From NCBI RefSeq assembly GCF_022808815.1, contig NZ_JAKZLC010000001.1, forward strand, positions 620,001 through 684,000: a stretch of DNA of 64,000 bases, read 5' to 3'. The notes beneath the pieces are model-generated. The model was not told the DNA's origin. It did not search any database and worked only from the letters and a program-made list of their open reading frames with translations. Position numbers and translations under genes: made by a program. Source of the DNA: Geothrix paludis. Its GTDB lineage: Bacteria; Acidobacteriota; Holophagae; Holophagales; Holophagaceae. The number at the start of each line of letters is the position of its first letter. Positions within the stretch are counted from its first letter, which is position 1. Positions 1 to 64,000 of this stretch are shown piece by piece.

Positions 1-2
1 GC

Positions 3-515
3 CAGGTGGTCCGGCTGGCGGACCAGCTCTTCCTGGCCCTCCAGCCGCAATTCGAGCTGGGCGACACCGAACGCCAGTGGCTGGCTTTCGCGGCGCGCCT
101 CCACGACATCGGTTTCTCCCTCTCTGAGAAGAACCACCACAAACACGGCGAATACCTGGTGCGGAACGCCACCCTCCCTGGCTTCTGGCCTGAGGAGATC
201 GACCTGATGGCCCAGGTGGTGCGCTTCCACCGGGGCAAGCCGCCCCACCATGCCAGGCACGAGGCCTTCCGCGCCCTGCCGCCCTGGCGTCGCCAGGTCG
301 TGCGCAAGCTGGCGGCCATTCTGCGAGGAGCCGACGCCCTTGACCGCCGCCGCCGGCAGGCGGTGCGGGATCTTTCCGTGGTCATCGATGACGAGTCCCT
401 GAAGGTGCGGCTGGACGCCACCGGTGACGCAGATCCCGAGATGGAGGCCTTCCGGGAGAAATCCGCTCTCCTAGCCACCCTGCTGGACCGCAGGATCGAA
501 GTCACCGTAGGCTGA
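3..515 (+). CDS. Ppx/GppA phosphatase family protein, C-terminal part (5' end outside window)
   Basis: The frame is open to the left edge, so only the last ~170 residues are visible. They form the HD-like helical C-terminal domain of the exopolyphosphatase/guanosine pentaphosphatase (Ppx/GppA) family. The LHDIG motif followed by HHKHGEYLV and NATLPGFWPEE is the hallmark of this domain; the family pattern is LLHDIG...HHKHSYYLI.NADLPGF. The N-terminal actin-like catalytic domain would lie before the window. The family hydrolyses inorganic polyphosphate or pppGpp. It ends 7 nt before the LeuA-family gene on the same strand, so the two are probably co-transcribed. The exact substrate (Ppx versus GppA) cannot be decided from this part. 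Confidence 0.8.
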   Translation, partial: QVVRLADQLFLALQPQFELGDTERQWLAFAARLHDIGFSLSEKNHHKHGEYLVRNATLPGFWPEEIDLMAQVVRFHRGKPPHHARHEAFRALPPWRRQVVRKLAAILRGADALDRRRRQAVRDLSVVIDDESLKVRLDATGDADPEMEAFREKSALLATLLDRRIEVTVG

Positions 516-522
516 TTCCTCC

Positions 523-1722
523 ATGACCCTCGACGAGCTGATCAACGACTGGAACGGACCGCTGGCGGGAGGCCGCGTTCCGGTCCTGCTGGACGAGACC
601 CTGCGCGACGGACTCCAGAGCCCCTCGGTGCGCGATCCCGATATCGCCGCCAAGCGCGACCTCATCCATCGCCTGGCACGCCTGGGCGTGGACGCGGTGG
701 ACCTGGGCATGCCCGGAGCCGGCCCCAAGGCCCTGGCGGCGGTGCGGGCCCTCATGGTGGAGATCCGCGACCACCGCCTTCCCCTCCACCCCCAGGTGGC
801 GGTGCGGACCATGGAAGCGGACCTTGCCCAGGTGGCCGAGATCCAGCAGCGCGTGGGCACCGCGCTGGAGGCCGGCGCCTTCCTGGGCTCCAGCCCCATC
901 CGCATGGACGTGGAAGGCTGGGACCTGGCCTTCCTCGTGGACATGGCACGGAAGGCCGCCGCCTTCTGCCGCCGCCACGAGGTACCCCTGATGATGGTGA
1001 CCGAGGACAGCACCCGGGCCCGGCCAGACGTCCTGAAGGCCATTTATGGCGCTGCCCTGGAGGAGGGCGCGCAATCCATCTGCCTGTCGGACACCTGCGG
1101 CCATGCCACACCCGATGGCGCCCGGCACCTGGTGCGCTTCATCAAGGACGAGGTCGTCAAGGACCGCTCCGTGCGCATCGACTGGCACGGCCACAACGAC
1201 CGCGGCCTGGGCGTCGCCAACGCCATTGCCGCCTTCGAGGCCGGCGCGGATCGCCTGCACGGCACGATCCTGGGCATCGGCGAACGCTGCGGCAACGTTG
1301 CCCTGGACCAGCTCATGATCAACCTCCACCTCATGGGTTTCCCCAAGGGGGATCTCTCGGACCTGCCGGCCCTGGCGGAGCGCGTGGCAGAGCTGTGCGA
1401 CGTGGAGATCCCGACCAACTATCCCGTGCTGGGCCGCGATGCCTTCCGCACGGGCACGGGGGTGCACGCGGCGGCCATCGTGAAGGCCCTCCACCGGGGC
1501 GACGTGGAGCTCGCGGACACGGTCTATTCCGGCGTCCCCGCCGCCCTGGTGGGCCGCCGCCAGGAGATCGAGATCGGCCCCATGGCCGGCCACAGCAACG
1601 TGGTCTACTGGCTGGAACTCAATGGCTACGACCCCAGCCCCGACCGGGTGGAGCGCATCCTCCAGGCCGCCAAGAACAGCCCGCGGATCCTCAGCGAGGG
1701 GGAGATCCGGGCGGTACTGTAG
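523..1722 (+). CDS. LeuA-family (DRE-TIM) acyltransferase / HMGL-like enzyme
   Basis: 399 residues forming a single HMGL-like TIM barrel. The metal/catalytic signature LLDETLRDG lies near residues 21-29, the HxH metal pair is in DWHGHNDRG (about residue 225), and GIGERCGNVAL matches the isopropylmalate/homocitrate synthase family. The C-terminal LeuA allosteric domain is absent, since typical LeuA is over 500 residues. The family condenses acetyl-CoA with a 2-oxo acid: 2-isopropylmalate, homocitrate, citramalate or Re-citrate synthases. The short form with a ~110-residue tail fits homocitrate or Re-citrate synthase-like members as well as short LeuA homologues. No leucine or lysine pathway neighbours are present to decide. 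The 3' end overlaps the convergent ndh by 32 nt. Confidence 0.8.
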   Translation: MTLDELINDWNGPLAGGRVPVLLDETLRDGLQSPSVRDPDIAAKRDLIHRLARLGVDAVDLGMPGAGPKALAAVRALMVEIRDHRLPLHPQVAVRTMEADLAQVAEIQQRVGTALEAGAFLGSSPIRMDVEGWDLAFLVDMARKAAAFCRRHEVPLMMVTEDSTRARPDVLKAIYGAALEEGAQSICLSDTCGHATPDGARHLVRFIKDEVVKDRSVRIDWHGHNDRGLGVANAIAAFEAGADRLHGTILGIGERCGNVALDQLMINLHLMGFPKGDLSDLPALAERVAELCDVEIPTNYPVLGRDAFRTGTGVHAAAIVKALHRGDVELADTVYSGVPAALVGRRQEIEIGPMAGHSNVVYWLELNGYDPSPDRVERILQAAKNSPRILSEGEIRAVL

Positions 1723-2983
1723 GGGCCCTCCTTCCGACGATGAGCCGGGCCCGGGGCTGGGTGGTCAGGTAGGCCCACAGCCACTCGAAGAACACGAACA
1801 CGCGGCTGCGGAAATCCACGAGCAGCATGAGGTGGATGAAGAGCCAGGCCAGCCACGCCGGGTAGCCCGTGAAGCTCAGACCGCCCACGCGGGCGACGGC
1901 GCGGCCGCGGCCCAGGGTCGCCATGCTGCCCTTGTCGCGGTACCGGAAGGGCCGCCGGGGCTGGCCCGCCAGGGTGGCCAGAAGGTTGGCCGCGGCCCAT
2001 TCCCCTTGCTGGATGGCCACGGGCGCCACGCCGGGCAGCGGGCCCCCGGTACCGTGGGCGAAGGCCGCCAGGTCGCCGACTGCGAAGACCTCGGGATGGC
2101 CCGGGAGGCTCAGGTCCGGCTCCACGATCACCCGTCCGAGACGATCCACGGGAACGCCGAGGCCGGCGCCCAGGGGCACCGCGGCCACCCCCGCCGCCCA
2201 GAGCACCGTCCGCGTGGGGATGCGCTCCCCACCCAGCTGGACGGCCCGATCATCGATGCCCGTGATGGGCTGACCCAGGCGCACCTCGACGCCGATGCGC
2301 TCCAGGCTCTCCACGGCTTTCTCGGACAGCCCGGAACCGAGGTTGGCCAGGATGGCCGGCCCCGCCTCCACCAGAATGACCCGGGCGCGATCCGTGCGGA
2401 TCCGCCGGAACTCCCGTGGCAGGGTCAGCCGGGCCATCTCCTTCAGTGTGCCCGCCAGTTCCACGCCCGTGGGGCCGCCTCCAACGACGACGAAGGTCAG
2501 CCACTCGCGGCGGAGCTCCGGATCCTCCTCCTGCTCCGCCTGCTCGAAGCTGAGCAGGAAGCGCCGGCGGATCTCCAGGGCGTCCTCCAGGGTCTTGAGG
2601 CCCGGGGCCAGGCCTGCCCAGGCATCCCGTCCGAAATACGAACTGCGAGATCCCGCCGCGAGGACGAGGAAGTCATAGGACAGGCCCCTCCCGTCCGCCA
2701 GGAGGACCCGCCGGGCGTCCAGTTCCACGGAAACGACCTCCCCGAGCACCACCTCGGCGTTGCCCTGCTCCCGGAGGATGTGGCGGATAGGGGCGGCGAT
2801 GTCCGCCGGCGAAAGAGTGGCCGAGGCCACCTGGTAGAGGAGGGGTTGGAACAGGTGGTGGTTCTGGCGGTCCACCAGCACGATGCGGACCGCCGCGCTG
2901 GCGAGGGCCCGGGCGGCCCGCAGCCCCCCGAACCCACCGCCGACGATGAGGACCGTGGGCCGGTCGACCCCCTGATCCGCCAC
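1691..2983 (-). CDS. ndh: type II NADH:quinone oxidoreductase (NDH-2)
   Basis: 430 residues. An N-terminal FAD-binding Rossmann motif VLIVGGGFGGLRAA (from about residue 11) is followed by NHHLFQPLLYQVAS, a typical NDH-2 segment. A second dinucleotide-binding motif, VVVGGGPTGVELAG, lies near residue 165 and serves NADH. The C-terminus carries a hydrophobic/amphipathic stretch (WLAWLFIHLMLLVDF) of the kind that anchors NDH-2 to the membrane surface. It oxidises NADH and reduces quinone without pumping protons. It is the last gene of norZ-cupin-ndh, only 6 nt after the cupin gene. It could therefore supply quinol directly to the nitric oxide reductase encoded upstream. Confidence 0.92.
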   Translation of the reverse strand: MADQGVDRPTVLIVGGGFGGLRAARALASAAVRIVLVDRQNHHLFQPLLYQVASATLSPADIAAPIRHILREQGNAEVVLGEVVSVELDARRVLLADGRGLSYDFLVLAAGSRSSYFGRDAWAGLAPGLKTLEDALEIRRRFLLSFEQAEQEEDPELRREWLTFVVVGGGPTGVELAGTLKEMARLTLPREFRRIRTDRARVILVEAGPAILANLGSGLSEKAVESLERIGVEVRLGQPITGIDDRAVQLGGERIPTRTVLWAAGVAAVPLGAGLGVPVDRLGRVIVEPDLSLPGHPEVFAVGDLAAFAHGTGGPLPGVAPVAIQQGEWAAANLLATLAGQPRRPFRYRDKGSMATLGRGRAVARVGGLSFTGYPAWLAWLFIHLMLLVDFRSRVFVFFEWLWAYLTTQPRARLIVGRRAPTVPPGSPPR

Positions 2984-2989
2984 CGGCCT

Positions 2990-3298
2990 TCAGTTCCGCA
3001 TGTGCGTCACGAGGACGTAGGAGGACTCGATTCCCGTGAGGGCGTGGGGCTGATCCTTGTCGAAGACCACCCGGTCGCCAGGTGCCATGGGAATCCAGGT
3101 CTCGCCCTTGAGCACCTCGATGCGCCCGGTCAGGAGCTGGGCGGTGGCGACGTAGGGAGCCTTGTGCGGGGCGATCTTCACCCCTCCGGGCAGGGCGACG
3201 AGAACCACTTTGACGCCGTGATCCACGTCGATGAGCGGCAGGTTGGCCCGCTGGGATTCGGGCATGGGCAGCGCTTCCTGCAGGTTCGTGATGGGCAT
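2990..3298 (-). CDS. small cupin-domain protein
   Basis: 102 residues, one conserved beta-barrel cupin domain. Motif 1 is degenerate around KIAPHKAPYVATAQLLTGRIEV and motif 2 is PGDRVVFDKDQPHAL, so one clear His pair/Glu arrangement is only partly kept and metal binding is uncertain. It sits between norZ (24 nt away) and ndh (6 nt) on the same strand and is almost certainly co-transcribed with them. Small cupins next to NO reductases may have sensory or protective roles; the true function is unknown and I do not assign one. The ATG follows a GGAT-rich leader without a strong ribosome site. Confidence 0.75.
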   Translation of the reverse strand: MPITNLQEALPMPESQRANLPLIDVDHGVKVVLVALPGGVKIAPHKAPYVATAQLLTGRIEVLKGETWIPMAPGDRVVFDKDQPHALTGIESSYVLVTHMRN

Positions 3299-3322
3299 GG
3301 GGATCCTTTCGCCGCGGCCGAT

Positions 3323-5611
3323 TCAGGCCGCATCTTTCGGTTCAGGGGAGAAGACCAGCCGCAGGGTGGCGTAGGCGATGGGCAACGCGCCCGCGAGCAG
3401 GAAGACCGTGTCGGCCACGATGCGGATCCATTCCAGGGTGTGGAAGGCGCCGCCCATGAGGTAGTCCAGACGGCGGGCATGCCAGTAGCCGTGGGAGAGC
3501 ACATCCCAAAGCTGGATGACGCCACCGGGGAACAGGTCCAGGAGCAGCATCAGGCCCAGACCGATGTTGAGTCCCCAGAAGCCGAAGCGGATGCCCTTCT
3601 CCGCCCGTTCCCAGGCCCGGTCCCCCTTGAGTTCCCGCAGGCAGAACACCAGCACGGCCAGGGCCAGCATCCCGAAGACCCCGAACATGGCCGCGTGTCC
3701 GTGGTTGGCGGTGAGCGTCGTGCCGATCTCGAAGTAGGACACGATGGGCAGGTTGATGAGGAAGCCGAAGACGCCCGCCCCCACGAAGTTCCACACGCCC
3801 ACCGCGATGAGGAACTTGATGGCCCAGCGCTGCCGCGCCGCCAGGGGCTTGCCGCAGTCCTCGCAGTTCTTGTCCTGCAGGCGGATGAAGTCCCAGGCAT
3901 CCAGCGTCAGCAGCGTGAGCGGCACCACCTCCAGGGCGGAGAAGCTGGCCGCCAGGCCCATGTTCAGGGTCCCCTGCCCCGTGAAGTACCAGTGGTGGCC
4001 GATGCCCATGATGCCGCCGGCCAGGTAGAGGATGGCGTCGAGGTAGACGAGCCGCGTGGCGGACTTCGAGGTGACGAGGCCCAGCTGGTAGAACATCACC
4101 GCCACCAGCACCGTGGCGAAGAGCTCGAAGAAGCCCTCCACCCACAGGTGGATGATCCAGAAGCGCCAGTTGTCGATGACGGCGAAGTTGGTGCGGGGCC
4201 CGTAGAACAGGGCCGGCACGTAGAAGAGCGGAATGGCGATGGCCGCGTAGAGGAACAGCGAGGGCAGTTCCCCCTGGCTCCCGTCCTTCATGGCCGGCCG
4301 CAGGGCCCGGAACATCAGGAAGAGCCAGAAGATGAGCCCCACGGCCAGCAGCAGCTGCCAGAAGCGGCCCAAGTCGAGGTACTCGCTCCCCTGATGGCCC
4401 AGCCAGAACCACAGGCTGCCCAGGTACCCGTTGATGCCCGCGAACTCGCCGAAGAGGCTGCCGAAGACCACGATGGCGAGGGCCCCGAGGAGCAGGAGCG
4501 CGCCGGCCTTCTGGCCCTTGGGCTCCGCTCCGCCCACGAGGGGCGCCAGGAAGAGCCCGCCGCCGACCCAGGCCGTGGCGATCCAGAAGATGGCCAGCTG
4601 CAGGTGCCAGGTCCGGGCCAGGTTGTAGGGCAGGATGCGGGTCAGGTCGAAGCCGTAGAAGCCCCCGGGTTCGACGCGGTAGTGCGCCAGCGCCCCGCCC
4701 AGGGCCGCCTGGCCCAGGAACAGCAGGGCCACCACGGCGAAGAAGAGGCCCACGGCCTTCTGGCTGGGCGTGAGAGTCCAGGCGTGGAGCCGGCCCTCCT
4801 CCGCGTGCTTCCAGCCGGCCTCGCCACCCCAGCCCAGGTAGTCGAACTTTCCGAAGATGAAGAGGATGAGGCCCAGGCCGCCCAGCAGCGCGATGAGGCT
4901 CATGGCGCTCCAGAGGTAGGTCGACGCCGTGGGTGTGTTGCCCACCAGGGGCTCGTAGGGCCAGTTGTTGGTGTAGGAATAGTCCTTCCCCGGACGCGGC
5001 GCCACAGTGGCCCAGGTGGCCCAGGCGAAGTAGGCCGTCAGGTTCCGCAGCTCCCCCTCGTCCTGGATGAACTTCGCGGGCAGGCCCACCGCGGGTTTGT
5101 CGCCGGCAAAGTAGATCTTCCACTCCGCGACCTGGGTGCGATAGGCCGCCGCCTCCAGATCGGTGAACCGGAGGGTGTCCGTGGCCGGGTCGTAGCGGTT
5201 CTCCTTGGTCTGCGCGGCCAGCAGGCCTCCAACCTCCAGGGCCTGGGCCGGATCCAGGTCCTTGAAGGCCTTGCCGTACCGGGCCTGGGCCAGGACGTCC
5301 CGACCGATCTCTGCCTGGCGGTGCAGGTATTCCGCCGTGTAGTCGGGGCCCAGGTAGGCGCCATGGCCCCAGAGGGTGCCGTGCTCCATGAGACCGTACT
5401 TCAGGAAGACCTCCTGGCCGTCCTTGATGTCCTCCCCCGTGAAGAGGACCTGGCCCGCCTCACCCACGACGCGCGCGGGAATCGGCGGCGCGCCGGCATA
5501 GGTCTTGGCCGTGACCCAGATCAGCAGGCTGAAACCGAAGATCATCACGAGGATGACGGCCTGGCGCCAGCGGGGGGAAAGGGGGGTGGAATCCTGATGG
5601 GAACCGCTCAT
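3323..5611 (-). CDS. norZ: quinol-dependent nitric oxide reductase (qNOR)
   Basis: About 762 residues. It reduces 2 NO to N2O in the cytoplasmic membrane using quinol. The N-terminal helix leads into a ~200-residue periplasmic domain fused to the NorB core, the mark of qNOR rather than cytochrome-c-dependent cNOR. Haem-copper-oxidase-family ligands are visible: HLWVEGFFELF (FeB His plus the active-site Glu region), GIGHHWYFTGQG (His pair) and TANHGHAAMFGVFG (haem b and b3 His). I chose the ATG at 5611 because AAGGAG sits 9 nt upstream; an in-frame ATG at 5650 lacks this. It is first in an operon with a cupin gene and ndh. No clear FNR/NnrR or NorR operator was found in the 132-nt leader. Confidence 0.93.
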   Translation of the reverse strand: MSGSHQDSTPLSPRWRQAVILVMIFGFSLLIWVTAKTYAGAPPIPARVVGEAGQVLFTGEDIKDGQEVFLKYGLMEHGTLWGHGAYLGPDYTAEYLHRQAEIGRDVLAQARYGKAFKDLDPAQALEVGGLLAAQTKENRYDPATDTLRFTDLEAAAYRTQVAEWKIYFAGDKPAVGLPAKFIQDEGELRNLTAYFAWATWATVAPRPGKDYSYTNNWPYEPLVGNTPTASTYLWSAMSLIALLGGLGLILFIFGKFDYLGWGGEAGWKHAEEGRLHAWTLTPSQKAVGLFFAVVALLFLGQAALGGALAHYRVEPGGFYGFDLTRILPYNLARTWHLQLAIFWIATAWVGGGLFLAPLVGGAEPKGQKAGALLLLGALAIVVFGSLFGEFAGINGYLGSLWFWLGHQGSEYLDLGRFWQLLLAVGLIFWLFLMFRALRPAMKDGSQGELPSLFLYAAIAIPLFYVPALFYGPRTNFAVIDNWRFWIIHLWVEGFFELFATVLVAVMFYQLGLVTSKSATRLVYLDAILYLAGGIMGIGHHWYFTGQGTLNMGLAASFSALEVVPLTLLTLDAWDFIRLQDKNCEDCGKPLAARQRWAIKFLIAVGVWNFVGAGVFGFLINLPIVSYFEIGTTLTANHGHAAMFGVFGMLALAVLVFCLRELKGDRAWERAEKGIRFGFWGLNIGLGLMLLLDLFPGGVIQLWDVLSHGYWHARRLDYLMGGAFHTLEWIRIVADTVFLLAGALPIAYATLRLVFSPEPKDAA

Positions 5612-5743
5612 CGCGCGCATCTCCTTGGTGGATTCGGAAAAACCCATCAAACAGTGCGCTAGAACGACACAATGCTCAAGCAGAATTCGGACACAGGAGT
5701 TCGAAACCAGGTGCCTGCCTTTTTTCCTGGCCTCTTTCCCCGA

Positions 5744-6424
5744 TCAACCGCCCTGCCCCAGCCCCGTGACCTCACCCGCGCTGAGGCGCCGGATGCCTTC
5801 CGCCGTGGCCACCTTCAGGCGGCCGTCCGGCTCCCAGCCCAGACATGTGCCCTGCCCGTCCTCCCAGCGAATGGGGATGCCGGCCTCAGGCCAGCGGAAA
5901 GGTGGTTGAGAATCATGCGCCAAATTATTCCACAATTTGGTGATATGAACCGCCAATACATGCGCGGGCGGAAGGTCCAGGCCCAGGTCGCGCAGGCAGG
6001 CGGGGGGGAAGGCCCGACCGGGAATCTCCGGAGCCGCGGTCAGGTTCACACCCAGGCCCAGGATCAGGCGGCCGCCGATCTGCTCGCCCAGGATGCCACC
6101 CACCTTCACCAGGCGACCCGCTTTCCAGGCCACGAGATCGTTGGGCCACTTCAGGCCCAGGATCCGCCCCTCAGGATCCAGCACACCCGCGGCAGCGGTC
6201 ATGGCCCGCTGGAGCACCACGCCCGGGGCTACACCGACGCACGCGGGCAGGGCCGCGGACAGCCAGAGCCCGGCTCCCGCGGCGCTTTCCCAGCGGTTGC
6301 CCTGGCGACCCCGGCCTTCGGTCTGGCGGTCCGCCAGCACGGCGCAGAAACCCAGGTGGGGGTGCCGCCGGAGAAAGGCCTGGGTGGAATCCACCGAGGC
6401 CAGGTGGATCAGGGGCAGGTCCAC
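5744..6424 (-). CDS. birA: biotin--[acetyl-CoA-carboxylase] ligase, class I
   Basis: About 226 residues. It activates biotin to biotinyl-AMP and transfers it to the carboxyl carrier protein of acetyl-CoA carboxylase. The ligase motif DRQTEGRGRQGNRW (GRGR biotin loop) and the lysine motif LKWPNDLVA are both present, as is VGGILGE. There is no N-terminal helix-turn-helix, so it is a monofunctional class I enzyme and not a repressor. A GTG at 6424 (GGAAG 4 nt upstream) is the most family-like start. The frame continues upstream to an ATG at 6472, but that lies inside coaX. It directly follows coaX with 1 nt between, a common BirA-CoaX pairing of cofactor genes. Confidence 0.9.
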   Translation of the reverse strand: MDLPLIHLASVDSTQAFLRRHPHLGFCAVLADRQTEGRGRQGNRWESAAGAGLWLSAALPACVGVAPGVVLQRAMTAAAGVLDPEGRILGLKWPNDLVAWKAGRLVKVGGILGEQIGGRLILGLGVNLTAAPEIPGRAFPPACLRDLGLDLPPAHVLAVHITKLWNNLAHDSQPPFRWPEAGIPIRWEDGQGTCLGWEPDGRLKVATAEGIRRLSAGEVTGLGQGG

Positions 6425-6425
6425 G

Positions 6426-7220
6426 CTACTTCCGGCTGCCCTGGTTGCGGAGCCAGAGGATGCGCAGGCCATCCAGGGTGAGGTCGGGCGCCTCCAGGCG
6501 GATGTGCTGGGTATGGGGCCCGATCACCTTCGCCAGCCCGCCCGTGGACACCACCTTGGCCTCCGGGCACTCGGCCAGCAGACGGTCCAGGATGCCATCC
6601 ACCATGCCCACGTAGCCGTAGAAGATGCCGGCCTGCATGGCCTGGACGGTGTTTCGGCCCACCAGCCGGTCGGGCTCGGCCACCTCCACCCGGGGCAGGC
6701 GGCTGGCCCGCTGGAAGAGCGCGTCGGCGCTGATCTTCAGGCCGGGGCAGATGAGGCCGCCCAGGTATTCCCGCTTGGCGTTCACCACATCGAAGGTGGT
6801 GGCGGTGCCAAAGTCCACGACGATGACCGGCGCCCCGTAGGCCTCGATGGCCGCCACTGCGTTCACCAGCCGGTCGGCGCCCAGCTCCGCGGGGTTGTCG
6901 ATGAGGACCTTCACGCCGGTCTTCACCCCCGGCTCCACGTAGAAGGCGTCCACCCCGAAGTAAACCGAGGACAGGCTCATGAGGATGGGGTGCAGGGGCG
7001 GCACCACGCAGGAGATGGCCACGTGCTTGATCTGGCGGGCCTCGATGCCCTGGTGGCGCATGAGGGCCAGGGCGGACACGCCGTACTCGTCCACCGTGCG
7101 CTCGCGGCTCGTGGCCAGACGCCAGGAGCAGACCAGCGGAGAGTCAGGCCCCTTTGACAGATCGTAGATCCCCAACACCACGTTGGTGTTGCCCACATCG
7201 ACGGCCAACAGAAGACTCAT
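6426..7220 (-). CDS. coaX: type III pantothenate kinase
   Basis: 264 residues. It phosphorylates pantothenate in the first step of coenzyme A synthesis and belongs to the ASKHA (actin-like) fold. The phosphate-1 motif LLAVDVGNTNVVLGIYD opens the protein, ELGADRLVNAVAA carries the catalytic Asp of the GADR motif, and VVDFGTATTFDVV is the phosphate-2 motif. The ATG at 7220 starts exactly at the family N-terminus; an open frame continues upstream past the divergent tnaA gene but is a high-GC artefact. It is followed by birA with almost no gap and is divergent from tnaA. Confidence 0.93.
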   Translation of the reverse strand: MSLLLAVDVGNTNVVLGIYDLSKGPDSPLVCSWRLATSRERTVDEYGVSALALMRHQGIEARQIKHVAISCVVPPLHPILMSLSSVYFGVDAFYVEPGVKTGVKVLIDNPAELGADRLVNAVAAIEAYGAPVIVVDFGTATTFDVVNAKREYLGGLICPGLKISADALFQRASRLPRVEVAEPDRLVGRNTVQAMQAGIFYGYVGMVDGILDRLLAECPEAKVVSTGGLAKVIGPHTQHIRLEAPDLTLDGLRILWLRNQGSRK

Positions 7221-7328
7221 GCGCGCTCCGAGCCACTTAGGATCGCCTGACGGGGGCGCGCCCGCCACCCCCTTGTGATGCCGATTCCCGGCCCCTCCAG
7301 TACCCTGGTGGTTCCGCCTGGAGCCGCC

Positions 7329-8699
7329 ATGCCCCGCACCCTGATCGAACCCTTCCGCATCAAGTCCGTGGAGCCCATCCGCATGACGACCCCCCAGGAG
7401 CGGCTGGAGCTCCTGGAGGCCGCCAAGCTGAACGTGTTCAAGCTGCGGGCCGAAGACGTGCTGCTGGACTGGCTGACGGACTCCGGCACGGGCGCCATGA
7501 GCTCCGCCCAGTGGGGCGCCATCATGGTGGGCGACGAGAGCTACGCCGGGGCCCGCAGCTTCTTCCGGCTCGAGGCCGTGCTCCAGGACATCACGGGCAT
7601 GGCCCACTTCGTCCCCACCCACCAGGGGCGCGCCGCCGAAAAGGTGCTCTTCACGGCCGTGTGCAAGAAGGGCGATCTGGTGCCCAACAACTGCCACTTC
7701 GACACCACCCGGGCCAACCTCGAGTACAACGGCGTCGAGGCGGTGGATCTGGTGATCCCCGAGGGCCTCCAGCCGAGCCGCATCCACCCCTTCAAGGGCA
7801 ACATCGACCTGGAGCGCGTGGAGGAGACGCTGAAGAAGGACGGCCACCGCATTCCCTTCGGCATGATCACGGTGACCAACAACACCGGCGGCGGCCAGCC
7901 GGTGTCCATGGCGAACCTCCGGGCCTACGCCCAGCTCCTGAAGAAGTACGGCAAGCCCCTCATCATGGATGTCTGCCGCTTCGCCGAGAACGCCATGTTC
8001 ATCAAGCTGCGCGAAGACGGCTACCAGGACACCCCCATCAAGGCCATCTGCCAGGAGATGTTCAGCTACGCCGACGGCTGCACCATGAGCGCCAAGAAGG
8101 ACGGCATGGTGAACATCGGCGGGTTCATCATGCTCCGCAGCGACGAGTGGCTGGATCCCGTCCGCAACATGCTGATCCTCACCGAGGGCTTCCCCACCTA
8201 TGGCGGCTTGGCCGGTCGCGATCTGGAAGCCCTGGCCGTGGGCCTGGAGGAAGGCATGGAGGAGTCCTACCTGCGCTACCGGCTGCGCACGGCCGAATAC
8301 CTGGGCGAGAAACTGGAGGCCGCGGGCGTGGGCTTCGTGAAACCCACCGGTGGCCACGCGGTCTACCTCGACGCCAAGACCGTGCTGCCGGACATGCCGG
8401 TGGCGCAGTACCCGGCCTGGGCCCTCTGCAACGCCCTCTACCTGGAAGGCGGCATCCGCGGCGTGGAGATCGGCTCCGTCATGTTCGGCAAGCACCTGGA
8501 CGACGACACCGAGACCTACCACAGCATGGAGCTGGTGCGCCTGGCCTTCCCCCGCCGCATGTACACCCAGAGCCACTTCGACTTCGCCGCCGAGGTCATC
8601 GCCGAGGTGAAGGCCAAGGCCAAGGAGATCCGCGGCGTGAAGATCGTCAAGCAGAGCAAGTACCTGCGGCACTTCACGGCCGAGATGGCCTGGGCGTAG
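7329..8699 (+). CDS. tnaA: tryptophanase / tyrosine phenol-lyase family PLP enzyme, tryptophanase more likely
   Basis: 456 residues, a PLP-dependent beta-eliminating lyase. EPFRIKSVEP at the start, LTDSGTGAMS, PTHQGRAAE and GGGQPVSMANL are family hallmarks. The Schiff-base lysine is in CTMSAKKDGMVNIGG (Lys257 by family position). Two specificity-linked sites favour tryptophanase: an Asp in HFDTTR (tyrosine phenol-lyase has Thr here) and VEIGS in place of the MERG arginine motif of tyrosine phenol-lyase. It would convert tryptophan to indole, pyruvate and ammonia. The ATG at 7329 (GGAG 5 nt upstream) matches the family start; an earlier in-frame ATG at 7275 adds non-conserved residues. No tnaB permease or tnaC leader is seen nearby. 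Confidence 0.85.
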   Translation: MPRTLIEPFRIKSVEPIRMTTPQERLELLEAAKLNVFKLRAEDVLLDWLTDSGTGAMSSAQWGAIMVGDESYAGARSFFRLEAVLQDITGMAHFVPTHQGRAAEKVLFTAVCKKGDLVPNNCHFDTTRANLEYNGVEAVDLVIPEGLQPSRIHPFKGNIDLERVEETLKKDGHRIPFGMITVTNNTGGGQPVSMANLRAYAQLLKKYGKPLIMDVCRFAENAMFIKLREDGYQDTPIKAICQEMFSYADGCTMSAKKDGMVNIGGFIMLRSDEWLDPVRNMLILTEGFPTYGGLAGRDLEALAVGLEEGMEESYLRYRLRTAEYLGEKLEAAGVGFVKPTGGHAVYLDAKTVLPDMPVAQYPAWALCNALYLEGGIRGVEIGSVMFGKHLDDDTETYHSMELVRLAFPRRMYTQSHFDFAAEVIAEVKAKAKEIRGVKIVKQSKYLRHFTAEMAWA

Positions 8700-8773
8700 G
8701 ATCCAGGAGTCTCCCGCGCGGTCGCGGCGATTCTTCGATAGCATGGGCGTAACTCATCCATTCTGGAGCGCCC

Positions 8774-10174
8774 GTGACCTCTGAGGTGGAAGCCCTCTTC
8801 GCCCGCCAGCGAGCTGCCCGCTGGCGGGTGGCGGCCACGTCCGCCGACCAGCGCCGGGCAAAGCTCCGGGCCTTGCTGGATGCCCTCATGGCCCACCGGG
8901 CTGAGGCCCAGGCGGCCCTGGCGGCGGACTTTCGGAAGGCGCCGGAGGAGGTGGACCTCACGGAGCTCTACCCCGTCATCTCTGAGATCCGGGACGCCCT
9001 GCGCCATCTGCCGCGCTGGATGAAGCCACGCCGGGTGCCCACCCCCATCGGCCTCCTCGGCAGCGTAGGCACCGTCATCCACGAGCCCCGGGGCGTGGTC
9101 CTTATCATCAGCCCCTGGAACTACCCCATCTACCTGACGCTCGGCCCCCTGGTATCCGCCCTCGCCGCGGGCAACTGCGCCGTGCTCAAGCCCTCGGAAT
9201 TCACCCCCCGCACCAATGCCTTCCTCCGGAAGCTGCTGACCGGTCTCTTCCCGGAGGAGGAAGTGGCCCTGGTGGAGGGCGAGGCCGACGCAGCCCAGGC
9301 CCTGCTGGCCCTGCCCTTCGACCACATCTTCTTCACGGGTAGTCCTGCCGTGGGGAGATCGGTCATGAAGGCCGCCGCCGAGCACTTGGCCTCCGTGACG
9401 CTGGAGCTGGGCGGCAAGTCCCCCGTGCTGGTGGACGCGGACGCCAACCTGCGCGAAGCCGCTCGCAAGGTCGCCTGGGGCAAGGGGCTCAATGCGGGCC
9501 AGACCTGTGTGGCGCCGGACTACGTGCTGGTCCACACCCGCGTGCATGACGCCTTCGTGAATGAGCTGAAGGGCGCCTTCGAGGCCTTCTACGGCGCCTC
9601 GCCTGAAGCCCGCAGGGCCAGCCCGGACCTGGCCCGGATCATCAACGACCGGCATTTCACGAGGATCCAGGCCCTTCTGAGCGGGTCCGCAGCCCAGGTC
9701 GCCTTCGGCGGCGAGACGGACGCCGCCACGCGCTACATCGGTCCGACAGTGCTCACCGACGTCGCCCCCACCGCGCCCATCATGCAGGAGGAGATCTTCG
9801 GCCCCCTGCTGCCCGTGCTGCGGGTGGAGGACATGGACGAGGCCGTGGCCTTCGTGAACGCCCGGCCCAAGCCCCTGGCCCTCTACGTGTTCAGCGGCAG
9901 CGGCCGATCCGCCGGGGCCCTCCTGGCCCGCACCACGGCCGGGGGCGGTTGCATCAACGACACGGTGCTGCACTTCGCCCACACCGGCCTGCCCACGGGT
10001 GGCGTGAACACCTCGGGCTTCGGCAAGGCCCACGGCCGCCACGGCTTCGAGGCCTTCTCCAATGCCCGGGGCATCCTGCGCCAGCCCACGCGCTTCTCGG
10101 CCGTCCAGCTCATGTACCCGCCCTACACCGGTTTCGTGCGGCGTATGATCGACTTGACGCTAAAGCACTTCTGA
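8774..10174 (+). CDS. aldehyde dehydrogenase, ALDH3-like
   Basis: 466 residues, NAD(P)+-dependent aldehyde oxidation. Family motifs are in order: SPWNYP (residues ~115), AVLKPSEFTP, FFTGSPAVGRSVM (cofactor glycine), ELGGKSPVLVD (catalytic Glu) and GQTCVAPDYV (catalytic Cys). The short length and the APDYV after the cysteine are typical of class 3/fatty-aldehyde/coniferyl-aldehyde-type enzymes, not of the ~490-residue class 1/2 type. The C-terminus ends in a hydrophobic/basic stretch, as in membrane-associated ALDH3. The start is a GTG preceded by GGAG at 5 nt. It follows tnaA by 74 nt on the same strand; co-transcription is possible. The substrate is not known. Confidence 0.9.
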   Translation: MTSEVEALFARQRAARWRVAATSADQRRAKLRALLDALMAHRAEAQAALAADFRKAPEEVDLTELYPVISEIRDALRHLPRWMKPRRVPTPIGLLGSVGTVIHEPRGVVLIISPWNYPIYLTLGPLVSALAAGNCAVLKPSEFTPRTNAFLRKLLTGLFPEEEVALVEGEADAAQALLALPFDHIFFTGSPAVGRSVMKAAAEHLASVTLELGGKSPVLVDADANLREAARKVAWGKGLNAGQTCVAPDYVLVHTRVHDAFVNELKGAFEAFYGASPEARRASPDLARIINDRHFTRIQALLSGSAAQVAFGGETDAATRYIGPTVLTDVAPTAPIMQEEIFGPLLPVLRVEDMDEAVAFVNARPKPLALYVFSGSGRSAGALLARTTAGGGCINDTVLHFAHTGLPTGGVNTSGFGKAHGRHGFEAFSNARGILRQPTRFSAVQLMYPPYTGFVRRMIDLTLKHF

Positions 10175-10228
10175 ACTGACTCGGGCACCATTCTTTCCGT
10201 GAGGCCCGAGGGCCCTTAGAGACATTCC

Positions 10229-11497
10229 ATGCAACTCAGCCACCTCCTCCAGTCGCGGGCCAAGCGCAGGAACCTCAGGGTCCTGGCGCACGGCCGCCGC
10301 ATCATCTTCCTCATGCTCCCCCTGGGCGCCTTCACCGGGTGGATGATGGGCCTGGCCGTGGCCGCCTACCTCGCCCTCTTCGAGTGGTTCCGGGAGAGCA
10401 TGACCCGGAACCACCTCGTCCTCCTCCTTCCCTTGATCGGCCTGCCCCTCGCCACCACGATCCTGGCCCTGGGCGGCGTCGGCGACGTGACCCTGGCCGA
10501 GGACATCGAGATCTCCCATAAGGACCCCTACCGGGCCTTCCCTTTCCGGGAGTCGTTCATCAAGGTGCTGGCCTGCTTCGCCACCATCTTCCTCGGGGGA
10601 AGCGCGGGCCTGGAGGGACCTGGAAAGTGGTTCGGCGCCGCCGTCGGACTCCAGTGCCACCGGCTGGTCCGGTCCCTCTCCCGCCGGCTCCAGTTCTTCC
10701 GCAGACTCCTGATGGACGCGCACACCATGGTGGCCTGTGGCGCGGCGGGAGCCCTGGCCTCGGTCTTCCGTGCGCCGCTGAGCGCGGCCCTGTTCGCGGC
10801 CGAGCACGACGGCACCCTGCGCTCACTCAACCTGGTGCCCACCCTGGTGGCCGCCGCCTCCGGCTACCTGGTCTTCGCCGCGATGATGGGGCACCAGCCC
10901 CTGCTCACCCTCACCCGGCCCTACACCCTGGCCTGGCGCGAGATCTGGATGGCCCTTCCGCTCGGTCTGGCCTGCGGCCTGGGCTCCAGCTTCTTCAGCG
11001 CGGCCCAGGCCACCTTCCGCAGGCGGCTCGCCTGGATCCCCCTTCCCCTGCGCGGCCTGGCGGGCGGTGTGGGACTGGTGGTGCTCATGCTGCCGGGACA
11101 CCTCCTGCTGCCCGGCATCCCCGTGGCGCGCGGCGGGGGCGTGGAGCTCGTGAACCACCTCCTGGCGACCCCGCCCGACCTGCGCATGGCCCTCATCTTC
11201 CTGGCCGTGAAGATCCTGGCCACCGCCCTGACGCTCGGGTCCGGCGGCATCGGGGGCACCTGGCTGCCGGCCGTGGCCATGGGCGCCTGTCTCGGCTCCG
11301 CCTTCGATGCCTGGTTCCTGCCGGGCTATCCGGGGCTGCTCACGATGCTCGGAGCCACGGCCTTCGCGGGGGCCTTCAACGAGACGATGCTGGTTCCGGT
11401 CGTGTTCCTGGCGGAGACCACGGCCCAGGCCGCCCTGGTGGTGCCGGCCCTGGTGGCCACCGCCGTGGCCTATCTGGTGGCCCGGGAATGGGACTGA
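10229..11497 (+). CDS. ClC-family chloride channel or H+/Cl- antiporter
   Basis: 422 residues with about ten hydrophobic segments. It has the ClC selectivity-filter loops: GSAGLEGPGKW contains the GxEGP motif with its gating glutamate, and GSGGIGGTWLPAVAMGACLG corresponds to the GxFxP loop in a modified form (GGTWLP). Conserved AGALASVFRAPLSAALFAAE lies between them. It has no C-terminal CBS domains, so it is the minimal bacterial type. The retained external Glu is compatible with H+/Cl- exchange, but the internal proton glutamate cannot be placed with certainty. The ATG has only a weak GAGA upstream. It lies 54 nt after the aldehyde dehydrogenase gene. Confidence 0.88.
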   Translation: MQLSHLLQSRAKRRNLRVLAHGRRIIFLMLPLGAFTGWMMGLAVAAYLALFEWFRESMTRNHLVLLLPLIGLPLATTILALGGVGDVTLAEDIEISHKDPYRAFPFRESFIKVLACFATIFLGGSAGLEGPGKWFGAAVGLQCHRLVRSLSRRLQFFRRLLMDAHTMVACGAAGALASVFRAPLSAALFAAEHDGTLRSLNLVPTLVAAASGYLVFAAMMGHQPLLTLTRPYTLAWREIWMALPLGLACGLGSSFFSAAQATFRRRLAWIPLPLRGLAGGVGLVVLMLPGHLLLPGIPVARGGGVELVNHLLATPPDLRMALIFLAVKILATALTLGSGGIGGTWLPAVAMGACLGSAFDAWFLPGYPGLLTMLGATAFAGAFNETMLVPVVFLAETTAQAALVVPALVATAVAYLVAREWD

Positions 11498-11533
11498 AGG
11501 TGCCCACCGTCCAGAGCCACGGCGCCCGTTCCG

Positions 11534-12343
11534 CTAATGCCGTCCCACGAACTCGTCCATGCTGCGGTTCACGCCGAAGAAGCCGAGCACGGCGTCGAAG
11601 AGGAAGGGCGGGAGCACGCGGATGACCGGCACGGTCATCACGAAGCGGGGCATGATCAGGCGCGAGCGGTTCCCTTCAATGGCGCCCACGATGCGGCGCA
11701 CCACGTAGTCCGGCTTGAGGATGGGCAGCAGCCACGCGAAGCGGGTCTTCACGCCTTCGAACATGCCCGTATCGATGAAGAAGGGGCAGACCACCGTCGT
11801 GCGCACAGGACTGCCCAGCCGCTTCAGCTCCATGCGCAGGGACTCGTCGAAGCCCACGGCGGCGAACTTCGAGGCGGAGTAGTCCACCAGGCGCGAGGTC
11901 CCCGCCAGGCCCGCGGCGGAGGCCACCGTGACGATGTGCCCCTTCCCCGCCATCAGCATGTCCGGCAGGAAGGCCCGCACGGTCCAGAAGTTCGCCAGAA
12001 CGTTCACCTGGAAGGTGCGCTCGATGCCTTCGTCGCTGCATTCCAGGAGCGTCTTTCCTGACACGATGCCCGCGTTGTTGATGAGGATGTCGACGCCGCC
12101 GCGCGGCTGCCGGATCTCCGCGCAGGTGGCCTGGACGGCGGCCCGGTCGGAGAGGTCGACCGCGAAGCCCCTGGCCTCCCCGCCCTTGGCCAAGATCGCC
12201 TCGCAGAGCGCATCCAGGCCCTTCGCGTCCCGGTCTAGCAGGCTCACGCGGGCGCCACGGGCAGCGGCCTCCAGGGCCATGAGCCGGCCCAGGCCGCTGG
12301 CCGCACCGGTGATGAGGACGTGGGCGCCTCGGAAGGAAGTCAT
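11534..12343 (-). CDS. short-chain dehydrogenase/reductase (SDR)
   Basis: 269 residues, classical SDR. The cofactor motif ITGAASGLGRL (TGxxxGxG) is near residue 11, the NNAG motif is in ILINNAGIVSG, and the catalytic Ser and Tyr-Lys are in VASAAGL and DYSASKFAAVG. The tail after residue 190 (FFIDTGMFEGVKTR) and a hydrophobic C-terminal segment resemble the 17-beta-HSD11/retinol-dehydrogenase-like (SDR16C) group that acts on lipid substrates. GAGG 5 nt before the ATG at 12343 supports the start. It is convergent with the ClC gene (36 nt between stops). The substrate is unknown. Confidence 0.88.
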   Translation of the reverse strand: MTSFRGAHVLITGAASGLGRLMALEAAARGARVSLLDRDAKGLDALCEAILAKGGEARGFAVDLSDRAAVQATCAEIRQPRGGVDILINNAGIVSGKTLLECSDEGIERTFQVNVLANFWTVRAFLPDMLMAGKGHIVTVASAAGLAGTSRLVDYSASKFAAVGFDESLRMELKRLGSPVRTTVVCPFFIDTGMFEGVKTRFAWLLPILKPDYVVRRIVGAIEGNRSRLIMPRFVMTVPVIRVLPPFLFDAVLGFFGVNRSMDEFVGRH

Positions 12344-12391
12344 GGAAGCCTCGGGGGTTTCCAGGATCCTAGCAGGCTCCGAGCTCGGCTC

Positions 12392-14377
12392 TTAGCGCTG
12401 GGCTTCCTCCAGGGCGCCCTGGGCCGCTTCCCAGTCGCTCATGGCATAGGCCAGATCCGCTTCCAGCGTCTTCTGAGCGTCCAGCTTGGCGCTGAAGGCC
12501 TGCCAGTCGGCGGGGTCCATGGCGGCCATCTCCTTCTGGAGGCCCGCCAGCTTCGCTTCCAGCTCCGCCACCTTGGCCTCGGCCTCGGCCACGTGCTTCT
12601 CGAAGCGCTTGATCGCCCGCTGCTTGTCTTTGTCGATGGGTTTGGGAGATGGAAGCTGGGGCTTGGCAGGGCCCTGCGGCTTCGCCGCCGGGCTTGGCTT
12701 CGCCTGCGGCGAGGCAGACTTCTTGGGGGGCTCGGGGTCGGTACTTCCGCTCCCCTCCTCGGCGCTCAGGTCCAGGTCCACCCAGGCCTGGTGGTCCTCG
12801 TAGCCGCCCTCGCGGAATTCGGCCCGGCCCTCGTGGATGCGCAGCAGCGAATCGGCCACACGGCCCAGCAGGTAGCGGTCGTGGGTGACCACGATGGCCG
12901 CGCCGGTGAAGCTGAGGATGGTGTCCTCCATGGCTTCCATGCTGGGGATGTCCATGTGGTTGGTGGGCTCGTCCAGCAGCAGCAGGTTCACGCCGTGGCG
13001 GATGAGGGTGGCGATGCTGAGCCGGGCGCGCTCGCCGCCGGAGAGGGCCGTCACAGGCTTGTCCACGTCGTCGCCGCGGAACTGGAACTTGGCCAGGAAG
13101 CCGAGCACGTCCTGCTTCAGGGCCTGGGGGTTCACGGCGTGGATCTGCTGGAACACGGTGTTGCGCGGGTCCAGGTTCTTGTGGTGCTGGTCGAAGTAGC
13201 CCAGCTTCACCTGGCTGCCCAGGCGGGCCCGGCCCGTGATGAAGGGGATCTCCTCGGAGATGGCCTTCAGCAGCGTGGACTTGCCGGTGCCATTGAGGCC
13301 CACGATGCCCATCTTCTGGCCACGCTTGATCTGGAGCTGTTCCAGTGGCGCGTAGAGGGCCTTCCCGCCCCAACCCACGCTGGCATTCTCCAGCACCAGG
13401 GCCACATCGCCGCTGCGCTGGGTCTCGGGGAAGCTGAACTTCACCTTGCGGCGGTCCCGCAGGGGTTTTTGGATGCGGTCCAGCTTGGCGAGATGGGTCC
13501 GGCGACCCCGGGCCTGCTTGGTGTTCTGGCCCGCGATGTTGCGGCGGATGTACTCTTCCTGGTTCTTGATGTAGGCCTGCTGCTGCTCGTAGTGGCGCTC
13601 CAGCAGCTCCAGCTCCTGCTCCTTCTTCTCCATGAACTCGGAGTAGTTGCCGTCGTAGGCCCGGGAGCGGCCCAGCTCCAGCTCCAGGATCTCGGTGGCG
13701 ATCTTGTCCAGGAAGTAGCGGTCGTGGCTGATGACCGCCACGGTGGCGTCCGTGTCCTGGATGAACGACTCGAGCCAGCGCAGGCTGGGCAGGTCCAGGT
13801 GGTTGGTGGGCTCGTCCAGCAGCAGCAGGTCCTGGCCTTGGAGGATGGCCTTGGCGAGCATCACGCGGCTCTTCTGGCCGCCGGACAGCGTCTCCACCGG
13901 GCGCTCGAAGTCGGCGGCGCTGAATCCCAGCGCCTGGAGGATGCTCTCGGCGCGGGCGCGGATGGTGAAGCCGTCGAGATGCTCGAAGGCTTCCGTCACC
14001 TTCTGGTAGCGGGCCATCACCTCATCGAGGTCGGAGCCCGTCTCACCCATGCGATGCTCCAGCTCGCGCATCTCGTGCTGAAGCTTCTCCACGTCGCCAA
14101 AGGCCGCCAGCGCCTCCTCCAGCACGCTGCCCTTTGTCTCGGGCACCAGGTCCTGGGCGTAGTGGCCCATGCGGATGCCGCGCTCCTTCGTGGGCTTCAC
14201 CACCGTGCCGCTGTCGGCTTCCAGCTGGCCCAGCAGGAGCTTGAAGACGGTGCTCTTGCCCGCGCCGTTGCGGCCGATGACGCCCCAGCACTCGCCCTCC
14301 TGGATGGCCCAGGTCACATCCTTCAGCACCTCCTGGGGGCCGAAGCGGAGATCGACATGGTTGAGGGAAGCGAGCAT
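12392..14377 (-). CDS. ABC-F family ATPase (Uup/EttA-like, ribosome-associated)
   Basis: 661 residues with two ABC ATPase domains and no membrane segments. Walker A motifs are GRNGAGKST (N-domain) and GLNGTGKST (C-domain). Signatures are LSGGQKSRV and LSGGERARL, and both Walker B motifs end in LLLLDEPTNH. The ~80-residue charged linker between the domains (QQAYIKNQEEYIRRNIAGQ) is the P-site tRNA interaction motif of the ABC-F family. A Pro/Lys-rich tail followed by a C-terminal coiled coil (from about residue 585) resembles Uup. Such proteins act on translating ribosomes. It starts 6 nt from a heptanucleotide repeat element, and no good ribosome site is visible before the ATG. Confidence 0.92.
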   Translation of the reverse strand: MLASLNHVDLRFGPQEVLKDVTWAIQEGECWGVIGRNGAGKSTVFKLLLGQLEADSGTVVKPTKERGIRMGHYAQDLVPETKGSVLEEALAAFGDVEKLQHEMRELEHRMGETGSDLDEVMARYQKVTEAFEHLDGFTIRARAESILQALGFSAADFERPVETLSGGQKSRVMLAKAILQGQDLLLLDEPTNHLDLPSLRWLESFIQDTDATVAVISHDRYFLDKIATEILELELGRSRAYDGNYSEFMEKKEQELELLERHYEQQQAYIKNQEEYIRRNIAGQNTKQARGRRTHLAKLDRIQKPLRDRRKVKFSFPETQRSGDVALVLENASVGWGGKALYAPLEQLQIKRGQKMGIVGLNGTGKSTLLKAISEEIPFITGRARLGSQVKLGYFDQHHKNLDPRNTVFQQIHAVNPQALKQDVLGFLAKFQFRGDDVDKPVTALSGGERARLSIATLIRHGVNLLLLDEPTNHMDIPSMEAMEDTILSFTGAAIVVTHDRYLLGRVADSLLRIHEGRAEFREGGYEDHQAWVDLDLSAEEGSGSTDPEPPKKSASPQAKPSPAAKPQGPAKPQLPSPKPIDKDKQRAIKRFEKHVAEAEAKVAELEAKLAGLQKEMAAMDPADWQAFSAKLDAQKTLEADLAYAMSDWEAAQGALEEAQR

Positions 14378-14383
14378 GGGGTT

Positions 14384-14455
14384 TCAGCTTTCGGCTATCA
14401 GCTATCAGCTATCGGTGCGAGGGTGGCTGACAGCTGATAGCTGAAGGCTGACAGC
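14384..14455. repeat. heptanucleotide repeat element, inverted pair (copy A)
   Basis: Two oppositely oriented arrays of a 7-nt unit, RGCTGAN. The right arm (14425-14455) reads GGCTGAC, AGCTGAT, AGCTGAA, GGCTGAC, AGC. The left arm (14384-14413) is the same kind of array on the other strand. An 11-nt spacer separates them, so the whole can fold into an imperfect long hairpin. It fills the space between the tRNA-Ala terminator and the ABC-F start codon. Related single arrays occur at 17013-17045 and 63182-63214. Confidence 0.8.
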
Positions 14456-14458
14456 AAG

Positions 14459-14480
14459 AAGGCCACCTTGCGGTGGCCTT
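14459..14480 (-). terminator. hairpin terminator after tRNA-Ala
   Basis: A perfect 9-bp inverted repeat, AAGGCCACC and GGTGGCCTT, with a 4-nt loop (TTGC), begins 5 nt downstream of the tRNA 3' end on the minus strand. It is followed by a short T-rich stretch (CTTCTTG), weaker than a full U-tract. Position and symmetry fit an intrinsic terminator for the tRNA transcript. Confidence 0.75.
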
Positions 14481-14485
14481 CTGTT

Positions 14486-14561
<76 letters not shown>

Positions 14562-14611
14562 AATGGGGAAGACCCAGTATCACACTCCTTTGCGGCTTCC
14601 GCAAGCACAGA

Positions 14612-16597
14612 TCATCGGGGTGTCAGGCGGAGCTTCTGGCCCGTCTTGACGCGGTCACCCTTCATCCGGTTCCAGGCCTTGAGATCCATGGGATCCAGAC
14701 CGTACTTCCGGCCGATGGCGGCGAGGGTCTCGCCGCGACGGACGACGTGGATGCGGGGCGCGGCCTCCGTCCTTGCAGAGGCGCCGGGCCCCTTGGAACC
14801 AGGCAGCAGCACGCTATCTCCGGGGTGCAGAGCCTTCACAGCCTCCGGGTTGAGCCGCATGAGCTCGCCCAGTGGGATCTTCCGGGCCCGGGCGATCTTG
14901 GCGAGGGTGTCTCCGGGTTTGGCCCGGTAGGTGGCGCCGGTGGATGCGGGTTCAGAGGAGGTGGCGTCGGTCCGATCGGCGTTGGCCGCAGAACTAGGCG
15001 CGCCCGCGGATGCCGGAGCAGGAGCCTCAGACTGGGCGGGAACTTGAGCGACCGCCGGGGCGGCGCCGCTGCCCGCTTCGACCGCCGGGGCCGGGGCGCC
15101 TTCCGCAGGAGGAGCGGACACCACGGGAACGGCCGGGAGAGGATCCAGGGGCCGGTCGCCCAGCAGCTTCACGCGCTCGATCCTGGGCGCGAGATCCCGC
15201 GCGTCCAGAAGCAAGCTGGGCGCGGGAGGAATCAGCAGGCGCTTTCCAGGCTTGAACTGCCGGGCGGTGATGTCATTGGCATCGAGCAGGTCATCGGGCG
15301 TCAGCTTGAACCGTTTCGCGACCTTCACGAGGGTGTCGCCCCGCCGGACCGTGTAGTGCTGGAAGTTCAGCCGCCGGCCGGCCGGCATGCGGGCGAGCTG
15401 CCGCATACACTCCAGAGCCTTGCCGGGAGGCACGCGGAGGGTGTAGCTGCCCGGGGGCGTGGAGCCCCGCAGAAGTTCGGGATTCAGGGCCTTCAGCGTC
15501 GACGCGTCCGTCCCTGCGCACCGGGCCAGCACCGCGAGGCTGGTCTGGGTGGGGACCGTGACGGTCTCGTAGACGTAGGGCGCGAGAGGGGCGATGGCCA
15601 GGCCGTACCGGACCGGATTGCGTCCCACCAGGATCGCCGCGCAGAGCTCCGGCACGTAGTTCTTGGTCTCGGTGCGCAGCCAGCGGGAGCGGGCCAGATC
15701 CCAGAAGTTGCGCGTGCCCACATTCTGGATGGCGCGCTCCAGCGTCAGAGGGCCCGCGTTGTAGCCGGAGGCCGCCAGGTACCAGTCCCCGGAGATCTCG
15801 TAGAGGCGCTTCAGGTAGCGGGCCGCGGCCCGTGCGGACTTGACCGGATCGCGCCGTTCTTCGACCCAGGCATTGGCGGTCAGTCCGTAGATCCGCCCGG
15901 TGGAGCGGATGAACTGCCACATGCCCACGGCCTTGGCCCGACTCTTGGCCTCGTTGCGGAAGCCCGATTCGATGACCGCGAGGTAGGCCAGGTCCGAGGG
16001 GACACCCTCCTCGGCGAAGACCTGCCGGATCATGGGCATGTACACCGATGCACGGCCCAGGGCGTTCTCCATGAAGCCGCGCTTGGTGGTGGTGAAGACG
16101 CTCACCCAGGTGAGCACCTTGTCATTCAGGTCGATGGGGAAGTCGTAGGTCGCCCCCTGCTCGGCCGCACGCACCTTCTCCAGCTCGCTCTTGAGCTCCT
16201 CACCGCTGATGGAGATCACCTCCTCAGCGGCCTTGAGCCCGGGTTCCGCCTCTCCCGGGGCCTCGGGCTCTTCGGCGGCCAACTGGTCCTGCACTTCCTT
16301 CAGGCGCTGGATCAGCTCCTGCACCTCCGGCCTGCGGAGCAGCTCGGGAGGCCAATCGGCCGTGAGGACATCGGCCTCATCCGAGCGGGTTCCGGCCGTG
16401 TCCTCATCGTCCGCCTCCAGAGCCTTCTCGGCGGCCTCGACCAGGGCGCGCAACCGCGCGATTCGCGTCGCATCGGATTCGGGCGCCCGGGCGGGGGCGA
16501 CCACCGCCTGGGGCACTCCCGGGGGCTGGGCGGACGGCAACGGTCCCGGGACCGGCACCGTCCCCCAGAGCAGGGCTGTCAGAAGCGGAAACGGCAT
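14612..16597 (-). CDS. mltD: membrane-bound lytic murein transglycosylase D-like, three LysM domains
   Basis: 661 residues, a periplasmic peptidoglycan-cleaving enzyme. The N-terminus (MPFPLLTALLWGTVPVPG) is a probable signal peptide without a clear lipobox. A Glu/Ala-rich spacer precedes the SLT catalytic domain. The catalytic Glu is E210 in LAVIESGFRNEAKS, followed by AVGMWQFI and ASGYNAGP, the family motifs II and III. Three LysM peptidoglycan-binding domains follow, at about residues 418-460, 553-597 and 615-660, with the pattern Y.V..GDTL..IA. A long Ala/Pro linker separates the first two. The gene starts 4 nt after gcvH on the same strand and is followed by tRNA-Ala. Confidence 0.92.
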   Translation of the reverse strand: MPFPLLTALLWGTVPVPGPLPSAQPPGVPQAVVAPARAPESDATRIARLRALVEAAEKALEADDEDTAGTRSDEADVLTADWPPELLRRPEVQELIQRLKEVQDQLAAEEPEAPGEAEPGLKAAEEVISISGEELKSELEKVRAAEQGATYDFPIDLNDKVLTWVSVFTTTKRGFMENALGRASVYMPMIRQVFAEEGVPSDLAYLAVIESGFRNEAKSRAKAVGMWQFIRSTGRIYGLTANAWVEERRDPVKSARAAARYLKRLYEISGDWYLAASGYNAGPLTLERAIQNVGTRNFWDLARSRWLRTETKNYVPELCAAILVGRNPVRYGLAIAPLAPYVYETVTVPTQTSLAVLARCAGTDASTLKALNPELLRGSTPPGSYTLRVPPGKALECMRQLARMPAGRRLNFQHYTVRRGDTLVKVAKRFKLTPDDLLDANDITARQFKPGKRLLIPPAPSLLLDARDLAPRIERVKLLGDRPLDPLPAVPVVSAPPAEGAPAPAVEAGSGAAPAVAQVPAQSEAPAPASAGAPSSAANADRTDATSSEPASTGATYRAKPGDTLAKIARARKIPLGELMRLNPEAVKALHPGDSVLLPGSKGPGASARTEAAPRIHVVRRGETLAAIGRKYGLDPMDLKAWNRMKGDRVKTGQKLRLTPR

Positions 16598-16601
16598 GAG
16601 C

Positions 16602-16988
16602 CTAGTGGCTTTCCGCGCTCACCAGGGCTTCGTAGGCGGCGGCGTCCAGCAGCTCGCCGGACAGGGCGCCGGACAGCTTGATCTTGACCATCCAGCCCTT
16701 GCCGTAGGGGTCCTCATTCACGGCTTCCGGATGGTCGGCAAGGGCCGCGTTCACTTCGAGGACTTCGCCGGCGGAGGGCATGTTCAGCTCGGACACCGTC
16801 TTCACGGACTCCACCGTGCCGAACTCCTCGCCAGCTCCGAAGGAGGCGCCGGCCTCCGGCAGGTCCACGAACACCACGTCGCCCAAAGCGTCCTGCGCGT
16901 AGTGCGTGATGCCCACCAGCGCAGTGCCGTCGCCCGCGGGCTTCACCCACTCGTGGTCCTTGGTGTACTTCAGATCGGCAGGGAACAT
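16602..16988 (-). CDS. gcvH: glycine cleavage system H protein
   Basis: 128 residues, the lipoyl carrier of the glycine cleavage complex. It shuttles the aminomethyl group between the P protein and the T protein. The lipoyl lysine is K63 in GTVESVKTVSELNMP, the standard motif, and the start (LKYTKDHEWV) matches the family exactly. It follows gcvT after a 54-nt gap that contains a heptanucleotide repeat, and overlaps functionally with it. No gcvP is in the window, so the P protein must be encoded elsewhere. Confidence 0.97.
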   Translation of the reverse strand: MFPADLKYTKDHEWVKPAGDGTALVGITHYAQDALGDVVFVDLPEAGASFGAGEEFGTVESVKTVSELNMPSAGEVLEVNAALADHPEAVNEDPYGKGWMVKIKLSGALSGELLDAAAYEALVSAESH

Positions 16989-17012
16989 GAATCCTCCAGG
17001 TTGGTCTATGAA

Positions 17013-17045
17013 AACTGATAGCTGACGGCTGATAGCTGAGAGCTA
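17013..17045. repeat. heptanucleotide repeat array (copy B), joined to the gcvT stop codon
   Basis: Plus-strand units are AACTGAT, AGCTGAC, GGCTGAT, AGCTGAG, AGCT, in strict 7-nt phase. On the coding strand the TAG stop of gcvT reads directly into the array (TAGCTCTCAGC). The same junction occurs at the maeB stop (copy C, 63182-63214). Confidence 0.8.
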
Positions 17046-18158
17046 CTTCTGCCGCTTGTAGAACGGCGTGGGGATGATCTCCGCATCCACGGCCCGGCCG
17101 CGGATCTCGATCTGGATCCGCCCGCCGACCTTGGCCAGCTCGGTGGGGACGTAGGCGAGGCCCAGATTGAAGCCGCAGGTGGGCGAGGGCGCGGCGCTGG
17201 TGACGAAGCCGATCTGCTTGCCGGCCTGCACCACGGGCATGTGGTCGCGGGCGATGTCCCGCTTCTCGAGGGTCTTGAAGCCCACCAGTTTCCGGGGCGC
17301 GGGAGCGGCCTTCGCGGCCAGCAGGGCATCCCGGCCGATGAAACCGCCCTTGTCCAGCTTCACGATCCAGCCGAGGCCCGCCTCCAGGGCGTGGATGCTG
17401 TCGTCGATCTCGTGGCCGTAGAGCGCCATCTTGCATTCCAGGCGCAGGGTGTTGCGGCAGCCCAGGCCCGCAGGGACCAGGCCGGCCGGCTTGCCGGCGG
17501 CCAGGACGGCGTTCCAGAGCTTCTCGGTGTCGGCGGCGGCGCAGTAGAGCTCGAAGCCGTCCTCGCCGGTATAGCCTGTGCGGCTGATGAGGCACCTGAT
17601 CCCCGCCACCTCGCCGTGCGTGAAGAAGTAGTATCCGATGGGATCGAGCGGGGTCTTCGTGAGGGGCTGGAGCATGCCCACCGCCAGCGGGCCCTGGAGG
17701 GCGATCTGGCCCGTGGCCGGGCTCTCGTTCACCACCGTGCAGTCGAACGCCGCGGCGTGCTTCTGCACCCAGGCGAAGTCCTTGTCGATGTTGCCGGCGT
17801 TCACCACCAGGAGGAATTCCTGCTCGCCCTCGCGGTAGACCAGCAGGTCATCCACGAAGGTGCCGTTCTCGTAGAGGAAGGCGGTGTAGTGCACCTGGCC
17901 CAGAGCCAGCTTGGAGACGGCGTTCGGGGTGAGGTGCTCCACCAGGGCCAGGGCCCCGGGGCCCTTCACGCGGAACTCCCCCATGTGGCTCACATCGAAG
18001 AGGCCCGCCTTGGTCCTGACCGCCTCATGTTCCGCGATGATCCCCGTCGGGTACTGCACGGGCATGTCCCATCCGCCGAAGTCCACCATCTTGGCGCTCA
18101 GGGCGCGGTGGGCGGCGTTCAGAGGCGTCTTCATCAGTTCGGACACAGAAGTGGACAT
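17043..18158 (-). CDS. gcvT: aminomethyltransferase (glycine cleavage T protein)
   Basis: 371 residues. It transfers the methylene group from the aminomethyl-lipoyl H protein to tetrahydrofolate and releases ammonia. The N-terminal GGWDMPVQYPTGIIAEHEAVR and LFDVSHMGE match the folate-binding GcvT domain, and the segment SRTGYTGEDGFEL with a conserved Asp is a family signature. The C-terminal GcvT_C barrel ends around VGFVTSAAPSPT. The ATG has GGAG 6 nt upstream. It lies 27 nt after sfsA and is followed by gcvH, so gmhB-sfsA-gcvT-gcvH-mltD may be one transcript. Confidence 0.96.
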   Translation of the reverse strand: MSTSVSELMKTPLNAAHRALSAKMVDFGGWDMPVQYPTGIIAEHEAVRTKAGLFDVSHMGEFRVKGPGALALVEHLTPNAVSKLALGQVHYTAFLYENGTFVDDLLVYREGEQEFLLVVNAGNIDKDFAWVQKHAAAFDCTVVNESPATGQIALQGPLAVGMLQPLTKTPLDPIGYYFFTHGEVAGIRCLISRTGYTGEDGFELYCAAADTEKLWNAVLAAGKPAGLVPAGLGCRNTLRLECKMALYGHEIDDSIHALEAGLGWIVKLDKGGFIGRDALLAAKAAPAPRKLVGFKTLEKRDIARDHMPVVQAGKQIGFVTSAAPSPTCGFNLGLAYVPTELAKVGGRIQIEIRGRAVDAEIIPTPFYKRQK

Positions 18159-18185
18159 GGGGAACTCCGGTTGGGAAGCCCCAGT

Positions 18186-18926
18186 CTATCGCCGGGGCAC
18201 CCAAGGCAGAAGGCCCGGTAATTCCCATCCGAGCCTCCACAGACCGCTCTCCTCCTGCCTTGTGACCAGGCGCACAGCCAGCGGCAGGACCACCACTCCG
18301 GTATCCGCCGCGCGATCAAGCTCCGCCGCATAGGCCGGATCGATCTCGCGGGCCGCATCGAACCGGTCCACGTCCGTGCGGTGCACGAACAGGGCGATGG
18401 CGGCGCGGTGACCTTGGCGGACCATGGCCTGGAGCTCACGCAGGTGCTTGGTTCCACGTTCGGTCACGGCATCCGGGAACAAGGCCCAGGGCCCATCCTT
18501 CAAGGTGGCGTTCTTCACCTCGATGAACACCTGACGGCCCTCCCCATCCTCGGCCAGCACATCGATGCGGCTGTTCTCGGCGCCGTATTTCACCTCCGTG
18601 CGCACGCCGCGCAAGCCAGGCAGTCCGGGCAGCGCATCCCGCCGGGCGGCCTCGGCCACCACCCGGTTCGGCATGCCGGTTTCCACGCCCACCCAGCCGC
18701 CGGCCCGCTCCACCGCCAGCCAGGTGAACTTCAGCTTGCGATTGGGGTTGGTCGCGGGTTCCAGCAGCACCCGATCCCCGGCCTCCCAGCATGTCTTCAT
18801 GGAACCCGTGTTGGTGGTGTGACCGGTGACGATGGAGCCGTCCCCCAGCCTCACATCCACCAGGAACCGCTTGTAGCGCGTGATCAGTGTGCCCGGCACG
18901 AGGCCGGTCTTCTCGATCAGGATCAT
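18186..18926 (-). CDS. sfsA: SfsA family DNA-binding/sugar-fermentation stimulation protein homologue
   Basis: 246 residues, full family length. [34 protein letters not shown] and VEVKN-like FIEVKNATL are the conserved SfsA blocks. SfsA has an OB-like N-terminal part and a nuclease-like (PD-D/ExK) fold at the C-terminal part, represented here by [22 protein letters not shown]. Its biological role is poorly known: nonspecific DNA binding and maltose effects were described in E. coli. The ATG overlaps the stop of gmhB (ATGA), showing translational coupling. An open frame continues upstream of this ATG but lacks family similarity. Confidence 0.92.
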
Positions 18927-19474
18927 GGCCACTGGGCCAGGATGCGTTCCACGGCTTCCGACAGATCCGCGGCCACCAAATCTGCCATGGACCCGTCCAC
19001 CTCCACCCCATAACCCGTGCGGACCAGGGCCACCCGGCACCCCGCCCGGCGGCCGGCCTCCAGGTCGATGGCCTTGTCTCCGACCATCCAGGACCCTGCC
19101 AGGTCGAGATCATGCTCTTCCGCCGCTTTCAGCAGCATGCCCGGGTTCGGCTTGCGGTCCGGGTGATCCGCCACGGCATACTCCCCCTGCCCCTTCTCGT
19201 GGTGGGGGGCGGCGTACACGGCGTCGATCCAGGCGTTCTCCAGGGCCAACAGCGTCCCCATGCGGCTCATGACGGCGGCGAAATCCTGCCACCCGTATTT
19301 CCCTCGCCCGATCCCGCTCTGGTTCGTGACCACCACTACCGGGATGCCCCTGGCATTGAGGCGGGCCACGGCCGCCGCAGAGCCCGGAATCATCGCCAGG
19401 CGGTCCGGTTCGCTGAGGTAATCCACCTCCTCGTTGAGGGTGCCATCACGATCCAGGAACACTGCGGGCTTCAC
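18923..19474 (-). CDS. gmhB: D,D-heptose 1,7-bisphosphate phosphatase-like HAD phosphatase
   Basis: 183 residues, HAD superfamily, histidinol-phosphatase/GmhB branch. The nucleophile motif is [11 protein letters not shown] (Asp8, Asp10), [11 protein letters not shown] is motif II with the GmhB-type loop, and [14 protein letters not shown] is motif IV. It has RKPNPGML as the lysine motif. It removes the 1,7-bisphosphate C7 phosphate during ADP-heptose synthesis for the LPS core, which fits kdsB and lptD elsewhere in the window. The Zn-binding cysteine loop usual in GmhB is replaced here by [17 protein letters not shown]. The start is a GTG with GGGAGGAGG 4 nt upstream. It is divergent from scoA. 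Confidence 0.85.
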
Positions 19475-19555
19475 GGGGCCTCCTCCCGGTTCAAACAGGG
19501 ACTGGAGCAGGATGCCAGAGATGGCACACTGTTGGGCCGTTCCGAGGTTCACCCC

Positions 19556-20266
19556 ATGATCGACAAGCGCATCAGCACCGCCCTGGAAGCCGTGAAGGAC
19601 ATCCCCGACGGGGCCCACCTCGCCGTGGGCGGCTTCGGCCTCTGCGGCATTCCCGAGCACCTCATCGCGGCCCTGGCCCAGACCGGCATCAAGGGCCTGA
19701 CCTGCTATTCCAACAACGCCGGCGTGGACGATTTCGGCCTGGGCATCCTCCTGCGGAACCGCCAGATCCACAAGATGGTCAGCAGCTATGTGGGCGAGAA
19801 CGCCGAGTTCGCCCGCCAGTTCCTCAGCGGCGAGCTGGAGGTGGAACTGGTGCCCCAGGGCACCCTGGCGGAGCGCATGCGGGCCGGCGGCGCCGGCATT
19901 CCGGCCTTCTTCACCCCCACGGGCGCCGGCACCAAGGTGGCCGAGGGCAAGGAGACACGGCGGTTTAACGGTCGCGAATGCGTGCTCGAGCAGGGCATCT
20001 TCGCGGACTTCGCCCTGGTGAAGGCCTGGAAGGCGGACCGGCTGGGCAACCTCGTCTACCGAAAGACCGCCCGCAACTTCAACCCCATGGCCGCCACCTG
20101 CGGCAAGGTCTGCATCGCGGAAGTGGAGGAGATCGTCGAGGTGGGCGAGCTGGATCCCGACGCCATCCACACCCCCGGCATCTTCGTCCACCAGCTCGTG
20201 CTGGGAACGGCCTACGAGAAGCGGATCGAGAAGGTGGTGACGCGCGTCAGTCCATCCGGAGGCTGA
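19556..20266 (+). CDS. scoA: 3-oxoacid CoA-transferase, subunit A (apparently without subunit B)
   Basis: 236 residues, CoA-transferase family I alpha subunit (ScoA/AtoD type). [13 protein letters not shown] near the start is the oxyanion/CoA motif, followed by [12 protein letters not shown] and the conserved [12 protein letters not shown]. It normally pairs with subunit B, which holds the catalytic glutamate, to move CoA between succinyl-CoA or acetyl-CoA and acetoacetate. No B subunit follows: the next gene is convergent and overlaps the last 20 nt. The C-terminus (RVSPSGG) differs from the usual RTV-K ending. The ATG at 19556 has GAGG about 7 nt upstream. Either scoB is elsewhere or this is a relic. 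Confidence 0.9.
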
Positions 20267-22067
20267 GCCGGACGATGGTTCCACGAGGGGCGGCCAGAAG
20301 TTCGACGGTGCCCCCGTAGGCGGTCATGAGCTGGGCGCAGGACGGCAATCCAGCCCCGGGGCGCCGCCCCGGCTCTGGGGCCGGAGCCTCAGGCCGCAGC
20401 CCGGACAAGGGTTCGAAGGCCCGCTCCAGGAGTTCCGGAGCGATGGGGCCACCGTCGTCCTCCAGTTCCAGGCGGAAGTGCCGCTTCCCTCCCCAGGAGC
20501 GCAACTGGATCCGGCTCGCGGCGCCCCCCAGCGCATGGGCCACGAGGTGCCCCAGCAGGTCCGAGAAATCGGTGGAGACCCCGAAGATCAGGTCCCTGGG
20601 GGCCTGCAGGTTGAGCTCCAGCGGGAATTCCGGTGGGAGCGTCCCGTCCACGTGCAGGATCTCCAGTTCCTGGTGGATCAGGTCGTGCAGGTGGATCCAC
20701 TCCGGGGCGCTGGCTTCGACCTGACCCGTCCGGCGGAGCAGGACCCGGACCAGGTCGTCCACCTGGGCGATGGCGCGGCGGATCGATTCCATGGAACGCT
20801 GGCAGGCCTCCCGCTCCTCGGGGGGCGGGATATCGGCCCGCTCCATGTGGACGGACAGGATGTGGCTCTCCTCCTTCAGGGTCCGCACCGGCGTCTGGAG
20901 GCGCTGGGCCATCTGAAGGAAAAGGGCGCCGAGAGCAGTCTTCCGGTCCTGGGCCACCAGGGCGCGCTGGGCGTTCTTGAGCGCCACATAGGTGGATTCG
21001 AGCCCTTCGTAGCTGGTGCTGAGGGCCTGGCTGGTCTCGTCCAGGTGGCCGATGAGCTCGGCGTTCTCCACCGTGACCTGGAGGCTGCCGGCATAGAGGG
21101 CGGCCAGCTCCATCTCGAAGGCCTGGAAAGCCGCGCCAGAGCGATCCGCCGCGAGGAACCCCCAGAGGCGGTCCTCGCCGGAGCGGCTGCGCAGGGGCAG
21201 CAGCATCGCCTGGGCCCGCGGATCCCACAATCCCAGGTCGATCCCCTGCTCCCAGGCCGCTGTCTGGCGGAGCTCCGTGTTCATGAGGACCAGGCCGGCC
21301 GGAAGCGCCTCCACGCCATTGGCCAGGGGCTGCTCCCTGGGCAGCACGGGCGTCTCCACCATCCCGTTGGAACCCCAGGTCCAGCCTTGGAAATAGGCCC
21401 CACTCGAGTGCAGGTGGTAGGTGGTCAGGTGCTCAAGGCCCAGTTCTTCCCGCATCTGGCCCAGGATCCGAGAGCAGATCTCATCCACGTCCCTGAGGGG
21501 AATGGTCTCCCTGCCGAGGGCCAGCAGTCTGGAGAGGTGGTGGCTGCGCTGCTCCAGCGCGGCCTGGACCTCCAGGAGCTTCCGGTTGCCCTCCTGCGCC
21601 TCGCGGAGCTGGGCCTCCAGATGCTCGACCACCTGGTGGGTGAACTGCCGGAGGGCCGCGCCTTCCCGCCCCTGCTCGAGGCGGTCCCGCTGCCCGCCGA
21701 GGTAGGCCTCGACCTGCCCCACGAACAGGAAGGGATCGATGGGCTTGGAGATGAACCCATCGCAGCCTGTCACCAGCGCGGTCTCCCGGTCGCTGCGCAT
21801 GGTCTTGGCGGTGAGGGCGACGATCAGGACACCATTCATGGACGGGTTCTGACGCAGCTTGGTGGCCACCTCGAACCCCGAAAGGCCGGGCAGGTTGATG
21901 TCCAGCAGGATCAGGGCCGGCTTGAGCTGCACGGCCATCTCGTATCCCTTCAGGCCATCGTCCGCCCAGTGCGGCTCGAACCCCGCCTGGGAGAGCAGGC
22001 GGTGGACCAGCCGCCAGTTCATGGCGTTGTCCTCGATGCAGAGGATCTTCCGGAGGTTGCTGCTCAT
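20247..22067 (-). CDS. response regulator receiver - GAF - degenerate histidine-kinase-like protein
   Basis: 606 residues. The N-terminal receiver domain (1-~125) is complete: acidic pocket IEDN, phospho-acceptor D56 in [11 protein letters not shown]86, and K108 in FISKPID. A coiled coil (~130-185) is followed by a GAF-like domain (~188-340). The C-terminal half resembles a kinase DHp-CA module but is degraded. In [18 protein letters not shown] the usual phospho-accepting His is Gln388, the N-box Asn is replaced (LVAHALGGA), and the G1 box is EDDGGPI. It probably cannot autophosphorylate and may act as a binding or output domain for the kinase encoded 4 nt-overlapping upstream. It is the last gene of the cheA-to-here block. 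Confidence 0.85.
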
Positions 22068-23734
22068 GCCGCCACCCCGGTGACCAGGGGCATCTCCACT
22101 TCGAAGACGCTGCCCTCGCCCTTGCGGCTGGAGGCCCGGATGCGGCCGTTCATGAGTCCCATGAACCGCTGGCTGATGGCCAGGCCGAGGCCCGTCCCGC
22201 CGAAGCGCCGCGAGATGCTCCCATCCACCTGCTGGAACGGTTTGAACAGGCGGCCCAGGTCCTCTTCCGTCATGCCGATGCCCGTGTCCTCGATGCGGAC
22301 GAAGAAGCGATCTCCAACGGCCTCGGCCGTGATCCGCACGGACCCGCTCTCCGTGAACTTGACCGCGTTGCCCACGAGATTCGTGAAGACCTGCCGGAGG
22401 CGGTCCCGATCCCCCATGACGCGGAATGGGCCGTCGGGACGCTGGTACTCCAGGGTGATGGGGCGATCCTGGACCAGACCCGCCGCCATGGCTTTCACTT
22501 CGTCCAGCAATGCCACGGGATCCACCTCCTCGAGGTCCAGGGCCATCTTGCCCGCTTCGATCTTGGAGAGGTCGAGAATCGAGTCGATCAAACCCAGAAG
22601 GGACCGCCCGTTCTGGTAGATGATCTGAAGATCCTCTTTTACCTCCTCTCCCAGCCGCCCGCCAGGGTCCTGCATGAGCATGCCCGAGAATCCGATGATG
22701 GAGTTCAGGGGAGTCCGCAGTTCGTGGCTCACGTTCGCCAGGAATTCGTCCTTCAGCCGGTCCACCTCCTTCAGCTTCTGGTAGCTGGTGAGCAGGCTGT
22801 CATTGAGATCCCGTAGCTCCCGGGTCTTCTCCTGGACCTTCTCCTCCAGGGTGCTGGCCCAGGCCTTGAGCTCCATCCGGCTCTGCTCCAGTCCGCGGGT
22901 GCGCTCCTGGACGAGCTGCTCGAGGTTGGCGCGGATCTCCTCCAGTTCCCAGATGGTTTCCATAAGCTGACGGGTGCGTTCCTGGACGCGGTATTCCAGC
23001 AGGCGGTTCTGGCGCTCGATCTCGTCCCGGGAGACGCGCAGCTTGTCGGTCATCACCTCGAAGGACTGGCTCAGATCCTGGATTTCGTCCCGTGTGGAGA
23101 CCTTCACGGAGACCGTCTCCAGGTGGCCCTGGGCCACTTTCTGGGCGGCCTCGGTCAGCTGGATCACCGGCCGGAGGTAGCGGTTCGAGAGGAAGATCGC
23201 CGCCCCGATGCCCAGCACCAAGGTCACCAGGCCCACCGCCAGGCTCGCGCGGATGTTCTCGCGGACGGCCCGCTGGGTCCCCTCCGTGGTGAAGCCGAGC
23301 ACGAGGGTACCCACCTGGTCGGCCCTTGGCTCCTCGTAGAAGACCGGCGCCACGGCCACCAGCATGTTGCTCTCCCGGCGGGTGTACGTGTGGGAGATGC
23401 CGTCCCGCAGCACCTGGCCTGTGGCCCACTCGGGCGTGGTCGGCGTGCTGTCCAGGGCTTCGCCGTCCGAGCCGTAGACGGCGCTGAACCGGAAGGAGGG
23501 GATGTTCTGTACGCCCTGAAGGACCTTGGCGATGTCCCGGGTGTTCCCCTTGCTCACCGCCGGGCCCAGGGCATAGCTGGCCGTCTCGGCCACCTGTCGG
23601 GCGCTCAGTTCAGCCTGGGCGCGGATCTGCTGTTCCACCCACCGCGGGTAGTAGAGCAGGTTGAAGGCGATGAACGAGAGGACCAGGATGCTGATGACAG
23701 CGCTCAGCTTGGTCTTGATGGACAGGCGGTACAT
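22064..23734 (-). CDS. membrane sensor histidine kinase (HAMP, coiled coil, HisKA-HATPase)
   Basis: 556 residues. Transmembrane helices at about 8-28 and 165-185 flank a ~135-residue periplasmic sensor. A HAMP domain follows (LRPVIQLTEAAQKVAQGHLE), then a long coiled coil (~235-325). The kinase core is complete: H337 in FLANVSHELRTPLNSIIGF, N-box VFTNLVGNAVKFT, G1 EDTGIGM, F-box and G2 RFGGTGLGLAIS. It is hybrid-type in sequence but has no receiver of its own. The next gene, overlapping by 4 nt, begins with a receiver domain and is the likely partner. The upstream gene is the chemoreceptor. Confidence 0.93.
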   Translation of the reverse strand: MYRLSIKTKLSAVISILVLSFIAFNLLYYPRWVEQQIRAQAELSARQVAETASYALGPAVSKGNTRDIAKVLQGVQNIPSFRFSAVYGSDGEALDSTPTTPEWATGQVLRDGISHTYTRRESNMLVAVAPVFYEEPRADQVGTLVLGFTTEGTQRAVRENIRASLAVGLVTLVLGIGAAIFLSNRYLRPVIQLTEAAQKVAQGHLETVSVKVSTRDEIQDLSQSFEVMTDKLRVSRDEIERQNRLLEYRVQERTRQLMETIWELEEIRANLEQLVQERTRGLEQSRMELKAWASTLEEKVQEKTRELRDLNDSLLTSYQKLKEVDRLKDEFLANVSHELRTPLNSIIGFSGMLMQDPGGRLGEEVKEDLQIIYQNGRSLLGLIDSILDLSKIEAGKMALDLEEVDPVALLDEVKAMAAGLVQDRPITLEYQRPDGPFRVMGDRDRLRQVFTNLVGNAVKFTESGSVRITAEAVGDRFFVRIEDTGIGMTEEDLGRLFKPFQQVDGSISRRFGGTGLGLAISQRFMGLMNGRIRASSRKGEGSVFEVEMPLVTGVAA

Positions 23735-23775
23735 GCAGGGGGCCCGGGGAAGCGGCTTCCAGCCTAACAGTAGCG

Positions 23776-26325
23776 CTACAACTTGAAGAGGTTCACCTCT
23801 CGGTTGAGCATGTGGACCTGGACCCCCAGCTGTTCCACGGCTCCGCTGGAGTCCTCGATGGCCCGTTCGCTCTCCAGGGCCTTGCCCAGCACCCGGTTCA
23901 TGGTCTCCTTCAGGGACAGCACATGGTTCTCCTGGCGGGCCAGGATCTCGTGGAGGCTGCTGGCCAGGGTCCGGACCTGCTCCGTGGCCTTCGCGATTTC
24001 ATCGCTGCCCGCGCTCTGCTCCCGGGTCGAGTCCCGCACCACGCTCGTGGCCTGCTGGACGTTCATGGCCAGGGACAGGATGTGGTTGCTGGTCTGCTGC
24101 TGCTCTTCCATGACCGAGCGGATCGTCTCCACCTGGTGGTGGATGTTCCGGTTGGCCTCGTGGATGAGGCTCGCCTGGCCGCCCTGCTGGAGGGTCTCGC
24201 TGAGGATGCTCTCCACCACCCGGTCCATGCCCCCGACGGATTCGAGGATGGCCTGGAGGGCCTCTTCGCTCTGGACCACGGATTCGGCCCCGTCCCGGAC
24301 GGCATCGATCCCCAGCTCCACCTGCTGGTAGGCCTTCCGGATCTCCGCCTGCAGGGTGCCGATGATCTGCTGGATCTCCTGGGTGGAACGTCCGGTCTGC
24401 TCGGCGAGCTCCTTGATCTCGTCAGCCACCACGGAGAACCCCTTGGCCTGCCCCTCCCCCGCCACGCCGCTCTGGGAGGCGATGATGGCGGCGTTCAGGG
24501 CGAGCAGGTTGGTCTGCTGCGCGTGGCTCCCGATGTAGTCCAGGATCTTCGCGATGTCGGTTCCCTGCTGCAGGAGGGTGCGCGTGGTGCTCTGGAAGTC
24601 CTGGACGACCCGGTCGATCACATGGATCTTGTCCCGGTTCCTGGCCACCAGCTCCATGCCGCGGGCCACGGTGTGGATCACGTTCTTGGCGTAGCGCCGG
24701 GCGATCTTCACGTTGTCGTCGATGGCGGAGGCGCTCTGCTCGAGATTCTCCGCGAACTCCCGCGTGTGCTCGGCGTGGCCGGCGAGGTGGTCGACGTTCT
24801 TGCCCACGTTCTTGATGGAGATGTCGAAGTCGCGGATGGCGGAGGTGATCCCCTCGACCACCAGCAGCAGCTCATCCATGCTCCGGTTGATCTGCTGCAC
24901 GCTGGCGGCCATCTGGACGATGGTCGAGTTGGTGTTCTCGGAGGCCAGGCTCAGCTCCATGGAGCTGGCGCTGATGCTGATGGAGGTGTCCGTCAGCTCG
25001 TTGATCTCCTCGTGGAACGATTCGATGAGTTCGCGCTGGCCGTGACTGGACTGGCGGACCCCGTCCGCGGACTCCCGGATCGCGCTGGAGGCCCTGGCCA
25101 GGTCGCGGCTGGCCGAACGGATCTGGACCACCATGCCCCGCAGGCTCCCCACCATGCGGCCGAAGCCTTCGGCGAGGGTGGCCACTTCGTCATCGCTGTA
25201 GACGGCCTCGAGGGTATCGATGCGCCCCTCCCCCACCCGCTTGGCATTGCGGCTGAGCAGCAGCAGCGGCTGCTGCACATCGCGGAGGATCAGCTGGATG
25301 AAGTAGATCAGGAAGATCCCGGCCAGAAGCAGGATGGCCAGGCTGGGCCGGAACGCCTTCCAGATGGCGTCCGCGTATTCGGACTCGGGGATCACCGCCC
25401 GGAGCTTCGAGCCGTCCGGGAGGGGCTGGATCACGACGATATCCCCGCCTCCCCCAGGCTGGAGGCGGGAGCCGAGCAGGTTTCCCCCCTTGCTAGCGGG
25501 GAGCTGGAGCGAAATGCCGCCGCCAGTGCCGAGCCTCAGCGTGCCCATGAAGGCATCCAGGTCTTCCGGAGTGGTGTTCATCTCCTGCACGAAGGCCACG
25601 GAGTCCTCGAGGTTGGCCAGTTCGTTCCTGGCGTAGCTCGTGACTTTGGTGCGGATGGAGGACTGGAGCGTGAGCCCCGACACCAGGAGGGAGAGCATGA
25701 GCACGCCCCCAGTCATGGCCAGGATGCCGAAGCCGAACTTGGCTCGCAGGCTGGTGGCGAAACGCGCTTCAGACTCGGTGAACCCTGGTTGTCCGGCCAG
25801 GAGCCGGTAGATCTTCATCAGGTTCTGCTTGGTCAGGAAGTACTGGCTGATGGCCGCCAGCGCCACCACAACCAGGAATATGGCCGCCATGACCGAGCTC
25901 ACCAGGATGCTCTGGCCCAGGCGCAGCTTCACCCACAGGTAGGTCCCGGCGCTCAGGCAGGCCCCAAGGTAGAGGAACAGCAGCGAAGAAGTCTGCGGGA
26001 ACCGGGTCAGGGAGCGGTAGAGGTCCGCCTTGAGGACTCCTTCCGCCAGGAGCCCGTCCAGGCGGCGGATCTGGAGCATCGAGGCCCCCACCGCAAGCGC
26101 CAGCAGGCACGCCATGGCAGCCAGCCCCGGGAGGGTCAGCCGGAATTCCGGAGGCGCCGTGAGCACGAACAGCAGGAAACCCACCAGGAAGGCCGAGAGC
26201 CAGACGAGCCCAGTGCTCCGCTTCAGCCGGGCGAGCACCATGGCCAGGACGGACGGATCCACCCTGGCGGGAGCCTCAGCCTTGAAATCAAGCTGGGGTC
26301 CAGAAATGGAATCGGGCTGCACCAT
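23776..26325 (-). CDS. methyl-accepting chemotaxis-like receptor with multi-pass N-terminus
   Basis: 849 residues. About six hydrophobic helices lie in the N-terminal half (near 38-56, 64-84, 115-135, 142-165, 195-217, 330-350). A small extracytoplasmic domain of ~110 residues lies between the last two. A HAMP region (QQPLLLLSRNAKRVGEGRI) leads into a long coiled-coil signalling domain. The hairpin tip motif is present (QQTNLLALNAAI and GFSVVADEIKELAEQT), but between them it carries ASQSGVAGEGQAKGF where typical receptors have a shorter AAQAGEHGKGF-like stretch. No C-terminal CheR-tethering pentapeptide is seen. Its start overlaps rsmD by 38 nt; cheA and cheW lie upstream on the same strand. 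Confidence 0.92.
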   Translation of the reverse strand: MVQPDSISGPQLDFKAEAPARVDPSVLAMVLARLKRSTGLVWLSAFLVGFLLFVLTAPPEFRLTLPGLAAMACLLALAVGASMLQIRRLDGLLAEGVLKADLYRSLTRFPQTSSLLFLYLGACLSAGTYLWVKLRLGQSILVSSVMAAIFLVVVALAAISQYFLTKQNLMKIYRLLAGQPGFTESEARFATSLRAKFGFGILAMTGGVLMLSLLVSGLTLQSSIRTKVTSYARNELANLEDSVAFVQEMNTTPEDLDAFMGTLRLGTGGGISLQLPASKGGNLLGSRLQPGGGGDIVVIQPLPDGSKLRAVIPESEYADAIWKAFRPSLAILLLAGIFLIYFIQLILRDVQQPLLLLSRNAKRVGEGRIDTLEAVYSDDEVATLAEGFGRMVGSLRGMVVQIRSASRDLARASSAIRESADGVRQSSHGQRELIESFHEEINELTDTSISISASSMELSLASENTNSTIVQMAASVQQINRSMDELLLVVEGITSAIRDFDISIKNVGKNVDHLAGHAEHTREFAENLEQSASAIDDNVKIARRYAKNVIHTVARGMELVARNRDKIHVIDRVVQDFQSTTRTLLQQGTDIAKILDYIGSHAQQTNLLALNAAIIASQSGVAGEGQAKGFSVVADEIKELAEQTGRSTQEIQQIIGTLQAEIRKAYQQVELGIDAVRDGAESVVQSEEALQAILESVGGMDRVVESILSETLQQGGQASLIHEANRNIHHQVETIRSVMEEQQQTSNHILSLAMNVQQATSVVRDSTREQSAGSDEIAKATEQVRTLASSLHEILARQENHVLSLKETMNRVLGKALESERAIEDSSGAVEQLGVQVHMLNREVNLFKL

Positions 26326-26818
26326 ACTCGCGTATTTCGGCCAGAGCCCAGCCGTCCTGTAATTCCAGCCGGATGCCCCGGTCCGTCTCGAACACGAGGA
26401 CGCCGCCCTCCGCCATCCAGGGCCTCAGCCGGGCGGCCATCCGGCCCCAGAGGGTCTCGGCCTGGTCGTAGGGGGGGTCCAGGAACACCACCGCCTGGTC
26501 GCGGAAGGCATCTTCGGGCAGGCGACGGAAATCCGCGCGCATCGTTCTGACCTCAGTCGCGTGGGCGTTCCTGAGCAGGCAGGACCACCCGGGCTCGGCG
26601 ACTTCCACGCACGTGACCGGCCCGTACCCCCGGGAATGCGCCTCGAGCCCCACCGCGCCCGTTCCGGCGCACAGGTCGAGGAAAGGGCCCGAAGGCCATC
26701 GCTGGAGGATGGAGAAAAGCGCCTCGCGGGCCCGGTCGGAGGTTGGCCTGACCCGCAGATCGCCGGCCGGGGGGGCCGTCAGGCGGCGCCCCTTCAGGCT
26801 CCCGGCGATGATCCGCAT
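26288..26818 (-). CDS. rsmD: 16S rRNA (guanine(966)-N(2))-methyltransferase
   Basis: 176 residues, full family length. It methylates N2 of G966 of 16S rRNA. The start MRIIAGSLKGRRL is the RsmD signature, FLDLCAGTGAVGLEA is the SAM-binding loop, and VVFLDPPYD is the catalytic (D/N)PPY motif. It lies 12 nt after fabH, and its 3' end overlaps the chemoreceptor start by 38 nt, so it is embedded in the chemosensory block. In many genomes rsmD is followed by coaD, which is not the case here. Confidence 0.95.
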   Translation of the reverse strand: MRIIAGSLKGRRLTAPPAGDLRVRPTSDRAREALFSILQRWPSGPFLDLCAGTGAVGLEAHSRGYGPVTCVEVAEPGWSCLLRNAHATEVRTMRADFRRLPEDAFRDQAVVFLDPPYDQAETLWGRMAARLRPWMAEGGVLVFETDRGIRLELQDGWALAEIREYGAARFHFWTPA

Positions 26819-26830
26819 GGTGCCGGAATC

Positions 26831-27832
26831 TCAGTAGGCCCAGCGCAGGAGCGTGGAGCCCCAGGTGAAGCCCGCGCCGAAGGCGGACAGCACCACCAGG
26901 TCGCCCTTGGCCATGCGCTTCGCCTCCACGGCTTGATGCAGGGCGGTGGGGATGGTGGCCGTGGTGGTGTTGGCGTAGCGGTCGATGTTCACCATCATGC
27001 GGGAAGGATCGAGCTCCAGCCGCTTGGCGGCGGCATCCATGATGCGGATGTTGGCCTGATGGGGCACGAACAGCTTCAAGTCGCTGCCCCGGAAGCCGTT
27101 GCGGTCCAGAAGCAGCTTGCTGTTGTCGGCCATCTCGCGCACGGCGTTCTTGAACACCTCGCTGCCGGCCTGGTGGATGTAGTGCTCCTTGGCCGCCACG
27201 GTCTCCGCGGTGGCGGGCTTCAACGAACCGCCCGCGGGCATGAACAGGAAGCAGCCGCCGGAGCCGTCCACCTTGTGCTCGAAGTCGAGGATGCCGAGAC
27301 CATCGTCCACCCGTTCCACGATCACGGCGCCGGCGCCATCCCCGAACAGGACGGCGGTGGCGCGGTCCTCCTTGTTGATGATGGTGGACATGATGTCCAC
27401 GCCCACCACGGCGACCCGACGCACGCCGCCGGCGGCCACCAGGCTGGAAGCCGTGGTCAGGGCATAGAGGAAGCCCGAGCAGGCGGCATTCAAGTCGAAC
27501 CCGAAGGCGTTGGTAGCGCCCACCATGTCCTGGATGCGGCAGGCCGTGGCCGGGAACAGGGTGTCGGGGGTTACGGTGGTGACCAGGATCAGATCCAGCT
27601 CGGAAGCCTTGATGCCACGGTTATCCAGCGCCATCTGAAGGGCCGGGGCGCCCAGCTGGGAGGCGCCGGTGCCGGGCTCGACCCAGCGGCGCTCGCGGAT
27701 GCCGGTGCGGGTGCGGATCCACTCGTCGTTGGTCTCCATGATCTTGGAGAGATCGTCATTGGTGACCACGTTGGGAGGAAAACATTGCCCAGTTGCGGTG
27801 ATTCCGACGGGGGCGGCAAGGCGACGGTTCAA
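26831..27832 (-). CDS. fabH: 3-oxoacyl-[acyl-carrier-protein] synthase III
   Basis: 333 residues. It condenses acetyl-CoA with malonyl-ACP to begin fatty acid synthesis. The catalytic triad is visible: Cys118 in NAACSGFLYAL, His258 in FVPHQANIRI and Asn288 in RYANTTTATIP. The N-terminus (TNDDLSKIMETNDEWIRTRTGI) is typical. I chose a TTG at 27832 because GGAGG stands 5 nt upstream and the resulting N-terminus fits the family. In-frame ATGs at 27859 and 27862 lack a ribosome site but cannot be excluded. It sits between cheW and rsmD on the same strand, an unusual place. No plsX, fabD or acpP is adjacent. Confidence 0.93.
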   Translation of the reverse strand: MNRRLAAPVGITATGQCFPPNVVTNDDLSKIMETNDEWIRTRTGIRERRWVEPGTGASQLGAPALQMALDNRGIKASELDLILVTTVTPDTLFPATACRIQDMVGATNAFGFDLNAACSGFLYALTTASSLVAAGGVRRVAVVGVDIMSTIINKEDRATAVLFGDGAGAVIVERVDDGLGILDFEHKVDGSGGCFLFMPAGGSLKPATAETVAAKEHYIHQAGSEVFKNAVREMADNSKLLLDRNGFRGSDLKLFVPHQANIRIMDAAAKRLELDPSRMMVNIDRYANTTTATIPTALHQAVEAKRMAKGDLVVLSAFGAGFTWGSTLLRWAY

Positions 27833-27882
27833 GGGGGCCTCCGGGCACGAAACCCCCATCATCGCATGGACGGCCCAGGCAG

Positions 27883-28314
27883 TCAGCGGGCCTTGCGGAG
27901 GCGGTGCAGGAGCGCCAGGAGCCGATCGGGATCCAGCACCGGCAGATCCTGGTTCCCCAGCCGGCACAGCCCCGCCAGGATGGGCCCCCAGGCATCCTCG
28001 GCCGGAGGGTCGTTCAAGCCCCCCTCCGGAGCCTCCACGGTGCCGGCCAGCCCTTCCAGGGGCAGGCCCAGCCGGGGTCGGAGGACCGCCAGCACGGCGG
28101 GGGGCGCCGCGTGGTCCGGATCTCCCACGACCACGCCCCAGTCCAGCACCGGAAGGAATTCCCCGTGATGAAGCACCACCCCCTGGATGCCCGGGGGTCC
28201 GCTGGGAATGGGCGTCACCGGGGAGCCCGGCACCACCTCCCGGAGTTCGGACACCGGCAGCAGGAACGCCCGCCCGGCAGCCCTGGCGTGGAGGAGGAGG
28301 CGTGATTCAGACAT
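27883..28314 (-). CDS. cheW: CheW-like adaptor
   Basis: 143 residues, a single CheW domain, slightly short for the family. It couples chemoreceptors to CheA. FLLPVSELREVVPGSPVTPIP and GIQGVVLHHGEFLPVLDWG correspond to the conserved RG..LPV.DL block, and the C-terminal half holds LPVLDPDRLL. It overlaps the 3' end of cheA by 8 nt, which implies translational coupling. No second CheW is seen in the window. It is probably the partner of the receptor at 23776-26325. Confidence 0.85.
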   Translation of the reverse strand: MSESRLLLHARAAGRAFLLPVSELREVVPGSPVTPIPSGPPGIQGVVLHHGEFLPVLDWGVVVGDPDHAAPPAVLAVLRPRLGLPLEGLAGTVEAPEGGLNDPPAEDAWGPILAGLCRLGNQDLPVLDPDRLLALLHRLRKAR

Positions 28315-30337
28315 CGGCCACCCGCTTCATGAGGGAATCCATGGCCAAACCCATGACCGCTTCCGGATCCAGCACCCAGAGGACGCCGTCCTCCTGGAGG
28401 CTGCCACCCATGATGCCCGGGGCGTGGGCCAGCTCGGGCAGGCTCCGGAGCAGGAGCTCGACACGGCCCGCGACTTCGTCCACCCCCAACGCGAGATCCA
28501 GCCCAGACTCAGCGGCAGCGCCCTGCTGGCGGAGCACCACGAAGAACTGCTGGCCTCCGGATGGCTCGGACAATCCCAGGCAGGCCTGGAGCGATTCCAT
28601 GGGCAGGTCGCGGCCCAGGACCTCGATGCGCCCACCCCCGTGAACGGGAGCGAGGCTCGACTGGACCCGGAGCACGTGGTTCAGCGGCACCCCGAAGGTC
28701 TGCTGACCGCAGCGGACCTTCAGACAGGCGATCACGGCCCTGGACAGGGGCAGGCTCAGCCGGACCAGGCTGCCCCGGCGGGGTTCACTGGAGATCTGGA
28801 TGTCGCCACCCATCCCTTCCACCTCGGCCCGCACCACGTCCATGCCCACGCCCCGGCCCGAAATCTGCGAGGCCCGCTCCTTGGTGGAGAAGCCGGGCTC
28901 CAGGGCCAGCCGATGGAGGTCTTCGACGGAGTGGATCTGCCCATCCTTGAGCAGCCCCATGGCGAGGCCGCGCGCCTCGATGCGGGCCAGGTCGAAGCCG
29001 CGCCCGTCGTCCCGGAGGTCGAAGCGGAGGTTCCGGCCCCGCTGGGAGGCCGAGATCTTCAGGGAACCCGTTTCCGCCTTGCCCTGGGCCGAGCGTTCCT
29101 CGGGGCTCTCGAGCCCGTGGTCGAGGGCGTTCCTCACAAGGTGGAGGAACGGCTCCGTGAGCCGCCCGAGCAGGCTTCTTTCGAGCTCCAGATCCCCGCC
29201 CTGGAAGGTGAGCCGGACCGGCTTCCCCATGTCCCGGCTGAGGGCCCTCACCATGGGCTCGATCCTCTGGAACAGGCTCTCGACCTTCACCATGCGCATC
29301 TGAAGGAGGGCCTTCTGGACCTCCAGCAGGCCGGCCTCGATCTCCCCCATCATGGCCATGGGCCGGGCCAGGCCGGGATCCTGGGTCTCCCGGAGGGCCA
29401 GGCTCGCAGAGTCCCGCACCTGCGCGACGGTCATGAGCCTGGCCTCCAGGGCATCCACCCGCTGGGCCGGCAACCTCAGAACCTCGGCATCCAGAGGCAA
29501 GGCCGCCGGGGAATGGGAGGCCACTGGTGCGGGTCCCGGCGCTGGCGGCGCGACCAGGGGGCCGGGATCCGCCTTCAAGCTGGCCGGCACCCGGTCCGGG
29601 TCAGCCAGTTCCATGATTTCCAGATTCTCCTCCGGAAGGACGTCCAGGCCGTCGGTCTCCAGAGCCGGCGCGGCCACCAGCAGGAGGAAAAACAGGCCGT
29701 CGCGGTCGTCGTGCATCTCGAGCGGCAGGGTGGAGATCAGCTCGCCCTGGGCGCCCGCCGCCTCGCTGATGCTTCGGAGGCGGTCGTCGAAGGTCGCCAG
29801 GTCCAGCCGGACGCTGACGCCTTGGATGGGAATGCCCGCCAGGAGCACCGCGGTCACCCGCGTCCGCTCGTACTCGGACAGAGCCTTCAGCATGTCCGGC
29901 GGGAGGTCCAGGAGCGCGGTGAGGTCAAGGACCGCGCCTTCGGACGGCCTGGCCAGCGCCTCCAGCTCACCAAGCTGGCGCCGGATGGCGTGCAGGTAGT
30001 CCTCCGGCTCCGGCCGCCCCCGCCGGAGCTCGGTCAGTCCGGACTCCAGGGCCTGGATGCCGGCTTCGAGCGTTTCGATCAATGAATCCGTGGACCGGAG
30101 CCGCCCCTGGCGCATCAGGTCGAAGATGTCCTCCATGCGGTGGGCGGCCTGGCTGAACCGGGGGAAGCCGAGCATCCCCGCCATGCCCTTCAGCGTATGG
30201 GTCGTGCGGAACAGGGCGTTCACGGAGGCTTGCACCACGTGCGGCGGCTGAGGCGATTTCAGCGCCGCCAGCCTCTGCCGGGCCTGCACGAACAGGTCCT
30301 CGCATTCAGCCCAGACATCGTCAAAGGAGGGATCCAT
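28307..30337 (-). CDS. cheA: chemotaxis histidine kinase CheA
   Basis: 676 residues. P1 (HPt) holds the phosphorylated His47 in FRTTHTLKGMAGMLGF. A linker of about 250 residues replaces a recognisable CheY-binding P2 domain. The P3 dimerisation, P4 ATPase and P5 CheW-like domains follow; P4 has the N-box HLVRNALDHGLE, the G1 box RDDGRGF and the G2 box GRGVGMDVV. P5 ends the protein (from ~535). It has no receiver domain. The gene is first of the block and divergent from kdsB. No cheY, cheB, cheR or cheD lies in the window, so the output probably goes through the receiver proteins encoded downstream or elsewhere. Confidence 0.94.
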   Translation of the reverse strand: MDPSFDDVWAECEDLFVQARQRLAALKSPQPPHVVQASVNALFRTTHTLKGMAGMLGFPRFSQAAHRMEDIFDLMRQGRLRSTDSLIETLEAGIQALESGLTELRRGRPEPEDYLHAIRRQLGELEALARPSEGAVLDLTALLDLPPDMLKALSEYERTRVTAVLLAGIPIQGVSVRLDLATFDDRLRSISEAAGAQGELISTLPLEMHDDRDGLFFLLLVAAPALETDGLDVLPEENLEIMELADPDRVPASLKADPGPLVAPPAPGPAPVASHSPAALPLDAEVLRLPAQRVDALEARLMTVAQVRDSASLALRETQDPGLARPMAMMGEIEAGLLEVQKALLQMRMVKVESLFQRIEPMVRALSRDMGKPVRLTFQGGDLELERSLLGRLTEPFLHLVRNALDHGLESPEERSAQGKAETGSLKISASQRGRNLRFDLRDDGRGFDLARIEARGLAMGLLKDGQIHSVEDLHRLALEPGFSTKERASQISGRGVGMDVVRAEVEGMGGDIQISSEPRRGSLVRLSLPLSRAVIACLKVRCGQQTFGVPLNHVLRVQSSLAPVHGGGRIEVLGRDLPMESLQACLGLSEPSGGQQFFVVLRQQGAAAESGLDLALGVDEVAGRVELLLRSLPELAHAPGIMGGSLQEDGVLWVLDPEAVMGLAMDSLMKRVADV

Positions 30338-30430
30338 GGAACTCCCGATGAGGTGGCATCGGCAGGAGCGTCCAGAGACTGGAGTCCGGAGGGTTCAGTC
30401 CTCAGGCCTCATCCCGTCTAAACTGCTCCC

Positions 30431-31216
30431 ATGCGCACCCTCGCCGTTCTCCCCTCCCGCTTCCAGGCCTCCCGCTTTCCGGGCAAGCCCCTGGCCCTCA
30501 TCGCCGGGAAACCCATGATCCAGTGGGTCTTCGATGCGGCCAAGCGGGCCCAGGGCGTGGACCGGGTGGTGGTGGCCACGGATGATGGCCGCATCGCCGA
30601 CACCGTGAAGGGCTTCGGAGGCGAAGCCGTGATGACGGACCCTGCCCTGCCCTCCGGCACGGACCGCACGGCGGCCGCTCTGGAAGCACTGGGCGAATCC
30701 TTCGACTGCGTGCTCAACATCCAGGGGGATGAGCCCGCCATGCACCCCGACACCGTGGCCGCGGTGGTGGCCCTCATGCGCGACCAGCCGGACCTGCCCA
30801 TGGGCACGGCCGCCTGCCCCTTCGCCCATGCCGATGAGCTGTTCAACCCCAACGCCGTGAAGGTGGTGGTGGACGACCACCGGCGGGCCCTCTACTTCAG
30901 CCGCAGCCCCATCCCCTACCTGCGCAACAGCGCCATCTTCGAGCCGGACTTCCGGCCCTGGATGAAGCCGGAGCAGCTCTCTCACTTCAAGCGCCACCTG
31001 GGGCTCTACGCCTACCGGCCGGATACCCTCAAAGCCTTCACCCGGCTGGCGCCCCACCCCCTGGAGCAGCTGGAGATGCTGGAACAACTCCGCGCCCTGG
31101 CGGCGGGCATACCCATCGGCGTGGCGGACACGCCCTTCCTGAGCCTGGGCGTGGACGTGCCCGCGGACGTGCCCGCCGCCGAAGCCCTGCTGCGGGAGCG
31201 GGGGCTGGCCCGCTAG
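30431..31216 (+). CDS. kdsB: 3-deoxy-manno-octulosonate cytidylyltransferase
   Basis: 261 residues. It activates Kdo with CTP to give CMP-Kdo for lipid A-core synthesis. VLPSRFQASRFPGKPLALIAG is the nucleotide-binding P-loop-like start (SR.P.KPL), NIQGDEPAMHP holds metal-binding residues, and YFSRSPIPYLR and HLGLYAYRP are KdsB signatures. The length is normal (~250). It is first of kdsB-trxB-alr on the plus strand, divergent from cheA. Confidence 0.95.
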   Translation: MRTLAVLPSRFQASRFPGKPLALIAGKPMIQWVFDAAKRAQGVDRVVVATDDGRIADTVKGFGGEAVMTDPALPSGTDRTAAALEALGESFDCVLNIQGDEPAMHPDTVAAVVALMRDQPDLPMGTAACPFAHADELFNPNAVKVVVDDHRRALYFSRSPIPYLRNSAIFEPDFRPWMKPEQLSHFKRHLGLYAYRPDTLKAFTRLAPHPLEQLEMLEQLRALAAGIPIGVADTPFLSLGVDVPADVPAAEALLRERGLAR

Positions 31217-31283
31217 GCGCCGCCGGTCCAGGCGCGCTAGACTCGAAGGACGGCTGAAGCCTGTTCCTTGCCAGGAGAATCTT

Positions 31284-32252
31284 GTGAGCCACCACAAAGT
31301 CGTCGTCATCGGCACCGGCCCCGCGGGCTATACCGCGGCCCTGTATGCCTCCCGGGCCAACCTGGCGCCCCTGGTGTTCGAAGGCGCCCAGCCCGGCGGG
31401 CAGCTCACCATCACCACGGAAGTGGAGAACTTCCCCGGCTTCCGCCAGGGCGTCGCGGGCCCGGCCCTCATGGACGAGATGCGGGAGCAGGTGCTCCGCT
31501 TCGGCACCACCATCAAGTCCGAGACCGTCCTCAAGGCCGACCTCCAGGCCCGCCCCTTCAAGCTCACCACCGACAAGGGCGAGTACACCGCGGACGCCGT
31601 GATCATCGCCACGGGCGCCTCCGCCAAGTGGCTGGGCATCCACAAGGACGAGCAGCTCTCCCGCACCGGCGGGGGCGTGAGCGCCTGCGCCACCTGCGAC
31701 GGCTTCTTCTTCCGCGGCAAGGAGATCGCCGTGGTGGGCGGCGGCGACACGGCCATCGAGGAGGCCACCTTCCTCACGAAGTTCGCCACCAAGGTCCACC
31801 TCATCCACCGCCGGGACAAGCTCCGCGCCTCCAAGGCCATGCAGGATCGGGCCCTCAAGAACGAGAAGATCCAGCCCGTGTGGAACAAGGTCGTGCTCGA
31901 CGTGCTGACCGCCACCCACGAGACGCCCATGGGCGAGAAGGTGGAGAAGATCCGCGCCCTCAAGCTCAAGGACACCGTGGACGGCTCCGAGTCCGAGCTG
32001 CCTGTCGAGGGGCTCTTCGTGGCCATCGGCCACCAGCCCAATACGGGCCTGTTCAAGGGTCAGCTGCCCATGGACGAGACCGGCTACCTCCAGGTGGAGA
32101 AGGGCTCCACGCGCACGGCCATTTCCGGCGTCTTCGCCTGCGGCGACGTGCAGGACCACGTGTACCGGCAGGCCATCACCGCCGCCGGCAGCGGCTGCAT
32201 GGCCGCCATCGATGCGGAGCGCTGGCTGGTGGACCAGGGCCTGGCGGAATGA
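31284..32252 (+). CDS. trxB: thioredoxin-disulfide reductase
   Basis: 322 residues. It reduces thioredoxin with NADPH. The FAD motif is VVVIGTGPAGYTAALYASRA, the redox-active pair is in SACATCDGFFF (CATC), the NADPH motif is AVVGGGDTAIEEA, and the C-terminal FAD motif is GVFACGDVQDH. The start is a GTG with GGAG upstream. It lies 67 nt after kdsB and 12 nt before alr, so the three may be co-transcribed. Length and motif order are fully canonical. Confidence 0.96.
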   Translation: MSHHKVVVIGTGPAGYTAALYASRANLAPLVFEGAQPGGQLTITTEVENFPGFRQGVAGPALMDEMREQVLRFGTTIKSETVLKADLQARPFKLTTDKGEYTADAVIIATGASAKWLGIHKDEQLSRTGGGVSACATCDGFFFRGKEIAVVGGGDTAIEEATFLTKFATKVHLIHRRDKLRASKAMQDRALKNEKIQPVWNKVVLDVLTATHETPMGEKVEKIRALKLKDTVDGSESELPVEGLFVAIGHQPNTGLFKGQLPMDETGYLQVEKGSTRTAISGVFACGDVQDHVYRQAITAAGSGCMAAIDAERWLVDQGLAE

Positions 32253-32264
32253 AGGTCGCCGGGC

Positions 32265-33404
32265 GTGAATGAGCAGCACCTCGAACCCCTGAAGCCGCAT
32301 CCGGAGGGCCGGGCCCTCCGGGCGGAAGTGGACCTGGGCCGCATCGCGCGCAACCTCGACCGCGTCCGCACCCTTGTGGGCGGGCGGCAGATCTGGGGCG
32401 TGGTGAAAGCCAACGCTTACGGGCATGGGGCCGTGCCCGTGGGCCGGGCCCTGGAGTCCGCCGGGGCCTACGGGCTCGCTATCTCCAGCCTGGAGGAAGG
32501 CCTTGAGCTGCGCCGGGGAAGCATCAGGTGCCCGATCCTCGTCCTGGGAGGCCTCCGCCCCGAGGCCCTGCCAGCCGCCAGCGCGGAGAACCTCACCATC
32601 TCGGTGGTGGGGCCGGAATATCTGGAGGACTATGCCCGCCTGCTGCCCCAGCACCCCGTGCGGCTCCACCTGAAGCTGGACACGGGCATGGGGCGCTTCG
32701 GCCTCCTGCCCTCGGAGCTGGGGGACTGCCTTCCGGCCCTGCGCCGGCTCTCCCCATGGATCGAAGGCGCCATGGGGCACTTCGCCACGGCGGACGATCC
32801 GGATCCTGGTTTCGCCCAGCGCCAGCGGCGGGTCTTCGACGCCTGCCTGTCGCAACTGGCGGACGGAGGCGTCCATCCAGCCCAGCGCCATCACGGGAAC
32901 AGCGACGCCTGCCTCCGGGGCCTGCTGGACCAGGACACCCACGTGCGCCCAGGCCTGGCCTTGTACGGCCTGGCCATGGTCGCCGAAGGCCGTGCGCTAG
33001 GCCTGGAGCCGGCCCTGGAGCTGGTGGCCGAAGTGGCCCGGGTGAAGGCCATGCCCGCGGGCACGACGGTGGGCTATGGCCGCACCTTCGTCGCACCCCA
33101 TCCCCTGCAGATCGCCACCCTGGCCTGCGGCTATGCGGACGGCTACCGCCGCGACCTGGGGAACCGGGCCGTCGTGGGCTTCCGCGGCCGGACCTTCCCC
33201 GTGGTGGGCCGGATCTCCATGGACTACCTCACGGTGGCCCTGCCCCTGGACGTGCCCGTGACGCCTGGGGACCCCATGACCCTGTACAGCGGGGATCCCG
33301 CGGCGGCGCACAGCCTCGAACGCCTGGCCCAGCTCCTCGGCACCATCCCCTACGAACTGAGCTGCGCGCTCCACCGCAGGATCACCCGCCGTTTCCTGCC
33401 GTAG
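32265..33404 (+). CDS. alr: alanine racemase
   Basis: 379 residues. It interconverts L- and D-alanine for peptidoglycan. The PLP lysine is K48 in VVKANAYGHGAVPVG. LKLDTGMGRFG and HFATADDPD are conserved barrel motifs, and GYGRTFVA plus ACGYADGYRRDLGN carry the second catalytic Tyr region; VGRISMDYLTV is the C-terminal domain signature. The GTG at 32265 is the start; an ATG 4 nt later is out of frame. It is convergent with lptD, with only 9 nt between the stops. Confidence 0.95.
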   Translation: MNEQHLEPLKPHPEGRALRAEVDLGRIARNLDRVRTLVGGRQIWGVVKANAYGHGAVPVGRALESAGAYGLAISSLEEGLELRRGSIRCPILVLGGLRPEALPAASAENLTISVVGPEYLEDYARLLPQHPVRLHLKLDTGMGRFGLLPSELGDCLPALRRLSPWIEGAMGHFATADDPDPGFAQRQRRVFDACLSQLADGGVHPAQRHHGNSDACLRGLLDQDTHVRPGLALYGLAMVAEGRALGLEPALELVAEVARVKAMPAGTTVGYGRTFVAPHPLQIATLACGYADGYRRDLGNRAVVGFRGRTFPVVGRISMDYLTVALPLDVPVTPGDPMTLYSGDPAAAHSLERLAQLLGTIPYELSCALHRRITRRFLP

Positions 33405-33413
33405 GAACGGCCC

Positions 33414-35726
33414 TCAACGCCGGAAGCTGAAGAGGTCCCCCAGCCCGCGGAGGGTGAGGGTCAGGTCGATGCGATCCTCCCGCCCGCCGGACACGAGGTT
33501 GGTGTTCAGGGCCACGTGGGTGTACTTCAGCACGTAGGCCACGCAGGGCTCCACGTAGGCCAGGGCCACCTGGCTTGAGGCGAAGGCGCTCATGTGGAAA
33601 TCGTAGTTGGCGCTGAATTCCAGGCGGAGCCGGTCGTCCCAGAAACGTTGGACGCCGCCCGCCTGCAGGCCCTTCTGGCGCACCAGGAAGCGGTTGATGC
33701 CCGTGGAGAAGTAGGCCAGGTTGAACTGGCTGCCGTCCTTGACCTTGAAGTCCATGCTCAGGGCATTGTCCGAGCCGCCGGCGCCCAGATCCGAGGAACG
33801 GCGGAGGCTGATCCGCAAGCGCTCGTGAGGTTCCACGTCCAAGTCCGTGTCCACGCTGGACCAGCCCTTCTTGTAGCGGCCGTCGCTGAGGATGATGGGT
33901 GAGGCATGGTAGCGGGTGGCGATGCGGAGACGCGCCAGATCCGCGAACCCGGTGCCAGGCCCGGAGCGGCCGAAGATGTGCTGCTTGAGCCCCACTTCGA
34001 AGCTCCGCTCGCCGGAGGCACTTTCGTTGACGCCCGGGAAGGCGTCCACCGAATCGAACCGGGGCAGCCTGCCCGCTTCGCCGTACAGGCTCGTCTGCGT
34101 CCAGCCGAAGTAGGGCTCGGCGACGTGCTTGAGTTCGCCTTTGTAGCCGAGGATCGAGACATCCTTGAAGGTCCGCCCCACCTGCGGTCCCGACAGCCGC
34201 AGATGCCCCGAGCCCAGGAACCGCGTCGCCGCCGCCCCATCCACCTGGAAGGGGCTGGTGGCGGGATTCACCACGGTGTCGGTGGCCCCGCCTTCCGGAT
34301 CGAAGACGGAAGAGCCCAGGCTGGCGCTGTAGTGGGTCGCGCGCCCCATGGCCTCGAAGTCCGCGCGGAAGGGTCCCCACTGCCCCAGGCGGCCGTGGAT
34401 GCGGGCGTTCGCATCCTGGCGGTCCCAGGCGTAGGTATCCGCGGGGGCCGTGGCGCTGCCTTCGATGCGGTAGGCGAAGCGACCCACCCGCACGCCGCCA
34501 TCGAGGTACAGGGGGCCGAGCAGGGAGACAGGGAAGAAGCGGAATTCCGCCTGGGGCAGCGTCTGCCGCCGCAGGGAGGCCGGAAAATCCGGGCTGTAGA
34601 AGGGATCCCCCTGGTCCTTGGTGTAGAAGAAGCTGCGTTGCTCGGCGGCCGAGAGGTTGAGGTTTCCGAAGGTGTAGGTGCGCCCCAGGTAGATCGCCGA
34701 ATCGAAGGTGGTGGCCCCGAGGTAGCCGAGGCCCTTCCCGAAATCCGCATCAACGAGGTTGTCCGAAGCCTGGTTCACGTCCGCCGTGAGCTGCCAGCCA
34801 TCCTCACGCTGCCACACCTCCTTCAGCGAGTAGCGGTAGCGGCGCTCATCGAGGCTCTTCTGGTGGATGGTCTGGCCGGAGAAGCTGCCCTGGTGGGTCA
34901 GGTCGGGCCGCCAGCGCGCTTCTCCGCCCCAGAGGACACCCTCCTTCGTGAAGTACTCCGGCGACAGGGTGGCGTCCACCGAATCCCCCATGACCTGGTA
35001 GTAGGAAAGCCCCAGGGTGGTGCCGAAGACGCTGGACATCCCGATCTTCGGGGGGAGCAGGCCCGAGGTCCGCTCCGCCTGCGCCGGATACAGGGCGTAG
35101 GGGACGTAGTAGATCGGGACGGCCCCCAGGAGCACCCGGGCGTTCCACATGCTGGCGAAGCCATCCAGGTCGATCTTCAGGGAGGAGAGACGGGCCTTCC
35201 AGCCGGGCTTCTCCTCCGGGCAGGGGCTCAGTTCCACGGCATCGAAGGCCCAGGTGCGCAGCGTGGTGAAGGCCACGTGGCTGGAGCGCAGGGTCCAGCT
35301 TGGAGGCAGGTCCATCTGCAGCGCCCAGGCCTGGCCCGATCGTCGCTCCCAGTCCATCTCCAGGCGCTCGCCCCGGAGCCGCAGGCCCGGGCCTTCCAGT
35401 CGGATGTGTCCTTCCGCCACCAGGCGGCCGTCCGGGATGTGGTACCGGATGCGGTCCGCCAGCAGCAGCAATCCCTCGGATTGGATGGCGCCCTGCTCCA
35501 GCGTCCAGACATCGGCCTCCTCGAAGACCCCTTCTCCGCGGTAATCGAAGGGCACCCTGGCCAGGCCCGGCCCCCGGTCCACGCGGAAGGGGCGGAGGGG
35601 CAGCAGCTCCGCGGGCGTGGGCGCATCCAGCGGAAGGGGCTGCGGAAGGTCGGGCAGGCCCTGGGCAGCCAGCAGGGCCGGCACGGCACCCAGCAGCAGG
35701 CCTCGGGTCCTCCCGGGGATGGCCAT
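33414..35726 (-). CDS. lptD: LPS-assembly protein LptD (outer-membrane beta-barrel)
   Basis: 770 residues. It inserts LPS into the outer leaflet together with LptE. The signal peptide (MAIPGRTRGLLLGAVPALLAAQG) is followed by an OstA/LptA-like domain (~55-190), then a long barrel of alternating strands. VPYALYPAQAERTSGLLPPKIG matches the conserved plug-barrel junction, and the protein ends in Phe-Arg-Arg near an aromatic strand. Only two cysteines are clear, C169 (ELSPCPEE) and C728 (VEPCVAYV); they correspond to one inter-domain disulfide of the four-Cys E. coli protein. It is followed by zip and rne on the same strand in reverse order of transcription (rne, zip, lptD). Confidence 0.92.
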   Translation of the reverse strand: MAIPGRTRGLLLGAVPALLAAQGLPDLPQPLPLDAPTPAELLPLRPFRVDRGPGLARVPFDYRGEGVFEEADVWTLEQGAIQSEGLLLLADRIRYHIPDGRLVAEGHIRLEGPGLRLRGERLEMDWERRSGQAWALQMDLPPSWTLRSSHVAFTTLRTWAFDAVELSPCPEEKPGWKARLSSLKIDLDGFASMWNARVLLGAVPIYYVPYALYPAQAERTSGLLPPKIGMSSVFGTTLGLSYYQVMGDSVDATLSPEYFTKEGVLWGGEARWRPDLTHQGSFSGQTIHQKSLDERRYRYSLKEVWQREDGWQLTADVNQASDNLVDADFGKGLGYLGATTFDSAIYLGRTYTFGNLNLSAAEQRSFFYTKDQGDPFYSPDFPASLRRQTLPQAEFRFFPVSLLGPLYLDGGVRVGRFAYRIEGSATAPADTYAWDRQDANARIHGRLGQWGPFRADFEAMGRATHYSASLGSSVFDPEGGATDTVVNPATSPFQVDGAAATRFLGSGHLRLSGPQVGRTFKDVSILGYKGELKHVAEPYFGWTQTSLYGEAGRLPRFDSVDAFPGVNESASGERSFEVGLKQHIFGRSGPGTGFADLARLRIATRYHASPIILSDGRYKKGWSSVDTDLDVEPHERLRISLRRSSDLGAGGSDNALSMDFKVKDGSQFNLAYFSTGINRFLVRQKGLQAGGVQRFWDDRLRLEFSANYDFHMSAFASSQVALAYVEPCVAYVLKYTHVALNTNLVSGGREDRIDLTLTLRGLGDLFSFRR

Positions 35727-35732
35727 GGGCGA

Positions 35733-36455
35733 TCAGTGATGGTGCGGCAGCAGCCGCGAGCTGACGAGGAAGATGCCCACCCCGGCCAGGAGCGCCACTG
35801 TGCTGCGGAAGCCGGAGACCTTCTGCACTTCCGGCAGGAGGTCAGAGCTGGACACGTAGAGCGCCAATCCAGCCGTGAGCCCCAGCACCGGGCCCGTGGG
35901 AAGGCCCAGCATGGACTGTCCCGCCGCCCCCACCAGGGCCGCCAGGGCCAGGGTCGCCGCGGCCAGGATGGCGCCCCGGTTCCCGAAGCCCCGCACCAGG
36001 AAGATCGACGCGATGGTGCCGCCCTCGGGGATGCGGTGGAAGAGGATGCCCAGCACCACCAGGGGACCCAGGTTGCTGTGGGTGGCTAGCGCGGCGGCGA
36101 TGGCCACGCCGTCCATGAGGCTGTGCAGGGAGAGCCCCACCAGGGCGAGGACGCCGCTCAGGGGCGTCCCGTCCTTGTGGGTCTCCTCGCCGTAGTGGAA
36201 GTGGAGCGTGATGCCGTGCTCCATGATGTGGACCAGGAGGTAGCCGGCCAGGACCCAGAAGGCATTGCCCTCGCCGCCCTTGGCCTCCATGCATTCCGGG
36301 ATGATGCGGACCACGGTGACGGACAGCAGGTAACCCGCCGCCACCCCGGAGAGCAGGCGCATGAACTGCGCCCGTCCCTGGAGGAACCGCACCACGCCCC
36401 AGCCGCCCAGAAGGGTGGCCAGGGACGCGAGAGGGGCCAGCCAGTAGATCGACAT
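35733..36455 (-). CDS. ZIP-family metal transporter
   Basis: 240 residues with about eight membrane helices. The two metal-site helices are typical: GLSLHSLMDGVAIAAAL (H..D/N.....) and ILFHRIPEGGTIASIFL (HxxPEG). A His-rich loop (HFHYGEETHKDG) and a C-terminal HHH may bind metal. The family moves Zn2+ or other divalent ions into the cytoplasm. It lies 6 nt after rne and 6 nt before lptD, so the three are probably one operon. The metal is not determined by sequence. Confidence 0.9.
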   Translation of the reverse strand: MSIYWLAPLASLATLLGGWGVVRFLQGRAQFMRLLSGVAAGYLLSVTVVRIIPECMEAKGGEGNAFWVLAGYLLVHIMEHGITLHFHYGEETHKDGTPLSGVLALVGLSLHSLMDGVAIAAALATHSNLGPLVVLGILFHRIPEGGTIASIFLVRGFGNRGAILAAATLALAALVGAAGQSMLGLPTGPVLGLTAGLALYVSSSDLLPEVQKVSGFRSTVALLAGVGIFLVSSRLLPHHH

Positions 36456-36461
36456 GGACGA

Positions 36462-38729
36462 CTACTCGGCCTTGGGTTTCTTGGCGCGCGTGACCTTGGC
36501 CTTGGCGGGGGCTTCCTCGGTCTTGGCGGTGGTCTCCTCGGCCTTGGCCGCGGCTTTCGGGGCGGCCTTGGTAGCTGTCTTGGCAGCCGCCTTGGCCTTC
36601 GGCGCGGCTTTCTTCTTGGCCGGGGCTTCAGCCACGGGTTCAGCGGCCTGGACCGGCTCGGGCGCTGGCGCCGCGGCCGCCGCGGGTTCCGCCAGGGCGG
36701 CCACCTTGGCCCGGGGCGTGCGCTTGGGCTTGACCGGGGCCGCCTCGGGCTCGTGGGCCGCGGGCGCGGCGCCGCCGATCTTCGGCCGCGGGCTGGGAGT
36801 CAGGAGGCTGGCCACGAGGTCCGCCGTGGCTTTCGGCGGCTCGGGCTGGGCCTCATACGAAGGCTCAGGGCGGGAAGCCGGCTCGGTGGAATCGGCGGCG
36901 GGCATCACCGCCCCCTCGCCATTCCGCTCGGCGCCACCCTTCCGGCGACGGCGGCGGCGCTTGCGCTTGGCGCCTTCGCCCTTGGGTTCCCCGCCTTCGG
37001 CGTCGGTCCCTTCCTCTTCTTCCTCGTCCTCGGGCTTGGCGCTCTCGAAGAGGGCGCGCAGCCGCTCCCGCTCATCCAGGGCGGCCCGCTGGAGGTCGCG
37101 CCGGTCGTACTTGAAGGCTTCCTTCTTGGGCTCCTTGGCGGGCTCACCCGGAGTGCCCAGGGCCTTCTCGAAGGAGATCGGGCTGTCGCCGCCCAGGACC
37201 ACGGTCTCGTCCTCCGGAGCGCCCTTTTCACGGTGCGGCTTGGGTGCGGCCTTCTCGACCGGGGCTTCCTCCGCCCGCTCGATCTCGGCGGCCATCTCGC
37301 CGTAGGACATGGACCAATCCGCCTGGATGAGGATCCTGGCGTCGCTCTGCTCCTCCAGCTGGGCCAGGTCCCGGCGCTTCTGGTTCTGGACCGCCGCGGC
37401 GATGGCCGGGGCCAGCTTCACGCGGATCTCGCCGATGCCACCCTTGGCCAGGATGCCCTGCAGGCGGCGCACCACGGACAGCACCAGGGCTTCCAGGGTC
37501 TTCACCTTGCCCGTGCCGGCGCAGGTGGGGCAGGCTTCGTGGTTCACGTGCTGGAGGCTGGGCCGGATGCGCTGGCGGGTCATGACGAGCACGCCGAAGC
37601 GGTTGATCTTCCCCACCTCCATGCGTGCCTTGTCGGCCTTGAGGCACTCCACCAGGCGGTCCTGCACGGCGCGGATGTGGGAATCACGCTTCATGTCGAT
37701 GAAATCGATGGCGACCAGGCCCGCCAGGTCGCGCAGGCGCAGCTGCCGGGCCACCTCCTCGGCGGCCTCCATGTTCGTCTTGAATGCCATGTCCTCCACG
37801 CCGTCGCCGGAGGTCTTGCCGCTGTTCACGTCGATGGCCACCATGGCTTCGGTCTGATCCAGGGCCAGGGCGCCGCCGCTGGGCAAGGGCACCTTCCGGC
37901 CGTAGATGCGATCGATCTGCTCCTCCAGCTGGAAGCGGGAGAAGAGGGGCTTCTTGCCCGTGTAGTGCTTCAGCACGTCCAGGTGCTGGGGCATGGTGCG
38001 CTTGAAGAAGGACTGGGCCGCATGGAACGTGTCCAGATCGTCGATCTGGACTTCCTCCACGTCGGCGCTGAAGGTGTCGCGCAGGGTGCGGGTGACGACG
38101 TCATCCTCCTGCCAGACCAGGCCGGGACCGTGGCGGTGCTTGTAGCGGTTCAGGACTTCCTTGTAGGTGTCCAGCAGGTACTCCAGATCGCGCTGGAAGT
38201 CCTCCTTCGTGACGCCCAGGCTGGCGGTGCGGACGATCACGCCAATATCCTCGGGGATATCCAGGGTGTCGACCAGCTGCTTGAAGTGGCGCCGCTCCTC
38301 GGTGCCCTCGATCTTGCGGCTGATGCCGTTGACGGGGTTTCCGGGCGTGATCACCAGGTACCGGCCCGCGAGGCTGATCTGGCCGGTCATCATGGCGCCC
38401 TTGGTGCCCAGCTCCTCGCGGACGGCCTGGACGAGGATCTCCTGGTCCCGCTGGAGGATCTCCTGGATCCGCCCCCGGCGGCCTTCGCTCATGTCCCGGG
38501 GCAGCTCCCCGAGGGGCAGGAAGCCGTTCTTCTGGCCGCCGAAGTGCACGAACGCGGCCTGGAGGCTGGTGTCCACCCGGACGACCTTGGCCTTGTAGAG
38601 GTTGCCTTTGATCTTCTCGTTGTGGAGGAACTCGACGTCGTAGTCGAACAGCACGCCGTCGATCAGGCTGGCCACCCGGATCTCTTCCGGATCGGTGGCA
38701 TTGATCATCATGGTTTTCTTGGGGTTCAA
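36462..38729 (-). CDS. ribonuclease E/G family endoribonuclease
   Basis: About 755 residues. An S1-like domain at the N-terminus (KGNLYKAKVVRVDTSLQAAFV) is followed by the catalytic RNase E/G core, with metal aspartates in AIDVNSGK and LVAIDFIDMKRD. The Zn-link cysteines are in ACPTCAGTGKV. The C-terminal ~250 residues are disordered, first acidic/basic mixed, then Ala/Lys-rich (KAAPKAKAAAKTATKAA), as in RNase E degradosome scaffolds, but no recognised enolase or helicase motif is claimed. The start TTG at 38729 has CAGGAG 5 nt upstream and gives MNPKKTMMINATDPEE, close to the RNase E start; an ATG at 38711 is the alternative. It decays mRNA and matures rRNA/tRNA. Confidence 0.92.
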   Translation of the reverse strand: MNPKKTMMINATDPEEIRVASLIDGVLFDYDVEFLHNEKIKGNLYKAKVVRVDTSLQAAFVHFGGQKNGFLPLGELPRDMSEGRRGRIQEILQRDQEILVQAVREELGTKGAMMTGQISLAGRYLVITPGNPVNGISRKIEGTEERRHFKQLVDTLDIPEDIGVIVRTASLGVTKEDFQRDLEYLLDTYKEVLNRYKHRHGPGLVWQEDDVVTRTLRDTFSADVEEVQIDDLDTFHAAQSFFKRTMPQHLDVLKHYTGKKPLFSRFQLEEQIDRIYGRKVPLPSGGALALDQTEAMVAIDVNSGKTSGDGVEDMAFKTNMEAAEEVARQLRLRDLAGLVAIDFIDMKRDSHIRAVQDRLVECLKADKARMEVGKINRFGVLVMTRQRIRPSLQHVNHEACPTCAGTGKVKTLEALVLSVVRRLQGILAKGGIGEIRVKLAPAIAAAVQNQKRRDLAQLEEQSDARILIQADWSMSYGEMAAEIERAEEAPVEKAAPKPHREKGAPEDETVVLGGDSPISFEKALGTPGEPAKEPKKEAFKYDRRDLQRAALDERERLRALFESAKPEDEEEEEGTDAEGGEPKGEGAKRKRRRRRRKGGAERNGEGAVMPAADSTEPASRPEPSYEAQPEPPKATADLVASLLTPSPRPKIGGAAPAAHEPEAAPVKPKRTPRAKVAALAEPAAAAAPAPEPVQAAEPVAEAPAKKKAAPKAKAAAKTATKAAPKAAAKAEETTAKTEEAPAKAKVTRAKKPKAE

Positions 38730-39076
38730 GGATTCTCCTGTGGGTTCCCAGGCTACGGCTGGCGCATGGCAAGCGCGGCGGCCTTCCTTGGGGCTGGATA
38801 TCGGGATGGGAGGTCGGGAAACCGAAGGGGGCCCTGCCCTGGCTTCGGCCACCCGGAATGGAAAAAAGGGATGGTCGCGATCCCCGGGGGCAAAGGGCGT
38901 GGCCTCGATCTGCCCGCTGGATCTTCAATCATTAAATCCACTTATTCCCGCGGGGGCAAGCCTAGAACCCCACGGAAGTCTGCGAGCGGCCTGGCGGAAG
39001 TTACAGGGATGTCACACCCATGGTCACAGGCCTTCACCCATGCCCCTCAGAGTCGAGGTCATTGAAGGAGGCAACG
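38730..39076. other. 347-nt divergent intergenic region between rne and pstS
   Basis: No convincing gene is present. The right third holds the PHO-box-like repeats described separately and a strong ribosome site (GAAGGAGG, 6 nt before the pstS ATG). The left part would hold the rne promoter and 5' leader on the minus strand; RNase E leaders are often autoregulatory. I could not define a hairpin there with certainty. An AT-richer patch (38925-38950, ATCATTAAATCCACTTATTC) is a possible promoter core. Confidence 0.6.
39000..39038 (+). promoter_or_regulatory. putative PHO box upstream of pstS
   Basis: Four similar hexamers in about 11-nt phase: GTTACA (39000), GTCACA (39011), GTCACA (39023) and TTCACC (39033). 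Helical-phase direct repeats of this kind are how PhoB/PhoP-type regulators bind (E. coli CTGTCAT repeats, B. subtilis TT-ACA repeats). They end about 38 nt before the pstS start codon. A second, similar pair precedes the pit operon at 45535-45551. Confidence 0.6.
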
Positions 39077-39922
39077 ATGAAGATCCGATTCATGGCCCAG
39101 GCCATCCTGGCCGGCCTGTTCGTGGCCGGGGCCGCCCAAGCCCAGACCGTGACCGTCATGGGCTCCACCGCCCTGGGTCCGATCGTCAAGAAGGCGGCCG
39201 AGGACTACATGAAGTCCCACCCCGGCGTCCAGATCGCCGTGAGCGGCGGCGGCTCCATGACCGGCCTGAACCAAGTGACCAGCGGCGGCTGCCATATCGG
39301 CATCTCCGACGTGTTCGCAACTCCCGACCAGGAGAAGGCGGGCATCAAGAACCACAACATCGTGGTCCAGCCCTTCACCCTCATCGCCCATCCGGGCGTC
39401 GGCGTGAAGAACCTCTCGGCCCAGCAGGCTGAGCAGATCTTCACCGGCAAGGTCGGCAACTGGCAGGAAGTCGGCGGGCAGAACCGGAAGATCGTCCGCG
39501 TGATCCGTCCCGAGTCATCCGGCACCCGCGCCGTCCAGAAGAAGACCATCCTGCACGACCAGGAGTTCGCCAAGGACGTGCTGATCCAGGACTCCACCGG
39601 CGCCGTGGTCACGGCCGTGGCCACCACGCCCGGAGCCGTCTCCTTCGTGGAGCTGGAGCACCTCGAGAAGAACAAGAACCGGATCGCCGGCATCGCCTAC
39701 AACGGCGTGGCCTGCTCCAACGAGTCCGTGAAGTCCGGCAAGTACCCCGTCTTCTCCTTCGGCCATGCCTACACGAACCCCGCCAAGCTGGGCGATCCCA
39801 AGGTGAAGCAGGCCGTGGAGGATTTCCTGGCCTACATCCTGAGCCCGGCATTCCAGCAGAACGTCCTCAAGGCCGGCTACCTGCCGGTGGACTACGTGAA
39901 GTCCCTCAAGACCAAGCTTTGA
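39077..39922 (+). CDS. pstS: phosphate ABC transporter, periplasmic phosphate-binding protein
   Basis: 281 residues. The signal peptide MKIRFMAQAILAGLFVAGAAQA ends in an AQA cleavage site. The mature protein binds phosphate: STALGPIV, GGGSMTGL, GISDVFA and the SSGTR motif (IRPESSGTRAV) are the phosphate-cradling loops. It feeds PstCAB. The ATG has GAAGGAGG 6 nt upstream. It is first of the pst operon and downstream of a putative PHO box; a GC-rich hairpin follows its stop, which can raise PstS relative to the membrane parts. Confidence 0.95.
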   Translation: MKIRFMAQAILAGLFVAGAAQAQTVTVMGSTALGPIVKKAAEDYMKSHPGVQIAVSGGGSMTGLNQVTSGGCHIGISDVFATPDQEKAGIKNHNIVVQPFTLIAHPGVGVKNLSAQQAEQIFTGKVGNWQEVGGQNRKIVRVIRPESSGTRAVQKKTILHDQEFAKDVLIQDSTGAVVTAVATTPGAVSFVELEHLEKNKNRIAGIAYNGVACSNESVKSGKYPVFSFGHAYTNPAKLGDPKVKQAVEDFLAYILSPAFQQNVLKAGYLPVDYVKSLKTKL

Positions 39923-39944
39923 GATCCATCGGAACCACCCTTGC

Positions 39945-39971
39945 CCACCCGGCGGCCCTGCCGCCGGGTGG
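39945..39971 (+). terminator. GC-rich hairpin between pstS and pstC (attenuator or mRNA 3' stabiliser)
   Basis: A perfect 11-bp inverted repeat, CCACCCGGCGG and CCGCCGGGTGG, with a 5-nt loop (CCCTG), begins 22 nt after the pstS stop and is followed by TTTG. This fits a partial terminator or a processing/stability hairpin that yields excess pstS mRNA over pstCAB. Confidence 0.7.
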
Positions 39972-39990
39972 TTTGCGGAAAGCCGAGCCC

Positions 39991-41031
39991 ATGCCCCAGG
40001 CACCTGAAGTCTCCATCGCGGCCGCCCCTGAAGGCGGCTATCCCGTGCTCGAGGAGGGGCTCCGCCCTGCTGCCGCCAGCGCGCCCACCTTCAAGCACAG
40101 CCGGCTCCAGCGACTGGCGGACCGCTGGGCCCACCTCGGCTTCCTAATCTGCAGCCTCCTCGTGGTGGTCCTCATCGGAGGCATCCTCTACTTCCTGGCC
40201 ACCCGCGGGCTGGCCGCCTTCCTGCCCCTGGCCGGCAACACCGGAAGGGCCCTGAGCTTCTCCGAAGTCTTCCTGTCCGCGGATTGGGCCCCCTCCTCGG
40301 ATCGCTTCGGCATCCTGCCCTTCATCGCGGGCTCCCTGGGCGTCACCGGGCTGGCCCTCCTCATCGCCGCCCCGGCCGGCGTCCTCACGGGCGTGTTCAT
40401 CGCCAAGATGGCCCCGGCCTGGATGCGCAACCTCATGCGCCAGGTCATGGATCTGCTCGTGGGCATCCCGTCGGTGGTGTACGGCATCTTCGGCCTCACC
40501 GTGGTGCTGCCCCTGGTGAGCCGGACCTGGCTCGCGGACGCCCCGGCCTCGGGCTTCGCCGTGTCCGCCCTGATCCTGGCGGTCATGATCGTGCCCACCA
40601 TCGTCAGCCTGTCCACGGACGCCTTCGAGTCCCTGCCCGCCGCCCTGGACGAGGGCGCCCAGGCCCTGGGCTCCAGCCGCTGGCAGGCCATCTGGCGCGT
40701 GCTCATCCCCGCCGCCCGCCCCCGCCTGCTCACCGCCACGGTGCTGGGCCTGGGCCGGGCCATCGGCGAGGCCATGGCCGTGCAGATGGTCATCGGCAAC
40801 AATCCCCAATGGATGGCCCTCATGCGGGAATCCACGGACCGGGCGCCCTTCCTGCGGGCCCTCTTCACGCCTGCCGCGACCCTCACCACCGAGCTGGTGC
40901 AGGAACTCCCCAACACGGCGGCCGGCTCCACCTGGAACAACGTGCTCTTCGCCATGGGCCTGCTGCTCTACCTGCTGACCATGGTCCTGATCCTGGCCAC
41001 CCGGCGCCTGGGTCGCGGGAAGGAGGCCTGA
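39991..41031 (+). CDS. pstC: phosphate ABC transporter permease PstC
   Basis: 346 residues, six membrane helices after a ~65-residue soluble N-terminal extension. The binding-protein-dependent permease (EAA) loop is DEGAQALGSSRWQAIWRVLIPAA, followed by LGRAIGEAMAVQMVIGN, both typical for PstC. It forms the channel with PstA. The ATG at 39991 is the family-like start; the frame begins upstream at a TTG overlapping the pstS stop, but without conserved sequence. Its stop overlaps the pstA ATG (TGATG). Confidence 0.95.
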   Translation: MPQAPEVSIAAAPEGGYPVLEEGLRPAAASAPTFKHSRLQRLADRWAHLGFLICSLLVVVLIGGILYFLATRGLAAFLPLAGNTGRALSFSEVFLSADWAPSSDRFGILPFIAGSLGVTGLALLIAAPAGVLTGVFIAKMAPAWMRNLMRQVMDLLVGIPSVVYGIFGLTVVLPLVSRTWLADAPASGFAVSALILAVMIVPTIVSLSTDAFESLPAALDEGAQALGSSRWQAIWRVLIPAARPRLLTATVLGLGRAIGEAMAVQMVIGNNPQWMALMRESTDRAPFLRALFTPAATLTTELVQELPNTAAGSTWNNVLFAMGLLLYLLTMVLILATRRLGRGKEA

Positions 41032-41912
41032 TGAACGCCGCCGCCCCCGTCTTCCGCCGCTCCCGGACCTCCAAGATCGTGGACCGCCTCATGCGCGGCG
41101 TCCTCTGGGCCATCGCGCTGACCTTCGTGGCCGTGCTGATCCTCTTCGTGGGGGCCATCCTCAAGCAGGGCTGGCCGGTCCTGAACCTGGGCTTCCTCAC
41201 CAAGATGCCCGAGACCCTCGACGCCGGAGGCGGCATCAAGCCGCAGATCTTCAACTCGATCTACCTGGTGATCCTCTCCCTGGGCATCTCCCTGCCCGTG
41301 GGCCTGGGCGCCGGCATCTACATGGCGGCCTATGCGGGCCAGGGCCGGGCCCTGCGCTTCCTCCGGCTCTGCATCGAGACCCTCGCCGCCACGCCCTCCA
41401 TCGTGCTGGCCCTCTTCGGCATGATCGTCTTCGTGCAGGCCATGGGCTGGAGCTTCTCCATCCGCTCCGGCGCCCTCACCCTGGCTCTGCTGAACATCCC
41501 CGTGATCACCCGCGTCACCGAAGTGAGCCTGCTGGCCGTCCCCCGGGAGCTGAAGGAAGCCAGCTACGGCCTGGGGGCCACCAAGCTGCAGACCATCCTC
41601 AAGGTGGCCCTGCCCTACGCCGCCACGGGCATCCTCACGGGCCTGGTGCTCACGGCGGGCCGGGCCTTCGGCGAGAGCGCCATCCTGGTCTTCACCGCGG
41701 GCACCAACGCCAGCGCCCATTTCCCGGACTTCCGCCTCACGGTGCCCGGTGAGACCCTCTCCGTGCACCTCTGGTACGTCACGTCGGACGGCACCCTGCC
41801 CGACGCCCGGGAAATCGCGGCGGGCACCGCGGCCGTGATGATCCTGGTCCTCCTCACCCTGAACCTGCTGGTCCGCCTGGTGGACCGCGCCATCCGTCGA
41901 CGGACCCGTTGA
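41031..41912 (+). CDS. pstA: phosphate ABC transporter permease PstA
   Basis: 293 residues, six membrane helices. PstA-type signatures are [22 protein letters not shown] in the form [21 protein letters not shown] (EAA loop) and [14 protein letters not shown]. Together with PstC it makes the phosphate channel. The start overlaps the pstC stop by 1 nt and its stop overlaps the pstB ATG by 1 nt (TGATG), showing tight translational coupling in the operon. Confidence 0.95.
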
Positions 41913-42694
41913 TGCTCACCCCCACTCTCCCCGAAACCAAGCCCATCAAGCTGTCTGTCCGCGACATGGCCTTCAGCTACGGCCCGAAGAAGATCCTCGA
42001 TGGCCTCTCCATGGACATCCACGCCGAGCGCGTCACGGCCATCATCGGCCCCAGCGGGTGCGGCAAGAGCACCTTCCTCAAGTGCTTCAACCGCATCCAC
42101 GAGGTCGCCGCGGACGTCGACGTCAGCGGCGACATCCAGATCGACGGCGTGGACATCTACCGCGGCGGCATCGACGTGGTGGACCTCCGGCGCCGCGTGG
42201 GCATGGTCTTCCAGAAGCCGAACCCCTTCCCCAAATCCATCTACGAGAACGTCGCCTTCGGGCCGCGCCTCTTCGGAGTCAAGGATCGCGAGACCCTGGA
42301 CGGCATCGTGGAGGACGCGCTGCGCAAGGCCGCCCTCTGGGATGAGGTGAAGGACCGGCTCAAGGAGAGCGCCAGCGGCATGAGCGGCGGCCAGCAGCAG
42401 CGGCTCTGCATCGCCCGGGCCCTGGCGGTGAATCCTGAAGTGCTCCTGATGGATGAACCCTGCTCAGCCCTGGATCCCATCGCCACCTCGAAGATCGAGG
42501 ACCTCATCAGCGAGCTGAAGGAGAGCCTCACCATCGTCATCGTCACCCACAACATGCAGCAGGCGGCCCGGGTCAGCGACTACACGGCCTTCTTCTGGCT
42601 GGGCAGGCTGGTGGAGATGGACCTGACGGAGCGGATCTTCACCACGCCGAAGGTGCAAATGACGGAAGACTACATCACGGGGAGGTTCGGCTGA
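41912..42694 (+). CDS. pstB: phosphate ABC transporter ATPase PstB
   Basis: 260 residues. Walker A is GPSGCGKST, the Q-loop is [16 protein letters not shown] (the PstB-specific form), the signature is MSGGQQQRL and Walker B is [13 protein letters not shown]. It energises phosphate import through PstC/PstA. The ATG at 41912 directly overlaps the pstA stop; the codon before it is an alternative TTG. It overlaps phoU by 1 nt. Length and motifs are fully canonical. Confidence 0.97.
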
Positions 42695-43359
42695 TGCGGC
42701 AGTTCGACACGGAACTGAAGGAACTCCGGGAAGGCATCATGGCCATGGCCGGGGTGGCGGAGGAGATGCTCGAGCTCACCATCCAGGCCCTGGCGGAGCC
42801 ATCCCAGGCCAAGGCCGACCAGGTGAACCACCTGGACCGCCGCATGGACGAGTGGGAGCTGAAGCTCGATCAGCAGTGCATCGACCTCCTAGCCCTCCGG
42901 AATCCCGCGGCCTCGGACCTGCGCCGCATCGCCTCGAGCCTGAAGATCATCCCCGAGTTGGAGCGCATCGGCGACCACTGCTGCAACATCGCCCGCCGCG
43001 TGGGCATGGTCCATCCGCCCATCCTGGCCGGGAACGACCTGGAGCGCCTGGGCACGGAGACCCGGAGCATGGTCCGCCGGGCCGTGGACGCCTTCGTGGG
43101 CAACGACGCCGCTCTGGCCCATGCCGTCATCCTGAGCGACGACAGCGTGGACGCCCTCTACGGAAAGCTCTATCGCGACTTGCTGCGCAGCATGCTGGCG
43201 GATCCCCTCTGCATCGAACGGGCCAGCCACCTGATCCTCGTCATCAAGAACTGGGAGCGCATCGCGGACCAGGCCACCAACATCGCGGAGGAAGTGCTTT
43301 TCATCCTCGAGGGCCGCAGCGCCAAGCACCCCTACCTCCGCGGCGACTCCGTAGAATAG
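42694..43359 (+). CDS. phoU: phosphate signalling protein PhoU
   Basis: 221 residues, two three-helix PhoU repeats. Each repeat has the metal-binding motif: ELERIGDHCCNIARR in the first, WERIADQATNIAEE in the second (E..R..D..NIAE). It links the Pst transporter to PhoR and represses the Pho response when phosphate is ample. It overlaps pstB by 1 nt and is followed by phoB 14 nt later, the usual operon end. Confidence 0.95.
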   Translation: MRQFDTELKELREGIMAMAGVAEEMLELTIQALAEPSQAKADQVNHLDRRMDEWELKLDQQCIDLLALRNPAASDLRRIASSLKIIPELERIGDHCCNIARRVGMVHPPILAGNDLERLGTETRSMVRRAVDAFVGNDAALAHAVILSDDSVDALYGKLYRDLLRSMLADPLCIERASHLILVIKNWERIADQATNIAEEVLFILEGRSAKHPYLRGDSVE

Positions 43360-43373
43360 GGAAGAAGGATCCC

Positions 43374-44078
43374 ATGCCCCACATCCTCCTCCTGGAAGAC
43401 GACACCGAGATCCGTCTCGGCCTGGAACAGCATCTGCGCCGCGAGGGCTTCAGCCTGACCAGCGTGGGCACCGGCCGCGAGGCCCTCCAGGCGCTCGGCG
43501 CCTCCGGATCCCGTCTGGACGCGGCCCTCCTCGACCTGAGCCTGCCAGACATGGACGGACTCGATGTGCTCCGGGCCATCCGTGGCCACAGCGCGCACCG
43601 GAGCCTTCCCGTCCTCCTCGTGACGGCGCGGAGCGAGGAGATCGACCGGGTCCTCGGCCTGGAGCTGGGTGCGGACGACTACATTTCCAAGCCCTTCTCC
43701 ACCCGGGAACTGGCGGCCAGGCTCCGGGCCATCCTCCGCCGGTCCACGCCGGCGGAACCCTCCGAACGCCCCCGCCTGCTCACCTTCGGCCCCATCACGG
43801 TGGATCTGGACATGCACACGGCCCGAGTGGACGGCCAGCTCGTAGACCTCACGCGCCGTGAGTTCGAGCTCCTGGTGTACTTCCTCGCCAACCCCCGCCG
43901 GGTCCTCACCCGCGAGAAGATCCTGCAGCAGGTCTGGGGACTGGAATACCTTGGCGAGAGCCGCACCATCGACGCCCACGTCCGCCGGGTCCGTGCCAAG
44001 ATCGGCCCCGTGGCGGCGGAGCAGATCGAAACAGTGGTGGGAGTCGGCTACCGCCTGGGCGGGCCTAGCGAGGCTTGA
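43374..44078 (+). CDS. phoB: phosphate regulon response regulator PhoB
   Basis: 234 residues. The receiver domain has D54 in LLDLSLPDMDGL, the acidic EDD near residue 8 and K106 in YISKPFST. An OmpR/PhoB winged-helix domain follows (~140-230) with LTRREFELLVYFLAN and RTIDAHVRRVRAKIG, the DNA-recognition helix. It should bind the 11-nt-phased repeats at 39000 and 45535. The ATG at 43374 has GAAGAAGG upstream. It is last in the pst operon and convergent with phoR, instead of being followed by it. Confidence 0.93.
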   Translation: MPHILLLEDDTEIRLGLEQHLRREGFSLTSVGTGREALQALGASGSRLDAALLDLSLPDMDGLDVLRAIRGHSAHRSLPVLLVTARSEEIDRVLGLELGADDYISKPFSTRELAARLRAILRRSTPAEPSERPRLLTFGPITVDLDMHTARVDGQLVDLTRREFELLVYFLANPRRVLTREKILQQVWGLEYLGESRTIDAHVRRVRAKIGPVAAEQIETVVGVGYRLGGPSEA

Positions 44079-44128
44079 GGACCCCAGGAAGGGTGTGACG
44101 GCGGCGCACCTGGGATCCGTCCGGTCCG

Positions 44129-45481
44129 CTAGACCTGGTCGCGCTCCCCGGGCTGGGGCGGCAGGATCACCCGGAAGGTGGCCCCTTCCCCCGGCCGGCT
44201 CTCGAGGGCGACCTCGCCTCCCATCAGACGGCAGAGGTGCTTCACGATGGCCAGCCCCAGGCCCGTGCCGGGCTTGGCCTTCGCGGCCTGGGCCCGGTAG
44301 AACCGCTCGAAGATGCGCCCTTGCTCCGCCTCCGGGACACCTGGCCCCTCGTCGCTCACTTCCCAGATCTGCCCCTGGGCCGAGAGGCGGACGCCGAGCC
44401 GCACGCGACCTCCGGGCGGACTGAACTTGATGGCGTTCGAAAGAAGGTTCTCAAGCACCTGGCTCAGGCGGAGGGGGTCCGCCAGGAGGGTGGCACCGTC
44501 CGGGGCCTCGACATCCACGTCCAACTGGACAGAGGCTTCCGCCAGCCGGGCCTGCTGATCCTTCACCACCGTGGCGATGAAGGCGGCAAGGTCGAGCCGG
44601 ACCGGCTCCAGATGCATGGCCCCACTTTCGATGCGGCTCAGTTCCGACAGATCTCCCAGCAGCATGGCCAGCCGGTCCACGGAACGGAGGATGGAGCGCG
44701 TCCCGCCCAGGGCCGCCTCCGGCAGCTCCTCCTCCTGCAGGTTTTCCGCCGCGATCCGGATGGCCGTCACCGGCGTCTTCAGCTCGTGGCTCACGTTGGA
44801 GATGAACTTCTGCCGGGTCGTCTCCAGGGCCTCCTGGCTCGTCACATCGTCGACGGTCAGCAGCACGCCGGAGATGCTGCCCACCGGCGCGAAGGGGATG
44901 GCCCGCACCCGGAGCGTGCGGCCCGCCCGCGCCAGCCGCCATTCGGAAGGGACGCCCTGGTAGGCCCGCTGCACCGCCGAAGGGCTGTCGGGATCCCGGA
45001 ACACCTCGGCCACGGCCATCCCCTTGTCCAGCGGCGCCCCCAAGCCAAGGTGCCGCTGGGCCGCCGGGTTGAACTGCTCCAGGCCGCCCGTGGGTCCGAA
45101 GAGCAGCACGCCCTCCTCGAGCCGGGCCATGATGCCGGGGAGCAGGCGATCTTCGCGGGCCGCGCGCTCCCGCAGGTCCAGGTTCTCCTGCTCCAGCGCC
45201 GACCAGGCCTGGGGAAGATCCGCGATGGCGCTGGGTCGCGACCCGCCCAGGAGGCGCCCCAGAGGTTCCGCCACCAGGCGCACCTGCCAGCGGGCCATGA
45301 GGATGACCACCAGGACCACCGTGGCCACGAGCCCCAGGATCCAGGGCGCGGACACTCCCTTCTGGACCGTCATGCCCAGTCCCAGGCCCAGGAACAGCAC
45401 GGCTCCCAGGCAGACGAGGGCGCGCTCGAGGAAGGCCCTCACGCCGGGCCCCGCCTCGCGATGTGAGCTGTGTTCCGCCAT
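44129..45481 (-). CDS. phoR: phosphate regulon sensor kinase PhoR-like
   Basis: 450 residues. Two close membrane helices (about 18-38 and 46-64) with almost no periplasmic part are typical of PhoR. A PAS domain follows (~115-220), then the kinase core: H232 in FISNVSHELKTPVTAIRI, N-box VLENLLSNAIKFS, G1 SDEGPGV, G2 GTGLGLAIVKH. It is expected to phosphorylate PhoB under phosphate limitation. Its gene faces phoB tail to tail (50 nt between stops). The ATG at 45481 is chosen; longer versions would run into the promoter shared with the DUF47 gene. Confidence 0.9.
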   Translation of the reverse strand: MAEHSSHREAGPGVRAFLERALVCLGAVLFLGLGLGMTVQKGVSAPWILGLVATVVLVVILMARWQVRLVAEPLGRLLGGSRPSAIADLPQAWSALEQENLDLRERAAREDRLLPGIMARLEEGVLLFGPTGGLEQFNPAAQRHLGLGAPLDKGMAVAEVFRDPDSPSAVQRAYQGVPSEWRLARAGRTLRVRAIPFAPVGSISGVLLTVDDVTSQEALETTRQKFISNVSHELKTPVTAIRIAAENLQEEELPEAALGGTRSILRSVDRLAMLLGDLSELSRIESGAMHLEPVRLDLAAFIATVVKDQQARLAEASVQLDVDVEAPDGATLLADPLRLSQVLENLLSNAIKFSPPGGRVRLGVRLSAQGQIWEVSDEGPGVPEAEQGRIFERFYRAQAAKAKPGTGLGLAIVKHLCRLMGGEVALESRPGEGATFRVILPPQPGERDQV

Positions 45482-45534
45482 GCCTTCTGACCATACACCG
45501 TCTACGGGGTCACAACCCACCGGCCAGCGGCCAA

Positions 45535-45551
45535 TTTACGCTCCGTTTACA
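45535..45551 (+). promoter_or_regulatory. putative PHO box in phoR / DUF47-pit divergent promoter
   Basis: Two hexamers TTTACG and TTTACA lie exactly 11 nt apart, 45 nt before the DUF47 ATG. The region lies between divergent phoR and DUF47-pit. A GTCACA at 45509-45514 repeats the pstS-type hexamer further upstream. Similarity to the repeats before pstS suggests control by PhoB; this is inference. Confidence 0.45.
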
Positions 45552-45595
45552 CTCCCGGAACCGGTACAGTGGAGGACGGATCTGTGGGAGTGGTC

Positions 45596-46243
45596 ATGTC
45601 CTTGAATGCCGTGATGCGCTGGCTCAAGCCCCGGGAGATGGTTTTCTTCGATCTCCTGGAATCCGCTTCGGGCAACGTCTACCAAGCAGCGCAGCTCTTC
45701 GATCGGGAGATCCGCAGCGGCGACCCGGACCGGTTCGCGGAGCTGCGCCGGCAGATGAAGGACCTGGAGCACGCCGGCGACGACATCACCCACGAGATCA
45801 TCGACCGCCTGAACCACACCTTCGTCACGCCCATCGACCGGGAGGACATCCTGGCCCTGGCGCACTCCATCGACGACGTGATCGACCGCATCCATTCGGT
45901 CTGCGAGCGCCTGATCCTCTACCGCATCAGCCACGTGATGCCCGCCGTCACGGAGATCAGCTCCATCATCGTGGAAGGCGCCGGCGAGATCCTCCACCTC
46001 ACCCGGTCCCTGCGCAACATGTCCAACCAGAAGGAGATCGGGGATCGCATCCGCCGGGTCCACGCCCTGGAGAACAAGGCCGACTCCATCTACCACGCGG
46101 GCCTGGCCCAGATCTTCCAGGATCCCAAGGATCCCATCGAGCTCGTGAAGTGGAAGGAGATGCTCGAAAAGATCGAGGACGCCACCGACAAGATCGAGCT
46201 GGTGGCCAAGGTCATCGGCTCCACCGTCATGAAGAACGCGTAG
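45596..46243 (+). CDS. DUF47/PhoU-like accessory protein of a Pit transporter
   Basis: 215 residues, all-helical, DUF47 family (PhoU-related). The sequence has PhoU-like features such as DLEHAGDDITHEIIDRLN and HSIDDVIDRIHS, with acidic metal-binding E..D..D patterns, and KIEDATDKIELVAKV at the end. Genes of this family commonly stand immediately before pit and are thought to modulate its transport. pit begins 13 nt downstream. I take the ATG at 45596 (GGAG 5 nt upstream); a GTG at 45569 in frame would overlap the promoter zone. Confidence 0.92.
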   Translation: MSLNAVMRWLKPREMVFFDLLESASGNVYQAAQLFDREIRSGDPDRFAELRRQMKDLEHAGDDITHEIIDRLNHTFVTPIDREDILALAHSIDDVIDRIHSVCERLILYRISHVMPAVTEISSIIVEGAGEILHLTRSLRNMSNQKEIGDRIRRVHALENKADSIYHAGLAQIFQDPKDPIELVKWKEMLEKIEDATDKIELVAKVIGSTVMKNA

Positions 46244-46256
46244 GCCGGAGCCACTC

Positions 46257-47264
46257 ATGCTCGAAGGCATCATCCCGGCCCTGGTGCTGATCGTCGGCCT
46301 CGCGCTCGTATTTGATTACATCAACGGCTTCCACGACACCGCGAACGCCATCGCAACGGTCGTTTCCACCGGCGTGCTCAGCGCCCGGAACGCCATCCTC
46401 ATGGCGGGCATCCTGAACTTCGGCGGCGCCCTCCTGGGCACCCAGGTGGCCACCACCATCGCCAAGGGCATCGCGGACAGCCAGTTCGTGGTACCCGCCG
46501 TCATCGTGGCGGCCCTGCTGTCCGCCATCGTCTGGAACCTCATCACCTGGTATTTCGGCATCCCTTCCAGTTCCAGCCATGCGCTCGTCGGCGGTCTCGC
46601 CGGCGCCGTGGTCGCCCAAGCGGGACGCGGCGCCCTCCACACCGCCAAGCTCGAAGAAGTCGGGACCTTCCTCATCGTGAGCCCCGTGGTCGGCTTCTTC
46701 ATCGCCATGCTCCTCATCATCGTCATCCTGTGGATCGTGCGTCATACGGCCGGGCACCGCGTCAACCTGGCGTTCCGGAAGCTCCAGCTGGTCTCCGCCG
46801 GCGCCATGGCCTTCACCCACGGCACCAACGACGCGCAGAAGGCCATGGGCATCATCGCCCTGGCCCTCATCACCTACGGGAAACTCCACACCCATGGCGT
46901 GAAGGTCGACGTCCCCATCTGGGTCAAGCTGGCCTGCGCCACGGCCATGGGCCTCGGCACCATGTCCGGCGGGTGGAAGATCATCCGCACCATGGGCGCC
47001 AAGATCGTCAAGCTGAGGCCCATCCATGGGTTCGCTGCGGAGACGGCCTCGGCCATCGTCCTCTTCGCCACGGCCCACATGGGCATTCCGGTCAGCACCA
47101 CCCACGTGATCAGCGGCGCCATCATGGGCGTGGGCGCCAGCATGAACGTCTCCGCCGTGCGCTGGGGCGTGGCCGGGAACATCGTCGTGGCCTGGGTGCT
47201 CACCATCCCCATCAGCGCCCTGCTCGCCGCGGGCTTCCTCAAGCTGCTGGCGCCGTTCTTCTGA
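46257..47264 (+). CDS. pit: inorganic phosphate transporter, PiT family
   Basis: 335 residues, about ten membrane helices, shorter than E. coli PitA (~499). The two inverted PiT signature repeats are clear: DYINGFHDTANAIATVVSTG near the N-terminus and AFTHGTNDAQKAMGIIAL in the second half. PSSSSHALVGG and PVSTTHVISGA are the mirrored Ser/Thr-His motifs. It is a low-affinity metal-phosphate symporter. It is co-transcribed with the DUF47 gene and lies next to the high-affinity pst system. Confidence 0.95.
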   Translation: MLEGIIPALVLIVGLALVFDYINGFHDTANAIATVVSTGVLSARNAILMAGILNFGGALLGTQVATTIAKGIADSQFVVPAVIVAALLSAIVWNLITWYFGIPSSSSHALVGGLAGAVVAQAGRGALHTAKLEEVGTFLIVSPVVGFFIAMLLIIVILWIVRHTAGHRVNLAFRKLQLVSAGAMAFTHGTNDAQKAMGIIALALITYGKLHTHGVKVDVPIWVKLACATAMGLGTMSGGWKIIRTMGAKIVKLRPIHGFAAETASAIVLFATAHMGIPVSTTHVISGAIMGVGASMNVSAVRWGVAGNIVVAWVLTIPISALLAAGFLKLLAPFF

Positions 47265-47354
47265 TCCGCAGGAATGTCGCGGCAAAATCGCCGCGCCTTC
47301 GCAGGCCCGTCATGGCCGCCTCCGATCCTGGTCCAAACACCAGGGAGGCCCGCC

Positions 47355-47891
47355 ATGACCATCGCGACCCTCAGCCCTCATCCTGAAGGCGCCCGCTACA
47401 CCGTCCGGCCGCTCGGCAGCGCCGACTTCGCCCACCTCCAGCGCCTCGAGTCCGAAATCTGGTCCGGGGACGGGGCCGGCCAGCTGTGCCCACACTACCT
47501 GCGACTCTGCACCGAGCTCTACGGCGACTGGTGCTTCCTGGCCATGGACGGCGGCCGGCCCGTGGGCTACGTTCTCAACTTCGTGAAGGGGACCACGGTC
47601 TACTGCGCCACGCTGGCCGTGCATCCCGACTTCCAGAAGGGCCGGGTGAACTACCTGCTCATCCGCGCCATGGTGGCCAAGCTGCTCCAGGAGAACGTGG
47701 AGGAGTGCCGGTTCCTGGTGGAACCCGGCAACGATGATGCCCGCAGTGTGCACCATGCCCTGGGCGCCCGCGTGGTGGCGGAAGTCCACGACTACTACGG
47801 CCCCGGCGACACCCGGCTCTGGTCCGCCATCACCCGGGACGACCTGGAGCGCGTGCGGGCCCGCTACACCCGCCTGAAGCTGGTGAGCTAG
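47355..47891 (+). CDS. GNAT-family N-acetyltransferase
   Basis: 178 residues with one GNAT fold. The beta-4 / P-loop part is YCATLAVHPDFQKGRVNYLLIRAMV, in which the acetyl-CoA loop (usually QxxGxG/A) appears as FQKGRVN. This is followed by C-terminal EPGNDDARSVHHALGARVVAEV, typical of the fold. The start ATG has GGAGG 6 nt upstream. Its TAG overlaps the next gene by 1 nt, so it heads the plsC-ureohydrolase run. The acceptor substrate is unknown. Confidence 0.85.
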   Translation: MTIATLSPHPEGARYTVRPLGSADFAHLQRLESEIWSGDGAGQLCPHYLRLCTELYGDWCFLAMDGGRPVGYVLNFVKGTTVYCATLAVHPDFQKGRVNYLLIRAMVAKLLQENVEECRFLVEPGNDDARSVHHALGARVVAEVHDYYGPGDTRLWSAITRDDLERVRARYTRLKLVS

Positions 47892-48571
47892 TGAGCTGGG
47901 CCGGCGTCCTCTGGCCGACTTTCGCCCTGCTGCCCCGGCTGGCGGCCGGGGCGGAGCCGCAGCCCAGCATGCATCGCTGGGCGCGCCGCCTCCTTCCGGC
48001 CCTGGGCGTAGACCTCGAGGTGGCGGGATATCCCAGGAAGGACATCCCCCTCTGGGTGGCCAACCACCTCAGCTGGGTGGACCCCGTGGCCCTCATGAGC
48101 CTGCGCCCCATGGGCACCATCGCCAAGGGCGAGGTCACCGGCTACCCCGTCATCGGCCGCTGGGCGCGACAATCCGGCATCCACTTCGTGGATCGCGACG
48201 ACGCCACCAGCCGGGCGGCAGCCCTGACCCGCTTCGCCGCCTCCCTGCGGGAAGGCCGGGACATGCTGCTCTTCCCGGAGGGCACCACGACCCGGGGCGA
48301 GCGTCTGGCGCCCTTTTACGAGGGTGGCCTGCGGGCGGTTTTTGAACTGGGCCTGCCCGCCCAGCCCTTCCGCCTCAGCAGCCCGGCCCCCCATTACCCA
48401 TGGACTGGCGACGAGACCCTCCTGCCGCACCTCCGCACCCTCTTCACCACGCGCACGTCCCTCACCGTGGTGGCAGAGCCGCCCCTGCATCCGGCCGGGT
48501 TCAAGGATCCGGACCAGTGGATCGACGCCTTCCGCACGGCCCTCGAACCTCGGAGCCGCCATGTCCACTGA
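47891..48571 (+). CDS. plsC: 1-acyl-glycerol-3-phosphate acyltransferase-like (PlsC family)
   Basis: 226 residues. The acyltransferase motifs are complete: VANHLSWVD (H59xxxxD64), FVDRDDATSR, and LFPEGTTTRGERLAPF. It would acylate lysophosphatidate or a similar lipid. The GTG start overlaps the preceding GNAT stop by 1 nt, and the 3' end overlaps the ureohydrolase start by 11 nt. Only a short N-terminal hydrophobic stretch exists. Related lyso-ornithine-lipid acyltransferases have the same motifs, and a GNAT gene next to a PlsC-like gene is also how ornithine-lipid enzymes (olsB/olsA) are arranged. That is a possible alternative, not shown. Confidence 0.88.
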   Translation: MSWAGVLWPTFALLPRLAAGAEPQPSMHRWARRLLPALGVDLEVAGYPRKDIPLWVANHLSWVDPVALMSLRPMGTIAKGEVTGYPVIGRWARQSGIHFVDRDDATSRAAALTRFAASLREGRDMLLFPEGTTTRGERLAPFYEGGLRAVFELGLPAQPFRLSSPAPHYPWTGDETLLPHLRTLFTTRTSLTVVAEPPLHPAGFKDPDQWIDAFRTALEPRSRHVH

Positions 48572-49499
48572 CGTCCTCATGCAGGGCCTCCGCACGGGGC
48601 TCACGCCCTTCCTGGGCCTGCCCCTCGTCCTCGACCCGCGGCCAGCCACAGGCGTAGTGCTGGGGGTTCCCTGCGACGCCGGCGTGATCAACCGCCCGGG
48701 CGCCCGCCTGGGCCCCTGGGCCCTGCGGGCAGCCTCCATGGGCCTCGGGACCCACCCCATGCCCGACCATCTCCGCGAGGGGCGGCCCCTTCTGGGCTCC
48801 GGCGCCGCCCACGGGTGGCTGGATGGCGGCAACATCCCCACCCTGCCCTTCTCCCTGGCCGAGGCCATCCGGACCGTCCAGGCCACCGTGGGCGCCTGGG
48901 CCATGACCGGCTGCCGCACGTTGATGTTGGGCGGCGACCACAGCCTCACGCTCGGCGCCCTGCGGGCCCTGACGCTCCAGCACGGTCCCCTGGGCCTCCT
49001 GCACCTGGACGCCCACCCGGACGCTGCGGATGGCGCCGCCTGGGGCACGGACCTCCATCACGGCACCTGGGTCCGGCAGGCCCTCGAGGAAGGCCTGCTC
49101 GATCCAGGGCGGGTGGTGCAGGCAGGCCTGCGCGCGCCCCGGTTCGACGACGGCGAGCTGGCCTATCTCCAGGCTGCCGGGGTACGGATGTGGACGCCCG
49201 CGGACCTGCGGGATCCGCGCCTAGCCTCGCGCCTGGCCGCCGATATCGCCGCCGTGGGCAGGGGCCCCGCCTACCTGAGCCTGGACCTGGACGCCCTTGA
49301 TCCCGTCCTCGCGCCCGCGGTGGCAGAGCCAGTCCCCGGCGGCCTCAGCTTCGAGGAGACCGTGCGTCTCATCCAGGCCAGCCGCCTTTGGGGCGAGCCG
49401 TGGGTGGGCGCGGACCTTATGGAACTGGCCCCCATGCTGGACGGCGCCGAGGCCAGCGCCCGGATCGCCGCCCACCTCGCCCTTCACCTGCTCGCCTGA
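48561..49499 (+). CDS. ureohydrolase (arginase/agmatinase family)
   Basis: 312 residues. Binuclear-manganese motifs are in place: MLGGDHSLTLG, LLHLDAHPDA (DAHxD) and LSLDLDALDPVLAP (SxDxDxxDP). The family hydrolyses a guanidino group to urea: arginase, agmatinase, guanidinobutyrase, formiminoglutamase or guanidine hydrolase. The conserved VPCDAGVINRPGARLGP loop fits agmatinase-like members best, but substrate cannot be fixed by eye. The ATG at 48561 lies in the end of plsC. It is followed 7 nt later by an unknown gene. Confidence 0.88.
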   Translation: MSTDVLMQGLRTGLTPFLGLPLVLDPRPATGVVLGVPCDAGVINRPGARLGPWALRAASMGLGTHPMPDHLREGRPLLGSGAAHGWLDGGNIPTLPFSLAEAIRTVQATVGAWAMTGCRTLMLGGDHSLTLGALRALTLQHGPLGLLHLDAHPDAADGAAWGTDLHHGTWVRQALEEGLLDPGRVVQAGLRAPRFDDGELAYLQAAGVRMWTPADLRDPRLASRLAADIAAVGRGPAYLSLDLDALDPVLAPAVAEPVPGGLSFEETVRLIQASRLWGEPWVGADLMELAPMLDGAEASARIAAHLALHLLA

Positions 49500-49506
49500 G
49501 GTTCCC

Positions 49507-50001
49507 ATGAGCGCCTTCGACGCCTTCCGCACCTGCCACGGCGAGCCCGGCTGGGATGACATCGTCAGCGGCCACGACTTCGGACTCCTCGAAGCCGCGG
49601 AGATCCAGGCCTGGGTGGCCGGCGATGGCCCCGCGGCCAGTCGCCTGCGTCTGCTGGGAGGGGAAGCCCTCCGGACGTTCGAGGCCCACCTCTGGGCGGC
49701 CTGTGTCGAGGCGGTGGGCAGGACGCCCCGGCCCGGGAGCACGGGCTGGTCCCACGCCCAGGATCGCTGGCGGGAGGCCCTCCTGCGCGAGGCCCTGGCG
49801 GGGGAATGCACCGCCTCGCAGCTGGCGGCCAAGGTGGAGCGCATCTACGAACAGGTGGGCTGCCCCGAGGACATGCTGCTCATGCTGCACCCATCCCAGC
49901 CCTGGTCCGGCACGCCCGCGACGGTGGATCCCAAAGCAGTGCAGCAGTTCCTGAACCAGACTAGTCGCGCCTCATCCAATCGGACGAAGCCCGGATTCTA
50001 G
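49507..50001 (+). CDS. conserved-looking hypothetical protein, unknown function
   Basis: 164 residues, soluble, mostly helical by composition, no signal peptide and no membrane segment. I do not recognise a family. Visible features are an N-terminal FRTCHGEPGWDDI, a Trp-rich centre (HLWAACVEAVGR and GWSHAQDRWREALLREAL), and a Pro/Ser-rich end. It starts 7 nt after the ureohydrolase and ends 34 nt before the Gcr-like gene, with codon use like its neighbours, so it is a real operon member. The ATG is preceded by only GAGG. Confidence 0.65.
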   Translation: MSAFDAFRTCHGEPGWDDIVSGHDFGLLEAAEIQAWVAGDGPAASRLRLLGGEALRTFEAHLWAACVEAVGRTPRPGSTGWSHAQDRWREALLREALAGECTASQLAAKVERIYEQVGCPEDMLLMLHPSQPWSGTPATVDPKAVQQFLNQTSRASSNRTKPGF

Positions 50002-50035
50002 GGGTGTGCCACCCTGGGGGCTCCTCGGAGTCCTG

Positions 50036-51964
50036 ATGCCCCTGTCCGACCCCAGGCTGGACCAACTCCTGACCGGCGGCGCACCGAACCTGGAGCAGCT
50101 GCTGCGGTGGCTGTTGGAAGCTTCGCCGGTGAGCTCGGTGGACGGGGAGCCCCGGCGCACGACGCGGCTGCGGCGGCTCCACGGGGGCCTGGTCTTCCGG
50201 GGGCTCACGGGCCCGCTTTCCGACGCCTGGAATCACGCGTCGGCCATCCGTCTCCTCGCCGAGACGGGCCTGCCGGATCGCACCACCCTCATGGGCGAGG
50301 GCTTCCTGCGGATCGTGGACCGGATCATCCCCCGCCTCGATCCCGAGGGCGACCTCTACGCGCTGATGGACCGCCTGGACCTGGATGAAGAGGACGCCGC
50401 CTGGGTGGAGAGCCTGCCCGCGGATCTCAAGAGCCTGTGGGCGCCCTTGCTGACGCCCCCACCAGACATCTGGGCCCATGCGGCCCGCCTGCTGGCCCAC
50501 CGGGCGGCGGCCGTGGGCCTCTCCCGCGATCTGCTGGCCCTGGACCCCGAGGGCAGCGACGCCGATTCCCCCTTCTTCCGCCTCACGCGGGTGGTCCACG
50601 ATGCCGGGGAGCAGCCCCGTGATCCCGCCGCCAGGGCCGCCTGGGAGGCCTGCTGGAGCGCCTGCCTCGCCACCCTGGCCGAGGCCCATGCCCAGCTCGA
50701 CGAGCGCGGCGTCTCCACGGACCTGGTGTTCCGGCTGGAGCTGCTGGAGGCCCAGCTGACGCGGATCGGCCAGATCCTCGATTTCGCGGCGGGCCGAGGG
50801 GATGGCGCGGCTTTCGCGGCCGAGCTGGTGCGGGGCAGCGCCGCGCAGCATGGGCTGCTGTCCCTCCTGCGCACCACCGTCAAGCGCCTGGCCCGCAAGG
50901 TCGTGGAGCACACGGGCGAGACCGGGGAGCACTACATCGCCCGGAACCGGTCCGAGTGGTGGGCCATGGGGCGATCGGCGGCCGGCGGTGGCCTCCTCAC
51001 CGCGGGCACCGCCCTGTTCAAGATCGGCCTTTCCGCCCTGGCCATGGCGCCCCTGCTCTCCGGCCTCACTTTGACCGCCAACTACGCGGTGAGCTTCTGC
51101 GCCATGCAGCTCCTGGGCTTCAGCCTGGCGTCGAAGCAGCCGGCCATGACGGCCTCGGCCCTGGCCCGGGCCCTGGAGATCGACGACGGCCAGGCGCGGG
51201 AGATCGAGCTGGTGGCTTCCATCACCCGCACTCAGGCCATCGCCACCCTGGGCAACGTGCTGACCACCATGCCTGTGGCCGTGGGACTCGTGGCGGCGTG
51301 GGTCTGGCTGACGGGCCACCCGCCCCTGGACCAGGAATCAGCCCTCCACGGCCTGCGTGGCACCCACCCCTTCCACGGCTGGACCCTGGTCTATGCGGCC
51401 CTCACGGGCGTGCTGCTCTGGCTCTCCAGCCTCGCGGCCGGGTGGACCGCCAACTGGAGCGCCTACCGCTGCCTTCCCGAAGCCCTGGCCCAGAATCACC
51501 GCATCCGCTCCTGGCTGGGGGATGAAAGGGCCGACGCCCTTGGCCAGTTCATCCAGAAGCACCTGGCGGGATTCGCGGGCTACACCGCGCTCGGCGCCCT
51601 GCTGGTCTTCGTGCCCATGGCCTTCGCCTTCGCCGGGATCCATGTCGAGGTCCGCCACGTCACGCTGCAGGCGGCCTCGCTGGCCCTGGGCTCCGCCATG
51701 CTCTGGCTCCATGGATCCCTGGCCTGGACGGATGTTCTCTGGAGCCTGCTGGGCATCGGCCTCATCGGGGTGATGAACTTCGCCGTGTCCTTCGCCCTCG
51801 CGCTGTGGACGGCCTTGCGCGCCCGCGACCTCAGCGGCCGGGCGAGCCGTCGCCTCTGGTGGGACATCCTCAGGGCCTTCAACCGGAATCCGGGACGATT
51901 CCTCCTCCCGCCGCGCCGGGATGCTACCCTCGACAGCCGCCTCCCCGGAGATTCCCATGCGTAG
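50036..51964 (+). CDS. Gcr-type 'site-specific recombinase' family membrane protein
   Basis: About 642 residues. The first ~300 are helical and soluble. The HTGETGEHYIARNRSEWW segment followed by AAGGGLLTAGTALFK is the hallmark of the family named after the gonococcal gcr 'site-specific recombinase' (I recall Pfam SpecificRecomb). The second half (from ~315) has at least six hydrophobic helices, e.g. LTANYAVSFCAMQLLGFSLA. No tyrosine- or serine-recombinase catalytic motif is visible, so the name is probably wrong and a membrane function is more likely. The ATG has GGAG 5 nt upstream. It overlaps the DUF2911 gene by 8 nt. Confidence 0.75.
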   Translation: MPLSDPRLDQLLTGGAPNLEQLLRWLLEASPVSSVDGEPRRTTRLRRLHGGLVFRGLTGPLSDAWNHASAIRLLAETGLPDRTTLMGEGFLRIVDRIIPRLDPEGDLYALMDRLDLDEEDAAWVESLPADLKSLWAPLLTPPPDIWAHAARLLAHRAAAVGLSRDLLALDPEGSDADSPFFRLTRVVHDAGEQPRDPAARAAWEACWSACLATLAEAHAQLDERGVSTDLVFRLELLEAQLTRIGQILDFAAGRGDGAAFAAELVRGSAAQHGLLSLLRTTVKRLARKVVEHTGETGEHYIARNRSEWWAMGRSAAGGGLLTAGTALFKIGLSALAMAPLLSGLTLTANYAVSFCAMQLLGFSLASKQPAMTASALARALEIDDGQAREIELVASITRTQAIATLGNVLTTMPVAVGLVAAWVWLTGHPPLDQESALHGLRGTHPFHGWTLVYAALTGVLLWLSSLAAGWTANWSAYRCLPEALAQNHRIRSWLGDERADALGQFIQKHLAGFAGYTALGALLVFVPMAFAFAGIHVEVRHVTLQAASLALGSAMLWLHGSLAWTDVLWSLLGIGLIGVMNFAVSFALALWTALRARDLSGRASRRLWWDILRAFNRNPGRFLLPPRRDATLDSRLPGDSHA

Positions 51965-52826
51965 CTTCCTCCTCCCCGTCCTGCTACTCGCTTCCACCGC
52001 CCTCCCGTCCGCCGCCCAGGACAAGCCCGCCCCCGTGCGCCTGACGCCCTTGCGCGTGAGTCCCGCCTGCACCGTGTCCCAGGACATCGGCATCAGTAGG
52101 ATCGAGCTCGCCTTCGCGCGGCCCGCCGTGAAGGGCCGGCAGATCTGGGGCGGCCTGGTGCCCTACGGTCAGGTGTGGCGGACCGGTGCCAACAACGCCA
52201 CCACGATCACCCTCAGCCACGCGGCGCAGGTGGCCGGGAAGACCGTGCCCGCAGGCACCTACGGGTTCTTCGCCATCCCCGGCGAGAAGGCCTGGACGCT
52301 CATCCTCAACAAGAAGGCCAAGCAGTGGGGCGCCTACGAGTACAAACAGGCGGAAGACCTGCTGCGCTGGGAGGCCGTTCCCCAGGCGGGCCCCTTCCTC
52401 GAGTACCTGGACTACCGGGTGGTCCCCACGGGCACCGGCAGCGCCACGGTGGAACTGGGCTGGGAGAACCTCCGCGTGAGCTTCCCCGTGGTGTTCGACA
52501 CCAAGGCCATCTACTGGGCCCACCTGGAGGACACACTGAAGAAGGCGCCGGACACGGACTGGGTGCCCTGGTACCAGGCCGCCGCCTACTGCCAGGCCCA
52601 GGGCATCGAGCCCCAGAAGGCCCAGGCCTGGATCGAGAAGAGCCTCAAGGCCGGCGACAGCTTCTGGAATCACGAGACGGCCGCCCGGATCTACAAGGAC
52701 GCCAAGCGCATGCCCGACGCCCTCGCCCAGCTCCAGAAGGCCATCGACCTCTCCAAGGGCAAGGCCCCGAAGGAATACACAGAAAACCTGGAGAAGGATC
52801 TGGCGGCCTGGAAGGCCGGGAAGTAG
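51957..52826 (+). CDS. DUF2911 family secreted protein with TPR-like tail
   Basis: 289 residues. The signal peptide is MRSFLLPVLLLASTALPSAAQ. The DUF2911 beta-sandwich follows: SRIELAFARPAVKGRQIWGGLVPYG, VWRTGANNATTITLS, VPAGTYGFFAIPG, and WGAYEYKQAEDLLR. This family is widespread in Bacteroidota and Acidobacteriota and of unknown function. The last ~80 residues (QKAQAWIEKSLKAGDSFWNH and DALAQLQKAIDLSKG) look like TPR helices. It ends the plus-strand run that begins with the GNAT gene, with GGAG 6 nt before the ATG. Confidence 0.9.
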   Translation: MRSFLLPVLLLASTALPSAAQDKPAPVRLTPLRVSPACTVSQDIGISRIELAFARPAVKGRQIWGGLVPYGQVWRTGANNATTITLSHAAQVAGKTVPAGTYGFFAIPGEKAWTLILNKKAKQWGAYEYKQAEDLLRWEAVPQAGPFLEYLDYRVVPTGTGSATVELGWENLRVSFPVVFDTKAIYWAHLEDTLKKAPDTDWVPWYQAAAYCQAQGIEPQKAQAWIEKSLKAGDSFWNHETAARIYKDAKRMPDALAQLQKAIDLSKGKAPKEYTENLEKDLAAWKAGK

Positions 52827-53006
52827 CCCCCATACTCAGCCGAGGCGAGGATCTCCGCCATTCATTGGCCCTGCCCTGACTTCATAAGTGAAATTCAATC
52901 GTCGGACTTATTTGTGACTTTTATCTCTAAGTCACCGGTTGGTGTGTGTTTGGAATTTGGCTAGGGTGAGTCGAACCCTTTTCAAGTCGTTCCATATCCA
53001 CCCTTC
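52827..53006. other. AT-rich 180-nt region before the repeat lipoprotein gene
   Basis: This is one of the few AT-rich gaps in the window. It holds two inverted repeats: TGACTTCATAAGTGA-like ACTT-CAT-AAGT (52879-52889) and the longer palindrome at 52914-52935. It likely carries the promoter and operator of the downstream gene. No small open frame in it is convincing. Confidence 0.5.
52914..52935. promoter_or_regulatory. operator-like palindrome upstream of the repeat lipoprotein gene
   Basis: GTGACTT-N8-AAGTCAC, a perfect 7-bp inverted repeat over 22 nt, spaced like a dimeric helix-turn-helix regulator site, about 70 nt before the ATG at 53007. A shorter palindrome (ACTT-N3-AAGT) lies 25 nt upstream. 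The regulator is unknown. Confidence 0.5.
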
Positions 53007-56000
53007 ATGGTGAACCAAGTCATGAATAGCCGTTTCCTGCTCCGGTTTTTTACTCGTTTGGCCACATTGGGCCTGGTCGTAGGACTGGCGGCCTGTGGTG
53101 GTGGCGGCGGAGGAGGCGGATCCAGCTCGACCCCGCCGTCGAACCCGACCACCTACACCGTGACCGCCGTGGCGAGCGCCGGCACCACCATCACCCCAGC
53201 CACCATCACCGTTCAGTCTGGCCAGACGGCCAGCTTCACCGTGGGCCTGCTCTCGGGCTATTCGAACCTCGTCGTCACGGGCGGCGGCGGCACCCTCAGC
53301 GGCTCCACCTACACCACTGGCCCCATCACCTCGAATACGACGGTGACGGCCTCTGCCACACCCACTCCCGCCACCTACACCGTCACCGCCGTGGCGGGAG
53401 CCGGCACCACCATCTCCCCAGCCACCATCACCGTCCAGTCCGGCCAGACGGCCAGCTTCACCGTGGGCCTGCTTTCGGGCTATTCGAACCTCGTGGTCAC
53501 GGGCGGCGGCGGCACCCTCAGCGGCTCCACCTACACCACCGGCCCCATCACTGCGAATACGACGGTGACGGCCTCCGCCACGCCCATTCCCGCCACCTAC
53601 ACCGTCACCGCCGTGGCGGGGACCGGCACGACCATCACCCCAGCCACGATCACGGTTCAGTCCGGCCAGTCAGCCAGCTTCACCGTCGGCCTGCTCTCGG
53701 GCTATTCGAACCTCGTCGTCACGGGCGGCGGCACACTTAGTGTCACCCCCAACGGTTACACCTACACCACCGGCCCCATCACCGCGAACACAACGGTGAC
53801 GGCCTCCGCCACGCCCATTCCCGCCACCTACACCATTACCGCCGTGGCGGGAGCCGGCACCACCATCTCCCCAGCCACGATCACGGTTCAGTCCGGCCAG
53901 ACAGCCAGCTTCACCGTGGGCCTGCTCTCAGGTTATTCGAACCTCGTGGTCACGGGCGGGGGCGGCACGCTAAACGGTTCCACCTACACGACCGGCCCCA
54001 TCACCGCAAACACGACGGTGACGGCCTCCGCCACGCCCATTCCCGCCACCTGCACCGTCACCGCCGCGGCGGGCACGGGCACCACCATCTCCCCAGCCAC
54101 GATCACGGTTCAGTCCGGCCAGACAGCCAGCTTCACCGTGGGCCTGCTTTCGGGCTATTCGAACCTCGTGGTCACGGGCGGCGGCGGCACACTCAGCGGC
54201 TCCACCTACACCACTGGCCCCATCACCTCGAATACGACGGTGACGGCCTCTGCCACACCCACTCCCGCCACCTACACCGTCACCGCCGTGGCGGGAGCCG
54301 GCACCACTATCTCCCCAGCCACCATCACCGTCCAGTCCGGGCAGACGGCCAGCTTCACGGTGGGCCTGCTCTCGGGCTATTCGAACCTCGTGGTCACGGG
54401 CGGCGGCGGCACCCTCAGCGGTTCCACCTACACCACCGGACCCATCACCGCGAACACAACGGTGACCGCCTCGGCCACACCCAATCCCGCCACCTACACG
54501 GTGACCGCCGTGGCGGGGGTCGGCACCACCCTCAGCCCAGCCACGATCACCGTCCAGTCCGGCCAGACGGCCAGCTTCACCGTGGGCCTGCTCTCGGGCT
54601 ATTCGAACCTCGTGGTCACGGGCGGCGGCGGCACGCTCAACGGCTCCACCTACACTACTGGTCCCATCACCTCGAATACGACCGTGACGACCTCGGCCAC
54701 GCCCAATCCCGCCACCTACACGGTGACGGCAGTGGCCTGGCCGGGCACGACCATCACGCCCACTTCGATCACGGTGGAGTCCGGTCAGACGGCCTCCTTC
54801 ACCGTTGGCATGCTGACCGGATACACGAGCCTGACGGTCTCGGGCGGGGGCGGGACGCTGAACGGCACGACTTATACAACTGGACCCGTCACGTCCGATG
54901 TCACGATCTACGCCTCTGCGATCCCCCCGATGGGGCATATGGCCACTTTCACTAGTGGTCCAGGGACCTCTTTCGCTTCGACGAGCCTATGGGTGAATGG
55001 AGGCCAGACGGTTACTGTGGCGTTGACCACCCTGGAGGGCTATGACCCGCTCACAACTCGGGTCATAGCCTCAGACGGCGTCACACCAGTGACCTACACC
55101 GATGGACTCTGCACGGTCGGACCATTGGGGAGCGACGTCACATTTACATCCAGTTCTGTGGCAAAGCCGCCCCAGGAAATACCGGTGGTCACCGGCAGGA
55201 TCGCCTTCATCGTCGACCCCACCGTCCAGGCTGATATGCAGCCTCTCCTCCAACAATTCATGGATGCTGTTGCCCTGGACACCGGTTGCACAAGCGTACT
55301 TTTCACGACGTTTACCGACCCGCTTTCGATCCGAACTTTCTTGAAGGCCCAGGGAAGCGACCTCAAGTTCGCCTTCTTGATTGGCCAAGTCCCGGTCGTG
55401 CGCCGAGCCACCGACGATGAAGCGGCGCAGGGGGCCTACGATGTGTCTGACCATTACTACCGCGCCCTAAACTACGACTTCCAAACCCCCATTCCTGGCG
55501 GAGATGGGAGATACATCATCCCCGGCGTCATCGGGGATTACTGGTTCCTCACTCAATCCATCAACTTCGCGCCAACCCTGGCGGTATCGCGAATTATGGG
55601 ACTCTCGGAAGCAACCCAACTCGCGGACATTCGGAAATACCTGGAGAAGAACCTCCGATTGCGCAACATGGACTTCGCCTATACGCCCGGTATCACCTCT
55701 GTGGAGGCATTCCTGGCCAACGGCGTTCCATACCCCTACAACCTGCCTGAAATCGCTGCTGCCACCGCTGGCCATCCCCTTGTGGAACCTGGAGTCTTCA
55801 CGTTCATCCACGGGCAGCCCGCAGTGAACGCCAAGCAGGCCCTGATTGATGCCCTCCGTAGCATCGAGTATGTGAAGGTTCTGGCGCACACCCTTCAAAC
55901 ATCGATGAGGTTCGAAGGGGCAGATCCCACCGATGTCATCAATGTGGCCGATACCGCCGAGTTCATCGACGACTCCATTCATTCCCGGTTTGTGTCCTAC

Positions 56001-56696
56001 CACGACTGCTATGCAGGAGATTTTTCCTACTGGGGCAACACCGGTATGCGAACCGCTTTGAGTGGTGACACCTTGTTGGTACGCGCGGCACCCTACATCG
56101 CTGCCACCGCCATCTACAGGGACATTCTCGAGGCGAATAGCTTCGAATTCGCAATGGGGGTGGGGAGGAGGTACGCTTTCTTATTCCCGTATACAAATGT
56201 ACTTGAATGGGAGCATTTCTGCGGCGATCCCACCATCGCCATGCGCCACCCCGACCTATCGGCACCCCAACCCCGCATGGTCATCGCCGGTAGGGCATAT
56301 GGGCAGGAATTTACCCTTCCCTTGGTCCTGGACAAGAACAGCGGTATGGGTCTCTACGGAGAGGTAGTGGTGGCCAATACCGGGAATGCGGACCTCATCC
56401 TCCACGGCAACCTTCTCCCTGACTTCTCCACCACGTCCCTTCTCGACCGGGGGAACGGCGGACGATGGAACTCCGCAATGGGCGGCGTGGACATGATGCA
56501 TCAGGTGGATCAATACGGTATGGCCGCCACGATCAGGATCGCCCCTGGCGAGGCCAAGACCCTCCGGATTGATCTACATTCCATGACCTACGGGTTCAAC
56601 CCGCTCTCGGGTCCCCACGAGGGCTGGTTCCATTTCACGTGCAACGATCCCAGAATCGGCGCGTTCCGCGTTGCAGCCTCTGGAACGCTCCCCTAG
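53007..56696 (+). CDS. repeat-rich lipoprotein with C-terminal gingipain-like cysteine-peptidase domain
   Basis: 1229 residues. The signal peptide ends in a lipobox (VGLAAC, Cys30) and a glycine run, so it is probably lipid-anchored at the cell surface. Residues 49-~643 are eight tandem repeats of 74 residues (one of 77), nearly identical, resembling divergent InlB B-repeat beta domains; a ninth is degenerate. The C-terminal ~500 residues resemble clan CD peptidases of family C25: SDHYYRAL, a D.WFL block with LAVSRIMGLSEATQLADIRK, catalytic-type His961 (LAHTLQTS) and Cys1001 (YHDCYAGDF), and the late FCGDPTIAM. A final HYDIN-like Ig domain ends it (VVANTGNADL). Codons in the second half are less GC-rich than the neighbours, suggesting acquisition. 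The peptidase call is by eye only. Confidence 0.7.
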   Translation: MVNQVMNSRFLLRFFTRLATLGLVVGLAACGGGGGGGGSSSTPPSNPTTYTVTAVASAGTTITPATITVQSGQTASFTVGLLSGYSNLVVTGGGGTLSGSTYTTGPITSNTTVTASATPTPATYTVTAVAGAGTTISPATITVQSGQTASFTVGLLSGYSNLVVTGGGGTLSGSTYTTGPITANTTVTASATPIPATYTVTAVAGTGTTITPATITVQSGQSASFTVGLLSGYSNLVVTGGGTLSVTPNGYTYTTGPITANTTVTASATPIPATYTITAVAGAGTTISPATITVQSGQTASFTVGLLSGYSNLVVTGGGGTLNGSTYTTGPITANTTVTASATPIPATCTVTAAAGTGTTISPATITVQSGQTASFTVGLLSGYSNLVVTGGGGTLSGSTYTTGPITSNTTVTASATPTPATYTVTAVAGAGTTISPATITVQSGQTASFTVGLLSGYSNLVVTGGGGTLSGSTYTTGPITANTTVTASATPNPATYTVTAVAGVGTTLSPATITVQSGQTASFTVGLLSGYSNLVVTGGGGTLNGSTYTTGPITSNTTVTTSATPNPATYTVTAVAWPGTTITPTSITVESGQTASFTVGMLTGYTSLTVSGGGGTLNGTTYTTGPVTSDVTIYASAIPPMGHMATFTSGPGTSFASTSLWVNGGQTVTVALTTLEGYDPLTTRVIASDGVTPVTYTDGLCTVGPLGSDVTFTSSSVAKPPQEIPVVTGRIAFIVDPTVQADMQPLLQQFMDAVALDTGCTSVLFTTFTDPLSIRTFLKAQGSDLKFAFLIGQVPVVRRATDDEAAQGAYDVSDHYYRALNYDFQTPIPGGDGRYIIPGVIGDYWFLTQSINFAPTLAVSRIMGLSEATQLADIRKYLEKNLRLRNMDFAYTPGITSVEAFLANGVPYPYNLPEIAAATAGHPLVEPGVFTFIHGQPAVNAKQALIDALRSIEYVKVLAHTLQTSMRFEGADPTDVINVADTAEFIDDSIHSRFVSYHDCYAGDFSYWGNTGMRTALSGDTLLVRAAPYIAATAIYRDILEANSFEFAMGVGRRYAFLFPYTNVLEWEHFCGDPTIAMRHPDLSAPQPRMVIAGRAYGQEFTLPLVLDKNSGMGLYGEVVVANTGNADLILHGNLLPDFSTTSLLDRGNGGRWNSAMGGVDMMHQVDQYGMAATIRIAPGEAKTLRIDLHSMTYGFNPLSGPHEGWFHFTCNDPRIGAFRVAASGTLP
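53151..54935 (+). repeat. eight tandem 222-nt coding repeats
   Basis: Units start at 53151, 53373, 53595, 53826, 54048, 54270, 54492 and 54714. All are 222 nt except the third, which is 231 nt because of a 3-codon insertion and altered loop (VTPNGY). Units 1-7 are almost identical at nucleotide level; unit 8 has diverged. Each encodes one 74-residue domain (TYTVTAVAG...TASATP-PA). Confidence 0.95.
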
Positions 56697-56813
56697 TGGA
56701 TGTTTGCCATCAGTTAAGAAATAGCCTAGGGTTTTGGCTCACAGCCAGAGCCCTTGGTTTTCTGCTGGTTCATTCCCGAGGCGGGTCATTACTTCACCCA
56801 GAGAAAGTAGGGC

Positions 56814-57482
56814 TCAGACCCCCTTCTTCTCCGCTCCCCAGATGACCTTGTGCAGCTGCATCTGGACCCGCACGGGAAGGCCATCAGCGACGACCTGCTC
56901 GGCGAGCCAGGCGGGGTCGAGGCTGCCCCAGACGGGGCTGAAGAGCACCTCCAGGCGATCCCAGACCCGCCGTTCGGCGCACCAGGCTCGGGCCCATTCG
57001 TAGTCCGCCTGGTCGCAGAGCACGAACTTCAGCTCGTCCTGCCCGGGCACCATGTGGTCGAGGTTCGTTTCCAGCCAGCGGTGGACTTCCCCGCTGCCGG
57101 GGGTCTTGCGATCCACGATCTTGATGACCTCCCGAGGCACCGGCGCCAGATCGTGGCTGCCGGCGGTCTCCAGGGCCACTTCGTAGCCCAGGCCCAGCAG
57201 GGCCCGCAGCAGGTCGGGGGCGTGGGGATGGGCCAGGGGCTCGCCGCCCGTGAGCTCCACGAAGGGGGCGCTGGGACCCTTCCGCGGGGGGCCGAGGCGC
57301 TGCCGGGTCTCGGTGAGGAGCTCTTCCAGACTTCGCATGGTGCCGTCGTAGAAGGCGTACTCGGTGTCGCAGTAGGTGCAGCGCAGCGGGCACCCCGTCA
57401 GGCGGATGAACAGGCAGGGCCGGCCAATGCGGGCGCCCTCCCCCTGGATGCTGTGGAACACCTCGTTGACCTTGAACTTCAT
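56814..57482 (-). CDS. queE: 7-carboxy-7-deazaguanine synthase
   Basis: 222 residues, radical SAM. It converts 6-carboxytetrahydropterin to CDG for queuosine and other 7-deazapurines. The start MKFKVNEVFHSIQGEGARIGRPCLFIRLTG is the QueE signature. The iron-sulfur cysteines are C31, C35 and C38 in GCPLRCTYCDTEYAF (CxxxCxxC), and VELTGGEPLAH is the SAM-binding GGEP motif. It is downstream of the SDR on the same strand, after a 109-nt gap with two palindromes. queC, queD and queF are not in the window. Confidence 0.95.
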   Translation of the reverse strand: MKFKVNEVFHSIQGEGARIGRPCLFIRLTGCPLRCTYCDTEYAFYDGTMRSLEELLTETRQRLGPPRKGPSAPFVELTGGEPLAHPHAPDLLRALLGLGYEVALETAGSHDLAPVPREVIKIVDRKTPGSGEVHRWLETNLDHMVPGQDELKFVLCDQADYEWARAWCAERRVWDRLEVLFSPVWGSLDPAWLAEQVVADGLPVRVQMQLHKVIWGAEKKGV

Positions 57483-57518
57483 CTGCCACCTGACTTCTTA
57501 TTGTGCCCGTTCTCCTCC

Positions 57519-57562
57519 CGGGCGCGCTTGGCGCGCCCGTCCGCGCTCGCGCCGCGAGCGCG
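57519..57562. repeat. two adjacent GC palindromes between SDR and queE
   Basis: First: CGGGCGCGC-TTG-GCGCGCCCG (57519-57539). Second: CGCGCTCGCG-C-CGCGAGCGCG (57542-57562). Both are perfect and only 2 nt apart. They could be REP-like elements or a terminator after the SDR gene, but neither has a T-run on the minus strand. Confidence 0.6.
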
Positions 57563-57591
57563 CCAGCCTCGATGCCGGGAAGAACTTCGCC

Positions 57592-58326
57592 CTACCGATC
57601 CACCCAGCGCCGCCCCCCGTCCAGGGTGAGGATGTCCCCCGTGAGGAAGGGGCTGTCGGCGGCGTAGCGCACCGCTCGGGCGAGGTCCGCAGGGTCGCCC
57701 AGGCGCTTCACCAAGGTCCGGTCGGCCAGGAACGCCTCATCGCTGCCTTCCGCGGGCAGGATCGCCCCCAGGGCGTGGCCCACCACGCGCACCCTGGGCC
57801 CCAGGAGCTGCGCGAGCCCGGGCACCAGGGCCGCGAGCCCAGCCTTGGCCGCGCTGTAGGGCAGGCGCTTCAGCCAAGGGTGGTGGATGGACGTGTCCAG
57901 GAGGATCTGGAGGCAGGCGCCCTCGCACAGGTGCGGCGCCAGGGCCTGGGCGCAGAGGAAGGGGAAGCTGAGGTTCACGCGCCAGGTGGCGTCGAGCCGC
58001 TCGGGCGTCCAGGTTCCGAGCGGCTGCTCAGGGAAGGTCCCAGCCAGCAGCACGGCGCCCGAAATCAGTCCACCAGCCGCCTTCAAGGACTGGAGATCTG
58101 CCATCATTCTGGAGCTCACATCCGGGTTCTCGGCATTCCATACAATCGTCCGGATCCCTGCCCGCTTCGAAAGGTCCTCCACCCACGTTTCCCCATCCCA
58201 GGGTTCCGAGCTGGTCAGCACCAGATCATGGTCCCCGGCCAGATCCTCAGCCAGGGCCCGCCCCAGGCGCCGCCGTCCTCCCACCAGCACCCAGCAGGGC
58301 CTGCCGTTCCGCGAGATCCGCTCCAT
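57592..58326 (-). CDS. short-chain dehydrogenase/reductase, FolM/pteridine-reductase-like
   Basis: 244 residues. The cofactor loop is VLVGGRRRLGRALAE (GGxxxxG, with an RRR typical of NADPH-binding pteridine reductases in place of TGxxxGxG). The catalytic Tyr-Lys is in LPYSAAKAGLAAL, and the C-terminal GDILTLDGGRRWVDR matches the FolM-like ending (LDGG). The NNAG motif is changed to VLLAGTF. It could reduce dihydrofolate/dihydromonapterin or another small substrate. The ATG at 58326 is divergent from the phosphatase gene, 25 nt away. Confidence 0.82.
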   Translation of the reverse strand: MERISRNGRPCWVLVGGRRRLGRALAEDLAGDHDLVLTSSEPWDGETWVEDLSKRAGIRTIVWNAENPDVSSRMMADLQSLKAAGGLISGAVLLAGTFPEQPLGTWTPERLDATWRVNLSFPFLCAQALAPHLCEGACLQILLDTSIHHPWLKRLPYSAAKAGLAALVPGLAQLLGPRVRVVGHALGAILPAEGSDEAFLADRTLVKRLGDPADLARAVRYAADSPFLTGDILTLDGGRRWVDR

Positions 58327-58351
58327 CGGGGCATTCTTCCACAAAGGTCCC

Positions 58352-60901
58352 ATGAACCCCTACCTCAAACGCATCCGTTGGCGCCTGCTGTGGATCAGCT
58401 TCGCCTGCCTCGTGCTGGCTCTGGGGTCGTTCGGCCTGAACCAGTGGGTGTACGCCCCCTCGGACGACCAGTGTTCCTGGATCGTGGAGAACGGCAAGAT
58501 CGTCATCCGCGAGATCCTCCCGGACGGGGTGGCGGAGGAGGCGGGCCTGCTCGAGGGCGATGAGCTCCTGAAGATCCAGGGACGCGCCTTCGAACCCACG
58601 GTCGAGGGGACCCTCAAGGCCCAGCGGTTCATCAACGCCAAATCCCAGGGCACCATCCTGATCTACACCGTGAAGCGCCAGGGGCGGGCGATCCTGCTCC
58701 CCATCCGGCTGGTGAAGCCGCTGGATCTGGAGCAGGTGGCCCTGCTCCTGAACGGCATCCTCGCCTGGGCCATCTCCCTCCTGGTGGTCCTGTCCGCGCC
58801 CGAACGCAAAACGGCGCGGCACTTCTTCTACCTGGCGGCCACGGCCCTGCTGATGTCGGGCGCCACGGTGGGACTCAACGCGCCGGCCCCCCTGCGGATC
58901 GCAGTGAGTCTCATGGCCTCCGTCACGGCGGCCCTGCTTCCTCCCCTGTGGATCCACTTCTTCCTGCGTTTCCCCCACCCCTTCCATCTGAGGAAGAACC
59001 GCCGCTTCCTCCAGGCCATCTACGGCACCTACGCCCTCATGGCCCTGGTGCAGTTCCTGGTGAACCTCTGGGCCATCCTCAGCGACGGCACGCTGCACAC
59101 CCCCGCAGGCGCCCCCCTGGGAGGCTCCCTCAAGAACCTCCTGACGGGCTACCCCATCCCGCTCTACGCCGGCGCGGCGCTGGCTGGCCTGGGATTCTTC
59201 CTGGTGGGCACGTTCCGGACCCACGAGCGGCTGCGCCGAGCCCTGCTGCCCTCCCTCATCGTGGCGGCGGTGCTCTGCCTGGATCTCCTGGCCTGGACCG
59301 TGCTCCGGGCGCGGTACGGCAACAGCCTCCTCTTCCGCCGCCAGGTCTTCATCTTCATGCTGCCGGTGCCCCTGCTTCCGCTGAGCTTCGCCTTCGCCAT
59401 CTTCCGGCACGGCCTCTTCGAAGTGCGGAAGGTGCTGCTGCGGTGGGTGAGCTACATGGCCATCCTGGCGCTCACGGTGGCAGGCTACCTGGGCGGGCTC
59501 GCCTGGGCCTTCTCCCACCTCTCCTCCATCCCGCCGGGCTGGGCCGGCGCCCTCATCGGCCTGCTGGCCCTGCCCCTGGGCTGGGCCCTGCGTCGCCTGC
59601 TGAAGGGCATCCGCCGCCGCTTCCGGCGGGACTTCGCCAGCACCCGCGAGATCGCCCTCAGCGCCGTGCGCGAGCCCCGGAAACGCTTCAGCGAAGAGGC
59701 CCTGCTGAAGTCCCTGCGGAAGGCCCTCGACGAGGCCTTCCGGCCGCAGTTCCTCGAGGTGCTGCCCATCGAGTCGCGGCATATCCTCCTGCCCGCAGCC
59801 GAATCCATGGATCGGGAGGATCGGCGCAGGCACTTCCCGCCTCAGCCCCTCCGGATCCCGCCCGGGCTCCTCCGGCTGGCCCGGGAGAACCGCGAGCTGG
59901 TGCTGGGACTGGGCAGCGAGGAGGCCGACTGGATCCGCGAGCAGGGCGAGGGCCTCCGGGCCCATGTGGACGCCCTGGAAGCCCAGCTTCTGCTGCTGAT
60001 CCTGGCCGGAGACCACCCGCACAGCGCCGTGCTCCTGGGGGGCAAGTACGCGGAGCTGAACTACGGCCGCGAGGACCGCGAGCTGCTGCGCGAGGTGGCC
60101 CTGGCGGCCGGCCAGGTGCTGGAGACGGCAGTGATGCACCAGCGTCTGCTGGCCCAGGAACGCCTGAGCCAGGAGCTGGAGACCGCCAGGCGCATCCAGG
60201 AGGGCCTCATCACCTCCCACCTGCCGCCCATCCCCGGGTTCCAGGTGGCCCTGCGCCTGGAACCCGCACTGGAGACCGGTGGCGACCTGCTCTTCGTGAA
60301 GCGGAGGCCCAGCGGGAAGTGGCTGGCGGCGGTGGGCGATGTCTGCGGCAAGGGCCTCGCGGCGGCCCTCTACATGGCCCAGGCGACCGCCCTGCTCGAG
60401 CAGGCGGCCCAGCGAGAGGACCAGGGACTGGAGGAGATGCTGCAGTCCATGGATCACACCCTCCGCCAGCTGCTGGGCCAGAGGGGTTTCCTCACCCTCG
60501 TGCTGCTGGAGTGGGATCAGCACGGGAACTACCGGCTGGCCCGTGCCGGCCACCCGGGCGCCCTCCTGCTCCAGGGGGTCGTGGAGGACTGTTCGACCGA
60601 AATGACGCCCCAGGGCCGTGGCCTCGGCCTCCGCCCGGCGGCGCCGGGGAACTGGGAGGTGGTCGAAGGCGTCCTTCCCCCCAAGGGCTGGGTGGTGCTG
60701 TACAGCGACGGCCTGTCCGAGGCGATGAACCGGGAAGGCGAGCTCTACGGCGTGGCCCGCCTCTGCGGCCAGCTCCGCCGCCTCTGGGGCACGGGCAGCC
60801 CCCGGGCGGCCTGCGAGGCGATCTTCCGGGATGTAGCGTCATTCGATACTCAGAACCGGGATGACCGGACTCTGTTTATCCTGGGAAGGGAGCATTCATG
60901 A
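58352..60901 (+). CDS. membrane protein with PDZ, GAF-like and PP2C (SpoIIE/RsbU) phosphatase domains
   Basis: 849 residues. A first membrane helix (~9-28) is followed by a PDZ domain (~50-115; ILPDGVAEEAGLLEGDELLKIQG), then about seven membrane helices (~130-405), a GAF-like region (~440-600) and a C-terminal SpoIIE/RsbU PP2C domain (~605-845). The metal-site residues are kept: ETGGDLLFV, VGDVCGKGLAAALYMA, LYSDGLSEAMN and NRDDRTLFIL. It probably removes phosphate from a serine of an anti-anti-sigma-like protein, though none is nearby. The ATG at 58352 fits. The small gene after it overlaps by 4 nt. Confidence 0.88.
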   Translation: MNPYLKRIRWRLLWISFACLVLALGSFGLNQWVYAPSDDQCSWIVENGKIVIREILPDGVAEEAGLLEGDELLKIQGRAFEPTVEGTLKAQRFINAKSQGTILIYTVKRQGRAILLPIRLVKPLDLEQVALLLNGILAWAISLLVVLSAPERKTARHFFYLAATALLMSGATVGLNAPAPLRIAVSLMASVTAALLPPLWIHFFLRFPHPFHLRKNRRFLQAIYGTYALMALVQFLVNLWAILSDGTLHTPAGAPLGGSLKNLLTGYPIPLYAGAALAGLGFFLVGTFRTHERLRRALLPSLIVAAVLCLDLLAWTVLRARYGNSLLFRRQVFIFMLPVPLLPLSFAFAIFRHGLFEVRKVLLRWVSYMAILALTVAGYLGGLAWAFSHLSSIPPGWAGALIGLLALPLGWALRRLLKGIRRRFRRDFASTREIALSAVREPRKRFSEEALLKSLRKALDEAFRPQFLEVLPIESRHILLPAAESMDREDRRRHFPPQPLRIPPGLLRLARENRELVLGLGSEEADWIREQGEGLRAHVDALEAQLLLLILAGDHPHSAVLLGGKYAELNYGREDRELLREVALAAGQVLETAVMHQRLLAQERLSQELETARRIQEGLITSHLPPIPGFQVALRLEPALETGGDLLFVKRRPSGKWLAAVGDVCGKGLAAALYMAQATALLEQAAQREDQGLEEMLQSMDHTLRQLLGQRGFLTLVLLEWDQHGNYRLARAGHPGALLLQGVVEDCSTEMTPQGRGLGLRPAAPGNWEVVEGVLPPKGWVVLYSDGLSEAMNREGELYGVARLCGQLRRLWGTGSPRAACEAIFRDVASFDTQNRDDRTLFILGREHS

Positions 60902-61389
60902 CCCGCCGCCCACTCCAATGGACCATCCCTGCCCTCCTGGTGCTCCAGCTGCTCATGCTCTGGCTGCAGGGCGCTCAGCTCCACCGCCAGAATCAGGTGC
61001 TCCAGGGCCTGCGGGAGGACATCCAGGCCCTCACCGAATCCCTGGATTCCAGCCAGGGCCCCGTTTCCGACAGCGACGAGACCGATGTGGTTCCCGCCAG
61101 CACCGGACCCAAGGTCCAGCCCCAGAGGCATGTCGCGGTGCTGGGCATCCAGGAGGAACAGGAAGCGGCGGCCAAGGAACTCCAGGCCTCCCGTGAATCC
61201 GGCCAGAAGGCCGTGAAGGACGCCCGCGAGGCGCAGTCCAAGATCTCCATCGAAGAGAACGCCAGGAAGGCCGAAGAGGCCAAGAAGGTCCAGGCCGCCA
61301 CCAGCTCCTGGATGAACTGGGCCTGGGGCGCCATGGGCCTGGTCGCGGCGGCCCTCGTGGTCCGCGCGGTGATTCGCCGGAGAGGCTGA
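60898..61389 (+). CDS. small two-helix membrane protein with coiled coil, unknown
   Basis: 163 residues. A hydrophobic helix at ~9-24 and another at ~137-156 flank an acidic then Ala/Glu/Lys-rich coiled-coil region (EEQEAAAKELQASRE and EAQSKISIEENARKAEEAKK). No domain is recognised. The ATG overlaps the phosphatase stop (ATGA) and its own stop overlaps the next ATG (TGATG), so the three are translationally coupled. It may be a partner of the phosphatase, by context only. Confidence 0.7.
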   Translation: MTRRPLQWTIPALLVLQLLMLWLQGAQLHRQNQVLQGLREDIQALTESLDSSQGPVSDSDETDVVPASTGPKVQPQRHVAVLGIQEEQEAAAKELQASRESGQKAVKDAREAQSKISIEENARKAEEAKKVQAATSSWMNWAWGAMGLVAAALVVRAVIRRRG

Positions 61390-62186
61390 TGTCCCTGCTC
61401 GAATACCTCCGCCTGGATCCGGAATGCCGGAACCTGGCCGAAGGGGCCGTCCAAGCCGTGGCGCCGGCCCTGGAAGACCCCGATCCCGCCTCAGTGGTGA
61501 TGCAGCTCAACGAATGGGCCTTCACCCTCGCGGGGCGCATGCCCCTGCCCTGGGACACCGACCGGGCCCTTGAGGCGCTCAACCACCTGCTCTTCGAGGA
61601 ACTCGGCTTCGATGGGGATCGCGAGACCTACGACGATCCCCTGAACGCCCTGCTGCCCGCCGTGGTGGCCCGGCGAAAGGGGCTGCCCATCTCCCTCTCC
61701 ATCCTGTGGATCGACCTGGCCCGCCGCATGGGCTTCGATGCCGTGGGCGTGGGCCTGCCTGGCCACTTCATCGCCGCCCTGCGCTCGCCGTCGGGCCTGC
61801 TGTGCTTCGATCCCTTCAACCGCGGACGCGCCGTGGGCGAGGAGGGGGGCGCCGCCCTGGTGAAGGCCGCCAGCGCCGGCCGGATCGCCTTCCACCCTGA
61901 CATGCTGAAGCCCGCGACGGATCGGCAGATCCTCATCCGCCTCGTGCGCAACCTGCACCTGCGGTTCATGCACGCCGAGGACTGGGAGGAGGCCCTGTGG
62001 ACGGCCACCCACCTGATCCTGCTGGACCCGGGGGACGCCCGGACCCACAAGGAGCGCGCTTTCGTGCACCTCCAGCGGGACGAGCCCGCCCCCGCCCTCG
62101 CCGACCTCCGCGAGGCCCTGCGCCTCAGCCCGGACCCCGATCCCGAGATCCGGGCCTGGCTCCAGCAGCTGGAGTCCTCCAGCTAG
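61389..62186 (+). CDS. SirB1-family transglutaminase-like protein with TPR tail
   Basis: 265 residues, SirB1 family. The transglutaminase-like core contains YDDPLNALLPAVVARRKGLPISLSILWIDLARRMG and GVGLPGHFIAAL with FDPFNRGR. The conserved VVARRKGLPISL and LPGHF are the family marks, and the His is kept though the usual catalytic Cys is not obvious. The end holds TPR-like helices (AFVHLQRDEPAPALADLREAL). The function of the family is unknown; in other bacteria it lies near translation or cell-envelope genes. It overlaps the preceding ATG by 1 nt and is convergent with the PYP-like gene. Confidence 0.88.
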   Translation: MSLLEYLRLDPECRNLAEGAVQAVAPALEDPDPASVVMQLNEWAFTLAGRMPLPWDTDRALEALNHLLFEELGFDGDRETYDDPLNALLPAVVARRKGLPISLSILWIDLARRMGFDAVGVGLPGHFIAALRSPSGLLCFDPFNRGRAVGEEGGAALVKAASAGRIAFHPDMLKPATDRQILIRLVRNLHLRFMHAEDWEEALWTATHLILLDPGDARTHKERAFVHLQRDEPAPALADLREALRLSPDPDPEIRAWLQQLESSS

Positions 62187-62193
62187 ATCGCCC

Positions 62194-62640
62194 TCAGGCG
62201 ACCGGATCGACCCGTTTGCGGATGGCGACGGCTACGTCCGCGCCTCGGTGGAGGAAGACGATCTGCACCTGGACCGGACCACCCGGAAAATGAAAGGTGA
62301 ACTGGAACGTCCTGGAAGCATCATCCCGCTCGCAGAACTCGCGGAAGACACCCTGGAACTCCTGGACCGAGGTGCAGGGAGCGATCTCGGTGAAGAAATG
62401 GCGACCGATCACAGCGCTGGGCTCACGGCCCGCGAGCGCGCCTTCCGCCGGGTTATAGGCGAGGATGGTCCCATCCCTGGCCAGGACGATCACGCCGAAC
62501 GGCAAGCCGTCCAACGCCTCCTCGGACAGATCCGGAATGCGAAGCAGTTCCCGGTAGCAGGAGCGGCAGATGCCATGGGAATGGTCGACCCCGCTCTGAC
62601 CGATCAAGGCTCCGCACCACGCGCACAGCACATCACCCAT
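62194..62640 (-). CDS. photoactive-yellow-protein-like PAS protein with zinc-finger-like N-terminus
   Basis: 148 residues. Residues 43-~145 align without gaps, at an offset of 20, with photoactive yellow protein (PYP) of Halorhodospira halophila as I remember it. Cys89 matches the p-coumarate-binding Cys69 in IAPCT; Tyr62, Glu66 and Arg72 match Tyr42, Glu46 and Arg52. Thr50 is Ala70, and Tyr94/Tyr98 are Phe. By hand about 33 of 59 residues agree over 44-102. The N-terminus has Cys6, Cys9, Cys25 and Cys28 (LCAWCG and SHGICRSCY), a probable zinc finger that PYP itself lacks. It may be a blue-light or other ligand sensor. No gene for p-coumarate synthesis or activation lies nearby. Confidence 0.78.
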   Translation of the reverse strand: MGDVLCAWCGALIGQSGVDHSHGICRSCYRELLRIPDLSEEALDGLPFGVIVLARDGTILAYNPAEGALAGREPSAVIGRHFFTEIAPCTSVQEFQGVFREFCERDDASRTFQFTFHFPGGPVQVQIVFLHRGADVAVAIRKRVDPVA

Positions 62641-62728
62641 CGCAACCCCGGCTCATGGAATGTCGATCAGGGCGGACCGCAGGCCGGCCCGCGCCGCGCC
62701 TCTCGCCACCCGCGATCGATGACATGGG

Positions 62729-63112
62729 TCACCGGGCCTTATCCACCATCTGGATCAAGGCCGTCTCCACTTCACGGGCGATGGGAAGCAGCGCGGGATC
62801 CTTCGACAGGCCCTCGAGCAGATCCGAGGGTGGAATGAGGCCGATCCGGGTTCGCCCCTGGTCCGTGTAGACGGAGATGCGGCAGGGCAGCGCCATGTTC
62901 AGGCGCAGGTCGAGGCCAAGGACCTTGGACGCCTGGCCCGGGTTGCACACCTCGAAGACCCGGCAGGCCTCCGTGAATGGAAAGCCCTTGCTGCGTAGCG
63001 TGTTCCCCAGGTCATGGATGTGGAGCACACCGAAGCCGCCCGCCTGCACCGCAGCCTCCAGGTCGGCCGAGGCCTCCTCGAAGGGTTTGTCGGATTCGAC
63101 GATGTAGTACAT
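62729..63112 (-). CDS. DUF302 family protein
   Basis: 127 residues, DUF302. Sequence blocks are MYYIVESDKPFEEASADLEAAVQ, GFGVLHIHDLGNTLRSKG and EACRVFEVCNPGQASKVL, the conserved 'FEVCNP..A..vL' pattern, with ALPCRISVYTDQG. Family members are small alpha+beta proteins of uncertain function, sometimes linked to sulfur or redox compartments. It lies between maeB and the PYP-like gene, same strand, with 88 nt to the next start. Confidence 0.88.
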   Translation of the reverse strand: MYYIVESDKPFEEASADLEAAVQAGGFGVLHIHDLGNTLRSKGFPFTEACRVFEVCNPGQASKVLGLDLRLNMALPCRISVYTDQGRTRIGLIPPSDLLEGLSKDPALLPIAREVETALIQMVDKAR

Positions 63113-63181
63113 CTCCGCCTCCTGTCGATCACGTGCACGCCATCATACAGAATGCGGGGGCCGACCGGCCCCCGCATTTAA

Positions 63182-63214
63182 CACTGAAAGCTGACAGCTG
63201 ACCGCTGACAGCTA
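63182..63214. repeat. heptanucleotide repeat array (copy C), joined to the maeB stop codon
   Basis: Plus-strand units are CACTGAA, AGCTGAC, AGCTGAC, CGCTGAC, AGCT, in 7-nt phase. On the coding strand the maeB stop runs straight into the array (GAAGTAGCTGTCAGC), in the same register as copy B after gcvT (GAAGTAGCTCTCAGC). Confidence 0.8.
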
Positions 63215-64000
63215 CTTCTGCTGCGCCTCCACGACGGTGAGCGCCGTGAGGTGGATGATGTCGTTCATATCGCTGTGCCGCTGGAGCACGTGGACCGGGG
63301 CGGCCATGCCGCAGGTGATGGGGCCGATGACCTCGGCGCCCGCCAGCCGCTGAACCAGCTTGTAGCCGATGTTGCCGCTGGTGAGGTCGGGGAAGATCAG
63401 CACGTTCGGGCCGCCCGGGAGGTCCACCCAGGGGTAGCTCTCGGCCAGGATGCCCTCGCCGAGGGCCGTGTCCGCCTGCATCTCGCCGTCGCACTTGAGG
63501 TCGGGGCGCTGGAACTTCACGATCTCCACCGCCTTCTGGACCTTGCGGACCAGGGGGTGGTCCACGCTGCCGAAGTCGGAGAAGGACAGCATGGCCACCT
63601 TGGGCTCCATGTTGAACCGGTCCTTGGCCAGGTCGGCGGTGAGCAGGGCGATCTCCGCCAGCTCCTCGCTGCTGGGCTCGATGTTCATGGTGGTGTCGGA
63701 GAAGAACAGCACGCGGTTCTTGAGCACCATGGTGTAGACGCCGCACACGCGCTTGACGCCCTTGCGGGTGCCGATTACCTCCAGGCAGGGCCGGATGGTG
63801 TCGGGATAGTACATCGTCAGGCCCGCGATGAGGCCATCCGCCTTGCCCAGGCGACACATCAGGGCGCCGAAGTAGATCGGCTCCATCACCTTGCGGCTCG
63901 CCTCGTCGCGGGTGACGCCGCGCCGCTTCCGCAGCTCCAGGTAGGCGTCCTCGGCCTCTTTACGCCAGGCCACGGTGCCCGGATCCTGGATCTCGATGCC
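63212..64000 (-). CDS. maeB: malic enzyme MaeB type, C-terminal phosphotransacetylase-like domain (5' end outside window)
   Basis: At least 262 residues; the frame is open to the right edge, so the N-terminal malic enzyme domains lie beyond. The visible part matches the PTA-like C-terminal domain of NADP-dependent malic enzyme: DGEMQADTALGE, NVLIFPDLTSGNIGYKLVQRLAGAEVIGP, and the ending PVHVLQRHSDMNDIIHLTALTVVEAQ. That ending distinguishes MaeB from real phosphate acetyltransferase, whose last block is different. It decarboxylates malate to pyruvate; the C-terminal domain is thought to be regulatory and not catalytic. It is followed by DUF302. Confidence 0.85.
   Translation of the reverse strand, partial: GIEIQDPGTVAWRKEAEDAYLELRKRRGVTRDEASRKVMEPIYFGALMCRLGKADGLIAGLTMYYPDTIRPCLEVIGTRKGVKRVCGVYTMVLKNRVLFFSDTTMNIEPSSEELAEIALLTADLAKDRFNMEPKVAMLSFSDFGSVDHPLVRKVQKAVEIVKFQRPDLKCDGEMQADTALGEGILAESYPWVDLPGGPNVLIFPDLTSGNIGYKLVQRLAGAEVIGPITCGMAAPVHVLQRHSDMNDIIHLTALTVVEAQQK

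Follow-up and report, generated by a model that had tools for sequence, protein, structure and literature searches.

Members of the photoactive yellow protein (PYP) family are defined by a conserved Cys69 together with Tyr42 and Glu46 (Xing et al. 2022, PMC9664959). Most of them are single-domain proteins with unknown partners (PMC12826048), while fusions to phytochrome, kinase, GGDEF/EAL, V4R, REC, and MCP modules have been described (PMC12826048; PMC9664959). PYPs in Acidobacteriota account for 2.4% of 984 (PMC12826048; PMC9664959). The Geothrix protein described here resembles H. halophila PYP (PDB 2phy; TIGR02373) in its fold, in a gap-free register over residues 38–127, and in Tyr42, Glu46, Pro68, Cys69, and Phe96 (H. 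halophila numbering), at an identity of approximately 34%. It differs by an additional N-terminal ribbon with four cysteines (Cys4), by the exchange of Thr50 for Ala, of Tyr94 and Tyr98 for Phe, and of Met100 for Gly, by the loss of Trp119, and by the lack of a tyrosine ammonia-lyase (TAL) or p-coumarate:CoA ligase (pCL) gene linked to it.

Further comparable proteins are found among the Acidobacteriota. The PYP of a genome of the same class (G048; L001/L130) has key residues identical to those in Geothrix, but scores 198 bits, which is above the TIGR02373 cut-off, carries no ribbon, and is flanked by pCL-like and TAL-like genes. A PYP-kinase-like protein from a genome of the same family (G143) and a PYP-V4R-like protein (G381) join the Geothrix copies in the tree, although this grouping includes long branches. 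As read from the sequence, these two and a third PYP (G216) carry fusions in place of the ribbon: a histidine kinase-like C-terminus in G143 (L133), a V4R-like C-terminus in G381 (L055), and an EAL-like domain followed by a C-terminal PYP in G216 (L053).

The first-pass annotation had stressed the occurrence of a PYP outside the phototrophic and some other Proteobacteria in which it is classically found. This taxonomic surprise is smaller than claimed, as PYPs of Acidobacteriota and of many non-phototrophs are on record (PMC12826048, PMC9664959). We judge the zinc-ribbon/PYP fusion to be new and the PYP family itself to be known. No precedent for the fusion was found in a literature search or in the main texts of PMC12826048 and PMC9664959, whose supplements may list Geothrix entries, and zinc is not mentioned in either main text. 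Proteins of <200 amino acids were handled as single-domain in PMC12826048, so the ribbon-PYP may have been overlooked.

The ribbon-PYP gene of Geothrix

The window, that is, the whole stretch of 64,000 nucleotides analyzed, originates from a Geothrix genome (G000; Acidobacteriota), where it spans positions 620001–684000 of contig C1. An open reading frame of 148 amino acids with an ATG start was located on the minus strand exactly at 62194–62640 (stop codon counted), as the first-pass annotation had placed it. The nearest named relatives over this protein are found in G. terrae SG184 (91%) and Geothrix sp. SG200 (88%). A fused output domain is absent from the protein. The following features were assigned:

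62194..62640, minus strand: Zn-ribbon/PYP protein, 148 amino acids (open reading frame, profile, and PDB matches)
62557..62625, minus strand: CAWC-x15-CRSC Cys4 ribbon, residues 6–28, probable zinc site (invariant residues in 18 copies; sub-threshold profiles)
62212..62529, minus strand: PYP (PAS) domain, residues 38–143 (TIGR02373, PF00989, PDB PYP; AlphaFold2 model)
62374..62376, minus strand: Cys89 codon, corresponding to H. halophila Cys69, putative p-coumarate thioester site (invariant in 35/35 aligned PYPs)
62455..62457, minus strand: Tyr62 codon, corresponding to H. halophila Tyr42 (invariant in 35/35 aligned PYPs)
62443..62445, minus strand: Glu66 codon, corresponding to H. halophila Glu46 (invariant in 35/35 aligned PYPs)
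62729..63112, minus strand: DUF302 protein, upstream neighbor (PF03625, E 3e-15; linkage inconsistent at orthologous loci)
63212..64000, minus strand: maeB, 3′ part, encoding a malic enzyme that carries a phosphotransacetylase domain (conserved upstream neighbor; extends beyond the window end)

Assignment to the PYP family

The TIGR02373 (photo_yellow) profile matched residues 39–129 with an E-value of 2e-29 and 102.2 bits, a score below the curated equivalog cut-off of 143 bits. Of the PYP homologues that BLAST detects, no more than about 20% are recovered by this profile (PMC9664959). All 15 scanned copies were matched by it. General PAS models in NCBIfam were much weaker (sensory_box, E 0.008), and the match to PF00989 had an E-value of 9e-12. 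In a PDB search, H. halophila PYP was aligned without gaps (E 3e-21), followed by the Ppr-PYP of R. centenum (E 4e-18); all PYPs were found at 1e-14 or better and the next PAS domain at 2e-4. In both the profile and the PDB search, PYP is thus a closer match than other PAS domains are.

An AlphaFold2 model built from 21 relatives reached a pLDDT of 84.6 and a pTM of 0.79, with low to middling confidence in the ribbon region. Foldseek searches with this model returned PYP structures at the top (E 3e-12). With VIA-align, the best PYP gave a Z-score of 17.1 (rmsd 2.0 over 117 residues); PYPs ranged from 13 to 17 and other PAS domains reached at most 12.5, which indicates a PYP-type PAS fold of the predicted model. 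Cys89, Tyr62, and Glu66, the counterparts of the family-defining residues of PMC9664959, were invariant in all 35 aligned proteins. The best reading of these results is that the Geothrix protein is a real member of the PYP family. The earlier description as a PYP-like PAS protein with an added Cys4 head was borne out by profile, fold, tree, and conservation.

The N-terminal Cys4 ribbon

Eighteen ribbon-PYP copies were detected in 17 Geothrix genomes, and one further Geothrix genome (G033) encodes a PYP without the ribbon. In all 18 copies, Cys6, Trp8, Cys9, Ile24, Cys25, and Cys28 are invariant (CxWC...C..C) and form the two CxxC knuckles typical of a zinc ribbon (C6-x2-C9 and C25-x2-C28). The four cysteines are kept across copies sharing as little as 42% identity. 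Matches to Pfam zinc-ribbon models were all below the cut-off (DZR_2, E 0.014 to 2.5e-4). The Cys4 head probably binds zinc. In H. halophila PYP, the place of the ribbon is taken by the N-terminal cap, a segment that moves strongly upon activation. The relay of the PYP signal is an open question in the field, and here a ribbon is fused exactly at the cap and kept genus-wide; the ribbon-PYP offers a small, testable candidate for an output module.

Among 60 relatives, the motif occurred once per genome and was confined to the ribbon-PYP gene; no other Geothrix gene in this set contained it. The search of 297 Acidobacteriota returned Geothrix, a single copy with the ribbon-PYP architecture in a second genus (G130), and one free-standing small open reading frame (G111). 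Neither a ribbon-PYP (by profile) nor the motif was detected in a sparse sample of 398 Pseudomonadota. PYPs on plasmids were represented by four records, the best match of which, examined whole, was devoid of the ribbon.

The short reading frame of G111 (L156, contig C193) shares the CAWCG...GIC..C motif with the Geothrix protein, but no PYP domain follows downstream; the ribbon hence also occurs as a separate module. In G130 (L129, G130:C16:36000–55900), two PYPs are encoded on opposite strands at a distance of approximately 10 kb, and only one of them carries the ribbon.

Conservation of the chromophore pocket

Cys89, Pro88, Tyr62, Glu66, and Phe116 correspond to H. halophila Cys69, Pro68, Tyr42, Glu46, and Phe96, as the first-pass annotation had stated, and are aligned without gaps within residues 38–127. 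Beyond this stretch the register does not hold throughout, since two residues are missing at the last strand and Trp119 is absent. To call the pocket full was slightly too strong: the key residues are kept, but Thr50 is replaced by Ala70 and Val66 by Ile86. Arg72 (Arg52), also listed, is present in the window protein, but varies between R, L, and M in orthologues and is not a conserved feature of the pocket.

Ile31, Tyr42, Glu46, Phe62, Ala67, Pro68, Cys69, and Phe96 (H. halophila numbers) are invariant in the 18 Geothrix copies, whereas pocket position 66 is Ile or Val. Invariant positions thus make up 8/9 of the pocket versus 21/101 of the remaining PAS domain (Fisher p 8e-5, an indicative value because the sequences share kinship). 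Tyr42, Glu46, Pro68, and Cys69 are identical in 35/35 aligned PYPs, the 18 Geothrix copies among them. Pairwise dN/dS values, estimated roughly for the syntenic group and G011, were mostly 0.1–0.3. These data show the PYP pocket to be intact and under selection in Geothrix.

Outside the nine pocket residues, Tyr94 and Tyr98 of the model PYP are replaced by Phe and Met100 by Gly120 in the window protein. Overall, the differences from the model PYP comprise Ala at position 50, Phe at 94 and 98, small or polar residues at 100, and the lack of Trp119. Ala50 is the consensus of the PYP family and tends to accompany red-shifted bands (PMC12826048). Since Met100 has been proposed as the catalyst of re-isomerization (PMC9664959), a slow dark recovery is predicted for the Geothrix PYP; in view of Ala70, a shifted band would also be expected. 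A literature search returned no reports on PYP in Geothrix or on an M100A variant.

Genomic neighborhood and distribution

The gene order maeB–PYP–SirB1/TPR is kept in 12 genomes. Both maeB and DUF302 adjoin the gene in the window, in accordance with the initial description; DUF302 is not conserved there, being absent from five of the maeB-linked loci and located on the opposite side in two. In G015, G023, G024, and G356, a total of five copies lie away from maeB, which implies that the gene has moved or been duplicated. The neighbors of the non-syntenic copies include genes for an aldo-keto reductase, a pyrimidine-dimer glycosylase, a photolyase, a hemerythrin, and a PAS kinase, none of which recurs. 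A conserved signaling neighbor was not found at the ribbon-PYP loci compared. An operon-based function was considered and rejected because of the inconsistent DUF302 and the location of other PYP loci elsewhere; hence, no partner was derived from the neighborhood.

A clear PYP match was obtained in 16/37 Geothrix genomes, some of which are incomplete, and the distribution is therefore patchy. In the PAS tree, the Geothrix copies group with other acidobacterial PYPs, and a 98/89 split separates them from the H. halophila group. The order within this grouping is unresolved, with several long branches, and long-branched sequences without a ribbon are mixed with the Zn copies, so that the Zn form may have a single origin or more than one.

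One Geothrix genome (G356) harbors two ribbon-PYPs at unrelated places (L128 and L127); near one of them, a hemerythrin gene lies at a distance of 1.4 kb and a gene for a multi-PAS hybrid kinase at 2 kb. Photolyase-type genes were observed in G000 (L155, G000:C1:271663–272238) and in G011 (L119), in the latter approximately 4 kb from the PYP gene; exposure of these bacteria to light is plausible. Geothrix inhabits soils and sediments.

Chromophore supply

Serine–histidine is the residue pair of histidine lyases, at the place where tyrosine lyases have His–Leu. Nearly all Geothrix genomes contain one aromatic amino acid lyase gene; G010 and G029 gave two matches each, which are partial fragments. 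The histidine lyase motif was present at every Geothrix lyase locus examined. The TAL gene that the first-pass annotation had suggested looking for was not recognizable in Geothrix, the single PF00221 gene of G000 encoding the histidine lyase motif RSHAAG. The PYP-type pCL, the other gene suggested, was likewise not found: the ligase of G048 had no orthologue in the 31 Geothrix genomes searched, whereas the same query detected an orthologue (57%) adjoining pyp in G050. Ten generic AMP-binding enzymes are encoded in G000.

G048, of the same class, served as positive control. Its pyp, an AMP-binding ligase gene, and a gene for a second lyase with HLAAG form one gene run, so that fully equipped PYPs with the classical pyp–pCL–TAL arrangement exist close by. 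Directly upstream of this pyp (L130, G048:C369:1–12000), motB-like and motA-like genes were noticed, a hint of phototaxis.

TAL is found in only 5% and pCL in 32% of predicted pyp operons (PMC12826048), and the missing genes therefore do not exclude a chromophore. As a dedicated TAL or PYP-type ligase was not found, the chromophore would have to come from the surroundings or be provided by a promiscuous lyase or ligase. Geothrix represents a clean case of a selected PYP pocket without the usual chromophore gene.

Proposed function and alternative explanations

The protein is probably a blue-light sensor of the PYP family in a soil bacterium that does not use light as its energy source. We lean towards a PYP-family PAS domain with an N-terminal Cys4 zinc ribbon, in which p-coumarate drives a photocycle and the ribbon serves as output. 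Most likely, p-coumarate would be loaded from outside or by promiscuous enzymes, with the ribbon as a docking or output module. For the ribbon-PYP, we infer the identity of the chromophore, the photocycle, the zinc, and a partner as follows. p-Coumarate or a close hydroxycinnamate would be linked to Cys89 via a thioester, and its phenolate would be held by Tyr62 and Glu66. Blue light would isomerize the chromophore, Glu66 would lose its proton, and the PAS domain would change its shape, a change that the N-terminal ribbon may relay to a partner protein. A more far-reaching version, in which dark-living iron-reducing Acidobacteriota use PYP photoreceptors with a zinc-ribbon output replacing the cap and scavenge coumarate from plant debris, appears unlikely in its entirety; if true, the protein would report light only where plant-derived coumarate is around.

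The first-pass annotation had also mentioned a redox sensor reusing the pocket. In an iron-reducing anaerobe, Cys89 and the Cys4 zinc site might respond to oxidants or metals, and a small protein with two thiol sites and no detected chromophore genes would suit such a role. A redox neofunctionalization has been proposed for some PYPs without Cys69 (PMC9664959); in those cases, however, Cys69 is substituted, whereas Geothrix strictly keeps Cys69, Tyr42, and Glu46, and a second pocket cysteine is not conserved. A redox, thiol, or metal sensor is accordingly rated as rather improbable, and the strict co-conservation of Tyr42, Glu46, and Cys69 speaks for p-coumarate as the chromophore rather than for a role in redox sensing alone. 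Slightly less probable again is a chemical sensor of hydroxycinnamates or phenolics, for which environmental p-coumarate would signal plant matter instead of light. The conserved pocket, the soil and sediment habitat, and the chromophore biosynthesis genes that were not found are compatible with it, but simple ligand sensing would have no use for the tuning of phenolate and photocycle by Glu46 and Tyr42, and covalent attachment to Cys69 is poorly suited to reversible sensing. That the gene is a decaying or neutral, non-functional remnant of a horizontally acquired PYP might be suggested by its patchy occurrence (16/37 genomes, some incomplete) and the missing chromophore genes; this is very improbable and largely refuted by the signs of selection, namely dN/dS values of 0.1–0.3 in most pairs, the invariant pocket and Cys4 residues, and the conserved position adjoining maeB in 12 genomes.

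Elsewhere in the window (53007–56696, plus strand), a secreted-looking protein of 1229 amino acids is encoded, which contains about eight near-identical repeats of approximately 66 residues (YTVTAVAG..GTTISPATITVQSGQTASFTVG...).
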